From assembly GCA_029582155.1 (NCBI GenBank), contig CM055907.1, positions 12,680,133 to 12,744,132 of the forward strand: DNA of 64,000 nt, written 5' to 3'. The position numbers and the translations under genes were made by a program. The first letter of the stretch is position 1; every line of letters starts with the position of its first letter. The notes under the pieces were generated by a model. The model did not search any database. It was given only the letters and a program-made list of their open reading frames with translations, and was not told where the DNA came from. This document shows, in pieces, positions 1 to 64,000 of the stretch. Origin of the DNA: Panopea generosa. Its lineage: Eukaryota > Mollusca > Bivalvia > Adapedonta > Hiatellidae.

Positions 1-215
1 TCCTTGCTTTGCGCCCGGTATTTTGAAGCTAGTTCTAGATCTGCCGGGCGTCAGTATAATAATGTGTGACTGTGACTGGGTGGGGTATACCTTACCATGC
101 TTCTGTGGTTCGATACTCCGGTATGACAGCGCTAAGAATACTGGTTCAAATAGATACCGTTGCGATATGACTGAAAATTTATTGAAAGCGACGCTAAACA
201 TCATACAACAAAAAA
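1..215 (+). repeat. SINE body, family 1 (5' end outside window)
   Basis: The first ~215 bases match the body of a tRNA-derived SINE that recurs at 35895-36130 (+) and 39955-40222 (-). Shared landmarks are TGACTGGGTGGGGTAT, GATACTCCGGTATGACAGCG and a TTGCGATATGACTG-like tail. The tRNA-like head with A and B boxes would lie upstream of base 1. The 73-codon ORF across it is part of the repeat and not a gene. Confidence 0.75.
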
Positions 216-719
216 ACAGTAATTTAAAAATGATTTCCTATTGATGTAACGCTAGTTCTGGAATAACAGATTATATCAACGAAAACAAATACAAATGTAT
301 TGTATCCGTTTAAACCATACCGATCTAAACAGATGAAATTAAGAGTCATTATGCCTTTTTAATCTTTGAAAACACAGATGTGCGAAATGGGATGTTTTTT
401 TAAACATTTACCACAATTATGCCCCTACCCATTATAAAAACTACATTGAGAGTGCATGCATTTTTGTGAGGTGTTTATATGTCATAATTGGATCGTGTTG
501 ACATATGTTTAAATATGTTCTAAGTAAATGTGCGTATAAATATGGACATAATGGAAAAGGGATAATGTTGATCACAGCAGACAACGGAATTTAAAGCTTC
601 GTTCAGATAAAATTGTTATCCTTCAGGACGGAATTTACTATCCGATTCCTCGAAACCATGACAAAACTTCCTAATAGTTCACTACGCAGCGTTAAATTGG
701 ATCCACTTCATCTGACTTT

Positions 720-1110
720 ATCGTCATTTATCTTACTTTACCTCGCTTTATCATGCTTTATCTTTCTTTATCACTTCATCATGTTTTATCTTGCTAATCT
801 TACTTTATCTTGCTTTATTTACTTCATCACTTTATCTTACTTTATCTTGCTTTATCACCTTTTGTTGTTTTATCTTGATTGATCACTTCATCTTATTAAT
901 CTTGACTTATCACTTTATCTGATTTTATTTTGCTTTATTATTGTGTCTTACTTTATATTGCTTTATCACTTTATCTTACTTTATGTTACTTAATCTTGCT
1001 TTATTTTACTTCATCTTGCTATATCAATTTATCTTGCATATCACTTTATTTTACAGTATCTGGCTTTTTCACTTTATCTGACTTCATCTTACTTCATCGT
1101 ACTCTCTTTT
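720..1110 (+). repeat. CTTTATC low-complexity tract
   Basis: An irregular array of 5- to 12-base words such as CTTTATCTTG, CTTTATCAC and CTTCATCTTA, strongly pyrimidine-biased on this strand. The same tract occurs in the paralogous copy at 37205-37620. ORFs over it (613-882, 930-1142) read as Leu/Phe/Tyr/Ser-rich low complexity and are not genes. Confidence 0.85.
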
Positions 1111-2549
1111 GCTTTATCACTTACCTATTTCCATTCGATTAGCACGCTTTATCTCATTATCAATCAAAATTAATCACATTCAATATAGCCAACTCAATGG
1201 AAAACCATTTCAAGATATCGTCCAACAGCACTGGTATGTTCACATGTTTCACTTAAGTAAAAAACCCACACAACATTTCACACAAAGCCAACGACTAATA
1301 CAATTAGACACACACTTTAATTTGCAGGTGTTCTTTTCATACCAATGTGACATGTTGCAAGCTGATGAATTTGATACGAAAAATATGACTTTAAATTCAA
1401 TGGTTCGGTGACAAAAACTGTTTTATGGCAATTAATGGTTCACGATGGTTGCGCTCAATTACAGTTAGATAACTAGCTATTACGGTACATACATTCAGAT
1501 TATTGGATTACCAACACATAACGCGTTGCCTGGTCTAATTAATTGATAGCATTGTGTTTTTGTAGAGACAACCTCGGCACACATTTTCGATTAATGGCCG
1601 TTTAAAGCCAGTTTAAAGGATTTTTAAATCAAATATTAAACATTCCTTATTGATTAAATGCTGTTCAGAAAAAAGCAGCGGAAAAGGTTATGAGAAAAAA
1701 GCATTCAGATAGAAACCTTTATAAATATTGCATTGATTTTTTTAAAGCATTCTTTTCAATTAGTAATAATATTTTTTTTTTATTTAAAGCATTTTTATTG
1801 TCCAAACTATTCAACTTGTTATCTAACTGAACAATCTATGATCGTTAAATTGCATCTGTCTCAAAATATAATCACGTGACTATTTTAATACGTCACAAAT
1901 ATGTTGAAATTTTAAGCGTGATATCTATTTTGGTCTAACCAAGACGCGTAGCCCAAGTAAGGAAACAGTACTTTATGTTGTGTATTTGTTTATATTTGTG
2001 ATCATTTCTGATCTAATTTTATTTGACAATTTTCTTTGTATTTTAATTTGTAACTATTTATTTATGATCATGTACCTTTAATGAGCTGTAGAGCAGACTG
2101 CCTAGGGAGTCGCGTAGACAACATGTGTACATGCGTGTTCAATCTAATCTATAACGACCTCGGGGCATACTGACCACTCTGCAATAAACACACACATGTA
2201 ACTGGCGTGATAGCCGCTCCTTAGCCAATCAGTGCCCTGATAGGATTAGTGATATTTTTTATCGTCGACCTTTCACGCGTGTATAATCTTGACCCGTCTT
2301 TTGTTTTCATTCCCTTTGTGTTCACCAACAAGTTAAGTTTATTGTTTGTGGAGGTTTATTTCACGATTATTTTTGGATTTGTTAACTTTAATCGGATTAT
2401 TGAATTTTTGGTGTACCGCTGGGACACGGTTTGATATATTTGTGCTTTTATTTTCCATATTTCTGTGTTCTATAAGCTAAGCTTATTGTTACCTGGACCG
2501 TGTATTTGTTTATTATCTGATTATTACTATTCAAGATGGCGGTCTGTTC
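1111..2549. other. No gene seen
   Basis: The first half belongs to the dispersed 2 kb repeat. About 2040-2549 is probably the 5' untranslated part of the retroelement that follows, since it has no matching copy in the other 2 kb repeat. No conserved protein, RNA gene or clear terminal repeat was found here. Confidence 0.5.
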
Positions 2550-2552
2550 GGC

Positions 2553-3145
2553 CCGGGAACGTCCCCTGTGTTGGTTTTGGGACATTCATTTACACGTCGC
2601 ATCCGGGACTGGGCTGCTATCAATTCAAAATTAAATCTTCAAATTGATCCTACACGTATGAATGTTTTCTTGCACGGTACAGGCGGCTCCACAGTTAGCT
2701 GGCAATCTCACAATAAATCACTCTGGCATGATCTGTCTCTTGTTTCCGACTTGCATACAGACATTTTCTAGATATCGGTAGCAACGACATTTGCCGTGAC
2801 ATACCAGCTGAGCAGGTGTTTCAGTTTATTTTGAATTTTGCATTCCACTGCTTGATGGCAGATTGTAAAACTGTGATATTTTCAGAAATTCTGCACCACA
2901 AAGGAAAATATTCCTATAACCTCCGATTCGATGAAACAAATCGACTGTTGGAAGAGGCAGTATCCGGCCACACTTGTCTTTATTTCTGGCGTCACTCTCG
3001 GAATAATTTTAATTCTCGTTTTATTGTTGACTATGTAGACCCTGATGGTGTTCACATTCATAGGGACAGGGGTATGGCCAGGTACTACAGCTCGGTCCGA
3101 GGTGAGATTTTTTTTGCAGAAAAATGTGATGTAAAAATTTCGCAC
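2553..3145 (+). pseudogene. SGNH-hydrolase (GDSL-like esterase) domain of the Ngaro-type element
   Basis: The reading frame around 2553-2767 gives PVLVLGHSFTRRIRDW, where GHSF is the block I nucleophile region. It shifts one frame near 2765 and continues with LDIGSND (block III, GxND) and, near 3040-3060, DGVHIHRDRG (block V, catalytic Asp-x-x-His). These are the three hallmark blocks of SGNH esterases. The domain is about 190 residues, a normal length. In retroelements its role is unknown; membrane or lipid ester hydrolysis has been proposed. The one frameshift makes this copy inactive. The domain recognition is strong; the assignment to the same element as the RT rests on order and spacing. 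Confidence 0.75.
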
Positions 3146-3310
3146 TTTACGTGCACATCAACAACTTCCATGGAGTTCAATACACACAGAGACATATCTA
3201 TTCACTTCAATGACAAATAAATCTACACCCCAACCTACCTGCAATACTAATCAGCCATTTCGTCAGTACAACACACCCTTTCGGTACCAAAATCCACAGC
3301 AGCAACTCCC

Positions 3311-4600
3311 ATGGCATATTCCTGCCTTCCTATTTTCAAAAAAGGATACTGTTGGGACTACCAACGCTGGAGGACCTGTAATAAGCAGCAATGCACAGTC
3401 GCACACAAATGTGCCAGCTGTGACGACCCACACGGCGTCCACCGGTGTCACCCCCCCCCCCACCACACACACACACCCATCTGTCAAAGACCGCCAGATT
3501 CCCAACCACTACCCAATTCACGACCCGTACAGCAAATGCTTCCCAATCAGTTGCGCCATCAGCTGCTCCAAAACATAAATTATATAAATGTACCAACACC
3601 CGTTAATCCTGGTGCTTTAGACTGTCATTTAGAGAGTTATGACCCCTTTCTACTGTCGTTTCTTGGTCAAAGGTTTTTCAGAAGGCTTCCCTCTTGGCAC
3701 GGTAGGACCATATCTCTGCCTCTTTCTCTCAGAATCACTTATCTTTTTGCAACATACGGATTTTGTCAATAGGAAATTATCTAAGGAACTACATCTACGG
3801 CAAATAAAAGGGCCTTACGTAACCCCACCACTACCAAATTTCGTTTGTAGTCCATTAGGAGTTGTGCCAAAAAGACCCCTAATTCCTTCCGAATAATCCA
3901 TGATTTATCATTCGGTCAAACCTCATCTGTCAACAGTCATATTCCACATGAAAATTCAAATGTTTCACTTAAAACGTTTGATACGGTGGCTTCCTTAATT
4001 GTACAAGCAGGTAGAAATTGTCTTATTGCTAAAGCTGATATAGAAGATGCGTTCCGTATAATTCCAATTTCCCCTCTTGATTATCACAAACTTGGGTTTT
4101 CTTATGACGGCCATTATTACTTTGACAGAGTTTTACCAATGGGGGCTTCTAGTTCTGTACAAATATTTGAACGCTTCTTTTCCGCTCTCCAGTGGATTCT
4201 GCAAAACCGGTTTTCCAACACAGCAGTTTCCCATATTGTTGACGATTTCATTTTCGTTGGGGAAAGCATCACAAATAATTGTCAAAACGCACTACACCGT
4301 TTCTTACAACTTTGTGATGTCATAAGAGTACCCATTAAAGTTGAAAAAAACGTACACCCTTGTACAAAAGTCGCTGTTCATGGGATTGAGCTGGACACAA
4401 CATCTCTGACAGCAACCCTGACAGATGACAAGGTCTTTACATTGGGGATACTTTTGAAAAAAGTTAAGAAAATGCAAAAAGTTCGATTACGTCAGTTTGT
4501 CTTTTGGACCATCTTAATTTTGCTTGCAAGGTCGTTAAGCCGGGGAGGTGTTTCTTACGTCGGTTATACGACTTGACTGTAGGTAAAACGAACCCAAAAC
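3311..4600 (+). pseudogene. Reverse transcriptase with N-terminal zinc finger (Ngaro/DIRS type)
   Basis: A Cys/His cluster at about 3344-3460 (GYCWDY, CNKQQCTVAHKCASC, GVHRC) resembles the CCCH-like finger placed before the RT in Ngaro/DIRS polyproteins. Then TPVN-ALD and SYDPFLLSFL lead into the RT. The palm runs mainly in one frame from 3986 to 4576: KADIEDAFRIIPI (motif A), LPMGASSSVQIFE (motif B) and SHIVDDFIFVG (motif C, the YxDD equivalent as VDD), followed by a HGIELDT thumb-like segment. The catalytic Asp residues are present. At least three frame changes (about 3640-3990 and 4570) and stops break the protein. The nested ORFs on both strands are shadows. Confidence 0.85.
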
Positions 4601-4699
4601 ATTTCATTAAGCTCACTAACAGCAGCACGTGCTGCCTTAGCGCTTTGGTCAACATTTTTAAGCAATTTTAATGGCTGTACCCTTTTGACGGGAGCTCAT

Positions 4700-5130
4700 T
4701 TCATTTCGTCCGTCACATTAAACCTGCATACGGATGCTGCAAGTACAAAGGGATTTGCTTGCGTTTACTCAAATTTATGGGCTTATAGGGCGTTTTCTGA
4801 AAGGGTAAAAATGTTACATATTAATATTCTTGAATTATATCCTATTGTCTTAGCAGTCTTTTTATTCGGCCACAAATGGGCAAACAAGAATATTCTTTTC
4901 ATTTGTGATAATCTCTGAATAGTTTATTGCATAATTAAACAATCATCTAAACACCCTCTCATCATGACGCTTCTAAGAATGATTTTAATTTACGATTTGG
5001 ATCACAACTTCTGTTTTGCTGCAAAACATATTACATCTTCGAAAAATGTTATATGTGATAAGCTTTCTCGCTTGCAGGTGACGAAGGCACTGCAGTCCGC
5101 ACCAAATTTGGCCCGGGTCCCGGAAACAAT
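4700..5130 (+). pseudogene. RNase H domain of the Ngaro-type element
   Basis: The frame at 4685-4918 has LHTDAASTKGFACV (first catalytic Asp), INILELYPIVLAV (catalytic Glu) and ICDN (second Asp). The downstream frame at 4964-5167 supplies AAKHITSSKNVICDKLSRL, the C-terminal motif with its Asp. All four positions survive, so the breaks (a stop at 4916-4918 and a frame change) are probably recent compared with loss of function elsewhere. The domain would degrade the RNA strand of the RNA-DNA hybrid. Confidence 0.75.
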
Positions 5131-5164
5131 CCCTACCGATCTCTGCCCAGACACCTTGCTTCTG

Positions 5165-6060
5165 TAACAACCAAGCTTTTACAAGCTTCAGTGGCGTCGA
5201 ATACACCCAAGACATATCGGCGGTTTTGGCAACGTTTTGTAACCTTTTATCGCGACAGCTGCAAGTAAGTGTTCACCCCTTCCAGCATCTTCTGAGACTA
5301 ATTGCGGGTTTCATTTCGTTTCTTTTTATTGATAAACTGTCCCAATCTACAATAAGCAGCCATTTATCGGCTATAGTTTTCATGCACCAATTATCTGGTT
5401 ATCCTGACCCTACCGATTCCACATTATTGTACAGCATATGCTCACTGGCTGTAAGAAGTCGCGTCCATCATCAGATGATCGTTTGCCTATACTACCAGAA
5501 TTAGCTACACAAGCTCTGCAATGCCTGTACTGTTCTATTTAACCCTTACACAAAATTGTTGTGTCAAACCTTATTTTTGATTTCCTTTCATGGCTTTTTT
5601 CGTTATGGAGAACTTCTCCCAGCTCGAAAAAATTGTACCTCGAGGGTGCTTTAATTAGGCGATGTTGCGCTTGAAGGGTCAGATGCCAATATAATGTTAA
5701 GATATTCAAAAACCCAAACAGGTTCTAAACCAATCAACATTATTATTAAAGCAACATCGACACCTTACTGTCCTGTTAGGAGCTTAAAGTCTTACTTGCA
5801 TTTACGAGGTAATTATCTAGGCCCATTAGTTTTTAAACAGTGCTCTGCAACCAGTTTCTCTCAGTTTTTTCAGATTACGATTTAGAGGACACCTTGTTAT
5901 TCTTAAACTTATCCCCCGCTCAAGTACAAACCCCACAGTTTCCGAATAGGAGCGTGTACCGATGCTATCATGCAGGGGATCCCCGAATCAAAAGATGATG
6001 CAGATGGGACGATGGAGGTCATTTGCATTTCGCCGTTATGTACGGTTACCAGCTCATTCA
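5165..6060 (+). pseudogene. Tyrosine recombinase of the Ngaro-type element
   Basis: The N-terminal SAM-like part reads across 5175-5260 (TPKTYRRFWQRFVTFYR) and 5330-5430 (KLSQSTISSHLSAIVFMHQL). Near 5590-5620 lies a segment like FHGFFRYGELL. The C-terminal catalytic box is at 5934-6045: HSFRIGACTDAIMQG then MGRW-S-AFRRYV, giving His-x-x-Arg, Trp and the nucleophile Tyr. This integrates circular DNA by site-specific recombination, which explains why no target duplication is expected. Multiple stops and frameshifts (for example between 5500 and 5700) break the frame. Confidence 0.8.
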
Positions 6061-6092
6061 TAATTTTCCCTTTCCACTAAATCTACCCATTA

Positions 6093-8240
6093 CACATGGT
6101 ATTACAGACAACATGCATACGTAGGGTCACAATGGGGTGTTTAGATATACTATGTTTCCAAAGCGCGTTCCTATTTCCTACAGTATTATGTTGGGCATCA
6201 TTGGGATGTGTATTACAGACAACATGCGAACATAGGGTCACGTTGGGGTGTGTAGACACATATTATGTTTTCATAACGCGTTACTATTTCCTACAGTATT
6301 ATGCTGGGCAACATTGAGATGTGTATTACAGACAACATGCAAACATAGAGTCACATTGGGGTGTGTAGACCCATATTATGTTTCCATAGCGCGTTGCTAT
6401 GTCCTACAGTATTATGTTGGGCATCATTGGGGTGTGTATTACAGACAACATGCGAACATAGGTTCACATTGGGGTGTGTAGACACATATTATGTTTTCAT
6501 AGCGCGTTACTATTCCCTACAGTATTATGCTGGTCACATTGGGATGTGTATTACAGACAACATGCGAACGTAGGGTCACATTGGGGTGTGTAGACACATA
6601 TTATGTTTTCATAGCACGTTACTATTTCCTACAGTATTATGCTGGGCAACATTGAGATGTGTATTACAGATAACATGCAAACATAGAGTCACATTGGGGT
6701 GTGTAGACCCATATTATGTTTCCATAGCGCGTTGCTATTTCCTACAGTATTATGTTGGGCATCATTGGGGTGTGTATTACAGACAACATGCGAACATAGG
6801 TTCACATTGGGGTGTGTAGATATACTATGTTTCCAAAGCGCGTTCCTATCTCCTACAGTTTTATGTTGGGCATCATTGGGGTGTGTATTACAGACAACAT
6901 GCGAACATAGAGTCACGTTGGGGTGTGTAGACACATTTTATGTTTTCATAACGCGTTACTATTTCCTACAGTATTATGCTGGGCAACATTGAGATGTGTA
7001 TTACAGACAACATGCAAACATAGAGTCACATTGGGGTGTGTAGACCCATATTATGTTTCCATAGCGCGTTGCTATTTCCTACAGTATTATGTTGGGCATC
7101 ATTGGGGTGTGTATTACAGACAACATGCGAACATAGGTTCACATTGGGGTGTGTAGACACATATTATGTTTTCATAACGCGTTACTATTTCCTACAGTAT
7201 TATGCTGGGCAACATTGAGATGTGTATTACAGACAACATGCAAACATAGAGTCACATTGGGGTGTGTAGACCCATATTATGTTTCAATAGCGCGTTGCTA
7301 TTTCCTACAGTATTATGTTGGGCATCATTGGGGTGTGTATTACAGACAACATGCGAACATAGGTTCACATTGGGGTGTGTAGACACATATTATGTTTTCA
7401 TAGCGCGTTACTATTCCCTACAGTATTATGCTGGTCACATTGGGATGTGTATTACAGACAACATGCGAACGTAGGGACACATTGGGGTGTGTAGACACAT
7501 ATTATGTTTTCATAGCACGTTACTATTTCCTACAGTATTATGCTGGGCAACATTGAGATGTGTATTACAGATAACATGCAAACATAGAGTCACATTGGGG
7601 TGTGTAGACCCATATTATGTTTCCATAGCGCGTTGCTATTTCCTACAGTATTATGTTGGGCATCATTGCGGTGTGTATTACAGACAACATGCGAACATAG
7701 GTTCACATTGGGGTGTGTAGATATACTATGTTTCCAAAGCGCGTTCCTATCTCCTACAGTTTTATGTTGGGCATCATTGGGGTGTGTATTACAGACAACA
7801 TGCGAACATAGAGTCACGTTGGGGTGTGTAGACACATTTTATGTTTTCATAACGCGTTACTATTTCCTACAGTATTATGCTGGGCAACATTGAGATGTGT
7901 ATTACAGACAACATGCAAACATAGAGTCACATTGGGGTGTGTAGACCCATATTATGTTTCCATAGCGCGTTGCTATTTCCTACAGTATTATGTTGGGCAT
8001 CATTGGGGTGTGTACTACAGACAACATGCGAACATAGGTTCACATTGGGGTGTGTAGACACATATTATGTTTTCATAGCGCGTTACTATTCCCTACAGTA
8101 TTATGCTGGTCACATTGGGATGTGTATTACAGACAACATGCGAACGTAGGGTCACATTGGGGTGTGTAGACCTATATTATGTTTTCATAGCACGTTACTA
8201 TTTCCTACAGTATTATACAGGGGCATATTGGGGTGTGTGC
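6093..8240 (+). repeat. 113-bp tandem satellite with 901-bp higher-order period
   Basis: About 19 units of 111-113 bp, each containing ATTACAGACAACATGC, CACATTGGGGTGTGTAGAC, GCGTTACTATTTCC and TACAGTATTATG. Positions of the first landmark are 6100, 6211, 6324, 6437, 6549 and 6662. Variant units recur exactly 901 bp apart (eight monomers): a unit at 6361 recurs at 7262, one at 6699 at 7600, one at 6923 at 7824. This shows amplification of an 8-mer block. It starts just after the recombinase of the retroelement. All 60- to 97-codon ORFs here are periodic by-products. Confidence 0.95.
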
Positions 8241-9571
8241 CTTTGTATGTTTATGATTCAAATTTGTTTTTCTAGTACATCATTTTAGACTTTTTCTGAC
8301 TTTATAAATTATATGTATATATTATGTAGTCTTGTTTTTCTTAATTTAAGATATCATATTTGTGTTATGTTTTACAAATTTTTGATAGCGGAAGTCAAAC
8401 GATCCGCCACTTTTGAATATGTTTTTCAATTTACCTCTGATTTTTTATAATCTGCATTTTGTTTTTGATGTTCAGCATTGTGAACAAATGGGAAAACTAA
8501 GGTATCCACATATTCTTTGTTCACGAATTCCTTTTCATCAATATATGCTTCGTTAATTCTAAGATCTCACCCTATCTGTTTCTATGGAACTATTTGTTTT
8601 TAACTATTGCAAACCTAGTCAAACCAATTTACACATTTCACTAATTTGTCAATGACTTTTCAATTCCATTTAATCATTCATTCTGTATATACTTAGTCAC
8701 TCGTCGGGTGTGTTGTGATTTTTGTCATTGTGCCATTATTTCCTATCATCGTTTCTGTGTTGTTTTTTGTTTGTTGTTTTTTTTCTCTTTGGTTGGATGT
8801 TTTGGTTGGTGGTTTTACCTATCCAACTTTGTGTTGGCACTGTTTTTGAAGTTTCAGCACACTTCTTTCTGTGTCATACAAAATTTGTTTAAATTTGAAC
8901 ACACTTAATTCTGTGTCTTGATTGTAACACACAGTATTTAGTGTGACATCACTGAATGTTTTTTAAACGCAAAATCCTGTGCGTTGTTGTTTATAAATTT
9001 GTTTTTTCAAATTATATCAAACCTGCCCAAGAGACATCTTGCGGATTTTATATGCCATTTGAGGCTTTAAGAACATGTAGACATGTGTGAGTAAATATGT
9101 ACACATACGTATCATCTAAGTGTGCAATGTGTATGTGTCATATACTATATATACACCATGCCCATATAAATTCACTGACGTATTGCTTAAAGTAGTTAAT
9201 CATGCCAAAATAATATATTGAAAAGTATTTTAAAAACTCGGGCTACGTGCCTAGGTAAGACTAAAAGATATTTCGCTTAAAATTGCAACATAATTATTTT
9301 GTGACGTTTCAAATGAATACTGTGATTTTATTTTGATTTTAATTTGATCCGTTATACAGGTGTACACGTAGTTTCATCATAGAAAGAGTCAGACATAACG
9401 ATGTGAAGGTAGTCAAGCGTTATTTAAGTGCTATCTATTTTTAGATATGATATATCCTGATATATCTGCTTTAACTGTAACATACAACTTATCAATTGCA
9501 GGTGGTGTTTTATTGATTATTTTACTATATATTTGGTTTTAACTACCTTTGGGATAACAATAAAATTACTT
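8241..9571. other. No gene seen
   Basis: AT-rich sequence with no recognisable protein, RNA gene or mobile-element end. Short imperfect words (CACTTCTTTCTGTGTC, CACTTAATTCTGTGTC) repeat at 8850-8950. A 66-codon ORF at 8708 is T-rich and hydrophobic by composition only. Confidence 0.5.
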
Positions 9572-9733
9572 AAATAGAATTAAACTTGGTTATTGAACGA
9601 CTATATGACCAATTCATGCAAAGTTGGTATGCAATTTTAGATAATTCCCCCGAACTAAACACATACAAAAATATAAAGATGAATTTTGGCATTGAAAAGT
9701 ACGTTAATTGTATTAAAATTAATAAGCATCGTA
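9572..9733 (+). pseudogene. Non-LTR retrotransposon ORF2 tail, 5' part (split by LTR element)
   Basis: Encodes LYDQFMQSWYAILDNSP, NTYKNIKM and YVNCIKINKHRI, which resembles the extreme C-terminus of LINE ORF2 proteins after the reverse transcriptase. It stops after HRI at 9733 because the LTR retrotransposon is inserted there, and resumes at 12607. The undisturbed order is visible in unit B at 28220-28402. The assignment to a LINE rests on the EDEYHF-x-L-x-CPF motif downstream. Confidence 0.6.
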
Positions 9734-10662
9734 TCTATTATGAGGGGAAAAACGCTCCATTTCTCATAACGTTGGGACAGTAGTAATCCATAATGTGTGA
9801 TTGTCGTAGGTATGAACAAAATGCCAAATGAAAGTTAACGATTTTTAATAAGATGTTTAAATCTGTCAGCTAAGATATTTACAAAAGTATGCACAGTGTT
9901 ATGTATTATTCACAAAGAAAGTTATAAAGTACCACAAATAAATATCAGGTATTAGATGGTCACTAAGTAAAATTAATTATAAAAACTTGAAGTCCTTATT
10001 TCACTTTGAATATTTACTTGGTTTACAAAGTCCCTAATTTCCAATTCACTGCCTTTAAAATCACAAAGATATATTTATGGATCACAAAGTTTTTACTAAA
10101 GAAATATTCACAAGTTGTTGTATTTTAATTCTAAATCACACAGTTTGCACAAAAAGTATGTTTATCACGAAGTTAAGCTATTCAATTATTTTTGAATCAA
10201 AGTTTTAACAAAAGGTTTTTCCTATCTTCTTGCACAAAGCTATCCTAAATTTTTCTTAATTTTATTAATGTTTTTTTTTCTTAATGTTAATGTTCTATAT
10301 ATACCAACAAAGTTATTGTTTTACTTTGAAGGTGTGAACATGGCATTCAAAGACTTTCTTCTCACCAAGGTGTAAAACCATATGTAAAAGGGGAAGTGAT
10401 AATTAATAGTGATTAAACAAATAATACAATTTCCTGCTTTGAACATATTGAGTTGATTGATATAGTTAAGTTGGCATATTTGAAATTTTAACTAAAATAT
10501 AAATTGTAGATTTAACAAATAATGGATATATGTTTACTTTTGCTGATTACAGATTAGATATTAACATCATGCACCCAAAGACAATCATTTTGTTATTAAA
10601 CATGGTATGATATATTAAAGGTAAAGACAGAAATATTTGAAAGTCAAATTTTCTTCATAATA
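9734..10662 (-). repeat. 3' LTR (minus orientation)
   Basis: Aligned base for base with 11682-12606; landmarks are AACGCTCCATTTCTCATAAC and TTGTTATTAAACATGGTATG. It follows the polypurine-like run when read on the minus strand. Confidence 0.85.
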
Positions 10663-10801
10663 GTTCTCCTCAAACTTCTTTTGGTTTGGTCCCCAAATCC
10701 GTTATCACTGTACTTGTTATATTGTCTTTAGGACTCGCAGCATATGTTTCTCTGAACGTTTTATGGAGTGTTTTAAAGCCAGTTGATTTTTCTAGGGATT
10801 C

Positions 10802-11560
10802 TTAAAGTTTAAGTGTCGCTTTATCTGGTTCCATATGGTTTTGGTCGTCTTCTCCAAAGCAGACTGCGGTGAAGTGATTCATTTTGCCACATCTTGCACA
10901 GTCTGAACCATTTACAGGACAGCTGTCTTTTGTACGATGGGTACAGGTACCACACCTTTTACATTGATTCAGCTTCCATGGCTGATTATCAGATTGGCTT
11001 AGTATTTCAAATTCCTTCTTGAGTTGTATGGTTTCCAGAAAGTAACCAAATTTACTGTTGTCTAGTTTCACAGAGTATTTGTATAATGTTGTTACTTGTT
11101 TGCTAAGATTTTCCAATTTTTTCTTTGATTCTGTCAGAGATGATTTGAGAACTAACACTTCGTCCTTTGAACTTTGGTTTTGTTAAACTATATTGTTATA
11201 GTCTTCTTTCAACTGGATGGTTTTTGTTCTTCAAATCAGATATTATCTTCTCAGAGTCCTTTAGCTGAGACTCTAAAGAAACAACTCTCTGGTTAAAATT
11301 TTCAGTCAAAGTTTCAGGTGATATGGCACTGACATTACATTTTCCACTAACTGAGTTCAATGATGCCTTTGTATTTGCACTTGGTTGACTGTTATCTTTC
11401 GTGGTGTGGCAGAACTTAGCATAATGTCCATAATATTGACAATTGTAGCATTTCCTTGTTAATGCTGGACATGAATAGGTAGTCCCTGTATGAATTATCA
11501 ATCACATCTTTCACACTTCATGAATGGGTTTTGCTGTCTATGGAAGAATCCCTTATGATG
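10802..11560 (-). pseudogene. gag-like zinc-knuckle remnant
   Basis: Two open segments on the minus strand. At 11501-11196 is a CCHC knuckle, CYNCQYYGHYAKFC, then a Gln/Ser/Lys-rich coiled segment. At 11158-10802 is a heptad-like helix followed by a second zinc cluster, CKRCGTCTHRTKDSC then CARCGKMNHFTAVC, as in gag proteins of invertebrate Ty3/gypsy or BEL-like elements. The two are in different frames with a stop between. No protease, RT or integrase is present in the element, so it must have depended on a partner in trans. Family assignment beyond LTR gag is not possible. Confidence 0.65.
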
Positions 11561-11662
11561 CTGCATGCCGAAGTGTTGGTATCTCGAATTTCTGCCATTA
11601 TGGGGAATTTGGCTCTGGTAGTTGCTCGGCATTCTTTGAGGAGGCACCAGGGAGTGTCGCTA

Positions 11663-11680
11663 CCACGGGGTTCTCCACCA
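11663..11680 (-). other. Primer-binding-site candidate
   Basis: On the minus strand TGGTGGAGAACCCCGTGG begins two bases downstream of the 5' LTR. TGG complements the CCA end of a tRNA, and the position is canonical. The tRNA species is not identified. Confidence 0.55.
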
Positions 11681-11681
11681 A

Positions 11682-12606
11682 TCTGTTATGGGGGAAAAAC
11701 GCTCCACTTCTCATAACGTTGGGACAGTAGTAATCCATGATGTGTGATTGTCGTAGATATGAACAAAATGCCAAATGAAAGTTAACGATTTTTAATAAGA
11801 TGTTTAAAACTGTCAGCTATGATATTTACAAAAGTATGCACAGTGTTATGTATTATTCACAAAAAAAGTTATGAAGTAGCACAAAGAAATATCAGGTATT
11901 AGATGGTCACTAAGTAAAATTAATTATAAAAACTTGAAGTCCTTATTTCACTTTGAATATTTACTTGGTTTACAAAGTCCTTAATTTCCAATTCACTGCC
12001 TTTAAAATCACAAAGTTATATTTATGGATCACAAAGTTTTTACTAAAGAAATATTCACAAGTTGTTGTATTTTAATTCTAAATCACACAGTTGTCACAAA
12101 GGTATGTTTATCACGAAGTTAAGCTATTCAATTATTTTTGAATCAAAGTTTTAACACAAAGTTTTTCCTATCTTCTTGCACAAAGCTATCCTAAATTTCC
12201 TTAATTTTATTAATGTTTTTTTTTCTTATGTTAATGTTCTTTATATACCAACAAAGTTATTGTTTGACATTGAAGGTGTTAACATAGCATCAAAGACTTC
12301 CTTCTCACCAAGGTGTAAAACCATATGTAAAAGGGGAAGTGATAATTAATAGTGATTAAACAAATAATACAATTTCCTGCTTTGAACATATTGAGTTGAT
12401 TGATATAGTTAAGTTGGCATATTTGAAATTTTAACAAAATATAAATTGTAGATTTAACAAATAATGGATATATGTTCACTTTTGCTGAATTACAGATTAG
12501 ATATTTACATCATGCACACAAAGACAATCATTTTGTTATTAAACATGGTATGATATATTATAGGTAAAGACAGAAATATATTGAAAGTCAAATTTGCTTC
12601 ATAATA
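11682..12606 (-). repeat. 5' LTR (minus orientation)
   Basis: Second member of the LTR pair. The small ORF at 11524-11730 on the plus strand crosses its edge and is not a gene; a minus ORF at 12279-12479 is likewise fortuitous. Confidence 0.85.
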
Positions 12607-12760
12607 TATAGCATTAACAAGGCTTAGGTGATCTGCACATCAGTTATCAATCGAAAAGGGAAGATTTATAAATATTGAAAGAGCCGAAAGAAAATGCATA
12701 TTTCGTACCATACATGTAATTTGAGATGAATATCACTTTGTTTCAGCATGTCCTTTTTTA
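12607..12760 (+). pseudogene. Non-LTR retrotransposon ORF2 tail, 3' part (unit A)
   Basis: Continues the LINE tail after the LTR insertion; it aligns to 28245-28402 of unit B at about 92% identity by eye. The equivalent of the VIEDEYHF motif is altered to a stop (TTTGAGATG), so this copy carries its own nonsense change. Confidence 0.6.
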
Positions 12761-15656
12761 TAGAGATTTAAGAAATGAATGGTTACCTAAGTATTACTAT
12801 ATATGGCCAACTATACAAACATTTAGATCTTTATTTACAAGCGAACGAACAGGAGTTCTAAATTAGTTATCAAAATATGTTTATATGGCCAATGCAAAAC
12901 GTGAACAAAAATTGACTTAATTTTATAATTATTTTTAAGTTAACTAGATTAATACATTAAACATTATGTACAATAAGAATGCAACTGTTTCGCTGGCCAG
13001 TGATTAATTGTTTAAATAATTGTTTTATTGTTTTAAATCATATGTGTTAATAACTACTTACCTAAAAAAGTAACATCATAATCGGAAAAAAAACACTCAT
13101 AAAAAGCACAATAAAAACACACTCGTTAATCCAAACAGAATAGCACTATAATTATGAACAGATTAAACCAAGTTGTCTGTTCGCTGTTTGAACATAATTT
13201 AACAAGTGTTGTTTATAAAATTATAATATATTTCATCGTCCTTCTCACTGACATATGACCGACGAATGTAAACAAGAGCATCACGTGACACACACACACA
13301 CACATATACATTGTATATATATATATATATAGACACAGTTTCTTGAAGAGTGCAATAGCGAAAACACGTGAATTTTGCCGGCACAGCATATGACTGCGAA
13401 TTTAAACAATAACGTCTCGTGTCGTATAGACATACTAATTACATTAAACAGTGAAACACGTGCATTTTGTTAGTATAGATATTGTTCATTCACTGAAAAT
13501 TGAATTGGGTTTACGATTTTGCAATTTGATTGCCAAACAGTACCCTAGTATAAAGTTATACAATATCAAAATGTGATAAGTTTAATAGATATACTCATAT
13601 TGTGTATTTATTACATTCTTCTCAATATTGAAATATTTCATTTATAAATGTAAAAACCTGTATAAACCGCCTGAAGTGTAAATGGGCAATGGACATTATA
13701 AATGTTTATGCCTAATAAAGAATTAATAAAGAATTGAATTAATTAGTGTTGTGTTATTTTATCAACATATTAATAGGAAGAGGCTGTTTACTGTCTTCCT
13801 CTATATGGATTGGTCAGTGAGTTACATGCAACTAAAACGTTAATATACGTAATATAGCTATTCGCTTGTGGTCGACAGTTTACGGTAGATCACAAATAAC
13901 GGTTACACAAAAGTGATGGTAAAACGCGTTGCGAAATTGATGAAAGTTTCCGGTTTTTATGACGAGGTGAAAATGTACCGGTGTGAATTTCATTGATCTG
14001 TTTATGTCGTTGCATCTTGAGATTTGTATGTCAACAACTCGTTCCCGACACAACTTGACAATCAGCCAGTAATCAATCAACAGACAGTGTACTTGTTTAC
14101 GTGACACATTTTAAGCACCCTTCTTAACGGATAGAGAATGACTTCGCAACGAACAGAACGTGGCTAGGTGCAATTTATGGGCGGAATTTGCCTCTGAAAA
14201 TTTACCTACACGCTGGCTCTGCACCTGTAATGTACAAAGTCAAGCAATTGTTTAAAGACTGAACCGTCGTAGACTAGGTCATCGTATGATTCATAGTAAA
14301 ATACCGACAAATCTAACCAGTTTTGCAACGCGTTGTATGATAAAAATGGTATGGTGTAATATAATAATATCGGATATCAGTAATGATGTATCAAATTGAA
14401 AACTTCATAAAACTTCCTTAAAATTCGACATGGATATATGTCTCTAGGTGTTTTCTCTTTGGGAAAGTGACTACCGTTTATCCAGTATATATATGTCCTT
14501 TTGACTGATAAACAAAACGAACATTAATATTCAAATGAAGTCAATCAACATCACTCGTATTCACCAGCGGCTGGTATATTATTTATACACCGAAGTACTT
14601 TAGAAACGCAGCACTCACATAAACTGCAAATAAACATGGAGTTCTTTATCGATTTTTTAATTTTTTTGTTATTTGATAATATAACATCTTTCTACCTTTC
14701 TTAGAAAGTTTCGTCAAAATCTATTGCGATTATCAATTCTTTTTATTGATTTTGAACATACAGCCACAATTACCGGAATTCACAAAAACACAATACTTAA
14801 AATTGATTGTCTGTATAATTTCATTTAAAATTGGTTTACTATTTTTTTTTATATTCATATTTTGTTTCTATGGTATTTTCTTTTACTTTCGTAATCAAAT
14901 TATTGAAATCACCGAACCATAAAAGTGGACGCCTTGTTCAAGAGTGGAAACAACATTCCACAAAGCCTGGATTTCAAATATTCATTCAATAAGAAGTCAT
15001 GCGTGCATAAATGCACAAGGAGGCTATACAAGTTACTGATTTTGTGAATTTAGGTTACTGTGGATTGTATGTTTCAAATCAATAAACAGAAGTGATACTT
15101 GCAATAGATTTGATGAAAGTTTCGAGGGAAGTTAGAAAGATCTATATTATCAAATAAAATTCAAAAGAATCGATAAAGAACTAAATGTGTTATTGCTATT
15201 TATCTGAGTGTTGCGTTTCTAGTCTCTCGGTGTAATTTACAATGTCACTGATAAGAGTGTATCAAATATAGTGAGCAATAAAACACACTTTTTCTAAACA
15301 AACGTAAAGTAAAAAGCCACAGTGAAAACGCACGTTAAGGTATGTGACAGCTGTGTTTTAGTTGATTAGCTTGTGTATACATACTATTGTATTATGGAAA
15401 CCCTGGTATGTGTTACTATTTCCACAGTGTTAAAATCCCATAAAGCAGTTGAGTGTTTATAGTAACTTAATTGCAACAGAATTTAACTGCTTTGGTGCAA
15501 CTAAAACTGGTTAAAACTCGATCTACATGTATTAAATGATCCGTATTATAAATGACCGAGACTGCATATCCCACATTGTAGAAAGAGAATTTTTGTTATA
15601 GACATCAAACATTAATATATTGAAGAAAAAGGGGGAGTTGATATTTTCCAGCAAAA
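12761..15656. other. Unit A flank of the C1q gene, no gene seen
   Basis: Aligns to unit B, with B missing ~230 bp near 13430-13670 and carrying a Penelope insertion instead near 13300. Contains a CA/TA microsatellite at 13285-13332 and the foldback listed separately. Includes possible upstream regulatory sequence of the C1q gene, but no promoter element can be supported. ORFs at 13199 and 13880 (minus) are not conserved with unit B. Confidence 0.5.
14585..15235. repeat. Foldback sequence, ~140-bp inverted arms
   Basis: The left arm (14585-14735: AGAAACGCAGCACTCA, GTTCTTTATCGATT, ATAACATCTTTCTA) is the imperfect reverse complement of 15105-15235, with a ~370-base loop. In unit B the left arm is present at 30705-30798, but the following sequence diverges and the right arm is absent. 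It may be a MITE or foldback element; no target duplication was identified. Confidence 0.65.
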
Positions 15657-15865
15657 ATGAAAAGCAGCTGTCTGTTTGTGCTTACGTTGATCTGGAAGTC
15701 CCATGCACTTCTTGAATCGGACCTAGAATCTTCCTCTACTGATCACTAATAATTACTACACCTCATATCACAGGAACAGTCAATGCGGATGTACCTAGAA
15801 TCACAGGTACACGGTCTTCAAACGCAGACGAAACTACTTCAAACTGGCAGTACACAATTTAACAG
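15657..15865 (+). pseudogene. C1q-domain gene copy A, exon 1 (signal peptide, coiled coil)
   Basis: The ATG at 15657 opens MKSSCLFVLTLIWKSHALLE, a secretion signal, followed by a Glu/Gln/Leu-rich heptad segment (LISQEQSMRMYLESQVHGLQ) typical of the N-terminal stalk of molluscan C1q-domain proteins. The exon ends at AACAG|GTAAC, a good splice donor. Two consecutive TAA codons at 15747-15752, where copy B has CAA GAA, and an extra base near 15848 break the frame. C1q-domain proteins are secreted lectin-like immune recognition proteins. Exon 2 is 11.8 kb downstream because a transposon occupies the intron. Confidence 0.7.
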
Positions 15866-15969
15866 GTAACCATTTGATATTTCTGATACAACTACATACA
15901 CATTTCGTATGCATATAACTGTGTATACATCTTTTCAGTGACAGTCATGTATAAACATACCCGTATAAT

Positions 15970-16065
15970 GGCTCACTACCGATATCAAAAGTTACGTCCC
16001 CTAGTCATCTATATTAGAGTTACTTCCCTTCGCTTTGGGTAGTGTTTTGCTATTTCCGGTTTCGT
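15970..16065 (+). repeat. Left terminal inverted repeat of ISL2EU-like element
   Basis: The outer 24 bp match the right end at all but three positions (GGCNNACTACCGATATCAA then N and AGTT). Weaker matches extend to the TTCCGGTTT block at about 16055. Confidence 0.85.
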
Positions 16066-16935
16066 TTTTCACAACGGCAGTGCAGTACAAAAATCTATTT
16101 ATAAACAATATAAAGGAAGTAATTGAACATACAAATTAACCAACAACAGTCGCATAAAGGACCAACAAGTAAGTATATAACTGCTGTTTGCTATGAATAA
16201 ACGGATCATTGATTGTTTGATTGAATATATCCAATTATATGTTTAAGATCCAACGAATTCAGATGTGCTCAACATTCGGACATCATATTAAAACGTGTTT
16301 CATATAGTTCATAAATCGAGTCAATATCAAAGAATCATTTATTTATGCACTTAATTCGTTAAAATAAAACTTTAATGTGTGAAAAGAAGAAAACAAAATT
16401 TATTAAAATGTACAAAAAACTAATTTTTTTTAAATATTTCAGTAACAATATGCATATGGTACCATACTGAACCGTTGTGCAATGTTAATTAAAACATACA
16501 AATTTATGCATCAGATCTACTTAAATGTTTACTTCCAAAGACATTTCTCATAGTTTAAATGTGTTTTTATAAAATATCTTAATAATTAACATTATGAAAA
16601 TGCCTCCTGTGTAGCTATGTTAAGTTTCAGTTCATACTGTGATTTCCTTGTTTACAATTATTTTTTATACGTTGGGGAGGTGGGGGATAATATAGGAACT
16701 GCATAGGCTAGGGGCCATTATCGCCAATTTTTTTAATAAAAATTTCAGTTCTACTGATGAACTTGAATGCATGTTTTATTTACAGCTTTAACTTACATTG
16801 AGTTTATAAATTACATCAATGAGGGGAGGGTAGAGTGGGGGAATAATAACAACTGCCTTGGCTAAGGGCTAAGTACTTTTGTATTTTTTTTAAAACAAAT
16901 ACTATATATTCAGTTTCACTGTAAACGGCCTATTT

Positions 16936-17142
16936 TTAACCCTTTACTCCATATGAATTTCAAGTGGACTCCTCCAAATCAAAGCCATACTTAAGGCCAT
17001 ATCCATGAAGAGATACAATTTTACCTATTTATTCTGATAGAGCAGAAAACAGTTCGGGACCTGTTCTGATTTCTACACTGTTTTCAAATGCCTTTACTAT
17101 ATTAGAGGTGTCTAAAGGCGTCTATATGAAGTAAAGGGTTAA
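16936..17142. mobile_element. piggyBac-type MITE, 199 bp
   Basis: TTAA at 16936-16939 and 17139-17142 bracket inverted ends CCCTTTACTCCATATGAA and, on the opposite strand, CCCTTTACTTCATATAGA. TTAA duplications and CCC-starting termini are typical of piggyBac. There is no coding capacity. It is nested in the ISL2EU-like element and therefore younger. Confidence 0.8.
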
Positions 17143-18814
17143 AAAACAAATATGTAAATGATTTTAAACAACAAAATAAAAGTTAAACTAAACTTCAAAT
17201 TTTAAACATATCAATATAACCATACTTACCTAAAGGTAGTTGGTTACTCACAAAAATATACTATACCACCAATTTCACTTTTTTAATAACTGTATAAAAT
17301 ATTTTATGTTAGGCTGTTAGCAGAGTTCTTCTAAGACATAAAAAGTTTATATAAAATGAAAACAAAATAAATATTGACCTTATTTTATACTTTTCTTGTG
17401 AACTTGTTTTGAAAGTTCACACATATTGTGTAATAAAATAAGATTATAAATATTAAATACTGGGTACAAACTTATGGAAGAGAATTTTTTTTTAATTTCT
17501 TATAGGCATAGTGCCACCATTGCAAAAAGGAAGTGCTTCCATGGGGTAGTCGCATAATGGCGGTTGTAAATAATCCTCAATTCTTCTTCTTTAAAAATGC
17601 ATTTTCCTATTTTTAATGCTCATTTTTTTATTTGAATGGCATTATTGATGTATTTTTAACATTTTGATAGCATTGTCATGTTTGAATTGTGAATTTAGAA
17701 AAAAAAAATGATGCTTGGAAATTGGGGTATGAATACATGATTTCGGAAGTCTACTTTCACTTTGTCACCAGTGTACACACTGAGCAGAAAAAAAATCTCT
17801 TATATGACACATGACCCCTACTTTTCTCATCATATTTTGATAGTGCAGAGGTTGACAAACAGTAAAATGTAGGTTTCACTTCTTTCATTTGGGACCCTCT
17901 ATGAATGACAAGCCTTCAAACTTTTATTATTTACTATAGAATAAAGAACAAAAATCAATGGTGGGGTTACACCTATATATAAATACACAATCATGCTAGT
18001 TTAGGAAACCCAAAAATTGAGATTTTGTACTTTATAAATGTTTAATAGAGCCCTTAAATAACTGAAAATAATAAAATTTAAAATTAATCATAATAATGAT
18101 GTATTGTTACATACATCCTGTCATAAATCCTCTGGTCATAAAACGTTTGGGAGTGCAGTATGAAAACACAAGTAGCAGGCTATTTCACATTACCACATGG
18201 TGTGCATTTGGTGTTGGGGGAGATTAATTAGGAGATATCAGCATGATGCCAGAAACTTACAATTTGAAATATATATATAGCCTATAGACATATATTCCAT
18301 AATCATATCACTCTCAAAAAGGTGAGAAAATCAAATTTGTCTAGGGAACTATTGGAGTGGGTATTTAAAATGATATTGCATGGGGTCCTTGCAGGGCAGG
18401 TAGAATACACAATATAATCAACATAGTGGTTTGTAAAAAAAATACCACTCAACCTGGCTTCATCTAAATATACAAAGGAAAGGGCATGAAGTAAACTAAT
18501 TCAGTCATTTGTCATTGTGCAGCCACAACCTTAATATGAGAAAGAAAGCAATAAAAAAATCAAATACAAAAGATTAAGCTAAATAATAATTTATATTATA
18601 TTATGTTAATATTATCTCTAAACTCATTTATGTATTATGTAATGGACCATTTTTTTTACTTAACTTCCATTCTTGATTTATAGGTGTTTTAAAAAATTAT
18701 TGACTGGCACTGAGTAGCTAACCCTGATAATACTGTTTAATTATTTTAAACTTAATTATTTTACTTCGATTGTGCAACAAGTTATTACAACTTAGACAAA
18801 TCACGCTCAAAGTT

Positions 18815-18985
18815 TTCCTGTGTAGAATCATTACTAAGCATATGCAAATAAAGTGTCTTGCTCAAGGCCACTACACATAGCCATGGCAGAGGATCGAACC
18901 CACAACCCTCCGATCCTGGTTTCGATGCTCTAACACTGGACCACGTGCTCCACATACTGCATTGGTACATCAGACTGTTTTTGAT
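18815..18985 (-). repeat. tRNA-derived SINE, family 3
   Basis: Read on the minus strand: an A-box-like head (GTGGTCCAGTGTTAGAGCAT), the B box GGGTTCGATCC, then GGCCTTGAGCAAGACACTTT, a body motif common in molluscan SINEs. Opposing ORFs at 18785-19064 are shadows of it. A second B-box-like GGTTTGATTCC lies at 19073 on the plus strand without a clear SINE body. Confidence 0.75.
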
Positions 18986-19262
18986 CTGCATCTACACTGG
19001 TCACATGTTACAATCCTGCTTGCTCTGTAAAGACTGCAAGTTAAGATTCAGACTCGTGACTTAAGGGTTAAGGGTTTGATTCCTGAGGCATGTCCAGTAA
19101 GACCTAATAAAGTAATTTAACCTGCATTGTGAGTAAGGTATTGCCTGATTTCATAATTTTGTCCTTGTTGAGGGGTTTCTCTGTATTTGACCATTTATTT
19201 TTTGTTCTAAGTGTTTTCAAATGAATAATTCACTGTGTCGTCTGAGAATTATAATATAAACC

Positions 19263-19512
19263 GTAAATGTCTGAGTATATCACTGTATTTAAGAAAGTAT
19301 AGCGTGCCTGAAACTGTGTCTGAAAATACTTTGCTCCCCAAACTCCATATGATGAAGCTGACTATCCTAATGTGCTATGAACACTTGGTAAATGTCTGAG
19401 TATATCACTGTATTTAAGAAAGTATAGCGTGCCTGAAACTGTGTCTGAAAATACTTTGCTCCCCAAACTCCATATGATGAAGCTGACTATCCTAATTTGC
19501 TATGAAAACTTG
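19263..19512 (+). repeat. Tandem duplication, 2 x ~125 bp
   Basis: The block starting GTAAATGTCTGAGTATATCA is repeated almost perfectly from 19389. The near identity indicates a recent local duplication. Confidence 0.9.
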
Positions 19513-19544
19513 GAGTTTCTGGTTTCATTTTTGCTTCCACTCGG

Positions 19545-19545
<1 letters not shown>

Positions 19546-19597
<52 letters not shown>
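19546..19597. repeat. (TA)n microsatellite
   Basis: About 25 uninterrupted TA dinucleotides, directly abutting the head of a SINE fragment at 19597. Confidence 0.95.
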
Positions 19598-19601
<4 letters not shown>

Positions 19602-19675
19602 GGCCTGGTCAGCTAAGTTGGTAGCACGCTTGACTATCAATATATGACATAGTGTCTCATTGTAATTTGTCTCCC
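19597..19675 (+). repeat. SINE family 2 fragment (B box deleted)
   Basis: GGTCAGCTAAGTTGGTAGCA is an A-box head. It joins directly to ATATGACAT-GTCTCATT, the body seen in the fuller copy at 42637-42935, so the B-box segment is missing. Confidence 0.6.
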
Positions 19676-19834
19676 ATATATTATAGTTTAATAGTATGAC
19701 CAAGTATATACAACTCATTCAAATGGAATAACTTCAATAAATGTATGACAAAGTCATGATTTAGTGATTTTTTTAATGAATAATCGTTTACATAAACTTG
19801 TTTGTATTTAAAATAAAACTATTTTTCTTGCAGA

Positions 19835-21555
19835 ATGAGCAATTTGGTTGACAACATAGACGAAGACACTTTTAATTCTTGGAAGAAGAAGGATCTTGTT
19901 CAATGGCTTGTCCATCATAAGAAAAGGCGGTCGGGAAACAAACAAGTTCTCATACACAGAATTATAAGATCTCTTCGTTTCGACAACTCAGACAATGATT
20001 CAGATGTTGACAGTGATGATTCTTGTGACAACACAGATATTAGTGTCCCACCTATTGAATCGGTGAAAGATGGATGGGAGTCAATATCCACAAGCACATG
20101 CCCACCAACTAGAAATGAAGATGTATAAAAACTACTTCATCTACAACAAAAATCCACTGACAGGAAAATCTCAAGCATGCCATAGACAGCTTAAAAAGGC
20201 TAAGAAATTATGTAATGAACGGTATATTCATAATATTGAACTCAACAGTCTTGAAGACAGCCAGTACTGTTATGTTCGCGCAAAGTGCAAGCCAAGCATG
20301 AAGGATGTTGTTCATGTATCTGATTGAAAGCCTGCACGCAGTTATAGTCTTCACGTAATCATCATCAAGAAAACAGGTAGTGTTGATGGTGGTAGCTGCA
20401 ACTGTAAACCTGGAGTAACTGGCTTGTGCAGCCATGTCGGAGGACTTCTTCTGACTCTGGCGAACATTAAAAGTGCTTGCACATCCATAGGCTGTGAGTG
20501 GCTTAAACCACAGACCACAAAGCGATTAGAACCAGAGCGTCTGAAAGATATACAGTTCCTAAATCCATCTAGAGATCAGGACAAGGAACTGCCTATAAAA
20601 CGATATCCCGATACCTATCATGCCGGACCTTGTAAGGACCCAGAAGTATTTCTGAAGGACATAATAGAAGGTCTTGGAAAAGTAAATTCAACCTGTGTTT
20701 TATACAGAACTTTAAATCCGAACATAATAGACTTGTCACACATAGCATACAAGTACAAGCCCACATTTATCTACAGTGACAGTGTAAATATCAACTCCAG
20801 TGTTTGCCAATCCGAATTTCGAAACTTCACTTCAAGTATTACATTGAGTGAAAATGAGATTGAGGCTGTTCAGGAATCAACAAGGGGACAAAGTTCAAAT
20901 CCAAAATGGAAGGAGATGCAATCGAACGTATTAACTGCCTCAAACTTTGGAAATATTTGCAAGAAAAAGCCTGGAACAGAGCCGGATAGTTTATTGCTTA
21001 AATTAAGAGGTTACAGTGCGCATGTAGACACTGAAAGGAATGAAGTATGGCAGAAAGAAAGAGAGTCAAGCTAGACGTGAGTATGCGGCAAGGCATTTGC
21101 AAATATGCGGAAATGTGACAGTGGAAACCACAGGTCTTGTTCTTTCAAAACAATTCCCGTTCCTTAGAGCTAGTGTCGATGGAATTGTGAAATGTGACAA
21201 GTGCGGTGTGGGAGCTCTTGAAATTAAGTGCCCATTTGTTGGCAGAAATTTATATCCAATTGAGTGTGCCAATTTGAAAAATTTCTGTAGCAAACATAGT
21301 CAAGGTGATGAATTGGAACTAGTTGAAAATCACAACTACATGTATCAAATTATGGAGCAGATGAAAGTGCTAGGTTTAGACTGGTGCGACTTTGTTATTT
21401 GGACCAAAAACGGCATCAGTGTCCAGCGAGTTGAGTTCAGTGAAGAATTCTGGCAGCAGAATATGATGTTCAAGTTGAAATTTTACTACAACTCATTCTT
21501 TGTCGCAGAACTTTTTACAGATCGTGTAAGACGAGGGGTACCATTACTTGAGTAG
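19835..21555 (+). pseudogene. YqaJ-type exonuclease with SAP and SWIM domains (ISL2EU-like partner protein)
   Basis: Start ATG at 19835 after a splice-acceptor-like tract. Residues ~11-43 resemble a SAP DNA-binding helix pair (FNSWKKKDLVQWLVHHKK); an acidic Asp/Ser stretch follows. A SWIM zinc finger is at about 20397-20450 (CNCKPGVTGLCSH, the CxCx8CxH pattern). The C-terminal YqaJ domain (about 20920-21500) has LRASVDGIV (catalytic Asp), ALEIKCPF (Glu-x-Lys) and YMYQIMEQM (Gln). YqaJ is a lambda-exonuclease-fold nuclease; its role in transposition is not established. Lesions: a frame change near 20115, TGA at 20325-20327 and a one-base frame change near 21060. All core residues survive. Confidence 0.8.
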
Positions 21556-21979
21556 ATGACAGTATGAAACAATAAATATTGGAGGTCAATAAGTACCTAG
21601 ACCTATATCTATTAAATAAATAAGCCTCAGAGGTGTTAATAACAGAAACCTCAAGAACAATCCAGGCTGCATACAGGCTCATAGTGTTCTTTAACATGCT
21701 CAAAACAGTTGTTACCTGCATATGACTGTATTTTAGATAAATATGAACTTTAAAAAGCTTAATGCTCATAAAGTCTTAAACTATTGCTGTTACAAGTACA
21801 GTGTTGCACATATACATAAAATTACGGTGTGGTACACGGAGATAAAGTGATACAGTGAAAAATAGCACATAATTCTTATTTATCCAATATAGGTTTAATT
21901 TTTTATAGGATTTTAAAGGCATACAAAGCTATTTTGATAGATTTCCACTTTATAGTAACATTATATCTTAAAACAGTGT

Positions 21980-22205
21980 CCGAATCCCCCGCCTGGCAAC
22001 AGTCTCCATGATGACTGATATACGACATTGTGTCCACTTATCATTTGTCTCTCACCACTGATTCAAGTAGGAAAGTTATCAGTTACTTGCGAAGATGGGG
22101 TGTGCTCGAGTACTGGGTAATCCCAGGAAACAGTGGTTAGGTTAACTGATCGTCTGTTAGCCCTCGATGGCATAAAAATGACGCTAAATATTCAACCAAC
22201 CAACC
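21980..22205 (+). repeat. SINE family 2, head-truncated
   Basis: Matches the body of the copy at 42637-42935: CGTCTCCATGATG-like, GGGTGTGCTCGAGTACTGG, CCCAGGAAACAGTGGTTAGG and the 3' end AAAATGACGCTAAATATTCA. The A-box portion is missing. Confidence 0.75.
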
Positions 22206-23844
22206 TAAAACAGTGTCTACAAAGTGCAAAAATAAAGTTAAAATACATTACCATACTATTATGCGGATCATCCTAAATTTTGTTCAGAAGTTCTCATTGG
22301 TAATATAAAAAAATCCGGAAAAGTTTAACAATTTGTAATGTTTAGGATTTTGTGTTAAATAGTCACATCATATGCCAGTAGTAAAACATGGAGATTAATG
22401 TATCTACACGCTTATTTATATATGCACTAAATACTGATTTGGTAGGTTAACATAAGTAAGCTCAGTTTTAAATTGTGGAGTGTTTCTTTTAATATTGAAT
22501 GTTGTAGTATTACCATAAAACCACATTAAATGTATATGGCTTCTGTTTTACCAACATATGAAAATACTTCATAATTAAACTCAATTTTGCCTGGTTATTT
22601 ATCTATTGTATAAATAATATCAATGAAACCATTGGCAGTTTTTCACAAACGAGTCTTAAATCTGGATATCTTGGCTGCTTGTTTAGATTCAAGTTTTTAA
22701 GTCGGATTTAAGTATGTTGGAGAAACAGATGCTAGATGGGTAAAATAACAGTAATTTTCCAGGGTCTTTGTTGTAGTAATTTACCCTTGAATGTTGAAAT
22801 GCTATATTTTTATATTTTGATTGGATATTATAAATCGAAATGGTTTATGTTGTGTAAATTCAGTTTGATGTTTGCAAAATGTTGGTAATACAAAAAGTAA
22901 ATTCACTGACTCAGTTGTTGCTTTCTTTGTTAATATTGTAAGAAGTTGAACAATAAAAGTCAATCCACGAGATACCAAATCCTCATATCATTGATAATCA
23001 TTAGAAATAGCATGAGTTTAATAGTGTTAGAAATAGCTTCTGGGCAATCAAGTTACTGGTTCTCACCACCAAGTTCGTGGGATTGAGTCTAGCTCAGTCC
23101 AAGAACTATATGTGAATAAATTTGCCAGATACTTGTGGAAGAACGATTGTTCTACTAAGATTTGATCTGAGGTCTTAACTTCCTCCACAAATGGATATGC
23201 AATATATAACCTGTTATGTGTTTAAAACAATGGTGTTAAAACATATTAAAAAAAAGAAAAAACAACAATATTGTTAAAAACATATATAATAGGATTTTAA
23301 ATTCCATAACATTTAAGTAACAGAAACATAAATCATGGTTTTAATATTGTCATTTTAAACCTAAAGCTGTTTTTCTAAGAACAGTGCTGCTATACTATTA
23401 TATTGCCCATGGGTGGCGATGTCACATAATTTTCGTCGACTACTTCACCTAAAATCAAGCATGTCACAACAGTAGCAAACAGTATTCCAACAGAGTCCTG
23501 GGGGTGTTGGCCCATGTTGCAATACACCGTCAAACTGCATAGCATGCAATTCAACACTTCTGTTAAATGATAATTAAGCTTATCGAGCATACATGTCAAG
23601 AGGATTTTCTTTCATTAAAAGGTCTATTAATCGACACAAAACTTTCAAGAATATAAATTGGCCATTTAATTTTAATGGATATAATTATGCCCTAGAGAGC
23701 AGTGAAATACTGTTATTCTGTATTGCATATATTTCCACACATTTGGTAATTGTTGTTCTGTATTGCATATCTTTCTAACATTTGGTAATTGTTGTTCTGT
23801 ATTGCATATCTTTCTACACATTTGGTTATTGTTAAGTTTAACAA
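22206..23844. other. ISL2EU-like interior between the convergent genes
   Basis: No gene recognised. At 23700-23830 three copies of a ~43-bp word (GTTCTGTATTGCATAT, ACATTTGGTAATTG) are in tandem just past the transposase stop. A B-box-like GTGGGATTGAGTC at 23087 may be a very decayed SINE. Confidence 0.5.
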
Positions 23845-25439
23845 TTAAGTTAACAATGGTTCATACAAATTTGTCATAGCAGTGCATATAACAATTATCT
23901 GTTCAGCTAAATAAGCTTCAGACAATGGAAGAACTGTTTGCAGGACACGAATTTTTTTTATCTGTTCCATTTTCATCTCTACAACTATTCTCGAAGAAGC
24001 TATTGTCTGTGTTTTGAAAAAATGATTTTTTGTCATCTGTCGAGACTTCGATACAAATGGTGGCAGATTCAAACCTATATTTGATGGCAACAAATCAGCA
24101 ATAGTAAATCCCTTATCAGCCAAAATGATGTCACCGCGCTCAAGTTTTGGAACAAACAAATGGCCATCTTTTTGGATTATGTGTCTATCAGAAGTGCGGA
24201 CACCCCAGACACTTGAAATAAATGTTAACAGTCCATTTGGTGCTACTCCAACTAAAACCTTAAATGTATTATGGTGTTTATATTCACTCCAGGTTTGATT
24301 TTGTGCTACTAGAGAGCTTGGCTTTTCACAAAAAAAAAACTCAGTTGCATCTACAACAATCCTCACTTCTGGCATGTCAGTAAAACATTTTGGCATATTG
24401 GCCATGATCTGATCCTTTGTTGGCCAAGGAATCAGGGCCTTCATATGATCATACATGAAACTGATCCACGTGTTCATGACTCGTGACACAGTCATGACAG
24501 AAACATCAAAGACATCTTTAAGGTGTTCTTGGAGTAGGCCCAGTCGCAGACGCAGACAAACCATATAAAATTCATCAATAGGACGAAGTTTGCGTCTTCT
24601 CCCTGGTTTGCCAACATTTTCGTTGTTGTAATTCCTATCACCTAGGGATCTCTTCTGGCCCTCCCAGTATGTCAATTTGTCAGCACCATGTTTCAATAAA
24701 GTTTGAAAAAATAGAAGAAAAGTCAAGTAAGTTGGAAAGCCAGTATAGAAACGTGTTTTTTCATCATTATTTTCAATGTCCTCCGGTCTCATTGTTACAT
24801 TCGATGTTTGTGATCCAGCATCTGAGGTTTTAGCAAATTGCTTGAGAAGATGATATAAATGGTCACCTTACTCAATGTTTGAACTTGTGCGGTCTTCAAT
24901 AATACATTGTGGGTTATGGGGTGAGCTGCTGATTTCAATGGTTGCACTACTTTCAATACAGTCTATATACATTTCAGGCTGGTCGATGACATTCAGTTCT
25001 GGAGAATTAAGTTCATTATCTGAATTCAAGCTGAGACGTACAGCTGTATATATCTCGGGCTCTGGCACATTGTTGTACTTTACCGCCAGAGGACGACGAA
25101 TCTCCAGTGGCTTGTCATTTTTTTGTTCAAATTGAAGTATTTTGGCACTGATATGCCTCGTATACACATCTGATTTTCAAAGTGAAGATTACATACTCGC
25201 GTGCTATCTGCTAGTGGTAGATTTGGCCTGTGTAGTTTCATTACCCTTATCCATGCATTTTATCTTGCAACTTCATCTTTAGATTGGCCTCCTGGAACAC
25301 AGTGTACAGTCAATTTTAATCCATTCTCTAATACTTTGTTTTCATAGTGCTTACACACAACACAGTATCGCTTCCCCCCAGAGGCAGCTCTTTCCCTAAT
25401 AAACACTGGTTTCTCAGTCAGAGGTTCAGGATCAGCCAT
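23845..25439 (-). pseudogene. THAP domain-DDE transposase (ISL2EU-like, DDE_Tnp_4 type)
   Basis: Start ATG at 25439-25437. A THAP zinc finger follows: KRYCVVCKHYE (Cys-x2-Cys) and, about 55 residues on, VCNLHFE (Cys-x2-His) at about 25205-25185. After a linker comes an HTH-like region (EFYMVCLRLRLGLLQEHL, VSVMTVSRVMNTW) and the DDE core: VVDATEFFF (first Asp, ~24360), GDIILADKGFTI (second Asp, ~24125) and SRIVVEMKMEQIKKIRVL (Glu, ~23980). Size and motifs fit ISL2EU transposases, which cut and paste DNA. Lesions: TAA near 25261, a one-base frame change near 25150 and TAA at 24870-24868. The core itself (24792-23845) is one open frame of 315 codons. Confidence 0.85.
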
Positions 25440-25929
25440 GGACTTAAAGGGAAGAAAAACAAAAAATGAAAATGTGAATTTGAAATATTTTTCTGCCAGA
25501 GCCAGTAACTGAATGTAGATCAAGACAAAAAAAATCATTCAGAATTAAAATGGATGGTGTACGAAATTTGCAATTTAAATTTTAAATGTTACTGTAGTGC
25601 TGAGAGGTTAATATGATAATTCACTTAAAAAACAGAATTAATAATAAAAAATGGCAATTCTTTTAACGCACTGTTTCCGATTTATTTTTCTCGAACATCG
25701 GAGATAACAAAAAAAATGTTGAATATTTTCGGTTTTGAAATGTTTGCCGTTTAATTTTACTTTTTGGTAATATTTATTTAATGGCACGGCAAATCATTAT
25801 TAAAAACTACAAAGACGTACTTACCATTGCAATATCTGACCAAATTCTTTTTGAAAACTTTTCGATATTTTTGTTTTTAACACGATATATCGATGATCTA
25901 TCAGATTATGCATTACATTCGATGTCAAC

Positions 25930-26026
25930 AAAGAAAACCGGAACTGCCCACGAGAGCGCCACCTGTTATCAGGGGAAGTAATTCAGGCTAAATTGTAGAG
26001 ACAACTCTTGATATCGGTAGTCCGCC
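25930..26026 (-). repeat. Right terminal inverted repeat of ISL2EU-like element
   Basis: Pairs with 15970-16065; the outer end is GGCGGACTACCGATATCAA on the minus strand. It is followed by AT at 26027-26028, the second target-duplication copy. Confidence 0.85.
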
Positions 26027-27694
26027 ATTGCCTCTTCCGTAACATCACACATAATATCTTCTTTACATTCGTCACAAAGTACAATAACATATGTTCAAAC
26101 CAGGAATTAGATGATCAACAATTCTGTTTTAGTTCTTTATTGGTAGAAAAACAACGCAGATTTCACATAAGAAATAGTAACTTGAACGAAACAGCTTACA
26201 CTATTAAATGATTCTTTGAATGCGTCTAATGCGATGATAAAGGTGTTTGGATCTTTACTCACGCCTACTTACAAATATACCTTCAGTCATACTTATTTTT
26301 TCTGCAATATATATGTCAAGTTATGCCTATAGAATAAATATAACAGTCGTTAGTGTACTACTTTAAAGGTCTCCCTCACATGGCGATAGCAAGATTCCAA
26401 GAAATTAGAGCTATGAAAATCGGTTAGGCATTTTTTTATGTTGTAAATGTATACAAATGATATTTCTTTGTGCATGTTCTGTCAAGTTTGATTGGCTTTG
26501 GGTACTATTTGATGAGGCTATACAACAATTTAAAAATTCGTAGCGAGGCTTTTGCTACAAAATACTCGAAAATGAAAGTGTGCCATCAAACCATCAACAT
26601 TGTGAAAATGCAATCCGGCCAACCCCAGCCTTTTTTCTGCATACTTGGACTAACAGAGAACTCTATAGAAACAATGCACTTTGTAGAACCATTGGTAATG
26701 TGTTCAGTATTCCAGAAGTGCAGTTCTGTATATGTAGAACAGTGCAGAATTACGTTCAAACCAGTAGATATGTTTCGTTTGAGAGATCTTAGTGGTTTCA
26801 TATCTGTTTTTTTTTTTCATATACAAAAATAAAATTTTAATCTAGTAATATTTATGAAGTAAAAATGAATTATTAGACAATTTGATTTCGTTTCTCATCA
26901 TTTTGAACACGTTTCTAAGTCGTTTACATTCGTGATAAATGTTTCGTGTTGGGATCTAATATCCAAAAAAGAACACTTGACTTTAAAGTGCATTAAGTAT
27001 GAAATAATCGTCGGTAATTCTCTTGTGATACTCGTGCAATGTCAGTAAAATTACACAATGTTTTGACGAGAATATTTCTGGGTTAGAGATTCCTCATTTG
27101 TTTTGAATTTGTCCGAATTTAAATACACTATGGATAGTAACTAGACTTTAGATTGCATGATATGTTGTTTTTAATATGACTGAAATATCTACTTTCAAAA
27201 CAGGAATATATTCTTCTTGGATCAGCAATGAAAGAATAAAATTTAGTTGTGAGATAACAAACCGAGAAAAAGTTAAACAATACTACTGTAGTTGCTCCTC
27301 TTTTGGGCCCTTTTTTACTGTATGCGCGCTCCATTTGATATTATATACATATAGTTACAAAACTATCATCAAACATAGGAATGCACCGCGTGAATATGCT
27401 ACGCTTTTTGTAACAACAATACCTGTTATAGTTATATTCAAACATTATCAAATACAAATTCCACTATAGCGGGAACCTTGTGCAAAATAAAAATTGTCCA
27501 CTTGAAAATGTTATGTTGATTGTAACTACAATGTCTGTTTTAACTATAATCTCACATTGACAACTTCCACTGTAGTGCAAAACATGTATTGCAATATGAA
27601 TGCCCCATTTGAGAATGCTATGTTTATTCCAACAACATTGCCTCTTATGATTATATTCAAACATTGTCGAACACTATTTATTTTCAATTTGCAG
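26027..27694. other. Intron of C1q copy A, right part
   Basis: Aligns in blocks to 32363-33408 of unit B (for example CTCTTCCGTAACATCACACA against CATCTTCAGTAACGTCATAT). Degenerate internal repeats of ~100-190 bp built on ATTTCAACAACATTGTCTNTTATGATTA-like words occur in both units. The 120-codon ORF at 26470 is absent from unit B. Ends in an acceptor TTTTCAATTTGCAG. Confidence 0.6.
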
Positions 27695-27940
27695 CACGTT
27701 AAAAGTGCTCAAGGAGAAAACAAGCCAACAAGTCGCATTTACAGCCAAACTTAGGTCAAATTTACCAGTAACAGCCCCCTTTTCGATGACGTCATCACTA
27801 ACATCGGTCATTCGTACAGCGCTGCCACTGGTATATTTCGCTTCTCTGTAAGCGGCTTATATCTGTTTTCTGGTACAGTGTTATCAGATACCCAGACCAG
27901 TATATTTGCATCAATATCCATTTCAGTTGCCGCACGCTAA
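27695..27940 (+). pseudogene. C1q-domain gene copy A, exon 2, truncated
   Basis: After the acceptor, VAFTAKLRSNLPVTAP (first strand of the C1q jelly roll) is in one frame from 27732. TGIFRFSVSGLYLFSGTVLS is in another from 27827, so the ~40 residues normally between them are lost or shifted. The frame ends at TAA 27938-27940, and the last ~60 residues of the C1q domain, present in copy B, are deleted: the sequence jumps straight to 3' flank (CTTGTTTTCCAGAATAAAAA). Together with the stops in exon 1 this copy cannot make a C1q protein. Confidence 0.75.
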
Positions 27941-28205
27941 TAGATATTTCTTGTTTTCCAGAATAAAAACTGACAATAGTAATATGGAAACATATCGTCT
28001 AATTCAAGTTTATTCCATTTTAAAATAAAATTATGTTGCATTCAATTATAAATAAATGACAATAATAATATAGAAAATATATTGTTTTATTATGCAAACG
28101 GTATGCTATGAGTATCAAAAGTTCATGCTTTTGCTGATGTCAGTATTGCTAAATGCCTATATACGCTTTGCTGATTTAAAATTAAAAAAGTTATATTTGA
28201 AAACG
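27941..28205. other. 3' flank of C1q copy A
   Basis: Matches 33920-34197 of unit B, including GAATAAAAACTGACAATA and the end AAAACGTCTTGGTTATATA. A possible polyadenylation signal, AATAAA, lies at about 27961-27966. This is the junction with unit B. Confidence 0.6.
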
Positions 28206-28207
28206 TC

Positions 28208-28402
28208 TTGGTTATATATAATTGTATTAAAATCAATAAGCATCGTATAGCATTAACAAGGCGTAGGTGTTCTGCACATCAGTTATCAATCGAAGAGGGA
28301 AAATTTAGAAATATTGAAAGAACCGAAAGAAAATGCATATTTCGTACCATAAATGTAATAGAAGATGAATATCACTTTGTTTTAGCATGTCCTTTTTTAT
28401 AG
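28208..28402 (+). pseudogene. Non-LTR retrotransposon ORF2 tail (unit B, unsplit)
   Basis: A 64-codon open frame: INKHRIALTRRRCSAHQLSI, then ERKCIFRTINVIEDEYHFVL and ACPF. The Cys plus VIEDEYHF-x-L-x-CPF ending is a common C-terminal zinc-like motif of LINE ORF2 proteins in molluscs and other invertebrates. It shows the contiguous sequence into which the LTR element inserted in unit A. The rest of the LINE is absent. Confidence 0.65.
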
Positions 28403-28889
28403 AGATTTAAGAAATGAATGGTTACCTAAGTATTACTGTAGATGGCCAACTATACAAACATTTAGATCTTAATTTACAAGCGAACAAACAGGGGTTCTAA
28501 ATAAATTATCAAAATATATTTATATGGCCAATGCAAAACGTGTACAAATGTTGCCTTAACTTTATAATTATTTGTAAGTTAACTAGATTAATACATTATA
28601 CATTATGTACAATAAGAATGCAACTGTTTCTCTGGCCAGTGATTAGTTGTTAAAATAATTGTTTAATTGTATTAAATCATATGTGTTAATAACTACTTAC
28701 CTCAAAAAGTAATACCCACAATCGTAAAAACACTCATAAAACACACAATAAAAAGACACTCGTTAATACAAATAGAATAGCACTATAATTATGAACAGAT
28801 TAAACCCAGTTGTCTGTTCGCTGTTTGAACATAATTTAACAAGTGTTGTTCATAAAATAATAATATATTTTATCGTCTTTCTCACTGAC

Positions 28890-28939
<50 letters not shown>
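28403..28939. other. Unit B flank and (TA)n
   Basis: Non-coding; aligns to 12761-13300. It ends in ~25 TA repeats (28889-28940), where unit A has a CA/TA tract. The Penelope fragment starts here. Confidence 0.6.
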
Positions 28940-28943
<4 letters not shown>

Positions 28944-29688
28944 GAGAGGTAATAAATTAATAATTATAAATTAATTGATAGACCCAAACAATACTGAATT
29001 CTTTAAATTTATTTTTAAAAAAAACCGTCACTCGGACGTGACGTCACACAACATCGTGTACTCATTAGCGCTATGACGTCGTAAGTATATCAAACGATGA
29101 CATTTATTTTAAACATAAAAAATACAACTGGTATTTTTTAAAAAAAAAAAAGATTGCGCCGCATACACCAATAAGAGAAATGAAGTACAGTTTTATTGGA
29201 ACGTATGTATATAAAATCGGTATATCCAAACATACCGAATTATGCAGAACCATCGCTTTTGTTTATACCTAATGGATAAAGGGTATTGAATCTTCTAATC
29301 CAATAAGTTTCACGATCTTTGCGTTGCTTGTCAGTCCAATCTGGATCATGATCAATGCAGTGTAAAATTACATCGGCAAACGAATGCCCGTCACTATTGA
29401 AATGTTCAGAGACGGGCGAGCGAATGAACTTGCCCAGTTTCCAATCTGATCTATGCAGATTTACACGCTGGCTCAACGACAGTTTAGTTTCGCCGATGTT
29501 CTGTTTACTACATTTAGAACATGTTATTACATACACGGCGTTAGCCGTTTTACAAGTAACGTGACACTAAATGGAAATACTGACTCCCGTAGAAGTTTGT
29601 TTAATTGTAGATGATTCTGGCATAATTTTACATGTTTGACAACGTGCTAAGCCACAAAGACCAGATTTTCCAACAACAGAACCTCACC
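28940..29688 (-). mobile_element. Penelope-like element fragment (3' end)
   Basis: Insertion relative to unit A between the TA tract and CAGTTTCTAGAAGAG. On the minus strand it carries the C-terminal part of a Penelope protein and ~300 bp of 3' sequence. The copy is truncated at its 5' side (no RT), as is usual for Penelope insertions. Confidence 0.75.
29240..29670 (-). pseudogene. GIY-YIG endonuclease domain of Penelope-like element
   Basis: From about 29660 downward: a CGLARCQTC linker with the Cys motif found between RT and nuclease in Penelope-like elements, a TAG near 29566, then CHVTCKTANAVYVITCSKC and NIGETKLSLSQRVNLHRSDW. This gives the GIY-YIG hallmarks (VYVITC for GIY, NIGETK for YIG, the Arg in SQRV). 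PVSEHFNSDGHSF supplies the conserved His region, and DRETYWIRRFNTLYPLGIN the catalytic Glu and the C-terminal signature. The nuclease nicks target DNA for priming. The domain is complete from 29536 to 29240; upstream truncation and the TAG inactivate it. Confidence 0.85.
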
Positions 29689-32004
29689 AGTTTCTAGAAG
29701 AGTGCAGCAGCGGAACACGTGAATTTTGACGGCACAGCATATGAGTGCGAATGTAAACAATAACGTTTCGTGTCGTATAGACATACAATTGATAGTTATA
29801 TTAAACAGTGTAAATGGGCAATAGACATTGTAAATGTTTATGCCTAATGAAGAATTAAATAAAGAATTGAATTAAGTAGTGTTGTGTTATTTTATCAACA
29901 TAAATAGGAAGAGGCTGTTTACTGTCTTTCTCTATATGGATGGGTCAGTGAGTTACATGAAACTTAAACGTTAATATACGTAAAATAGCTTTTCGCTTGT
30001 GGTCAGCAGTTTCCGATAGATCACACATAAAAGTGTCACAAAAGTGATGGTAAAACGCGTCGCGAAATTGATGAAAGTTTTCGGTTTTAATGATGAGGTG
30101 AAATGAACCGGTGTAATTTCATTGATCTGTTTATGTCGTTACATCTTGAGATTTTAATGACAACCACTCGTTCCAACACAGCTTAAAAATTACCAGTAAC
30201 CTATCACCAAACAGTGTACTTGTTTACGTAACACATTTTAAGCACCCTTCTTAAAGGATAGATAATGACTTCGCAATGAACAGAACGTGGCTAGGTACAA
30301 TTTATGGGCAGAATTTGCCTCCGAAAATTTACCTACACGCTGGCTCTGCACCTGTCATGTACGATGTCAAGCAATTGTTTAAAGACTGAACCATCGTAGA
30401 CTAGGTCATCGTATGATTCATAGTAAAATACCGACAAATCTAACCAGTTTTGCAACGCGTTGTATGATTAAAATAATATGATGAAATAGAATTATATTGG
30501 ATATCAATAATGATGTATCAAATTGAAAACTTCATAAAACGTCCTTAAAATTCGACATGGATATCTGTCTCTCTTTGGGAAGGTGACTACCGTTTATCCA
30601 GTAGATATATGCCTTTTGACTGATAAACAAAACGAACATTAATATTCAAATGAAATCAATCAACATCACTCATATTCATCAGCGGCTGGTATATTATTTA
30701 TACACCGAAATACTCCAGAAACGCAGCACTCAGATAAACTGCAATAAAACATGGAGTTCTTTATCGATTTTTTATTTGATAATATAACATCTTTCCATTA
30801 CGTGTACAGTACGCATGAAAACCTACCCGGGCAAACCCCACCGTTTGTTCTAAACAGTGGGGTTTGCTCGGGTACAGCGTATGAAGAAATATGACGAAAA
30901 AGTTCCTAAACCAAACCTGTTAAACATAACGTTATTATCCAATGATTATGCTTATTTTATATTTTTTGGTAAATTAATATAAATATGTTTGATTAAAAAA
31001 GTAAATGAAAATTACTGCGCCAACATGCAACCCTTACACTGTTTCTTCACCACCCATCAAAATATAGTGCGACATTTATGTGATTAATTTAGCTAAAATC
31101 AAAGTATTTTTGTTCTCAAATTATTATATTTAACTTTATTTAAAGTCAAAAGGTGTCTCTAATTATTCTATAATATACATATTGGTCATGTATTAGTATC
31201 TTTAATTGAAGCTTTAACTTGTTTTATAATATATAAATCTTGTGACTAGTGACGACTAACTAGTTTTCAAAAATATCAAAGTGACATATAAACTATTAAG
31301 TCACTGATATCAGTAAAAAAAGTCTTAAGAAAATGTTATTTGAAGATTTTTTCCTGTCACAAATTGTTGAAAATCGAATAGTTGTTACATTTGTTGTCAT
31401 TTATGTTTTCGATTATATAAACTATTAACCAATTTCGAGAGTTTTGCCATCTTTCTATAATACAAACGAAATTAAAACCCTACATGTACATATACTGCTG
31501 TTCCTTATTCCATATATTTTGCATTATGTAGATATTATGTTATTAACCACTTTTGAGTGTCCTTTAAATTAATCAGTTTCAAAATATCGTAGAGCTGTAA
31601 AATAGTTGTAAACTAGTTGACACATGAAAACGCGTGTAAGTACTGTTATGTACTTTATGCGATAAGGTCATCAGATTACAAATTGGATCTAAATATAGAT
31701 CAACTATGGCTTGTAGTAACGGTATTAATGTACGTCGTTTCGGATGCCATTGTATTATAGAAACCCTTGTATTTATTACTATTTACACAGTGGTAAATCA
31801 TATAAAGCAGTCGAGTGTTTATAGAAGCTTAGTTGCAACACAATTTAACTGCACTGGTGCAGCTAAAACTGGTTAAAAATCGATCTACATGTATTAAATG
31901 ATTCGTATCACAAATGTCCGCATTGTAGAAAAATACTTTTTGTTATAGACATCAAAACATTAATATATTGAAGAAATAGGGGAAGTTTATATTTTCTAGC
32001 GAAA
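29689..32004. other. Unit B flank of the C1q gene, no gene seen
   Basis: 29689-30798 aligns to 13330-14700 of unit A. 30800-31690 has no counterpart there; the alignment resumes near 31745 (CATTGTATTATAGAAACCC). It contains one strong hairpin (30824-30874). No ORF of note. Confidence 0.55.
30824..30874. repeat. GC-rich hairpin, 18-bp stem
   Basis: TACCCGGGCAAACCCCAC pairs with GTGGGGTTTGCTCGGGTA (one G-T wobble) around a 15-base loop. It is conspicuous because the surroundings are ~70% AT. It starts where the alignment to unit A ends, so it may be the end of an unrecognised insertion. Confidence 0.75.
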
Positions 32005-32217
32005 ATGTTATTAAAATACAGCTGCCTGTTTGTGCTGATGTTCATTGGAAGTCCTACGCACTTCTTGAATTGGCCCTAGAAACTTCCTCTACTGATCACC
32101 AAGAATTACTACACCTCATATCACAGGAACAGTCAATGCGGATGTACCTAGAATCACAGGTACACGGTCTTCAAACGCAGACGGAACTACTTCAAACGGC
32201 AGTACACAATTTAACAG
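32005..32217 (+). pseudogene. C1q-domain gene copy B, exon 1
   Basis: The ATG at 32005 opens MLLKYSCLFVLMFIGSPTHF, a signal peptide, but a one-base loss near 32038 relative to copy A moves the frame so that TAG follows five codons later. The downstream frame keeps the coiled-coil stalk (HQELLHLISQEQSMRMYLES) intact, without the two stops of copy A, up to the donor AACAG|GTAAC at 32217. The two copies thus died by different mutations. The stalk would oligomerise C1q trimers in the secreted protein. Confidence 0.7.
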
Positions 32218-33408
32218 GTAACTACTTCACTTGAAAGTTCAAAATTTACAGTAAAATGTGTTGCTGTTGTGAAAGTGTAAGTACGCGAACGTCTCTTCAG
32301 TCAGTGACGTCACATATAAATATTACTGCGTTAACGTCTATCAGTGACGCGATGTATTAAAGCATCTTCAGTAACGTCATATATAATAACCTTTCTCCAT
32401 CTGTCACAACGGTTATTTTTTTATGAATTGTATGTGTGCTAATCATAAACGAGAGGAAACAGTAACTTGCTCGAACAAAAATAACCTTATTACGTCTTCG
32501 TGTACAAAACAAATGAGAACTGTTTACACGACAGTTTTGAATAAAAAAATAACATTAACTTCTGAATCAGTTAAATCATTCTATGAATACATCTGATAAC
32601 ACAGTAAAGGAGTCGCCATCATTATTCATATCATTAATCACATTCATATATTTTTGTAAGGCATGCTTAAATTTGTCTGCAACATACATTTATTGCCTAT
32701 ACATTAACCCTAGCAGACGTTAGTCTTTTTGGATCCAATATTTAAAAATAACATGCAACGAAATATTAAACTGTAATTCTCTGATGCCGTAAGTTTCGAA
32801 AATAAAAATTAGATTACTAATTCACAAAAACTATCTTAGCTTTGTATAACATGACTGTTATGTTTCTGATTATGATTTTAAACTCTACTTTTCAAAGATG
32901 AACATACTGTTGATGAATATCAAGGAAAAAATAAGGTTTAATAATGAGTAAATACACAAACAAAAACGTTTTTAAAAAAACCTATAGAAGCACTTCTTTA
33001 TGACCTTTTGTTAACTAATATAAACTCTAAGGTTTAGAAATGTTGCGTTTATTTCAACATTGTCCATTTATTCATATTCAAACATTAACATTGTGAAAAT
33101 AAGATAACACCACTTGAAAATGATGTGTTTATTGTAACAACAATGTCTGTTATAACTTTATTGAAACATTGTCAAAAAAACAACTTGTTTGAACCATATG
33201 CAGTAATATTTGAGATGCTGTGTTTATTTCAACAACATCGTTTGTCTTATAACTATAATCACACATTGTCAAATACAACTTCAAGCATAGTGGGAACCCT
33301 GTATTGCAACATGAATGTCCATTTGAAAATGCTATATTTATTTCAACAACATTGTCTCTTATGATTAAATTCAAATATTGTCCAACACTATCGATTTTTA
33401 AATTGCAG
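32218..33408. other. Intron of C1q copy B
   Basis: GT at 32218 to AG at 33408 (AAATTGCAG). Represents the pre-insertion state of the intron that holds the ISL2EU-like element in unit A; the equivalent of the insertion point is near 32355-32363. Contains the same degenerate ATTTCAACAACATTGTC repeats as copy A. ORFs at 33125-33374 lie in these repeats. Confidence 0.7.
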
Positions 33409-33792
33409 CATGGTTAAAAGAACTCACGGAGAAAACAAGCCGACAAGTTGCATTTACAACCAAGCTTAGGTCAAATTTCCTAGTAACAGCCCCTGGTTCA
33501 GTACAGCGCTGCCACTGGTATATTTCATTGCTCTATAAGCGGCTTATATCTGTTTTCTGATACAGTGTTATCAGATACCCAGACCACTGCGTTTGCATCA
33601 ATACCCATTACCAAGAATGGCGCTTTTTTTGCGAGACCATACTGCGGAACAGGTGTCCATGCTTCCGGCTCCGACACGACAATGGAACATCTGTCCGTGG
33701 GCGATAAGGTATTCGTCAAGTGTTCCGAAGGTGGGTCTACATATGTGGATAATATGTCCATGTTTTCCGGCCTACTTATAAAAGCTGACTAA
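33409..33792 (+). pseudogene. C1q-domain gene copy B, exon 2 (C1q domain)
   Basis: Near 33450 the first C1q strand VAFTTKLRSNFLVTAP is present. A ~40-residue gap or frame change follows, then an open frame from 33514 to TAA at 33790-33792: TGIFHCSISGLYLFSDTVLS, ITKNGAFFARP, LSVGDKVFVKCSEGG and MFSGLLIKAD. GDKV-W/F-V and the FSG-F/L-LI ending are conserved C1q family motifs (strands G and H). The last ~92 residues are intact, so only the start of the domain and exon 1 are damaged. C1q heads bind microbial or self ligands in molluscan innate immunity. A longer exon lost by deletion is the simplest reading. Confidence 0.8.
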
Positions 33793-34311
33793 AATTATTT
33801 AAGGCACTTGTCGCAAGATGAAAAGCGACCTTTTTTTATCATATGTATGCGACAATGCCAATGTATTGTTAATCATATTAGCGTTTAGCAGTTCTTTAAA
33901 TTGCCAAACGTTTATAAATATATCTTGTTTTCCAGAATAAAAACTGACAATATGGAAACATACTGTTTAATTTGGGTTTATTCCATTCTATTATTCAACT
34001 ATAATTATGTTTTATTCAAGTATTAATAAATGACAATAATAATATGGAAACAATACTGTTTTATTGTACAAACAGTACGCTATGGGTATTAAAAATTCTT
34101 GCTTGTGTTGATGTCAGTGGTGTTGCTAAATGCCTACATATGCATTGATGAGTCAAATTAAAATAATACAAATTTGAAAACGTCTTGGTTATATATATTT
34201 TTGTTTAAAAGCAAAAGCTCTTTGGGTAGGGTACTTGTAGTTGTAGCTTTTTATTAAGATTGTTCGTATTTTGTTCGTGTACAAATCTCTCTATAGCAGT
34301 TACTGGTTTCA
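33793..34311. other. 3' flank of C1q copy B and unit end
   Basis: AAATAAAACTG-like polyadenylation words at ~33930-34070. The duplication ends at about 34197 (TTGGTTATATATATTT). Nothing is recognised beyond that. Confidence 0.5.
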
Positions 34312-34701
34312 ATGGGAAAACATGGCGCATATTTAAACATATTAAAACATGCACATTTATCTGAATTTAGATACCTGACCAGGGAATCTTTATTTTATCA
34401 TACAATCCCAGGATATTTTGATTCCACGTATATCGTATCATGTGTTCACGGGTGCCGAATTGTTTCTACTCTATACACGGGAACCAACAAGCGCATACAA
34501 TTCTTTCATGGGTGCGAAAAAGCATGTGTATACATGCTCAACCTACCACCAACCTACTGTGGCAATACTCATTTCAGGTCGGTCTGTTATCACTTAGCCA
34601 ACATTCTCATCTATAGAAATGAGAGCATAATGACTGCTAACTGGTATATTGTTCTGCTAAAAGTGTCAGCTACAAAGTTCAATCAAGACTATAATAGTTA
34701 A
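34312..34701 (+). CDS. Hypothetical ORF, 129 codons
   Basis: An uninterrupted frame from ATG at 34312 to TAA at 34701 in a region without obvious repeats; the composition is mixed rather than low complexity, with 9 Cys or His-rich pairs such as CVHGC and FHGCEKAC. I do not recognise it. No splice sites, signal peptide or neighbours support it, and there is no second copy in the window to test conservation. It is most likely a chance ORF or a remnant of a mobile element. Confidence 0.2.
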   Translation: MGKHGAYLNILKHAHLSEFRYLTRESLFYHTIPGYFDSTYIVSCVHGCRIVSTLYTGTNKRIQFFHGCEKACVYMLNLPPTYCGNTHFRSVCYHLANILIYRNESIMTANWYIVLLKVSATKFNQDYNS

Positions 34702-35890
34702 ACTGTAGATATTCATGTCAGTTTAATGTTTATGTGCTGTAAAGAATGTTCATTTGGTTAAATATTTTGAAATTGTTATATCATATTTTGTATATTTAGT
34801 GCAAATTTTAATTTTAACTACTCTCATTTTGTTATACTTTCTAATATCCATCCTTCAGATGATTCCCATTTTGACCGTTTTTGTTCTACGTTGAAGTAAT
34901 ATAAATTTTCATTATTGATAGTGTGAACAATATCTAAGGTTAGGTCGAAAATATGAATACTGATAGTGTGAAAATATTTATAGTTTCCATAACTAAATAT
35001 CATTAAAGACTGAGTGTTGGTAAAAATCGTTATAATGTCTAAAAAAAAAAAAAAAATTATTTTATATGGATACAAGGCATTTCATTGTCATATATAAATG
35101 ATATACGTATGGTGTGCCATTTCCACCAAAACGTGACAACTATATATTTAATCCGAGTGGTGAAATGAAATTAACGTTATTAAAAAGGGGATGGCCGAAA
35201 ATGATATGGCGAGCACTTGTGGCAAGTCTGTAGAATGGACCCAGTTATCCCGATTGGATCCGTTAAATAGCAATGTTGGGAAAGCCGCATTTTAGCACGT
35301 TGTTTGGCCAATTGTTTTAACAGAAAGTTCGATGATGACATCACAGTTTAGTAAGCGTTCAACTGCTATGCATTGAGTGACAGGAATAACATTCCCTAAT
35401 TTTCATTGGAGTTAATATACTTGATTCGAAGATATCAGGTTCCGTGATATACTAACTTGTGACCAAACCCTTTTACCTTTATTTATTTCAATATTCCTTG
35501 AATGCTTGTGATATGTATATGTTGATATGTTTGGCAATAAAATATGTTCAAATCAACGTTATTTAAAGAAAGATCACACACACAACGCTAGACGGCCTTC
35601 ATCTTGTCTTCGCACTTTTTTCTAAGACGAATCAAATGTAACACTATGATTCAGATTTGACCGAGCAAATCGAATTTTAAATTAAATTTAAGTCACTCAT
35701 TAGAATGTAACAAAATGCGAAACAATTTTAAATGGAACATCAGTTTGATCCTCAGCCTAGCACGTAGGCCAAATTAAAAATCCTTATGATGTTCTTTCTA
35801 TATAATTTATGTAAGCACCAAATAGCATTATCGTTTATATGCAAAGTTACATATATACACATAAACAGATAGCAATCCCGAAGTATTATT
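34702..35890. other. No gene seen
   Basis: AT-rich. An A-run at 35041-35055. A dispersed repeat at 35249-35376 is listed separately. The minus ORF at 34824-35075 starts in the A-run region and is not credible. Confidence 0.5.
35249..35376 (+). repeat. Dispersed repeat, copy 1
   Basis: CCGATTGGATCCGTTAAATA through TTTAGTAAGCGTTCAACTGC matches, in reverse orientation, 42262-42365. Probably a MITE-like family; ends not defined. Confidence 0.55.
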
Positions 35891-35894
35891 ATTC

Positions 35895-36130
35895 GATAGG
35901 CGTGGGTTCGATTCCCGGTCGGGTCATGCCAACAAATTGAAGCATGGTATAGGACACGTCCTTTCTTTGCGCCCGGTATTTTGAGGCTAGTTTTAGGTCT
36001 GCCCGGCGTCAGTATAAAAATGTGTGACTGTTACTGGGTGGGTATAATACCATGCGTTACTCCAGTATGACAAGAATACTGGCTCAAGTAGACACCGTTG
36101 CGATATGACTGAAAATTAATAGAAAGCGAC
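35895..36130 (+). repeat. tRNA-derived SINE, family 1
   Basis: B box GGGTTCGATTCCCGG at 35905-35920, then the body shared with 1-215 and 39955-40222 (GTGTGACTGTTACTGGGTGG, CGTTGCGATATGACTG). The A-box head is degenerate or missing. Confidence 0.8.
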
Positions 36131-38670
36131 GCTAAACATTACACAACAACTACAGTTATATGCTTTCCTATAGATGTCACGCTAGTTCTTGAATTGAAAA
36201 TTCATTTTTCCGTGAAAATCATACCGATTTTAACAGATTAAATTAAGAGACATTATGCCTTTTTAATACTTGACAGCACAAATGTGCGAAATTGAATGTT
36301 TTTTTTCAACATTTACCACAGTTATGCCCCTACCCATTATAAAAAAACATTAAGAGTGCATGCATTTTTGTGAGGTGTTTATATGTCATAATTGGATCGT
36401 ATTGACCTATGTTTAAATATATGTTTTAAGTAAATGTGCGTACAAATATTGACATAAGTGAAAAAGGAAAATGTTGACACAGCAGACAACGGAATTCAAA
36501 GCCCTGTTCTGACAAAATTGTTTTTCTTCAGGCCGATTCCTCGAAATCATGACAAATATTCCTATACGTCTCACACCACTATTAGATTTCCCATAGGGCT
36601 CCATTGTAACATTTATGTCCAAAACAGAGTGAAAAATCTAATTCTGCAGAATGTGTTTGGGCTCAAATTCTTCACTGGTTTAAGATATGCAAATATAAAG
36701 GGAAAAAAAAGCATTCATTGACCATGTTTTCTTTTTAAAATTCAATGCTTTTGTGAGACCTATCAATTTTCAGAGTAATAATATTTCAACTATTCGCCCT
36801 AGATGCGGTTCGAATCAACAATTCTGAAATGATACAGAAATGTCCAGAAAGCTGGCATCAGCATCAAATTTTCAGTGGTGATTTCTGAAATAATGACCAT
36901 TTAACTCAAGTTTTATTTTTACCTTCTTCATTTTAAGGGAGATAAAAGTGGTGTCCTGAAGAGGACTTTTTTTAATTTCAAGATTCTATATTTACATATT
37001 ATGTAATAATACTCAATACAAGTTCAATAAAGCTAAATGCATCCTCATATCTGAACTAGATCGGAAATAAAATAAGTTTTAGTGACACATGGTTTCGGTC
37101 AAAATGCTGCTTTTTCTTGTAAAAAAGCAAGAATTCCCAACCGGAGTACCAAGGGAGATAATAGTGGTGTGAGTGCTATAATTCACTACGCAGCTTTAAA
37201 ATATTTCACTTCTTTCTTACTTTGTCGTGCTTTATCGTGCTTTATCTTGCTTTATATTGTTTAATCTTACTTCATCTTGCTAATTTTACTTTATCTTGTT
37301 TAATCTTAATTTATCTTGCTTTATTTATTTCATCACTTTATCTTACTTTATCCTTGCTTTGTCACCTTTTGTTGTTTTATCTTGCTTGATCACGTTATCT
37401 TATTTATAATGACTTATCACTTTATTTGATTTTATTTTGCTTTATCGTTGTATCTTACTTTATCTTGCTTTATCACTTTATCTTACTTCACCTTGCTTTA
37501 TTTTACTTTATCTTGCAATATCACTTTATCTTGCATATCACTTTATCTTACATTATCTGGCTTTTTCACTTTATCTTAATTCATCTTACTTTATCGTACT
37601 TTGTTTTTCCTTATCACTTACCTATTTTCATTCGATTAGCATGCTATATCTCATTATTAATCCAAATAAATTGCATACAATAGTCCAACAACACTGGTAT
37701 GTTCACATTTTTCATTTGATTAAAAACCCACAACATTTCACACAAAGCCAATGGCTACTTCAATTAATCACACACTATAATTTGCAGATGTTTTTTTTTC
37801 ATACCAATGTGACATGTTGCATGCTGATGAATTTGGTACGAAAAATATGACTTTTCAATGGTTCGGTGACAAAAACTGTTTTTTATCCTTATTAATAATT
37901 CACGATGATTGCAATCAATTGTAATTAAATAAATAGGAACTATTACGGTACATACATTCACATATCACATATCGCATTGCCTGATCTAATTAATTGATAG
38001 TATGGTATTTGTGTAGAGACACCCTCGGCAAATTTTTCGATAATTAATAACCGATTAATGCTTGTTTAAATGAGATTATAATAAAATATTTATTATTCCT
38101 TATTGATTAAATGCTGTTAGGAAGACAACAGTTGAAAAGGTTATGAGAGAAAAGCAATCAGACAGAAACCTTTTTAAATTTGTATTGATTTTTTAAAAGC
38201 ACATTTTTAATGAATAATATTCGCTGTGGCCTTTGTATTATCCAAACTATTCAACTCGTTATTTTACTGAACAATCAATGATCGTTAAATTGAATCTGTC
38301 TTAAAAGGGATTACGTCAGGAATAAAATGCTATCATCAATTAAAAACAATTCAAATTGTTTTGTATGTCAGATCCACAAAACCGTTGGAAACTCGATATT
38401 TAAACCGGAGTTGTAAACTTAAACCATAATTCCCATTCTAAAAACAGACAAGAAGAAATAATGCTTGACCACTTCGCATCGTCATAAGGACTCTTTCCAA
38501 GATGAAACAAGTTTACAACGTGTAAACCTGTATAACGGATTGAACTGAAATCAAAATATAATTATGTGACTCTTTTAATACGTCACAAAATATGTTATGT
38601 TTAACCAGGAAAGTATATTTTTGTGTAACCTAGACGCGTGGCAAGGAAATTATCCCTTTGCAATATATCA
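35940..38670 (+). repeat. Dispersed ~2 kb repeat, copy 2
   Basis: Second copy of the block at 1-1970, longer by insertions at about 36550-37180 and 38300-38550. Both copies include the SINE body, the CTTTATC tract and the AATACGTCACAAA block, so the SINE was probably present before duplication. Confidence 0.6.
37205..37620 (+). repeat. CTTTATC low-complexity tract, copy 2
   Basis: Same word set as 720-1110. The 85- to 137-codon ORFs here are compositional. Confidence 0.85.
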
Positions 38671-39954
38671 TTTTGGCATGGTTAGATAGATATCAATTTA
38701 GCAATACGGGGTCAGTGAATATATACAGGCATGGTATATTGGAAAGATAATGTTTGTAACCAATTTTAACATTAGGAAAAACTCCTGATACTGATATTAC
38801 TTTCAAATTCCGATTGTAAGCCCTATTGGTATTGCTTCTCTGAACCGGCCTTTCTGCAAAAAGTCGTTCATCAAGGCAACAATGCTACAGTAATGTTAAT
38901 GTAGTTCACCTTGAGAAAAAAAAAGTATCAATTATCTAGTTATATTTTGTTGAAATGGGCGCTTGTGTTTTCGCAGATGGCTGTAACGTATATGCGCGAT
39001 TGTGGTTTAATAAGTAAACATACGTGTCATATAAGCGTGCAATTTGTTTGTGTGTATACATACGATACATGTGGGTATGGGTTCTTCATCCAAGTGGGCA
39101 CATAAAGGCATATTAACGTTTGTTTGTTTGCATGGTGATAAGCGTGCTTTCAACACATTTTCAGTTATATTCATTGTGCTTTTTGTTCTGGCTTAAGATA
39201 TTACATATTTATGAAAGCTCGTGATATCAAAAATTGTTTTTTGCTTTAAACATCGACCCCTAAAACTGTTGTTTTAAATTGAAGGTGGTATAATTTATTA
39301 CATTACAACATAGCAAATGCACTTTTTAAAATGAATAGAAGAATATTATTAGCTGTTTAATTAAATATTTATTATTTTTTGTTTTAGAATGATTTATTTT
39401 TCTTTGAAAACAAAGTGACCCTTGAACAGAAGAATTTAACTCGCTATTTTAAATATAATCTAAAAAGAGGTGAGTATTGCTGTTTTATCAAATTATATAA
39501 GACTAATCTAGTAAGGTAAAATTTAATATTCAATATCAATTAAGTTACTTATGCACCTCTTCCTTTTCGTAAATTATAACCTCTTTATTTTGAATTTATT
39601 CCCGGTCTATTTTTAACATTGTTGGCGATCCTTTTTTCAGTTTTATCTCATTAAGTGTGTAAATGAATGTATACTATTCATCAAAATGTAACTATTTGCA
39701 TGAAATTATTGCTTGTATTCATTCATTTAAATTAAATATATAATGTATTCAATATATATATATGTGCGTTATATATGTATGTGTAAATATATATGTACGT
39801 TTACATCTATATGTGAATTTTACATTGTGAATAACAATCGATTAAGTGTCTCATATGTCGTAGTTATGGCTAAGAATGAAAGTTTAATTTTATTTTTTAT
39901 ATATGACTATTCGTGAAACATTTGTATGTGACACCCTAATAAAATATGAAAGTC
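38671..39954. other. No gene seen
   Basis: AT-rich, with a short TATATA/TACGTA stretch at 39750-39800. The 64-codon ORF at 38911 has no recognisable feature. Confidence 0.5.
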
Positions 39955-40222
39955 TGAAAGTCTATATATCGCGAGTGTGTCTACTTGAGACAGTATTCTA
40001 AACGCTGTCACACCGGAGTATCATGCCGCAGACACATGTTATGATACCCCACCCAGTCATACATGTATAGATACTGGATCCGGGCCGACCAGACCTAGCA
40101 CTATCCTCTAAATGGAAGATTCTATTACCATATTTGGTATGATGCGGCCGCGGATCGAACCCACGATCTCCAGCATGTGGGGCGGACACTCAGCCACTAG
40201 ACGACTGCTGCGGTTGGTGTAT
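39955..40222 (-). repeat. tRNA-derived SINE, family 1, near full length
   Basis: Minus strand reads CAGTCGTCTAGTGGCTGAG (A-box head), ATCGTGGGTTCGATCCGC (B box), then the family body TGACTGGGTGGGGTATC and GATACTCCGGTGTGACAGCG, ending with a duplicated AGACTTTC tail word at 39945-39960. It is the most complete copy in the window and defines the family's head. The minus ORF at 39998-40189 lies inside it. Confidence 0.9.
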
Positions 40223-40597
40223 TGAATACACATGTAAATGTATATGTATATATCAGACAGTTGCGTGAATATGATGATTGATCCTATGATATATTATTAT
40301 GTGTGCAGCCGATGTATCCAGTATAAGTCAAATGATTATTAATAACTAGAACACAAATGTGATTTTTAGCTATCAAGGGTTGTTTTACAAGTGTGCAGCA
40401 TCATCAGGCTCATGATTCTATACAGTGGTCAGTTTATAGTCTATTTCAATTAACAGATGTAATTTTTATTACACATGAGATGTAATATTTCAATTATCGT
40501 TGTTTTGTCTTTTCTTTTGTATTTTTTTAAAAAAGCTATGTAAAAAATCGCTTCATTTATTTCACAAAAAAATCGCTAGATAACGTTTTTCGATGGG

Positions 40598-40768
40598 ACT
40601 TGACATATATCAGGCAAAACTAAAGGAATTTGATTCATTGACTTGACATATATCAGGAAAAACTAAAGGAATATGATTCATTGACTTGACATATATCAAA
40701 CAAAACTAAAGCAATTTGATACATTGACTTGAGATATATCAGCCAGAATCAAAGGAATTTGATTCTTT
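40598..40768 (+). repeat. 43-bp minisatellite, 4 copies
   Basis: Units start with GACTTGACATATATCA at 40598, 40640, 40683 and 40726, each followed by AAAACTAAAGGAATTTGATT. Divergence rises toward the 3' unit. Confidence 0.9.
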
Positions 40769-42261
40769 GGGTTGTTCTGAAACTTGGTTCTACACTGAGA
40801 TTCGGTTTTGACTCTTTTTAATCCCAGAAACATACCATTTGTAACACAGTCAAGGAGAAAATTCACTACATATGGAGAAAAACAATAATCCATTTGCAAT
40901 CGAGTGCATTTCGACAGCAATTTTAACACAGCAAAAAATATTAATTGAAGCGTAGAGATAGATCGGTTTGGCAGCTCTAAGAGGATAACGTAAAAGTTTA
41001 TATGAACAACGTTTAGAACATAATTATATCATAAATATAAGTACAAGTATCAAAAGCACAAATGTGATAAAAAAATACTTAGACATTAAGTCTAGTTTAA
41101 TGTTGCCGAGAACACCTTCGAACTTAATGTTTGTCTTCACACTATGGAAACCTAAAATTGTGCTTTAGTCCTTAAAAATGAGGAGCAATATATATGCAAT
41201 ACAAATGTACATCATTCAGCCATTTTATTTAACATACAATCAAATTTAGTCATATATCTGTGAGTATAAAAGAATATAAAAACATTATAAAACGTAAAAC
41301 AAATCAAAACGAAAAATTACATTATATAAGCATAAGGACATGTTTATATTAATTCGCGAATTAAGTATTTAAAAAGTGGCTTCATATGACTGAAATGATA
41401 ACAATTTTATATAAAAGACACGGTGACATTTATAAAAACTTAACTTTCCTACAAAAAAATCTTTTATTTCAAATTATATAACCTGTTGTTCGTTTTTTCA
41501 TGAAGCATAGCCATGAACGGTCATTTTATTTGAGACTTTCGATTCATTACGACGTCAAAACTTCATATTTGATAACGATTTTGACGTCACAAAACATCGA
41601 ATAGTGTACAAGAAGCGTGGCCTTTGCTGTTCTGTTCATCAACTTTAATTCAAACATATGATGGCCTCTGAACCGGTGTCACGTTAGATTCACACGCACT
41701 ACGGAAAGTCCACGCTTTATGGGTGTATAATAATGTATATTCATCTGGTGTTACTTTTAGTTATGTATTAATATTTAAATGATTTGTTTCATATTACCTA
41801 AACTTCAAATTGATTTTGTCCAATAAAATGTTTAAAACCGCATTCAAAATCGATCAATATTAACAAAGTTTGTTTAATCCTCAATGGATTCTTGTTTGAA
41901 ACCTTAATTCTCGAAAGATATATAAGAAAGAAATATGAAAACCTGGCAAACTTTGTTTACATATAATATATTTTCAATCGGTCATATTGTGAAGGTAACA
42001 AAAATAATCTTTATTATAAAAGATACCGTCCAAAATTTGCTCATTTCCGAGCAATGTATATTTTTCGGCGTCATATGGTTCTTTTTAAAACCTTAATTCA
42101 CTAAAGATATAAAAAAGCAAATGAGTTCCTCACAATAACGATTTGGTTTACTATATTTTCAATCGCCGGTGCTTTTAAAGTTATCTTAAAAAATCCCAGA
42201 AAATGATATCTCCCGAATCAGGTCTATTAACAACCAATGAAAAAAAGCAGGAAAATCTATG
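40769..42261. other. No gene seen
   Basis: AT-rich. Two loosely similar blocks at ~41880-41980 and ~42085-42175 (AAACCTTAATTC, AAAGATATA, ATATTTTCAATCG) suggest an old tandem duplication. Confidence 0.45.
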
Positions 42262-42365
42262 TCCCACAATTCATAACAATTGAACGCTTACTAAATTCAA
42301 ACTTTCCCTGACACAACTGACCAATTTGCGTGCTCGTAACAATTGCTGTTGAACGGACCCAATCG
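42262..42365 (-). repeat. Dispersed repeat, copy 2
   Basis: Reverse complement of 35249-35376; CCCGATTGGGTCCGTTCAAC and TTTAGTAAGCGTTCAATTG are shared. Confidence 0.55.
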
Positions 42366-42419
42366 GGAGACTAATATCTTACTATAGAAAGCATTATATT
42401 TTAATTTTTGTCTATAAAA

Positions 42420-43290
42420 TAAAGTTTTATTACCGATTTTCCGAATTTCCTATATTCCCGTTTGAGTTGATTCTCTTTGTTGTTTTCGGTATTAAGTAAG
42501 ATTACCTAAAACAACGTTTGAAAGCAAGTTCCCGTTGTAATATGGAGTTTATATGTATATATAAGTAGTTAAATAATAATATCTGACTATAGAAAGCATT
42601 TTATTTTAATTTTTGTCTTAAAAATAAAGTGCGGGGACCGATTTTCTCAGTCGATAGAGCGTCTGACAATCAATACAGGGGTTGTGAGTTTGAATCTCCG
42701 CTCGGCTACCGTCTCCGTGATGATTGATATATGACATTGCATCTCATTATCATTCGTCTCTCAACGCTGTTTCAAGTGAGAAAGTAAAGTAGTCAGTTTC
42801 TTGCAGAGATGGGTTGTGCTCGAGTACTAGTTAACCTTTCAGGATCCCAGGAAACAGTGGTTAGGTTAACTGATCATCTGTAAGCCCTCAATTCCATAAA
42901 AAATGACGCTAGATAATCAAGCAAGAAAAGCAAGTAAAAATAAAGTTTTATGGCAGATTTTTTGAAATTTCCTATTGTCCCGTTTGAGTTAATTCGCTTT
43001 GTTGTTTTCGGTATTAAGTAAGATTACCGAAAAAAACTATTTAAAGCACTTTCCCGTTGTAATATTGAGTTTATATATTATATATAAGTAGATAAATACT
43101 TATTTCTTACTAAAAAGCATTTTTCTGTAAACTTTGTCTTAAAAATAAAGTTTTATGACTGATTTTCACAATTTACTATAGTCTCGTTAGGGTAATTACC
43201 AAACAAATAACAACTTGTTAAATCACTTTCACGTTGTAATATTGAATTTATATATATATATATATAATTATATTAGTAGATAATTACTTA
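42420..43290 (+). repeat. Three direct copies of a ~170-bp palindrome-bearing repeat
   Basis: Copies begin near 42430, 42960 and 43155 (TTTCCTAT-GTCCCGTTTGAGTT). Each contains an internal palindrome, GTTGTTTTCGGTATTAAG then GATTACCGAAAACAAC-like, followed by CCCGTTGTAATATNGAGTTTA. The first copy is split from its neighbour by a SINE at 42637-42935. Inverted copies lie at 44045-44340. Confidence 0.75.
42637..42935 (+). repeat. tRNA-derived SINE, family 2, full length
   Basis: A box CTCAGTCGATAGAGCGTC, B box GAGTTTGAATCTCCG, then the body with GTGCTCGAGTACTAG and CCCAGGAAACAGTGGTTAGG, ending AAAATGACGCTAGATAATCA. It defines the family found truncated at 19597 and 21980. Flanked by AAAATAAAGT-like words on both sides, a possible target duplication. 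Confidence 0.85.
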
Positions 43291-43571
43291 TATCTGACTA
43301 TAAAACATATAATTTTTAATTTATACCAGGGCTACTACCATTGCGAACCACTTGCCGCCTGGCCGCAATCTATAATTGTCATGGTCAACCATACCTTGTT
43401 TTATTAAATTAAATAATTAATAAACGTCCAATGTCAATGACAAAATATACGAATAAATAACTTTGATAGAAGAAGAAGAAGAAGAAGAAGAAAATAGTGA
43501 TTGTTTTTCTGTTTGTCCTTTTATTTTTTGTCCCAATCCTTGAATTCGGTAGATCGAATTGGATATATTTA

Positions 43572-43575
<4 letters not shown>
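43291..43575. other. Spacer with (GAA)n
   Basis: Loop side of the large inverted repeat. (GAA)n at 43468-43492; no gene. The ORF at 43497 runs into microsatellites. Confidence 0.6.
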
Positions 43576-43629
<54 letters not shown>

Positions 43630-43640
43630 ATATATATATA
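43576..43640 (+). repeat. (TC)n then (TA)n microsatellite
   Basis: About 25 TC dinucleotides followed by ~8 TA. Confidence 0.95.
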
Positions 43641-43656
43641 TTTAATTATCTCCCTT

Positions 43657-43701
<45 letters not shown>

Positions 43702-43714
43702 GGAGATAATTAAA
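43641..43714. repeat. Perfect hairpin around (TA)n
   Basis: TTTAATTATCTCCCTTTA at 43641 pairs with TAAAGGGAGATAATTAAA ending at 43714, with alternating TA between, so the whole 74 bp can fold as one stem. TTATCTCCCTT is a word often met at repeat ends in molluscan genomes (from memory). Confidence 0.85.
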
Positions 43715-44044
43715 TTCACAACAACGGAATTTACGATTTTTAGGATCTTACCTGGATCCTACTTATATAAAGCTATCATTTCATGTATGTAAATTTGTCC
43801 ACCCTGTCCAGATGTGTTGCATGTAATTCCATAGTATATAAGTCATTGGTTAATAACCAAAAGACACGTTAACGCAAAAATAAAGTAAAAAGCTTCAAAT
43901 CGTACATTTTTAAATGGATATTTTTGCAAAAAACAATTTTTAATTCATATCAGATACATAAAATAATAGAAACTTCAAAAATAAGTCATAAAACATTTTA
44001 GAAAAAAATTATAATAAAATTATTTCTATAATCAGATATTATTA
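43715..44044. other. No gene seen
   Basis: Intergenic, AT-rich, between the hairpin and the inverted repeat copies. Confidence 0.5.
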
Positions 44045-44340
44045 TCAATCTACCAAAATATACATATCAACTCAATATTACAACGGGAAAATGCCTTTAA
44101 TCGTTGTTTTCGGTAATCTAACTTAATACCGAAAACAACAAAGGGAATTAAGTCAAACGGGTCAATAGGAAATTCAGAAATTTTCTAGTAAGGTCAGATA
44201 TTATTATTTATCTACTAATAAATACATATAAATTCAATATTACAACGGGAAAGTGGTTTTAATCGTTGTTTTTGGTAATCTTACTTAATACCAAAAACAA
44301 CAAAGGGAATTAACTCAAACGGGAATGTAGGAAATTTGGA
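44045..44340 (-). repeat. Two inverted copies of the 170-bp palindrome-bearing repeat
   Basis: CAATATTACAACGGGAAA, GTTGTTTTCGGTAATC and ATACCGAAAACAACAAAGG occur twice (about 44060 and 44240) in the orientation opposite to 42420-43290. Together they make a ~1.9 kb inverted structure around the microsatellite core. Confidence 0.75.
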
Positions 44341-44364
44341 AAATTTGGTATATATAGTTTAGAC

Positions 44365-45062
44365 AATCTAGTGCCCAGTAAGAAAGATTTAGTGTTGAGT
44401 AAGAATGTTGTGTATTGAGTGACAAATTCTAGTGTCGCGTATGAAATTATAGTTTTAAATAAATAAATTTAATGTTGTGTAAGGATGTTGAGAATAAATA
44501 GATTAGAAACCTAGTGCCCAGTAAATAAAGTCTATGGTCGAGTAAGGATGTTGTGTATCGAGTGAGAAAATCTAGTGTCGCGTATGAAAATATAGTGTCA
44601 AATAAGGAATTTGAATGTAAGGAAATTTAATGTTGTGTAAGGATGTTGAGTATATATAGATTAGAAAATCTAGAGCCCAGTAAGAAAAATGTATAGTCAA
44701 GTTAGGATGGTGTGTATCGAGTGAGAAAATAAAGTGTCGCATATGAAAACATACTGTCAAAAAAGGAATGTGAATGTCGTGTAAGGATGTTGAGTATTTA
44801 TATCGTAGATTAGAAAATCTAGTGCCCAGTAAGAAAAATCTAGAGTGAAGTATGGATGTTGTGTATCGAGTGAGAAAATCCAGTCTCGAATATGAAAATA
44901 TTCTGTCATATAAAGAAATGCAGAGTTATGTAAGGATGTTGAGTATATATAGACTAAAAATCTAGGGCCCAGAAAAAATAATCTAATGTTGAATAAAGAT
45001 GTTGTGTATCGAGTGAGCAAATCTAGTGTCGCGTATGTAAATAAAGTGTCAAATAAGGAAAT
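44365..45062 (+). repeat. ~146-bp minisatellite, about 5 copies
   Basis: Landmark GTTGTGTATCGAGTGAGAAA with CTAGTGTCGCGTATGAAAAT, AAGGATGTTGAGTATATATA and CTAGTGCCCAGTAAG, repeating near 44407, 44549, 44710, 44858 and 45007. Minus-strand ORFs (62, 105 and 105 codons) are periodic artefacts. Confidence 0.85.
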
Positions 45063-45454
45063 TACTTTAAACATATTTTATTGCTTTTTTGTATACATGT
45101 AGTAGCAAAAGGGATTGGGCCAAAAGTTATCCAACATTAAAATCGGACCTTCCCAACTATAAATTATTTACAAAAAAAACAACAATCAAGATTGTAATAA
45201 AACATATCCATATATGAAGCAAGTAAAACAAATGAAATAGGATACATTGTTTAAATATACACTTCCGATGCTGACCCTCAATGAGGGGCTCCACTGTGAG
45301 GTATATACTAAATCTTAATAAGATCTATTGTTTATTGTATATCAAAACGTTTAGAGTATTTAATATAAGTTTGGACATTGTTAAATATAACAATATTTCC
45401 ATCGTCTGAAATATCATCTCTCCCGTGTATCAAGGTTTGAACACCTAAAGGATG
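45063..45454. other. Sequence interrupting the 146-bp array
   Basis: Unrelated AT-rich sequence between two parts of the same array. Probably an insertion; no inverted ends recognised. Confidence 0.5.
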
Positions 45455-45640
45455 AATTGAATGTCGTGTGAGGATATTGAGTATATTTAAATTAGAAAAT
45501 CTAGTGCCCAGTAAGAAAAAACTATAGGCGAGTAAGAATGTTGTGGATCGAGAGAGAAAATCTAGATTCGTGTATGAAAATATAGTGTCAAATAAGGAAA
45601 TTGAATTTCGTGTAAGGATGTTGAGTATATATAGTATTTT
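45455..45640 (+). repeat. 146-bp minisatellite, continuation
   Basis: GAATGTCGTGTGAGGATATT, CTAGTGCCCAGTAAGAAA and GTTGTGGATCGAG show that it is the same array as 44365-45062. Confidence 0.8.
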
Positions 45641-46824
45641 AGGTATCAAACGTGTGGTTCTCTTGTGGTCTTGTTTAATTTAACTACCATACACGTGCAA
45701 ACATGCAGGTAAGGCTTGTCGTGTGTAATTAAGGTACCAAACGTGTGGTTCTCACGCCGTTCGTGCTTTAATTTTGTAAATTAGGTACAAAACGTGTGCT
45801 TAACATGCATTTGGCGCTTGCCTTGTGTAATTTAAGTACCAAACGTGTGGTTCTCATTCTGTTGGTGCCTGTCCTGTGTATGTTAGGTATCAAATGTGTG
45901 GTTCTCAAGCTGTTGGTTCTTCCCCTGTATAATTAATTACCAAACACATGCTTATCGTGCATATATCGCTTTTCTTGTGTAAGTTAGGTATCAGTATCAA
46001 ACGTGTGGTTCTCATGCTGTTGGTGCATGTCTTTTATATTTTAGGTATCAAATGTGTGGTTCTCATGCGGTTGGTGCTTCAACTGTGTAATTTAAGTACT
46101 AAACACATGCTTATCGTGCATGTAGCGCCTTTCTTGTGTAAATAAGGTATCAAACGTGTGGTTCTCATGCTATTGGTGCATGTCTTGTATATTTTAGGTA
46201 TCAAACGTGTGGTTCTCATGCGGTTGATATTTCAACTGTGTAATTTAAGTACCAAACACATGCTTATCGTGCATGTAGAACTGTTCTTGTGTTAGTTAGG
46301 TATCAAACGTGTGGTTCTCATGCTGTTGGTGCTTTAATCGTCTAATTTAGGTACCAGACGTGTAGTAATCTTGCAGTTGGTGCTTACCTTGTGTAATTTA
46401 AGTACCAAACGCGTGTCATGTGCTTCTCATGCAGGTAACACTGACTTGTCTTGTATAAAAGTATCAAACGTGTGCTTATTATGCATTCGGTGCTTTTCTT
46501 GTGTGAGTTAGGGACCAAACGCGTGCTTATCATGGAGTTGATGCTTGTCTTGTGTCATTTCAGTACCAAACATATGCACATTAATGGTGCAGGTGACACT
46601 TTTCTTGTGTAAAGCGTGTGGTTCTCATGTCGCAGGTGCTTTATTTGTGTAATTCAGGTACTAAACATGTGCTTTTAATGCCGTGTGAGGCTTAATTGTA
46701 TATTTTAGGTACCAAACGTGTGATTTTCATTTGGTTTGTGTTTGGCTTTTGTAATTTCAGTATCAAACAAGTTCTTACCTTGCAGGTAGTGCTTCTCCTT
46801 TGTAATGTAGTTACCAAACGTGTA
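45641..46824 (+). repeat. ~51-bp minisatellite, left part
   Basis: About 23 units around GGTATCAAACGTGTGGTTCT then CATGCTGTTGGTGCTTGTC and TTGTGTAATTTA. Units diverge by 10-25%. It is interrupted at 46825 by a DNA transposon and resumes at 52985. Confidence 0.9.
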
Positions 46825-46975
46825 TAGCCCGGCAGGATAGTGAAAAAATCTTTCAGTTAATGATGCAAGCATGAAACTTTTCATACCTAAAGTTTAACTA
46901 CTCCTAAATTGGAAAAACACATTAGCCACGTGAAATTTTCGTTACGGCGGCCATTTTCCAAGATGGCCGCCAAAC
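46825..46975 (+). repeat. Left terminal inverted repeat of CXC transposon
   Basis: Ends in a near-palindrome at 46946-46971 (GGCGGCCATTTT then AAGATGGCCGCC) that resembles two opposed YY1 sites (AAGATGGCGGC). Confidence 0.8.
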
Positions 46976-47943
46976 CCTTGATTTTCATTGTATTTACCTA
47001 TGGTACGTTTCGGTTTTGTGTTACTGTTGTGTTCGGAAACATTGTACTGGAATATAAATGGTTTCTGTGGACATATATAATTATAAGCTTTCTAAACATA
47101 TCCAGTAATAAGGTTTTAGAAGTGTTTTTGCGAATAAAATAAAAGAAAAGGTTCCTCTTCCCATAATTATTTAGTAGAATTTTTATCATTTTTTTAGGAA
47201 ATGTGGAAGATAACCAAATTAAAGCTCATAATACGTATCTTTTATGTCTATTTCTATTTAGGGTAATAGTAAAATTGACAACAAGTGAGATTTAAACGTC
47301 AGAAAACTATTTCATAACTATGAAAAGAAGAAAAACGGAAACTTTAAAATTAAAAAAAAATTCTAAAAAAAAAAAAAAATCAATGTCGTGTATCTACGGA
47401 CTGTAAATGAAAATATTTTGTCAAATTAATAATTAATTTCTTAATCAAGTTGATATATCGGTCTTACTAACCCTTATAACAAAAATAATATATATAAAGA
47501 GTGGTCGTCAAAGCACAACCTGGGCATACTGGTGACGCCACTGCTGTGAAACTCAGCATGGGGTCCAGTGTCAGCTATTTTTTTTTAATTTTAGTATCCC
47601 AAATGCTATCAAGCTTGCCCCACATACATTATCGCCATGGTAAATCTTGTATGTTTGTGAGATAGCCGCACCTGAATTGACAGGGTATGCCAGCGCGGGA
47701 GAGCCGAGCCAAGGATAACGGGGCTTTAGTTATCCGGAAGGTGTACAGATCGGACGGGATTTAAATGGCACTGGATGAACGATCGGGCTAGATGTAGGGC
47801 TTTTTTATTTTGGTTCGAATCTAGTTGTATCCCATACACCAATGTGCTTGTTATTTTTTCAAGGTGGTAAAAGGATAACCCCTCGGCCTTGGATTCTCAG
47901 ATATACATTTTGACAGCAATTGTTTATATTGAAAATAATCTAA
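46976..47943. other. 5' untranslated part of CXC transposon
   Basis: Non-coding. Poly-A-rich at 47349-47380; a more GC-rich block at 47640-47760 (GGGAGAGCCGAGCCAAGGAT) of unknown nature. The ORFs at 46909 and 46998 overlap in opposite directions and are not credible. Confidence 0.5.
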
Positions 47944-50900
47944 ATGATGACAGATTCGACGGTATTATCGCTATCTAAAGTAACTGATTGGCAGAAATGT
48001 TGTCTGTGTCAAACCGTCAAAGATGAGGATCTGAAATCTCCCCCTTCGAGGTATGAGGTGACACCAGATAGGGATGGCTATGCAATGATAGCAAGGAATT
48101 TTCCCTTATTTAAAGAAATACATCAGTTACCGATTATACTGGAACCAAAACGGTTAGACGATGGAGATGGAATAGCAGAGACCTTAAGGAAGAACAAAGC
48201 TGTATACCATCAGAGCTGTAGACTCCTGTTTAGTAACAGCAAGCTTGAGAGGGCGACGAAAAGGTCAGCTGGTCCCAGTAAGACTGTGAAAATTCCTGAA
48301 AAAACTAGACGGATGAGCTTGGAAACTCAAGTATGTTTTTTGTGTGAAAAGAAAGATCCGTCGCATGATCTCCGCCGTGTCATGACAATGGAGTTAGACA
48401 AGAGGCTGAACGAATGTGCAAGGACTCTAAATGATGGTAGACTTCTAGCAATTTTAAGTGCAGGAGATGCTGTCGCCCAAGAACTACAATACCATCGGTC
48501 GTGTTTAACAAAACTTTATAACAGGGAGAGGTCACATATAGTTATAGAGGAAAATATACCAAATGAAGACAGATATTTATATCCTCAAGTTTTCTCCGAG
48601 CTTCTTGTCTACCTTACAGAAACCATAACAAGTAGCAATGAGCCAGTGTTGTTTCGATTAGCAGATTTAGTCAGTCTCTATCGGCAACGATTGATACAGC
48701 TCGGTGTTGACGACCCTAGTATTAATTCAACAAGACTGAAAGAACAATTATTATCTGAAATGCCCTAATTAGAAGCGCATAAAAAGGGGAGAGATATACT
48801 TTTAGCATCTACTGAAGATATTGGTTCAGTTTTATCAACGGCCATGGATTATACTGAAGCCATCATTATCACCAAAGCTGCAAAAATCATACGAAAACGT
48901 ATGATCGATCATAAGTCCTCTTTTTCTGGAACATTTGATGACAGTTGTGTAGAAGATTCAATTCCATCTGTACTTCTTCAGTTTGTTTCTATGATAGAGC
49001 ATGGGGCTGACATTAAATCTCAGCTACGATTTGGAGCGTCTAAAACAGATTTGGCATTATCTCAGTTGCTTCAATATAACTGCTACACAAAATATCAAAC
49101 TGAAGGAAAACTGTTACGGCATTCAAAAGATCGTGAAACCCCTTTTCCTATATTTCTTGGACTGTCAGTATACTCGAAGACCAGAAAGAAACACCTCGTC
49201 GAATTGTTACATGATCATGGCCTAAGTATATCTTATGACAGGGTTCTGGAAGTTTCTGCTCAACTAGGTGATGCTGCAGTTGACAAATACAAGGCAGAAG
49301 GCGTTGTATGCCCAAACATCTTAAGAAAATCTGTGTTCACTACGTCAGCTATGGATAATATTGACCACAATCCATCAGCCACAACAGCCACATCGTCATT
49401 CCATGGCACGAGCATATCAATATTCCAACATCCCTCGGCAGGACATGAAGGAACTTTGCAAGAACGATGCCAGATTGATACGAAAGTAAAGACAATCTCC
49501 AAGCTTCCTGAATCGTACACAAATGTTCCGCCCGCTTTCTTCGGGAACAAAAATCCTCAACCTCCACATGTCGAAAGCCCAAACCTTCTTACGTCTGTTG
49601 ATCTTAAACCGGATTTCGAATGGTTACAAAAGGTGTGTCTTTCTGACACGGTTAATTCTGATAGAGTTGACATATCATGGGCGGTCCATCACGCTTCAAT
49701 GAAGAGAGGCCCTTCATTTGAGGTTACCATTACATCATTATTGCCACTTCTAAGGGAACAAGCTCATTCTGTTGCAACCATTTGTCATTGCTTGAACAAA
49801 ATCAAGGAAGTTGTATCTCACCTGAATCCGGGTCAAGTTCCTGTGGTAGCTGCTGATCAACCAATATTTGCCACAGCAAAACAGGTTCAGTGGCACTGGC
49901 CAGACAAGTACGGCGAAGACAGATTTGTGATTATGTTTGGTGGACTTCATATTGAAATGGCTGCTCTGAAATCGTTAGGTACTCTGTTGCAAGATAGTGG
50001 ATGGACTACTGCTCTTGTAGAATCTGGAATAACAACTACCGGTACTGCCGATTCATTCCTTTCTGCATCAAGTGTGACAAGGACACGTCAAATGCATCAA
50101 GTGACAGCTAGTTGTCTGTATAAGCTTTTGAAGGAATCTTATGAGGCATATGTAATTGAAGTACGGACTGATGATCAACAGGAACAAAGTTTCGAAGATT
50201 GGTGTGACATGCGCAAGACCCAGAGCCCGCAATTTCAGTATTGGTATTTGATATTTGAAATGGAACTTTCAATATTAGCCCTGATAAGATCTTTCAGAGA
50301 GGCAAATTTTGACCTGTATTGCCAAGCTTTGCAAAAACTAATACCATTCTTCTTTGCAAACAACAATATCAATTACGCTCGCTGGTTACCAATTCATCTC
50401 AGAGATATGTTACGTCTTGGTAGCACTCATCCTCAAATAAAGAGTGAATTTATCAAGGGCAATTTCATAGTTCATAAATCCAAACGTGGATTCTCTGCTT
50501 TGGCAATGGATCAGGCCCATGAACATGCAAACGCTGTCATTAAGGGAGAAGGTGGGGCGATCGGTATTACAGAAGATCCCTCTGCGCTTAGAAGATGGAT
50601 GGTTGCTGGTCCAGAAATAAGCCATCTTGTCAATACGTATGAGGAGATTTCTGAACAGAAAGAAGCAAACGAAGAAGAAAGGCATCTTGAACAGACTACT
50701 CATGCACAAAGAACTTTCTTGGATCGCGTCTCAAAGTTGTACAACACTATAAGAGAGATGGATAATCCCTTCATGGAAGAATCAAAAGATCTGTTGACTA
50801 TTGATTCAAAACAAGTTGCCCACCCGAGTGTAGCTGAAAGGCTTGCAACTCATTATGAAAAGGGCAAGGAAAAATTTGATGAATTTATAGCCAGTCTGTC

Positions 50901-52422
50901 TACTGGATCAGAGAGCAAGTTTTATGACCCGATAAAGAAGCAGAAGTTAGCTTTTTTCTCTCAAAATCCAGATGATTCATCTAAAGATATGAAGCAGAAA
51001 ATACTGAAAGACGATTGTGCACTCTTCTCACAGTTGTTCATATCTTGCCAAGCCAGAGACTGTGATTTGAATGACTTTTTCAAACACGAGAATCAACCTT
51101 TCCCTGCAGCCTTGAGTGATGGTGGTAGACTCCATTCATGTCAGAAATCCCAGCTTGCAAGTATTCTTGAGGATGCAGCAATAAATTCTGATGAAAGTCC
51201 TGAAGTAGAGGCATTGATTATTGATGGTTCAGCATTAGTAAATTCAATAACACCCAGAATCTCAAAAACATTTGATCAGTATGCCGAACTTGAGGTCCTT
51301 CCTAAAATGCAAAAGTATAGCTCAACATATGCTAGAACTGATATTGTGTTTGATGTTTATAAACCACAAAGCCTAAAAGCAGAAACTCGCTCGAAAAGAG
51401 GCTTCGGGACACGCCAAAGAGTAACAGGAAGAGGAAAGGTTTCCAAGAATTGGCATAGTTTTATGAGGGACAGTTCAAATAAAACCGAGCTCTTTGAGTT
51501 CCTAGCAGATAAGATTGCTGAAAACTGCACAGGTAACGTTGTTTATGTTACTCGAGGAGAGAATGTTATTTGCAATCAGATGGTTGATGTGGATCATTTG
51601 TCTCCTTGCAATCATGAGGAGGCTGACACAAGAATATTTGTACATGTCAAACACAGTATTGAAGAAGGAAAGAAGCGAGTTATGATTAAGGCAAATGACA
51701 CAGATATTTTTGTAATTGCTTTGAGCGTTTTCTCCAATCTCAAAGAACTAGGCTTACAACAACTTTGGATTGAGTTTGGTACAGGCAAAAATTTGAGATG
51801 GATACCTGTGCATGATATTACTAATGGTATCACGCAGGAAAAGTCGAAAGGTATTTTATTTTTCCATGCTTTCTCTGGGTGTGATAATGTATCAGGTTTT
51901 AAAGGGAAAGGCAAGAAATCTTTATGGCAAACCTGGGATTTGTGCCCAGATGTATCTTATGTGTTCAAGAAGTTAAGTAGATATCCCCCAGTAGTAGATG
52001 AGATGTATATTCAGATCCTTGAGATGTATGTTGTTTCCCTATACGACAGATCAAGTCCTGTGACAACCGTTAATGAAGCAAGATTTGACATGTTTGCTCG
52101 AAAACAGCGTTCGTTTGACGCCATTCCACCTACCAGATCAGCATTAGTTGAACATATAAGAAGGGCATCTTACCAGGCAGGTTGCATTTGGGCCCAATCC
52201 ATGGTATGCATAATGGAAGAAACCAATCCAAGTGACTGGGGTTGGACGCTTAAAGACAACACATGGAGTGTTGTGTGGACTACACTTCCTCAGATCGCAG
52301 ATTCGTGTAAACAACTAACCAAATGTGGTTGCAAGAAAGAATGTCGAGGCCGATGCAAATGTCACAAACTGAGTTTACCGTGTACTGCTCTTTGTAGTTG
52401 TATCTGTGATATATGTAGTTAG
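47944..52422 (+). pseudogene. Transposon protein: zinc modules, RNase H-like core, PIN/XPG-like nuclease, CXC domain
   Basis: One 1,492-codon frame broken by a single TAA at 48766-48768 (275 codons before it, 1,192 open from ATG 48844). N-terminus: two Zn modules, C19-x2-C22 with H89-x2-C92 and C131-x2-C134 with H184-x2-C187. Residue numbers now count from 48844: DNIDHNP near 172, AADQPIF (D338), FGGLHIEM and MDQAHEHANAV (D556, E560) are candidate acidic residues of an RNase H-like transposase. LIIDGSALV (D794), HEEADTRI (E925-D928), NDTDIF (D952, D954) and SGCDN (D1014) match the acidic layout of PIN/XPG nucleases. C1161-C1191 is a CXC (tesmin-like) DNA-binding cluster with ten Cys. TAA may be a CAA change, read through, or split the protein; start at 48844 is otherwise arbitrary. 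Confidence 0.8.
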
Positions 52423-52833
52423 TTTAATTAGCTTGGATTGGATTGGATTGATGCCAGACACGAACTCAAAAAGGGGTTTGTTCAATATTGTATTATTTAT
52501 TGTGTGTACATATTCTTTAATTTAGTTCTAAATGATGTAGAAAGGCTGTTTTGCCTCTTGAAAACTGTTTAGTTGAATAATGTTCATTCTGGAGGAGATT
52601 TTGTTCATTGAATATATTGTATTGTTGTTATGTATTAGATAATTTAGATTTTTTTCCGCCAATTTTAGTTCAAAATGGCCGCCAAATGTAAGATAATGAT
52701 GGCTTTTGCATATTTGTGTTGAAATGTGTATATAGTAAGGTCAGATACTAAGAATTGTAACATTTTATACGTCTGTTGGAATTTTAGGTGCGATTTAGAC
52801 TGTTTCTCCTTTAAACCTGCATTCAATGTCCGC
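52423..52833. other. 3' untranslated part of CXC transposon
   Basis: Short tandem GGATTGGATTG just after the stop, then an internal AAAATGGCCGCCAAATG at 52672-52688, a third copy of the TIR motif. No gene. Confidence 0.6.
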
Positions 52834-52984
52834 CATCTTGAAAAATGGCCGCCATATTAAACTTTTTTCGTGGCTAATGTGCTTTTTTGTCAGAGGGATA
52901 GATGAGCTTAATTCATGCAAAATTTGGTGCTTGCATCATTAAGTGAAAGATTCTTGTGATATTTTGAGTTAAGCTGCCCAGCTA
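52829..52984 (-). repeat. Right terminal inverted repeat of CXC transposon
   Basis: Reverse complement pairs with 46825-46975; contains TCCGCCATCTTG and AAAATGGCCGCC at 52829-52853. Confidence 0.8.
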
Positions 52985-53365
52985 GTAGTTCCCATGCCGT
53001 AGTTGCTTTAATTTTGTTATATAGTAATTAAAGGTTTGCTTATCATGGAGTTGGTGCTTGACTTGAGAAATTCAAGTACCAACCACCTACCCTTTTATCA
53101 TGCAGGTAACACTTGTCTTGTGTAATTTAAGTACATAAGGTGTGGTTCTCATGCCGTTAGTGCTTTAATAGTGTAATACATGTACCAAACGTGTGCATAT
53201 CATGCAGTTGGTGATTGTCTTGGGTAATATAGGTAACGCTGGTGCTTTAATTGTGTAATTTTTGTACCAAACATGGAGATGGTGCTTGTCTTATGTGTAA
53301 TATAAGTACGGAACACGTGCTTATCATGCATGTAGTGCTTGTCTTGTGTAATTTAGATAGAAAAT
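52985..53365 (+). repeat. ~51-bp minisatellite, right part
   Basis: About 7 units (GTAGTTCCCATGCCGTAGTT, CAAACGTGTGCATATCATGC), continuing the array of 45641-46824 after the transposon. Confidence 0.85.
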
Positions 53366-53569
53366 GAGGACGCCTAGTGTTGCTTTTTCGCTACAATCAG
53401 TGTTCTCATTCGCTGTTTGACCGCCTGGTAAAGTTACACAAAATAATTATACATGTATTTGTTAAATAAAAAAAACTCACATAGAATGATATGCCACTCG
53501 TATCTCCTGACTAAAAATTAATGAATTTTCACCCGAAGGATTTGCCAAATTAATCATTCAGAAATCTAC
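53366..53569. other. No gene seen
   Basis: Short AT-rich spacer. Confidence 0.5.
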
Positions 53570-53860
53570 GATTGTGATAGTACGATGGTACGATGGTGAT
53601 AAGCGATGGCACGAAGATGCGAAGTTAAATAGCGTCTTCGTTTTCGTGCTGTCGTGCCATCGCTCCATCACCATCGTGTCATCGTGTTATTGCGTCTTCG
53701 TCATCGTGACATCGCGCTATCACCATCGTGCTATCGTGTTATCGTATCTTCGTCATCGTGCATCGCTCCATCTCCATCGTGCTATCGTATTGTCGTGCCA
53801 TCACCATCGTGCCATCGCGTTATCGTGACATCGCGTGTGCCTGTTGACAAAACGATAGCA
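53570..53860. repeat. CATCGTG low-complexity, partly palindromic
   Basis: Irregular words CCATCGTGCTATCGTGTTAT on the right and their complement (TACGATGGTGATAAGCGATG) on the left at 53580-53625, giving a loose inverted structure. Rich in CpG. The two ORFs are compositional. Confidence 0.8.
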
Positions 53861-54127
53861 CGATGACCCTAACGGAACACCGTAGAAATCACAGACAACA
53901 GCTTTTTTATACATTGCAAGCCATTTTAAAATGTTTATAGTGTTTTCATCATGCGAATCGATCATGAATTAAAACGTTGCAGTTTGCATTACACTTTTAA
54001 GTAATTGCCTTTTTGAGTTGCAGTATATAAATTTTGATATTATTAGTACTTCATCAATTTTATACATTATTTTCTAGGAATGGCCTCGATTTGTAGAGAC
54101 TTTTATTTTTTTGACGAGATGAGTTAT

Positions 54128-54712
54128 TACACACTGATATGCCTTCTTTATATACTGATGTGCGCTCAGTATATACTGATGTGGGCATGACACACTGATG
54201 TGCCTTCTTTATATACTGATGTGCGCTCAGTACATACTGATGTGGGCATGACACACTGATGTGCCTTCTTTATATACTGATGTGCGCTCAGTACATACTG
54301 ATGTGGGCATGACACACTGATGTGCCTTCTTTACATACTGGTGTGCGCTCAGTACATACTGGTGTGGGCATGACACATTGATGTGCCATCATTATATACT
54401 GATGTGCGCTCAGTACATACTGATGTGCGCTCAGTACATACTGGTGTGCGCTCAGTAATACTGGTGTGCGCTCAGTACATACTGATGTGGGCATGACACA
54501 TTGATGTGCCTTCGGTATATACTAATTTTGCGCTCAGTACATACTGGTGTGCGCTCATGACACATTGATGTGCCATCATTATATACTTGTGTGCGCTCAG
54601 TACATACTGATGTGTGCTCATAACACATTGATGTGCCTTCATTTTATACTGATGTGCGCTCAGTACATACTGATGTGCGCTCGTGACACATTGATGTGCG
54701 TTCACTATATTG
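54128..54712 (+). repeat. ~61-bp minisatellite
   Basis: Units of GACACACTGATGTGCCTTCT, then TATATACTGATGTGCGCTCA, GTACATACTGATGTGGGCAT; each is made of ~20-bp subrepeats around ACTGATGTG. About 9-10 units. Minus-strand ORFs of 60-138 codons arise from it. Confidence 0.95.
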
Positions 54713-55370
54713 AAAAAAGTAAACGGTGAATACCGTCTGACCCGGCTCGAAACGGAGATATACAAGTTAAAAAAAGAAGTAAAGGAAATGATAAAATCTC
54801 GGGTTTCCCCATAGTATTCCTTTGTATAGTAAAAATCCCTATACACGGCACCTCTACATCCAAGTCCCTTGAGTTGTAGAATGTTCAATCCCCTGCTGAC
54901 GTAAGGACACTTTATATCGTATCTGAAACAAATAACTGACTGGTTCTTGACACTTCATAATTTCATTCATTTTGGAAAAATAATTGAAATTATGAGGAAA
55001 AAGCATTGATGGAATAGCACTCGTTTCATTAACCAAATCTTATTGGCTATTGATAGATAATGCTTCAGATCTCAAACCAAATTTATTATTGAACATAATA
55101 TTTTTATTATGGATAAAAAAATGAGGATTAGCCATTAACATAGTATTCCTTGTCAATACTTTTTTTAAATGGGGTTTAGACATTTCCAACATATTTCGGG
55201 TTATATATGGCATATCCAGTTTATGGGTGGAGGAATACCTCAGAATGAATCTGAGTAGAGTCATCGTCTTTTGGCATGTAATTGTTAAAGTATTTCACAT
55301 AAAGTTTAAGGAGCGAGCCATCATCAAATGCTATGTTCGAATTTAAGTCCATTGGTGTAGGAGCGTTTCA
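54713..55370. other. No gene seen
   Basis: Unique AT-rich sequence. ORFs of 60-87 codons on the minus strand (54854, 55040) show no recognisable feature. Confidence 0.45.
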
Positions 55371-55378
55371 ATTATTTT

Positions 55379-55428
55379 TTGGTGGTGGTGTGTGTGTGTG
55401 TGGGGGGGAGGGGGGGGGGGGCTGAGGA
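55379..55428 (+). repeat. GT and poly-G tract
   Basis: (GGT)n, (GT)n then about 25 bases with runs of 7, 12 and more G: a potential G-quadruplex on the plus strand. A C-rich stretch at 55510-55535 could pair with it. Confidence 0.85.
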
Positions 55429-56823
55429 GACAGTGTATAAGGATGTACTTCCAGGCTCTGAAGTATATGCTGAAACTGAAATTGGGGGACAGAGGGTCGG
55501 GGCCTTGCCTCTTGCCCCCTCCCCACCCCCGGCTCCTACGCCTACGAAGTCTACAATGCTATCTAATGATATACTTCTAACTTTAATTCCTTGTGTGCAA
55601 AGTCGTACATCATATAATGATGTGCAGCAGCTGTAAAGACATGTTCGTACAAATGTTTCATAAATCAACAAAAGTGGAATGTTTTGTGGTAATTAATCAT
55701 TGATATTTGATTATAAATTTGTCTTATATTGACCAATTATTGTTCGTTAAATGCTTGTAAATAATCATACTTGGCGCATTGAACTAACAATAATAATAAT
55801 GATAATAATAATTATTAATATTATAATAATAATACTGGCTCTATACTGAGAAAACTCAGTTGGACTAAGTCACAGTCTAATCTTCACTGAGGTCCTCCAC
55901 AACAAAATATTACAAGAACAGTGTTAAACATTAATTAACAAATAAACATCAAATATACTTATATAGATAAGTATTAATAAACACAAATGACTGGAATGCT
56001 ATGATCTGCTCCACTAAAGACATTTACGTTTAAACAGTAAACGACTGCTGACTGACTATTTAATACAATCAAGGATGGAATATGACAAATATTTTCTGAA
56101 TAATTGACAGCTTGGCTTTGGGATATACAACAAATTTTAGGATTAATACTTATCCCGCATATAAATATGATAAATTTTAAAAGAGACATGTTTTTTTTCA
56201 ATTATAATACTTTTTATTTAAACATACACATACAATTATCAACATGAAAATCAACTCTATATTCTATTATATTTACTGTCCTGCAGACAAATTATGTGAA
56301 CTTGCTTTTGAAACAAACGTTTAAGCCGTAAAATTACAAATAAAGATCTTGACTAGTTACCTTGAGCTTAACATATTGCTATATTTCTATATCTAAGTTA
56401 GCTATTTTAATCGTTCGAGTTCGTTCTATGCGACAAACACAGGAATCGATATGAGAACGTAACATATTGAGCTCAAATATATATGTTCATATCATACAGT
56501 AATTACTTTCTGTTGATCTTTTTTTGGTTGTTTAATTCAGCTGTTACATTACAATTTGATACAGGGGAGTTTTCGCCTGTTAAATAAAATCAAATCCCCT
56601 TTTCTGTACTAAAACGTTGGTATCGTCCATATACTTAAGAAAATGTTAAATTGCTAGAATATTTTCATATCTAGCATCATTTTACAGAAACCAGACGTTG
56701 TGGAAATTCTTTTTTTTTTATTTTTGAAGGTCTTCAATGTAAAATGCATCTTCCATATTCTAGCAGATATTTTACGATTTGAAGAAAAATTATTTGGAAA
56801 AAAAATCGCATTTTTGAATGCTC
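55429..56823. other. No gene seen
   Basis: AT-rich; AAT/ATA trinucleotide-like stretch at 55788-55838. No protein recognised. Confidence 0.5.
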
Positions 56824-57592
56824 CATAGGAATAACCATGTCTCACATAGGAATAACTAGGTCTCACATAGGAATAACCATGTCTCACATAAGAATAGACA
56901 GGTCTCATATTGGAATAACTAGGTGTCACATAGGAATAAATATGTCTCACATAGGAATAACTAGGTGTCAGATAGGAATAACTAGGGGTCACATAGGAAT
57001 GAACAGGTGTCACATAGGAATAAATATGTCTCACATAGGAATAACTAAGTCTCATATAGGAATAACCAGGTCTCACATAGGAATAACTAAGTGTCCGATA
57101 GGAATAACTAGGGGTCACAAAGGAATGAACAGGTGTCACATGGGAATAGATAGATGTCACATAGGAATAACTAGGTGCCACATAGGAATAACTAGGTGTC
57201 CGATAGGAATAACTAGGGGTCACATAGGAATAAATATGTGTCACATTGGAATAGATAGGTGTCACATAGGAATAACTAGGTGTCACATGTGAATAACTAG
57301 TCTCCACATAGGAATAAATAGGTGTCACATTGGAATAACCAAATCTGACAAAGGAATAAATAGGTGTCACATAGGAATATATAAGTGTCACTTAGGAATA
57401 AATATATGTCACATAGGAATAACCCTGTCTCACACAAAAATAACCAAGGTTTCACATATGAATAACTATGTGTCACATAGGAATAAATAGGGGTCACATA
57501 GGAATAAATAGGTGTCATAGGAATAACCAGGTCTCACATAGGAATAAAAGGTGTCGAATCAGAATAACTAGGTGTCACACAGAAATAATAGA
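56824..57592 (+). repeat. 21-bp minisatellite, ~36 units, open in both directions
   Basis: Units such as GTCTCACATAGGAATAACTA and GTGTCACATAGGAATAACTA, near 21 bp, so the frame is kept. The plus strand reads as repeats of SHIGITR (56837-57292, 151 codons); the minus strand as YSYVTPS-type heptapeptides (57391-56654, 245 codons). No signal peptide, splice site or promoter was found, and indels change the frame near 57300, so I take it as a satellite. Confidence 0.95.
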
Positions 57593-58096
57593 AACAATGA
57601 CAGGTTCACGCAGTGTAAAACTATTTCAAAATTTTCACACTATTTTTCCATACTGTTATGCTATGACCTGGAGGAGGGATATTATAAAAGCGTATGTCCA
57701 GTTATGATATTTTATTCCAAGAGTGACCGATATGTAATGATGCTATCTAAGAGGAAACATCTAGTCTATGGAACCAATAGTAACTCATATAATGCTGATT
57801 GTGTATACATATACATATTGCATAGCTATAGTTTTGTCTCATAAAGTAACACATACGAGATTTACTAGCCATTACAGTTGCACGTTGTATTGCACAAAAT
57901 CAATATATATAATCAAAAATTGCTGACACTCTAAAATTTCACATGGACATGTTAAAAGGTTCTAGAGCCATTCTTTTAATTTGTCGATATGGTTTTTAAA
58001 GATATTATTTAAATCTGTGTGTGAGTGCTTTTGCCTATAGACATTGAGTCTTCCAGCTTCCTTTGAGCTATATTTTTTAAGTGTGTGTATGCTGTA
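57593..58096. other. No gene seen
   Basis: Unique sequence following the array; no conserved feature. Confidence 0.45.
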
Positions 58097-58192
58097 AACT
58101 CACTCACTCACTCAGTCTCTCACTCACTCACTCACTCACTCACTCAGTCACTCACTCACTCACTCACTCGCTCACACACTCACCCACTCAAA
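58097..58192 (+). repeat. (CACT)n microsatellite
   Basis: About 22 CACT units with single substitutions. Confidence 0.95.
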
Positions 58193-59329
58193 TTTTCAGA
58201 CAGACATAATACTATATTTATGTGTACAATTCGATCCTCATTTATACATATTTCATGTATATTTAGTCTTGGAATAAATCTTATACTAGTAAGAGAATAA
58301 TCAGCAACAAAAAAATAACAAAAAATATATATTTAAGATCGTGTTCAATTAGTGTTGCATCATTTTACAAACTTTCGCTAGCCTTGTAAATATTTTTTTT
58401 TTCTTCAAAATTTGCAAAAATACTGCGCAAATTAAACTGTCCTTGATGTCATAATTTTGTTCTTGAAGCTTGGTGAAACGGGCCCCGGTCTTTTATACCC
58501 AACTGTAAACGTATGGAATATTCCTGCCCGCCTCACAATTCACAGCACTCTGATGTGTTTTCCGTTATCTGATAATAAATTATCAACGTAAACAGCATCA
58601 ACTGGATTATACAGTATACTACTAAGAATAAAACTAAGTTGGAATGTTACCTGATACAACGCTAATAGTTGTGGAAAACAAAAAAATATTCCAATCAAAT
58701 TATAAGATAATTTAAAAACAGACTCAATAACACCGAGCCTTCTATAATCCTTGACGATGCAAGAACCTTAAAATTATGCTTATCATAGTGCAAAACAATG
58801 GCAGTGGCAAATATATTTTTTTTTGTTGATAATCGTATATATCTGATTAAAAGAATAGATCAGAATCCAACAATACTGTTATCAAATTTCAAAGTTTACA
58901 TTATCAACATGCTTTAGTCCCCGATTTACACCGAGGCATATCGACTCAATAAAGCAGTGCACTTACCCAGCATATGCCCTTTGCAGCGGTGCAAGCCTCA
59001 GACACCTGTGACAATACTTCGTTGGTTGATGTGATTTAAACACGTTAACTAGGTCGACGTAAAACAAATAATATCGTTTACTAATAAATCATATACTAAG
59101 TTATCATTAATTTTATTTAATTAAATTAAATTACCATTATGAGGTGTTTAACATTAAAGCAGATTTTGATTGGAACCATATTAGGTATAACGATAGTCTT
59201 CATAGCGAAATTGGATTTTGAACCACAGGTAATGTAATTTTAATTCTATTTCACTGAAAGATTGAACAATACTTTATTCATCTGATTTCCAAATTTATAT
59301 TTTATCATATAAATGTATTCATATATGTT
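58193..59329. other. No gene seen
   Basis: Unique AT-rich sequence. A possible short exon-like ATGAGGTGTTTAACATTAAA near 59139, ending at a GTAATG donor-like site at 59230, could encode a signal-peptide-like start (about 30 codons, hydrophobic). Without a second exon this is not called. Confidence 0.4.
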
Positions 59330-59349
59330 GATAAACTACTTGCCTGATA

Positions 59350-59396
59350 AACATAGGTTTATCACGTCAATGCAAGTTTATCAGGCACCTGGCGTA
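59350..59396. repeat. Hairpin, 12-bp stem
   Basis: TGCCTGATAAAC and GTTTATCAGGCA separated by ~25 bases. It shares the CTGATAAA/TTTATCAG word with the larger palindrome just downstream. Confidence 0.7.
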
Positions 59397-59447
59397 ATTA
59401 TCTATAATTTTGCATTTTGACTTGAAATAAACTACTAGAAATATTGA

Positions 59448-59612
59448 CATGATAAATAGAATACCATGGAAGTGTCTAATATTGTTAACTTTATCAGGTT
59501 CGGCACGAAAAAAAGCAAAAACTCGGCAGAGCCTCGTTCTGTTTTTTTTCTAGGCCCCACCTGATAAAGTTCATAATATCAGACACTAACATGGTATTCT
59601 CTATATAGAAAC
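59448..59612. mobile_element. Palindromic MITE-like sequence, ~165 bp
   Basis: The left arm TAGAATACCATGGAAGTGTC then TAATATTGTTAACTTTATCA pairs with the right arm TGATAAAGTTCATAATATCA then GACACTAACATGGTATTCTC. The interior (GAAAAAAAGC to CTGTTTTTTTTC) also pairs, so nearly the whole sequence is one hairpin. No coding capacity. Confidence 0.7.
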
Positions 59613-59775
59613 ACATTATGGACAAGTAAAAGCTTCAAATGAAAGCTTTAAAAATTGCTATACATATGTTTCCTCGGCAGGCTTAAATACTTTAAACGTG
59701 ACAAATTATTGTAACTCGTTATTCCAATATGCACTTTTAATACGAGGAAAATAAACATCAGAATCAAATTTAGTT

Positions 59776-59776
59776 T

Positions 59777-59834
<58 letters not shown>

Positions 59835-59855
59835 GGGGGGGGGAGAGAGAGATTG
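59776..59855 (+). repeat. (GA)n microsatellite with poly-G
   Basis: About 35 GA units interrupted by one AG slip and ten G. Confidence 0.95.
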
Positions 59856-60044
59856 GGTGGAGATGGGGTGAATGTGCTTATACTATGTTGTTGTTTTATA
59901 GTCTTATCCTTCTGATGAAGATGCAAGGCCTAAGTTTAGCTGTTTATATGTTTTAGCCATAAAATGTTAATTCTCTCTACTGGATTTACAAATTCACCTC
60001 TCTTCAAAGATAAAGTGGGGATATTGAAATGAAATCGTCTGTCC

Positions 60045-60076
60045 GTCAATCCGTCCGTCCGTCCGTCCGTCCGTCT
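60045..60076 (+). repeat. (CCGT)n microsatellite
   Basis: Seven to eight CCGT units (TCCGTCCGTCCG). Confidence 0.9.
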
Positions 60077-61785
60077 GCACACACGAATTATTATTTAAGA
60101 GGATTTAGGATAAGTACTTTTTGGGAGGCTGTTTAAAAAGTATATGTTTTTTTCTGAACACTTACAAATGTTTTATACGACTCTATGTGCCCAGTTGATT
60201 ACTTGTGTGGCTAAGTTTTATCCTACGACGTTACCGGTGAGAGGTTACTAATGGGTTAAACAAATTGTAATGTATTTTAGAAGAAGCAGATGTCACGTTA
60301 ACCGTGTAACGTGATGGAGCTATGTTTATCTTTGCTGTGTGCAACACAATAATGAAATAGTAGCGTAGATACACACAGCAAGAACAATTTCATAGGTTGA
60401 ACTGAGCAATCTGCTCAAAAAAATGATCGGTTTGATTGTTAAAAATGATTCGTATGAGGCGTCTCAGTTAATGTATTTATTATGACTTTAAAGGAAATGG
60501 ATACATAGACTTGTAGTTATAGACCACGAGCCCCCTTGTGCGATACAGTCGGTATATGAGTGATAAATACGTGTATGACCTCTTCGTTAGAGGTTTGTTG
60601 AAACGCAAATATCACCGAAACGAATTATTCACACCTGTGAGGAATTGGTGCGAATTCTTCACAATTTTTTATACAGATACGTGCGAATATGTCACAAATT
60701 TGTGAAAATCACGTTTGGCATACTCTTGTAGAGCGAAAAAGTATTTTTCACAAGTAAAAACAATGGACAGCTTTACGATGTGCGTTCTTTTTTTGATCTC
60801 TAAGACTATTATACCGGTTATGATCAAACTTGGTACTGTGTTTCCAGAATTCTACAATGATTGACTGCCTATTTAATTGGGTCTCGGAAAGCTACTTTCT
60901 TTGGTCTAAAAATTTATCCTTTTATCTTCAAGGAAATATTACTTTTTGTGATAAAACTTGTTCCATTTGTACTTCATTAGCTAGGTGTCGGCGTCACAGC
61001 TTGGTAAAAGAAACTTCAGTCGTCAAACCTACTAAATAAATATGTTAGATAATCATTATATAAATTATTGCTCTTTTATCAGGGGCATATAACTCTGCTT
61101 AGATTGATCAGATCTAAGCAAAAGTTCAATATAACACGTTTGCTAAATCGAGGACAATATCAACATAATCGATATTGTATAATCATACATATTCTATCCA
61201 ATTATTATTAAGATTGATATTGAAATAAAGCTACAAGACTGTGAAAATGATAACATACAGTTTCTTGCAAAATCAAGGGCAATAACGCTGGTGTTACGAA
61301 GTTGATTTGACTTCAACTTGGCCAATATTTTAAAAACATTCACATTATATCTGAAGATGACTCCGAATGATCAATAAACACAACACAGTGAATAGCTGGA
61401 AAAAAAAATTTCAGTATGAAATATTATGTTACAAATTTCATATATCTGGACAATTATAACTATTATGAAGTTAAATTCAAAATTTCAGCTAAAAAGTTTG
61501 TAAGATACTGAAATAAATAGATTGAAAGTAGTATAAAAACACCCTTTCCAGTTAGAATTCTTATATACTTCTGATATTCCAATTGACGTTAGTTTCAAAT
61601 GGTAAATTACGATTTACAAACGGTCAATTTCAATTGGAAACTCAAGTTTCCAATATGAATACAAAGGGCCCATTTGGAAAATTCTATTCATAGATTTTAG
61701 TTTTAAATCAAGTTTCCAGTTGGAATGTAAAAAGTGCAATCAGACGATTCTTTATATCGATCAAATATTTTGTATACGTGTAGAG
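60077..61785. other. No gene seen
   Basis: Unique AT-rich sequence. The 69-codon ORF at 60830 has several Cys (CDKTCSICTSLARC) but no support. At 61580-61720 several AATTGGAAA/TTTCCAATTGG words repeat in both orientations. Confidence 0.4.
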
Positions 61786-61875
61786 TAGGTGCGTGTGTAG
61801 GTGCGTGAGTGCATGTGGGCATGCGTTTGTATTTGAGTGCAGCGTAGGTGCTTGTGTGAGTGCGTTTGTGTGTCC

Positions 61876-61906
<31 letters not shown>

Positions 61907-61915
61907 AAGCGTGCG
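61786..61915 (+). repeat. (GT)n-rich tract
   Basis: GTGCGTGNGTG words followed by ~14 uninterrupted GT at 61877-61905. ORFs on both strands (His/Thr-rich) are compositional. Confidence 0.9.
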
Positions 61916-62039
61916 TTTGTAGGTTTGTATATGCAACATGCATGTACGTGCATACATGTGCACTAAAGCTAGAAGTAGTAGTGACAGTCTCAAACACAAA
62001 AACGGCATCTATATGTGTGAGTGCGTGTAGTGTACTCAG

Positions 62040-63626
62040 AAGCAGAAATAACATCAGCAGCAGAAGCAGTAGAAGCAGAGCAGCAGCTGCAGCAGCAGTG
62101 GTAGTAAAAGTAGAAGCAGTAGTAATAGTGGTAGTGGTGGTAGTAGTAGTCATAGAAGTGGAAGTAGTAGTAGAAGAAGTAGGAGTAGTGATAGTTGTAG
62201 TAGTAGTGGTGGTGGTGTGATGTTAGTAGTAGTAGACGTAGTGGTAGTTGTAGTATAAGTAGTAGTAGAAGTAGTAGTGGTAGTATTGGTAGTGGTGGTA
62301 GTAGAATTAAGTATAGTAGTAGTAGTAATAGCAGTAGAAGTGGTGGTAGTAGTAGTTGTAGTGGTGGTGGTGGTGACAGTAGAAGAAGTAGTATTGGTGG
62401 TGGTGGTGTTGGTGGTGGTGGTGGTGGAAGTGGTGGTGGTAGTAGTAGTAGTAGTAATGGTGGTGGTCGGGGTAGTAGTAGTAGTAGTAGTAGTGGTATT
62501 AGAAGTAGTAGTATTGGTGGTGGTAGTGCAGTAGTGGTGGATGTAGTGGTGGTAGTAGTAGTGCAATAGAAGTAGTGGTGGTGTTGGTAGTAGTAGTAGC
62601 AGTAATATTGTTGATGGTGGTAATAATAATGGAAGTAAAAGTAAAAGTAGTGATAGTAGTAGTAAGTAGTAGTAGTAGTAGTAGTAGTAGAAGTAGTAAT
62701 AGTAATAATAGTAGTAGTAGTAGTAGTGGTGGTTGTGGTAGTGGTTGTCGTAGCAGTAGTAGTAGTAATAGCAGTAGTAGTAGTAATAGTAGTAGTAGTG
62801 GAAGTAGTTTGGTTGTGATGGTTGTTTTGATAGAGGTGGTGGTGGTGGTGTTTTCAGTAGTAGTAGTGGTAGAAGTGATGGTTGTAGTATTAGTAATAGT
62901 GGTTGTAGTAGTAATTATTATAATACTAGTAGTAGTAGTGGTGGTAGTGATGGTGGTAGTAGTAGTTGTAGTAGTAATCAGTAGTGGTGGTTGTGGTAGT
63001 GGTAGTAGTAATAGTAGTAGTAAAATTAGTGGTGATGGTGGTTGTAGTATTAGTAATAGTGGTTGAAGTAGTAGTTATAATAATAAAAGTAGTAGTAGTG
63101 GTGGTAGTGATGGTGGTAGTAGTAGTAGCAGTAGTAATAGTAGTGGTGGTTGCGGTAGTGGTGGTCGTAGTAATTGTAGTAGTGGAAGTACATGTAGTAA
63201 TAGTAGTAGTAGTAGTAATGGTGGTGATTGTAGTAGTAGTATTAGTAGTAGAAGAAGTAGTAGTTGTAGCAGTAGTAGTCGTTGTTGTAGCAGTGGTGGT
63301 TTTAGTAGAAGTAGTAGTAATAATAGCAAACGAAGTAGTAGTAGTAGTATCAGTAGTAGAAGTAGTGGAAGTAGTAGTAGTAGCAGTAGTAATAGAAGTA
63401 GTAGTAGTAGTGGTGGTGGTAGTTGTAGAAGTATAGGAAGTAATAGTAGTAGTAATAGAATTAGTAGTAGTTGTAATGGTGTTGGTGGTCGTGGTAGTAG
63501 TAGTAGTAGTATTGTTGGTGGTGATAGTATTAGTAGTTGTAATAGTAGTAGTAGAAGTAGTAGTAGTAGACGTAGTAGTAGTAGAAATAGTAGAAGTAGA
63601 AGTAGATATAATATTAGAAGTGGTGT

Positions 63627-63674
<48 letters not shown>

Positions 63675-64000
63675 TAGTATTAGCTATAGTAGTAGTAGTA
63701 GTAGTATTAGTGGTGGTGGTGGTAGTTGTAGTAGTAGTAGAAGTAATAGTAGTAGTAGTAGCAGTAGTAGTAGTAAAAGTAGTAGTAGAATTAGTTGTAG
63801 TTGTAATGTTGTTGGTGATGGTTGTGATAGTTATAGTAGTAATGTTGGTGTTGTTAGTAATAGTATTAGAAGTAGTATTAGTAATGGTTGTGATGGTGGT
63901 AGTAATAGTAGTGGTGGTAGTAGTAATAATAGTAGTAATAGTAGTAGTAGTAAATAGTAGTAGTAGTAGAAGTAGTTATAGTAGTGGTCGTAGTGGTTGA
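62040..64000 (+). repeat. AGT/GGT trinucleotide tract, continues past window end
   Basis: Nearly 2 kb of AGT, GGT, AAT, GAA and similar triplets, with cytosine almost absent from the plus strand. Units vary, so it is an old or interrupted expansion. It generates Val-, Ser- and Thr-rich ORFs up to 174 codons in several frames. Confidence 0.95.

Follow-up and report, generated by a model that had tools for sequence, protein, structure and literature searches.

The 64,000 nucleotides of Panopea generosa DNA analysed here, referred to as the window (GCA_029582155.1, contig CM055907.1, positions 12,680,133–12,744,132, forward strand), contain a minisatellite interrupted by a long piece of other DNA, raising the question of what kind of element this is, and how the very large protein it encodes might act. 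The original prediction was of a 6.16 kb transposon with imperfect terminal inverted repeats, with GTA on both sides and with the host minisatellite resuming after it, and all of this is borne out. The limits of the transposon were exact to the base by direct reading of the window, at 46825–52984 (6,160 bp), and 24 further copies share the same two ends. The flanking GTA triplets are exact target-site duplications (Table 1). The inverted repeats match over 129 ungapped columns (46844–46972 against 52827–52955) with a score of 122, far above the maximum of 40 obtained when the letters of one side were shuffled 500 times, and the outermost 20–29 bp of the two ends agree mainly in TAGC and GGCAG. 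Minisatellite-related copies reach the element on the left and the 51-bp repeat resumes downstream, from 52994 to about 53364, with removal of the element and one GTA restoring the 51-bp register. The window copy entered the minisatellite recently, and its frame now carries a stop codon.

Table 1. Coordinates of the transposon copy, its predicted protein features and its flanks, numbered from the first nucleotide of the window; protein positions are codons of the frame.
Feature	Position	Strand	Basis
Host 51-bp minisatellite, TRF-scored extent	45714..46571	.	
Left target-site duplication GTA	46822..46824	.	Direct reading
Left terminal inverted repeat, start TAGCCCGGCAG	46825..46972	+	First 6 bases same in 25/25 copies
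Putative transposase/nuclease frame, 1,492 codons, single TAA 48766-48768	47944..52422	+	ORF reading
Two zinc-type modules	47998..48504	+	Direct reading
Transposase-like core, candidate catalytic acids	49354..50523	+	Conservation
Probable FEN/XPG-type nuclease domain, limits approximate	51190..51993	+	Profile comparison
Cysteine cluster, ten Cys at 1461-1491, CXC-like spacing	52324..52419	+	Direct reading
Right terminal inverted repeat, end CAGCTA	52827..52984	-	Alignment with left side and copy comparison
Right target-site duplication GTA	52985..52987	.	Direct reading

Across the same genome, 25 copies with both ends were found dispersed on 14 contigs, excluding the possibility that the window copy stands alone. 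All 25 have the termini TAGCCC..CAGCTA, and the 3-bp duplications anticipated at other copies are perfect in 22 of the 25, or in 23 of 24 insertion events when one head-to-tail dimer (L025-L023) is counted once; at L037 the duplication is imperfect (TTA/ATA). A DNA search with the left end returned the same 25 copies at an identity of at least 95%, and no short non-autonomous derivative was seen among the 40 of 59 candidates scored in that search. Individual copies diverge from the majority sequence by 0.15–0.42%, and the copy tree is star-like, with terminal branches making up 89% of its length. The 25 near-identical copies very likely stem from one recent burst, and the transposon is a recently active, cut-and-paste element. 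That the locus is instead a host gene, or a retrotransposon whose terminal repeats arose by chance, is hardly conceivable: only the long single frame favours this reading, which is refuted by the spread of copies over 14 contigs, all with the same end hexamers and most with target duplications.

The predicted reading of one frame interrupted by a single TAA was correct, but not the suggestion that the insertion had kept its frame: the TAA, at codon 275, breaks the frame of the window copy, whereas the 1,492-codon frame is open in seven of the other copies (7/25). Variable codons in these seven intact copies comprise 41 nonsynonymous to 27 synonymous, against an expected ratio of 3.08:1 (p = 0.007). 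The whole protein has no significant family match in Pfam, nor was a significant match found in PHROGs and NCBIfam, and PDB searches with single sequences gave no match below E 0.6. In this single, very large product, a transposase seems to be joined to a flap-cutting, repair-type nuclease; its regions are described below.

At the N-terminus, two Cys/His modules of zinc type can be read in the frame, as had been proposed, the first pairing CCLC (19–22) with HQSC (89–92) and the second CFLC (131–134) with HRSC (184–187). Among the relatives, L040 retains the first module and L041 the CxxC of the second, with partial conservation in the others; no Pfam model matches either module. The middle of the protein is a candidate DDE transposase, as judged from conserved acids and from the mobility of the element. 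The candidate catalytic acids are D471 or D474 (DNIDHN), D638 (ADQP) and E860 (DQAHEHAN), which are identical in 7/7 intact copies and conserved in L040, L042 and L043 where these are covered, although in the decayed relatives L041 and L044 a K occupies the E860 position. A PDB search with this core gave no match, and single-sequence AlphaFold models were unusable for both the core (pLDDT 36.4) and the nuclease domain (33.8).

At the other end of the protein lies a cluster of ten cysteines, predicted originally to be a CXC domain. The CXC consensus spacing is C-x-C-x(3,5)-C-x(3,4)-C-x-C-x(6)-C-x(3)-C-x-C, and the spacing in the window (x1, x3, x3, x1, x6, x3, x1, x1, x2) fits a pattern of this type, with six of the ten cysteines invariant in 5/5 rows of alignment A5. 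The cluster and its spacing stand, but neither TCR (PF03638) nor any other CXC model matches the C-terminus of the window protein or of the five A5 members, and the family assignment was dropped for lack of a matching model. The cluster has no Pfam match and no convincing PDB match; a match to a defensin (E 0.02) was taken as a chance match between cysteine-rich sequences.

The C-terminal third of the protein is probably a FEN/XPG-type nuclease, as indicated by two profile methods, neither of which is strong alone. The DxD, EAxxD and GCD motifs noted originally are present in the frame, and the PIN/XPG-like nuclease they were taken to represent is upheld, with modest statistics, by profile comparison with FEN/XPG/5′-nucleases. 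Seven metal-binding acids are characteristic of the FEN/XPG superfamily, and the candidates here are D1094, D1137, E1226, D1228, D1252, D1254 and D1314, of which E1226, D1228, D1252 and D1314 are invariant in 8/8 rows of alignment A2. Against PolA-type 5′ nucleases, hhalign gave scores of 30.8–30.9 (probability 9–12%), which were reached in 0/60 and 0/200 shuffles of template columns and in 0/200 shuffles of query columns; six subsets on their own scored 15–24, at or near the shuffle maxima, and in global mode the alignment spanned 13 columns and was meaningless (score 2.2). The PolA-type motifs are in register with E1226, D1228, D1252, D1254 and D1314, and with D1094 and D1137 only at a low posterior threshold. 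In the PDB profile search, Exonuclease 1 came out on top and accounted for 4/5 matches, with an E-value of 0.1, and D1137 and D1314 are also in register with this enzyme; the same search with the 4-row nuclease profile A1 found no FEN protein. No Pfam FEN/XPG match was above cut-off, the best relevant one being 5_3_exonuc_N (E 0.16, in one relative).

The order of the acidic motifs is that of Exonuclease 1, FEN1, XPG and the bacterial PolA 5′ nuclease. As in FEN/XPG 5′ nucleases, a K/R-rich stretch (basic residues K1145, R1149 and R1152) follows the second acid, and a helix-hairpin-type glycine/lysine stretch, DNVSGFKGKGKKS, starting at 1314, follows the last. Unlike in these enzymes, the region between the second acid and EAD is longer and dissimilar, the domain is fused to a transposase, and similarity is too low for Pfam. 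It is quite unlikely that the domain has a PIN/NYN-type fold outside the FEN/XPG branch or is a catalytically dead DNA binder. Such a reading would accord with the sub-threshold FEN/XPG statistics, with a weak match to NYN_YacP (E 0.16) in 1/8 relatives, and with the loss of single acids in decayed relatives (Y at the D1254 position in L041 and L042, G at the D1228 position in L044), but the window copy and 7/7 intact copies carry the EAD..DTD..CD series, the 5′-nuclease match runs on past the last acid into a DN(V/I)xGxxGxGxK(S/T) stretch, and it is Exonuclease 1 that heads the PDB search.

With a putative transposase and a probable nuclease in one protein, the element can be compared with known superfamilies. 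Academ elements have terminal inverted repeats, and the nuclease of AcademX elements is of the XPG type. EnSpm/CACTA termini begin with CAC, and this superfamily was excluded as the termini here begin with TAGC in 25/25 copies. Duplications of 3 bp occur outside Academ too, and it could be supposed that the element belongs to another DDE superfamily with 3-bp duplications (EnSpm/CACTA-like or unnamed) that gained its nuclease independently of Academ, given that no significant Pfam model was found for any part of the protein and that the Academ reading is drawn from architecture and duplication length. This is unlikely, as the ends are not of the CAC type, as a 3-bp duplication together with a nuclease is the combination stated for AcademX, whose duplications of 3 or 4 bp the author relates to the encoded nuclease (available text of PMC10045372), and as the 100 Academ elements of a curated bivalve library have a mean length of 5,565 bp, close to the 6,160 bp seen here (available text of PMC10294476).

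By architecture and duplication length, the element very likely belongs to the nuclease-bearing AcademX type of the Academ superfamily, as an autonomous DNA transposon that moves by cut-and-paste, and the Academ-like identity first proposed fits the 3–4 bp duplications given for AcademX in that part of PMC10045372. The likeness to AcademX (Repbase; Kojima 2020, via the available part of PMC10045372) is one of description, and consists of the 3-bp duplication, the terminal inverted repeats and a nuclease alongside a DDD/E-type transposase, both domains being predicted here. AcademH, the same superfamily by name, is described in the same available text with duplications of 9–10 bp and an encoded helicase, and was excluded on account of the 3-bp duplications and the lack of any Pfam helicase family match in the protein up to E 10. 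KolobokP and other nuclease-carrying Kolobok elements also combine a DDD/E transposase and a nuclease in one element, but in KolobokP the nuclease is of the His-Me finger kind and the long terminal repeats are direct, as opposed to the FEN-like domain and inverted repeats of the present element (PMC9587614).

The head-to-tail dimer L025-L023 may bear on how the ends are cut. Its two halves share one outer duplication, CCT, and are fused through a single TA, the join falling precisely where one element stops and the next starts. Overhangs of 3′ TA, being self-complementary, would leave exactly such a shared TA, and the dimer hints that the element ends are cut with a stagger of two bases. The pair is, however, probably an ordinary tandem duplication arising after insertion or a microhomology-mediated join, uninformative on cutting by the transposase. 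End joining often involves overlaps of 2 bp, only one such pair was found among 24 events, and its halves differ at only four positions, so that one may be a copy of the other; set against this are the junction at both exact ends, the single outer CCT, and the TA predicted by 3′ TA overhangs. Nuclease-carrying Kolobok elements likewise form tandem multimers bounded by one outer duplication (PMC9587614), but the present element differs from them in having one dimer only among its 24 events.

In the mechanism proposed for this Academ-type element, the DDE core would cut at the 3′ ends of the element and join these across a target break with a 3-bp stagger. More weakly, binding to chromatin or to the long inverted repeats may be the task of the N-terminal zinc modules and the C-terminal cysteine cluster, and the FEN/XPG domain may cut the other (5′) strand or trim flaps at the ends or at the target gap. 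A bolder version, rather unlikely at present, is that the FEN/XPG domain is the element's own second-strand cutter, nicking the 5′ strands two bases inside the ends to leave self-complementary 3′ TA overhangs, by which excised copies would join head to tail (as circles or dimers) and re-insert as one unit, as in L025-L023. In Tn7, the labour of cutting is shared between TnsA and TnsB; if the bolder version were true, a similar division of labour would have arisen here through a DNA-repair nuclease, with both parts fused in one protein.

No relatives were confirmed in viral contigs, a prokaryote genome collection or phages. For pattern matches L001–L006 and L007, the best tblastn E-values did not go below 0.25 and 0.15, respectively, and these were set aside as chance matches; a scan of viral contigs for FEN1 motifs picked out two, in which the matched frames were, by eye, unlike FEN1.

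The element is most likely part of a known but little-studied transposon group; in the surveyed literature, as far as its available text extends, Academ appears in annotation-table entries and classification remarks, not as an experimental system. With 25 two-ended copies, several open frames, precise ends and a known duplication length, the Panopea element offers a clean test case, in which the intact copies could be used to test how the Academ group moves and the single dimer yields a specific prediction on end cleavage. If the FEN-like domain does share in cutting the ends, this would represent an unusual recruitment of a repair-type 5′ nuclease into a eukaryotic transposase.

The element has the anatomy described in the original prediction, with a GTA on both sides, imperfect terminal inverted repeats and a single protein frame carrying one TAA. 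Joining the flanks with one GTA retained places the 51-bp minisatellite in register on both sides, which agrees with the claim that this repeat resumes after the element. The inverted repeats align over 129 ungapped columns with a score of 122, the highest score over 500 rounds of letter shuffling on one side being 40; they are strong inward from left base 20 and right base 30, and their outermost bases agree mainly in TAGC and GGCAG. Other repeats in the window are an AGT-type trinucleotide repeat of ~1.9 kb that closes the window and is extremely skewed in GC (62097-63994), a tandem array of a 113-bp unit in 19 copies with a higher-order period of 338 bp (6099-8238), and separate arrays with similar 10-bp units (705-1118 and 37215-37602; ACTTTATCTT / TCTTACTTTA).

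Coordinates of the transposon and its parts in the window, and of the dimer found elsewhere in the same genome (G000, contig C14).
Feature	Position	Size	Remarks
Transposon	46825-52984	6,160 bp	Direct reading of ends
GTA target-site duplications	46822-46824 and 52985-52987		Flank the transposon
Single protein frame	47944-52422		Window copy broken by one TAA, codon 275
Dimer of copies L025 and L023	G000:C14:42427188-42440222		Head-to-tail, one outer CCT duplication

The window's own genome, which was searched for copies, comprises 1.474 Gb in 39 contigs, with 17 of contigs C1-C19 measuring 42-101 Mb each. The protein search returned at least 41 matches (best 39 of 852 candidates scored), and the 29 places fetched were 24 copies with both ends, besides that in the window, and five distant relatives (L040-L044). 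At least 25 copies with both ends are thus present, including the window copy, spread over 14 contigs and all of 6,111-6,170 bp except L038 (5,714 bp), in which ~450 bp are deleted internally. When the left 160 bp served as a separate DNA query (best 40 of 59 scored), 25 matches at ≥95% identity coincided with the 25 places already found, and 16 weaker ones corresponded to right ends within this set; neither a short derivative nor a lone end appeared among the matches listed. All 25 copies start with TAGCCC and end with CAGCTA, and perfect 3-bp duplications flank 22 of them (or 23 of the 24 insertions when the dimer L025-L023 is counted once), as expected from the original prediction, which had proposed looking for such copies. 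Fifteen triplets occur among the 23 duplications, which are rich in A+T (77%, compared with 65% across the 21-bp sites; n = 23). L037 is the only single insertion lacking a perfect duplication, with TTA on the left and ATA on the right.

At the dimer junction (..CCCAGC-TA-GCCCGG..), a single TA forms both the end of one half and the start of the other. The two halves differ at 4 positions, compared with 11 for the next closest pair of copies and ~33 for the mean pair. Cutting of the 5' strands two bases inside the ends would leave self-complementary 3' TA overhangs, the joining of which would give exactly this dimer. A single-TA junction would also result from joining at microhomology or from duplication in place, and these are more likely origins than staggered-cut overhangs. 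For KolobokP, which are other nuclease-carrying transposons, multimers in tandem that share one outer duplication have been described, and the models for them include circular intermediates (PMC9587614); the dimer resembles these in both its tandem units and its single outer duplication.

Relative to the column majority, each copy carries 9-26 substitutions (0.15-0.42%, n = 25); pairs of copies differ by 0.54% on average, and the copy tree is star-like, with terminal branches making up 89% of its length. The 1,492-codon frame is uninterrupted in seven of the 25 copies (L016, L017, L019, L020, L022, L023 and L025), representing six events, since L023 and L025 are the halves of the dimer; a stricter test requiring the window's last residues gave 0 of 25, with the seven intact copies differing there by one amino acid. 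Variable codons among the seven comprise 41 nonsynonymous and 27 synonymous, where 3.08:1 is expected without selection (two-sided p = 0.007), although this test is approximate, since the copies are related by descent and were chosen for being intact. The simplest reading is a recent spread of the family from functional sources.

The encoded protein likely contains a FEN/XPG-superfamily domain, as suggested by several lines of sequence evidence that are singly indecisive but gain weight in combination. Among the more distant relatives that this genome holds, L040-L044 and L046-L054 retain much of the series xxDGxA, D-x-Y..SxK..R..RG, E(A/T)D(T/S)R, D(T/S)D and CD..S.F...GK. Positions E1226, D1228, D1252 and D1314 are invariant in all eight rows of the nuclease-region alignment (the window and seven relatives), and single acids are lost in decayed copies, e.g., L041 and L042 have Y in place of D1254, and L044 has G in place of D1228. 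A 12-row query profile (7 rows kept by hhalign; L040, L041 and L050 omitted) was compared with a 12-row template profile built from PolA-type 5' nucleases of bacteria and viral contigs, giving hhalign scores of 30.8 to 30.9 with a probability of 9-12% (E 0.0023-0.0035, taken as a single comparison). No column-shuffled template reached this score (0/60 and 0/200; maxima 20.4 and 22.3), nor did any column-shuffled query (0/200; maximum 21.9), and the reversed-template control gave 13.1. The alignment pairs EAD with EAD, DTD with DKD, and CDNVSGFKGKGKKS of the element family with ADNIPGVAGVGEKTA of the template, which is the DNA-binding, glycine-rich turn found in PolA-type 5' nucleases; the first two acids are reached at a low posterior threshold. 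In global mode the score was 2.2, without meaningful alignment.

Subset profiles all scored weakly (window group 18.6, L043 22.5, L046-type 23.8, L054-type 15.0, all minus the window group 20.1, window alone 17.4), and the signal therefore requires the combined profile. Four of the six match the same template stretch (within 109-230); the L046-type subset aligns over 15 columns close to the first acid, and the L054-type subset elsewhere. Searched independently against all PDB chains, the eight-row alignment profile gave five sequences up to E 10, namely four of Exonuclease 1 (E 0.1, 0.11, 0.15 and 0.44) and a thermosome (E 0.24). The two best Exonuclease 1 matches each consist of two collinear pieces, over the second acid with the K/R stretch and over the last acid, that are singly non-significant (i-Evalues about 610 and 2.1). 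No FEN protein was found in the PDB by a four-row nuclease profile, and one relative matched Pfam 5_3_exonuc_N at E 0.16 over the same nuclease motifs.

In the transposase core, D471/D474, D638 and E860 are unchanged in all seven intact copies, the E860 column is invariant in 4/4 rows of the core alignment, D638 is found in all 3 rows extending that far, and DNIDHN is retained in L040 and L042. The E860 position is K in decayed L041 and L044, both outside that alignment, which counts against the core reading. As the core had no relevant match in the PDB and the structure models were unusable (pLDDT 33.8 and 36.4), an RNase H fold is something that we infer. The C-terminal cluster has ten cysteines with CXC-like spacing, six of them invariant across five aligned rows; Pfam and PDB searches gave no support for the CXC family, and no description of such a cluster in Academ proteins was found in the portion of the Academ literature searched. 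The same genome also contains additional families, including L040-L044, most of which are decayed. They share the nuclease and cysteine motifs and show about 25-62% identity with the protein in the window, suggesting that this lineage is probably long-established in the host.

The element very probably belongs to the Academ superfamily, as originally suggested, and to its nuclease-bearing AcademX type, an assignment made from architecture and duplication length. Its duplication, repeats, size and probable nuclease fit AcademX. Duplications are given as 3 or 4 bp for AcademX and 9 or 10 for the helicase-bearing AcademH (PMC10045372), a difference its author related to the encoded nuclease or helicase. 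Academ elements are reported to have expanded in bivalves, with 100 curated at a mean length of 5,565 bp (PMC10294476). The transposon is new and recently active, and belongs to a known class that is poorly studied.
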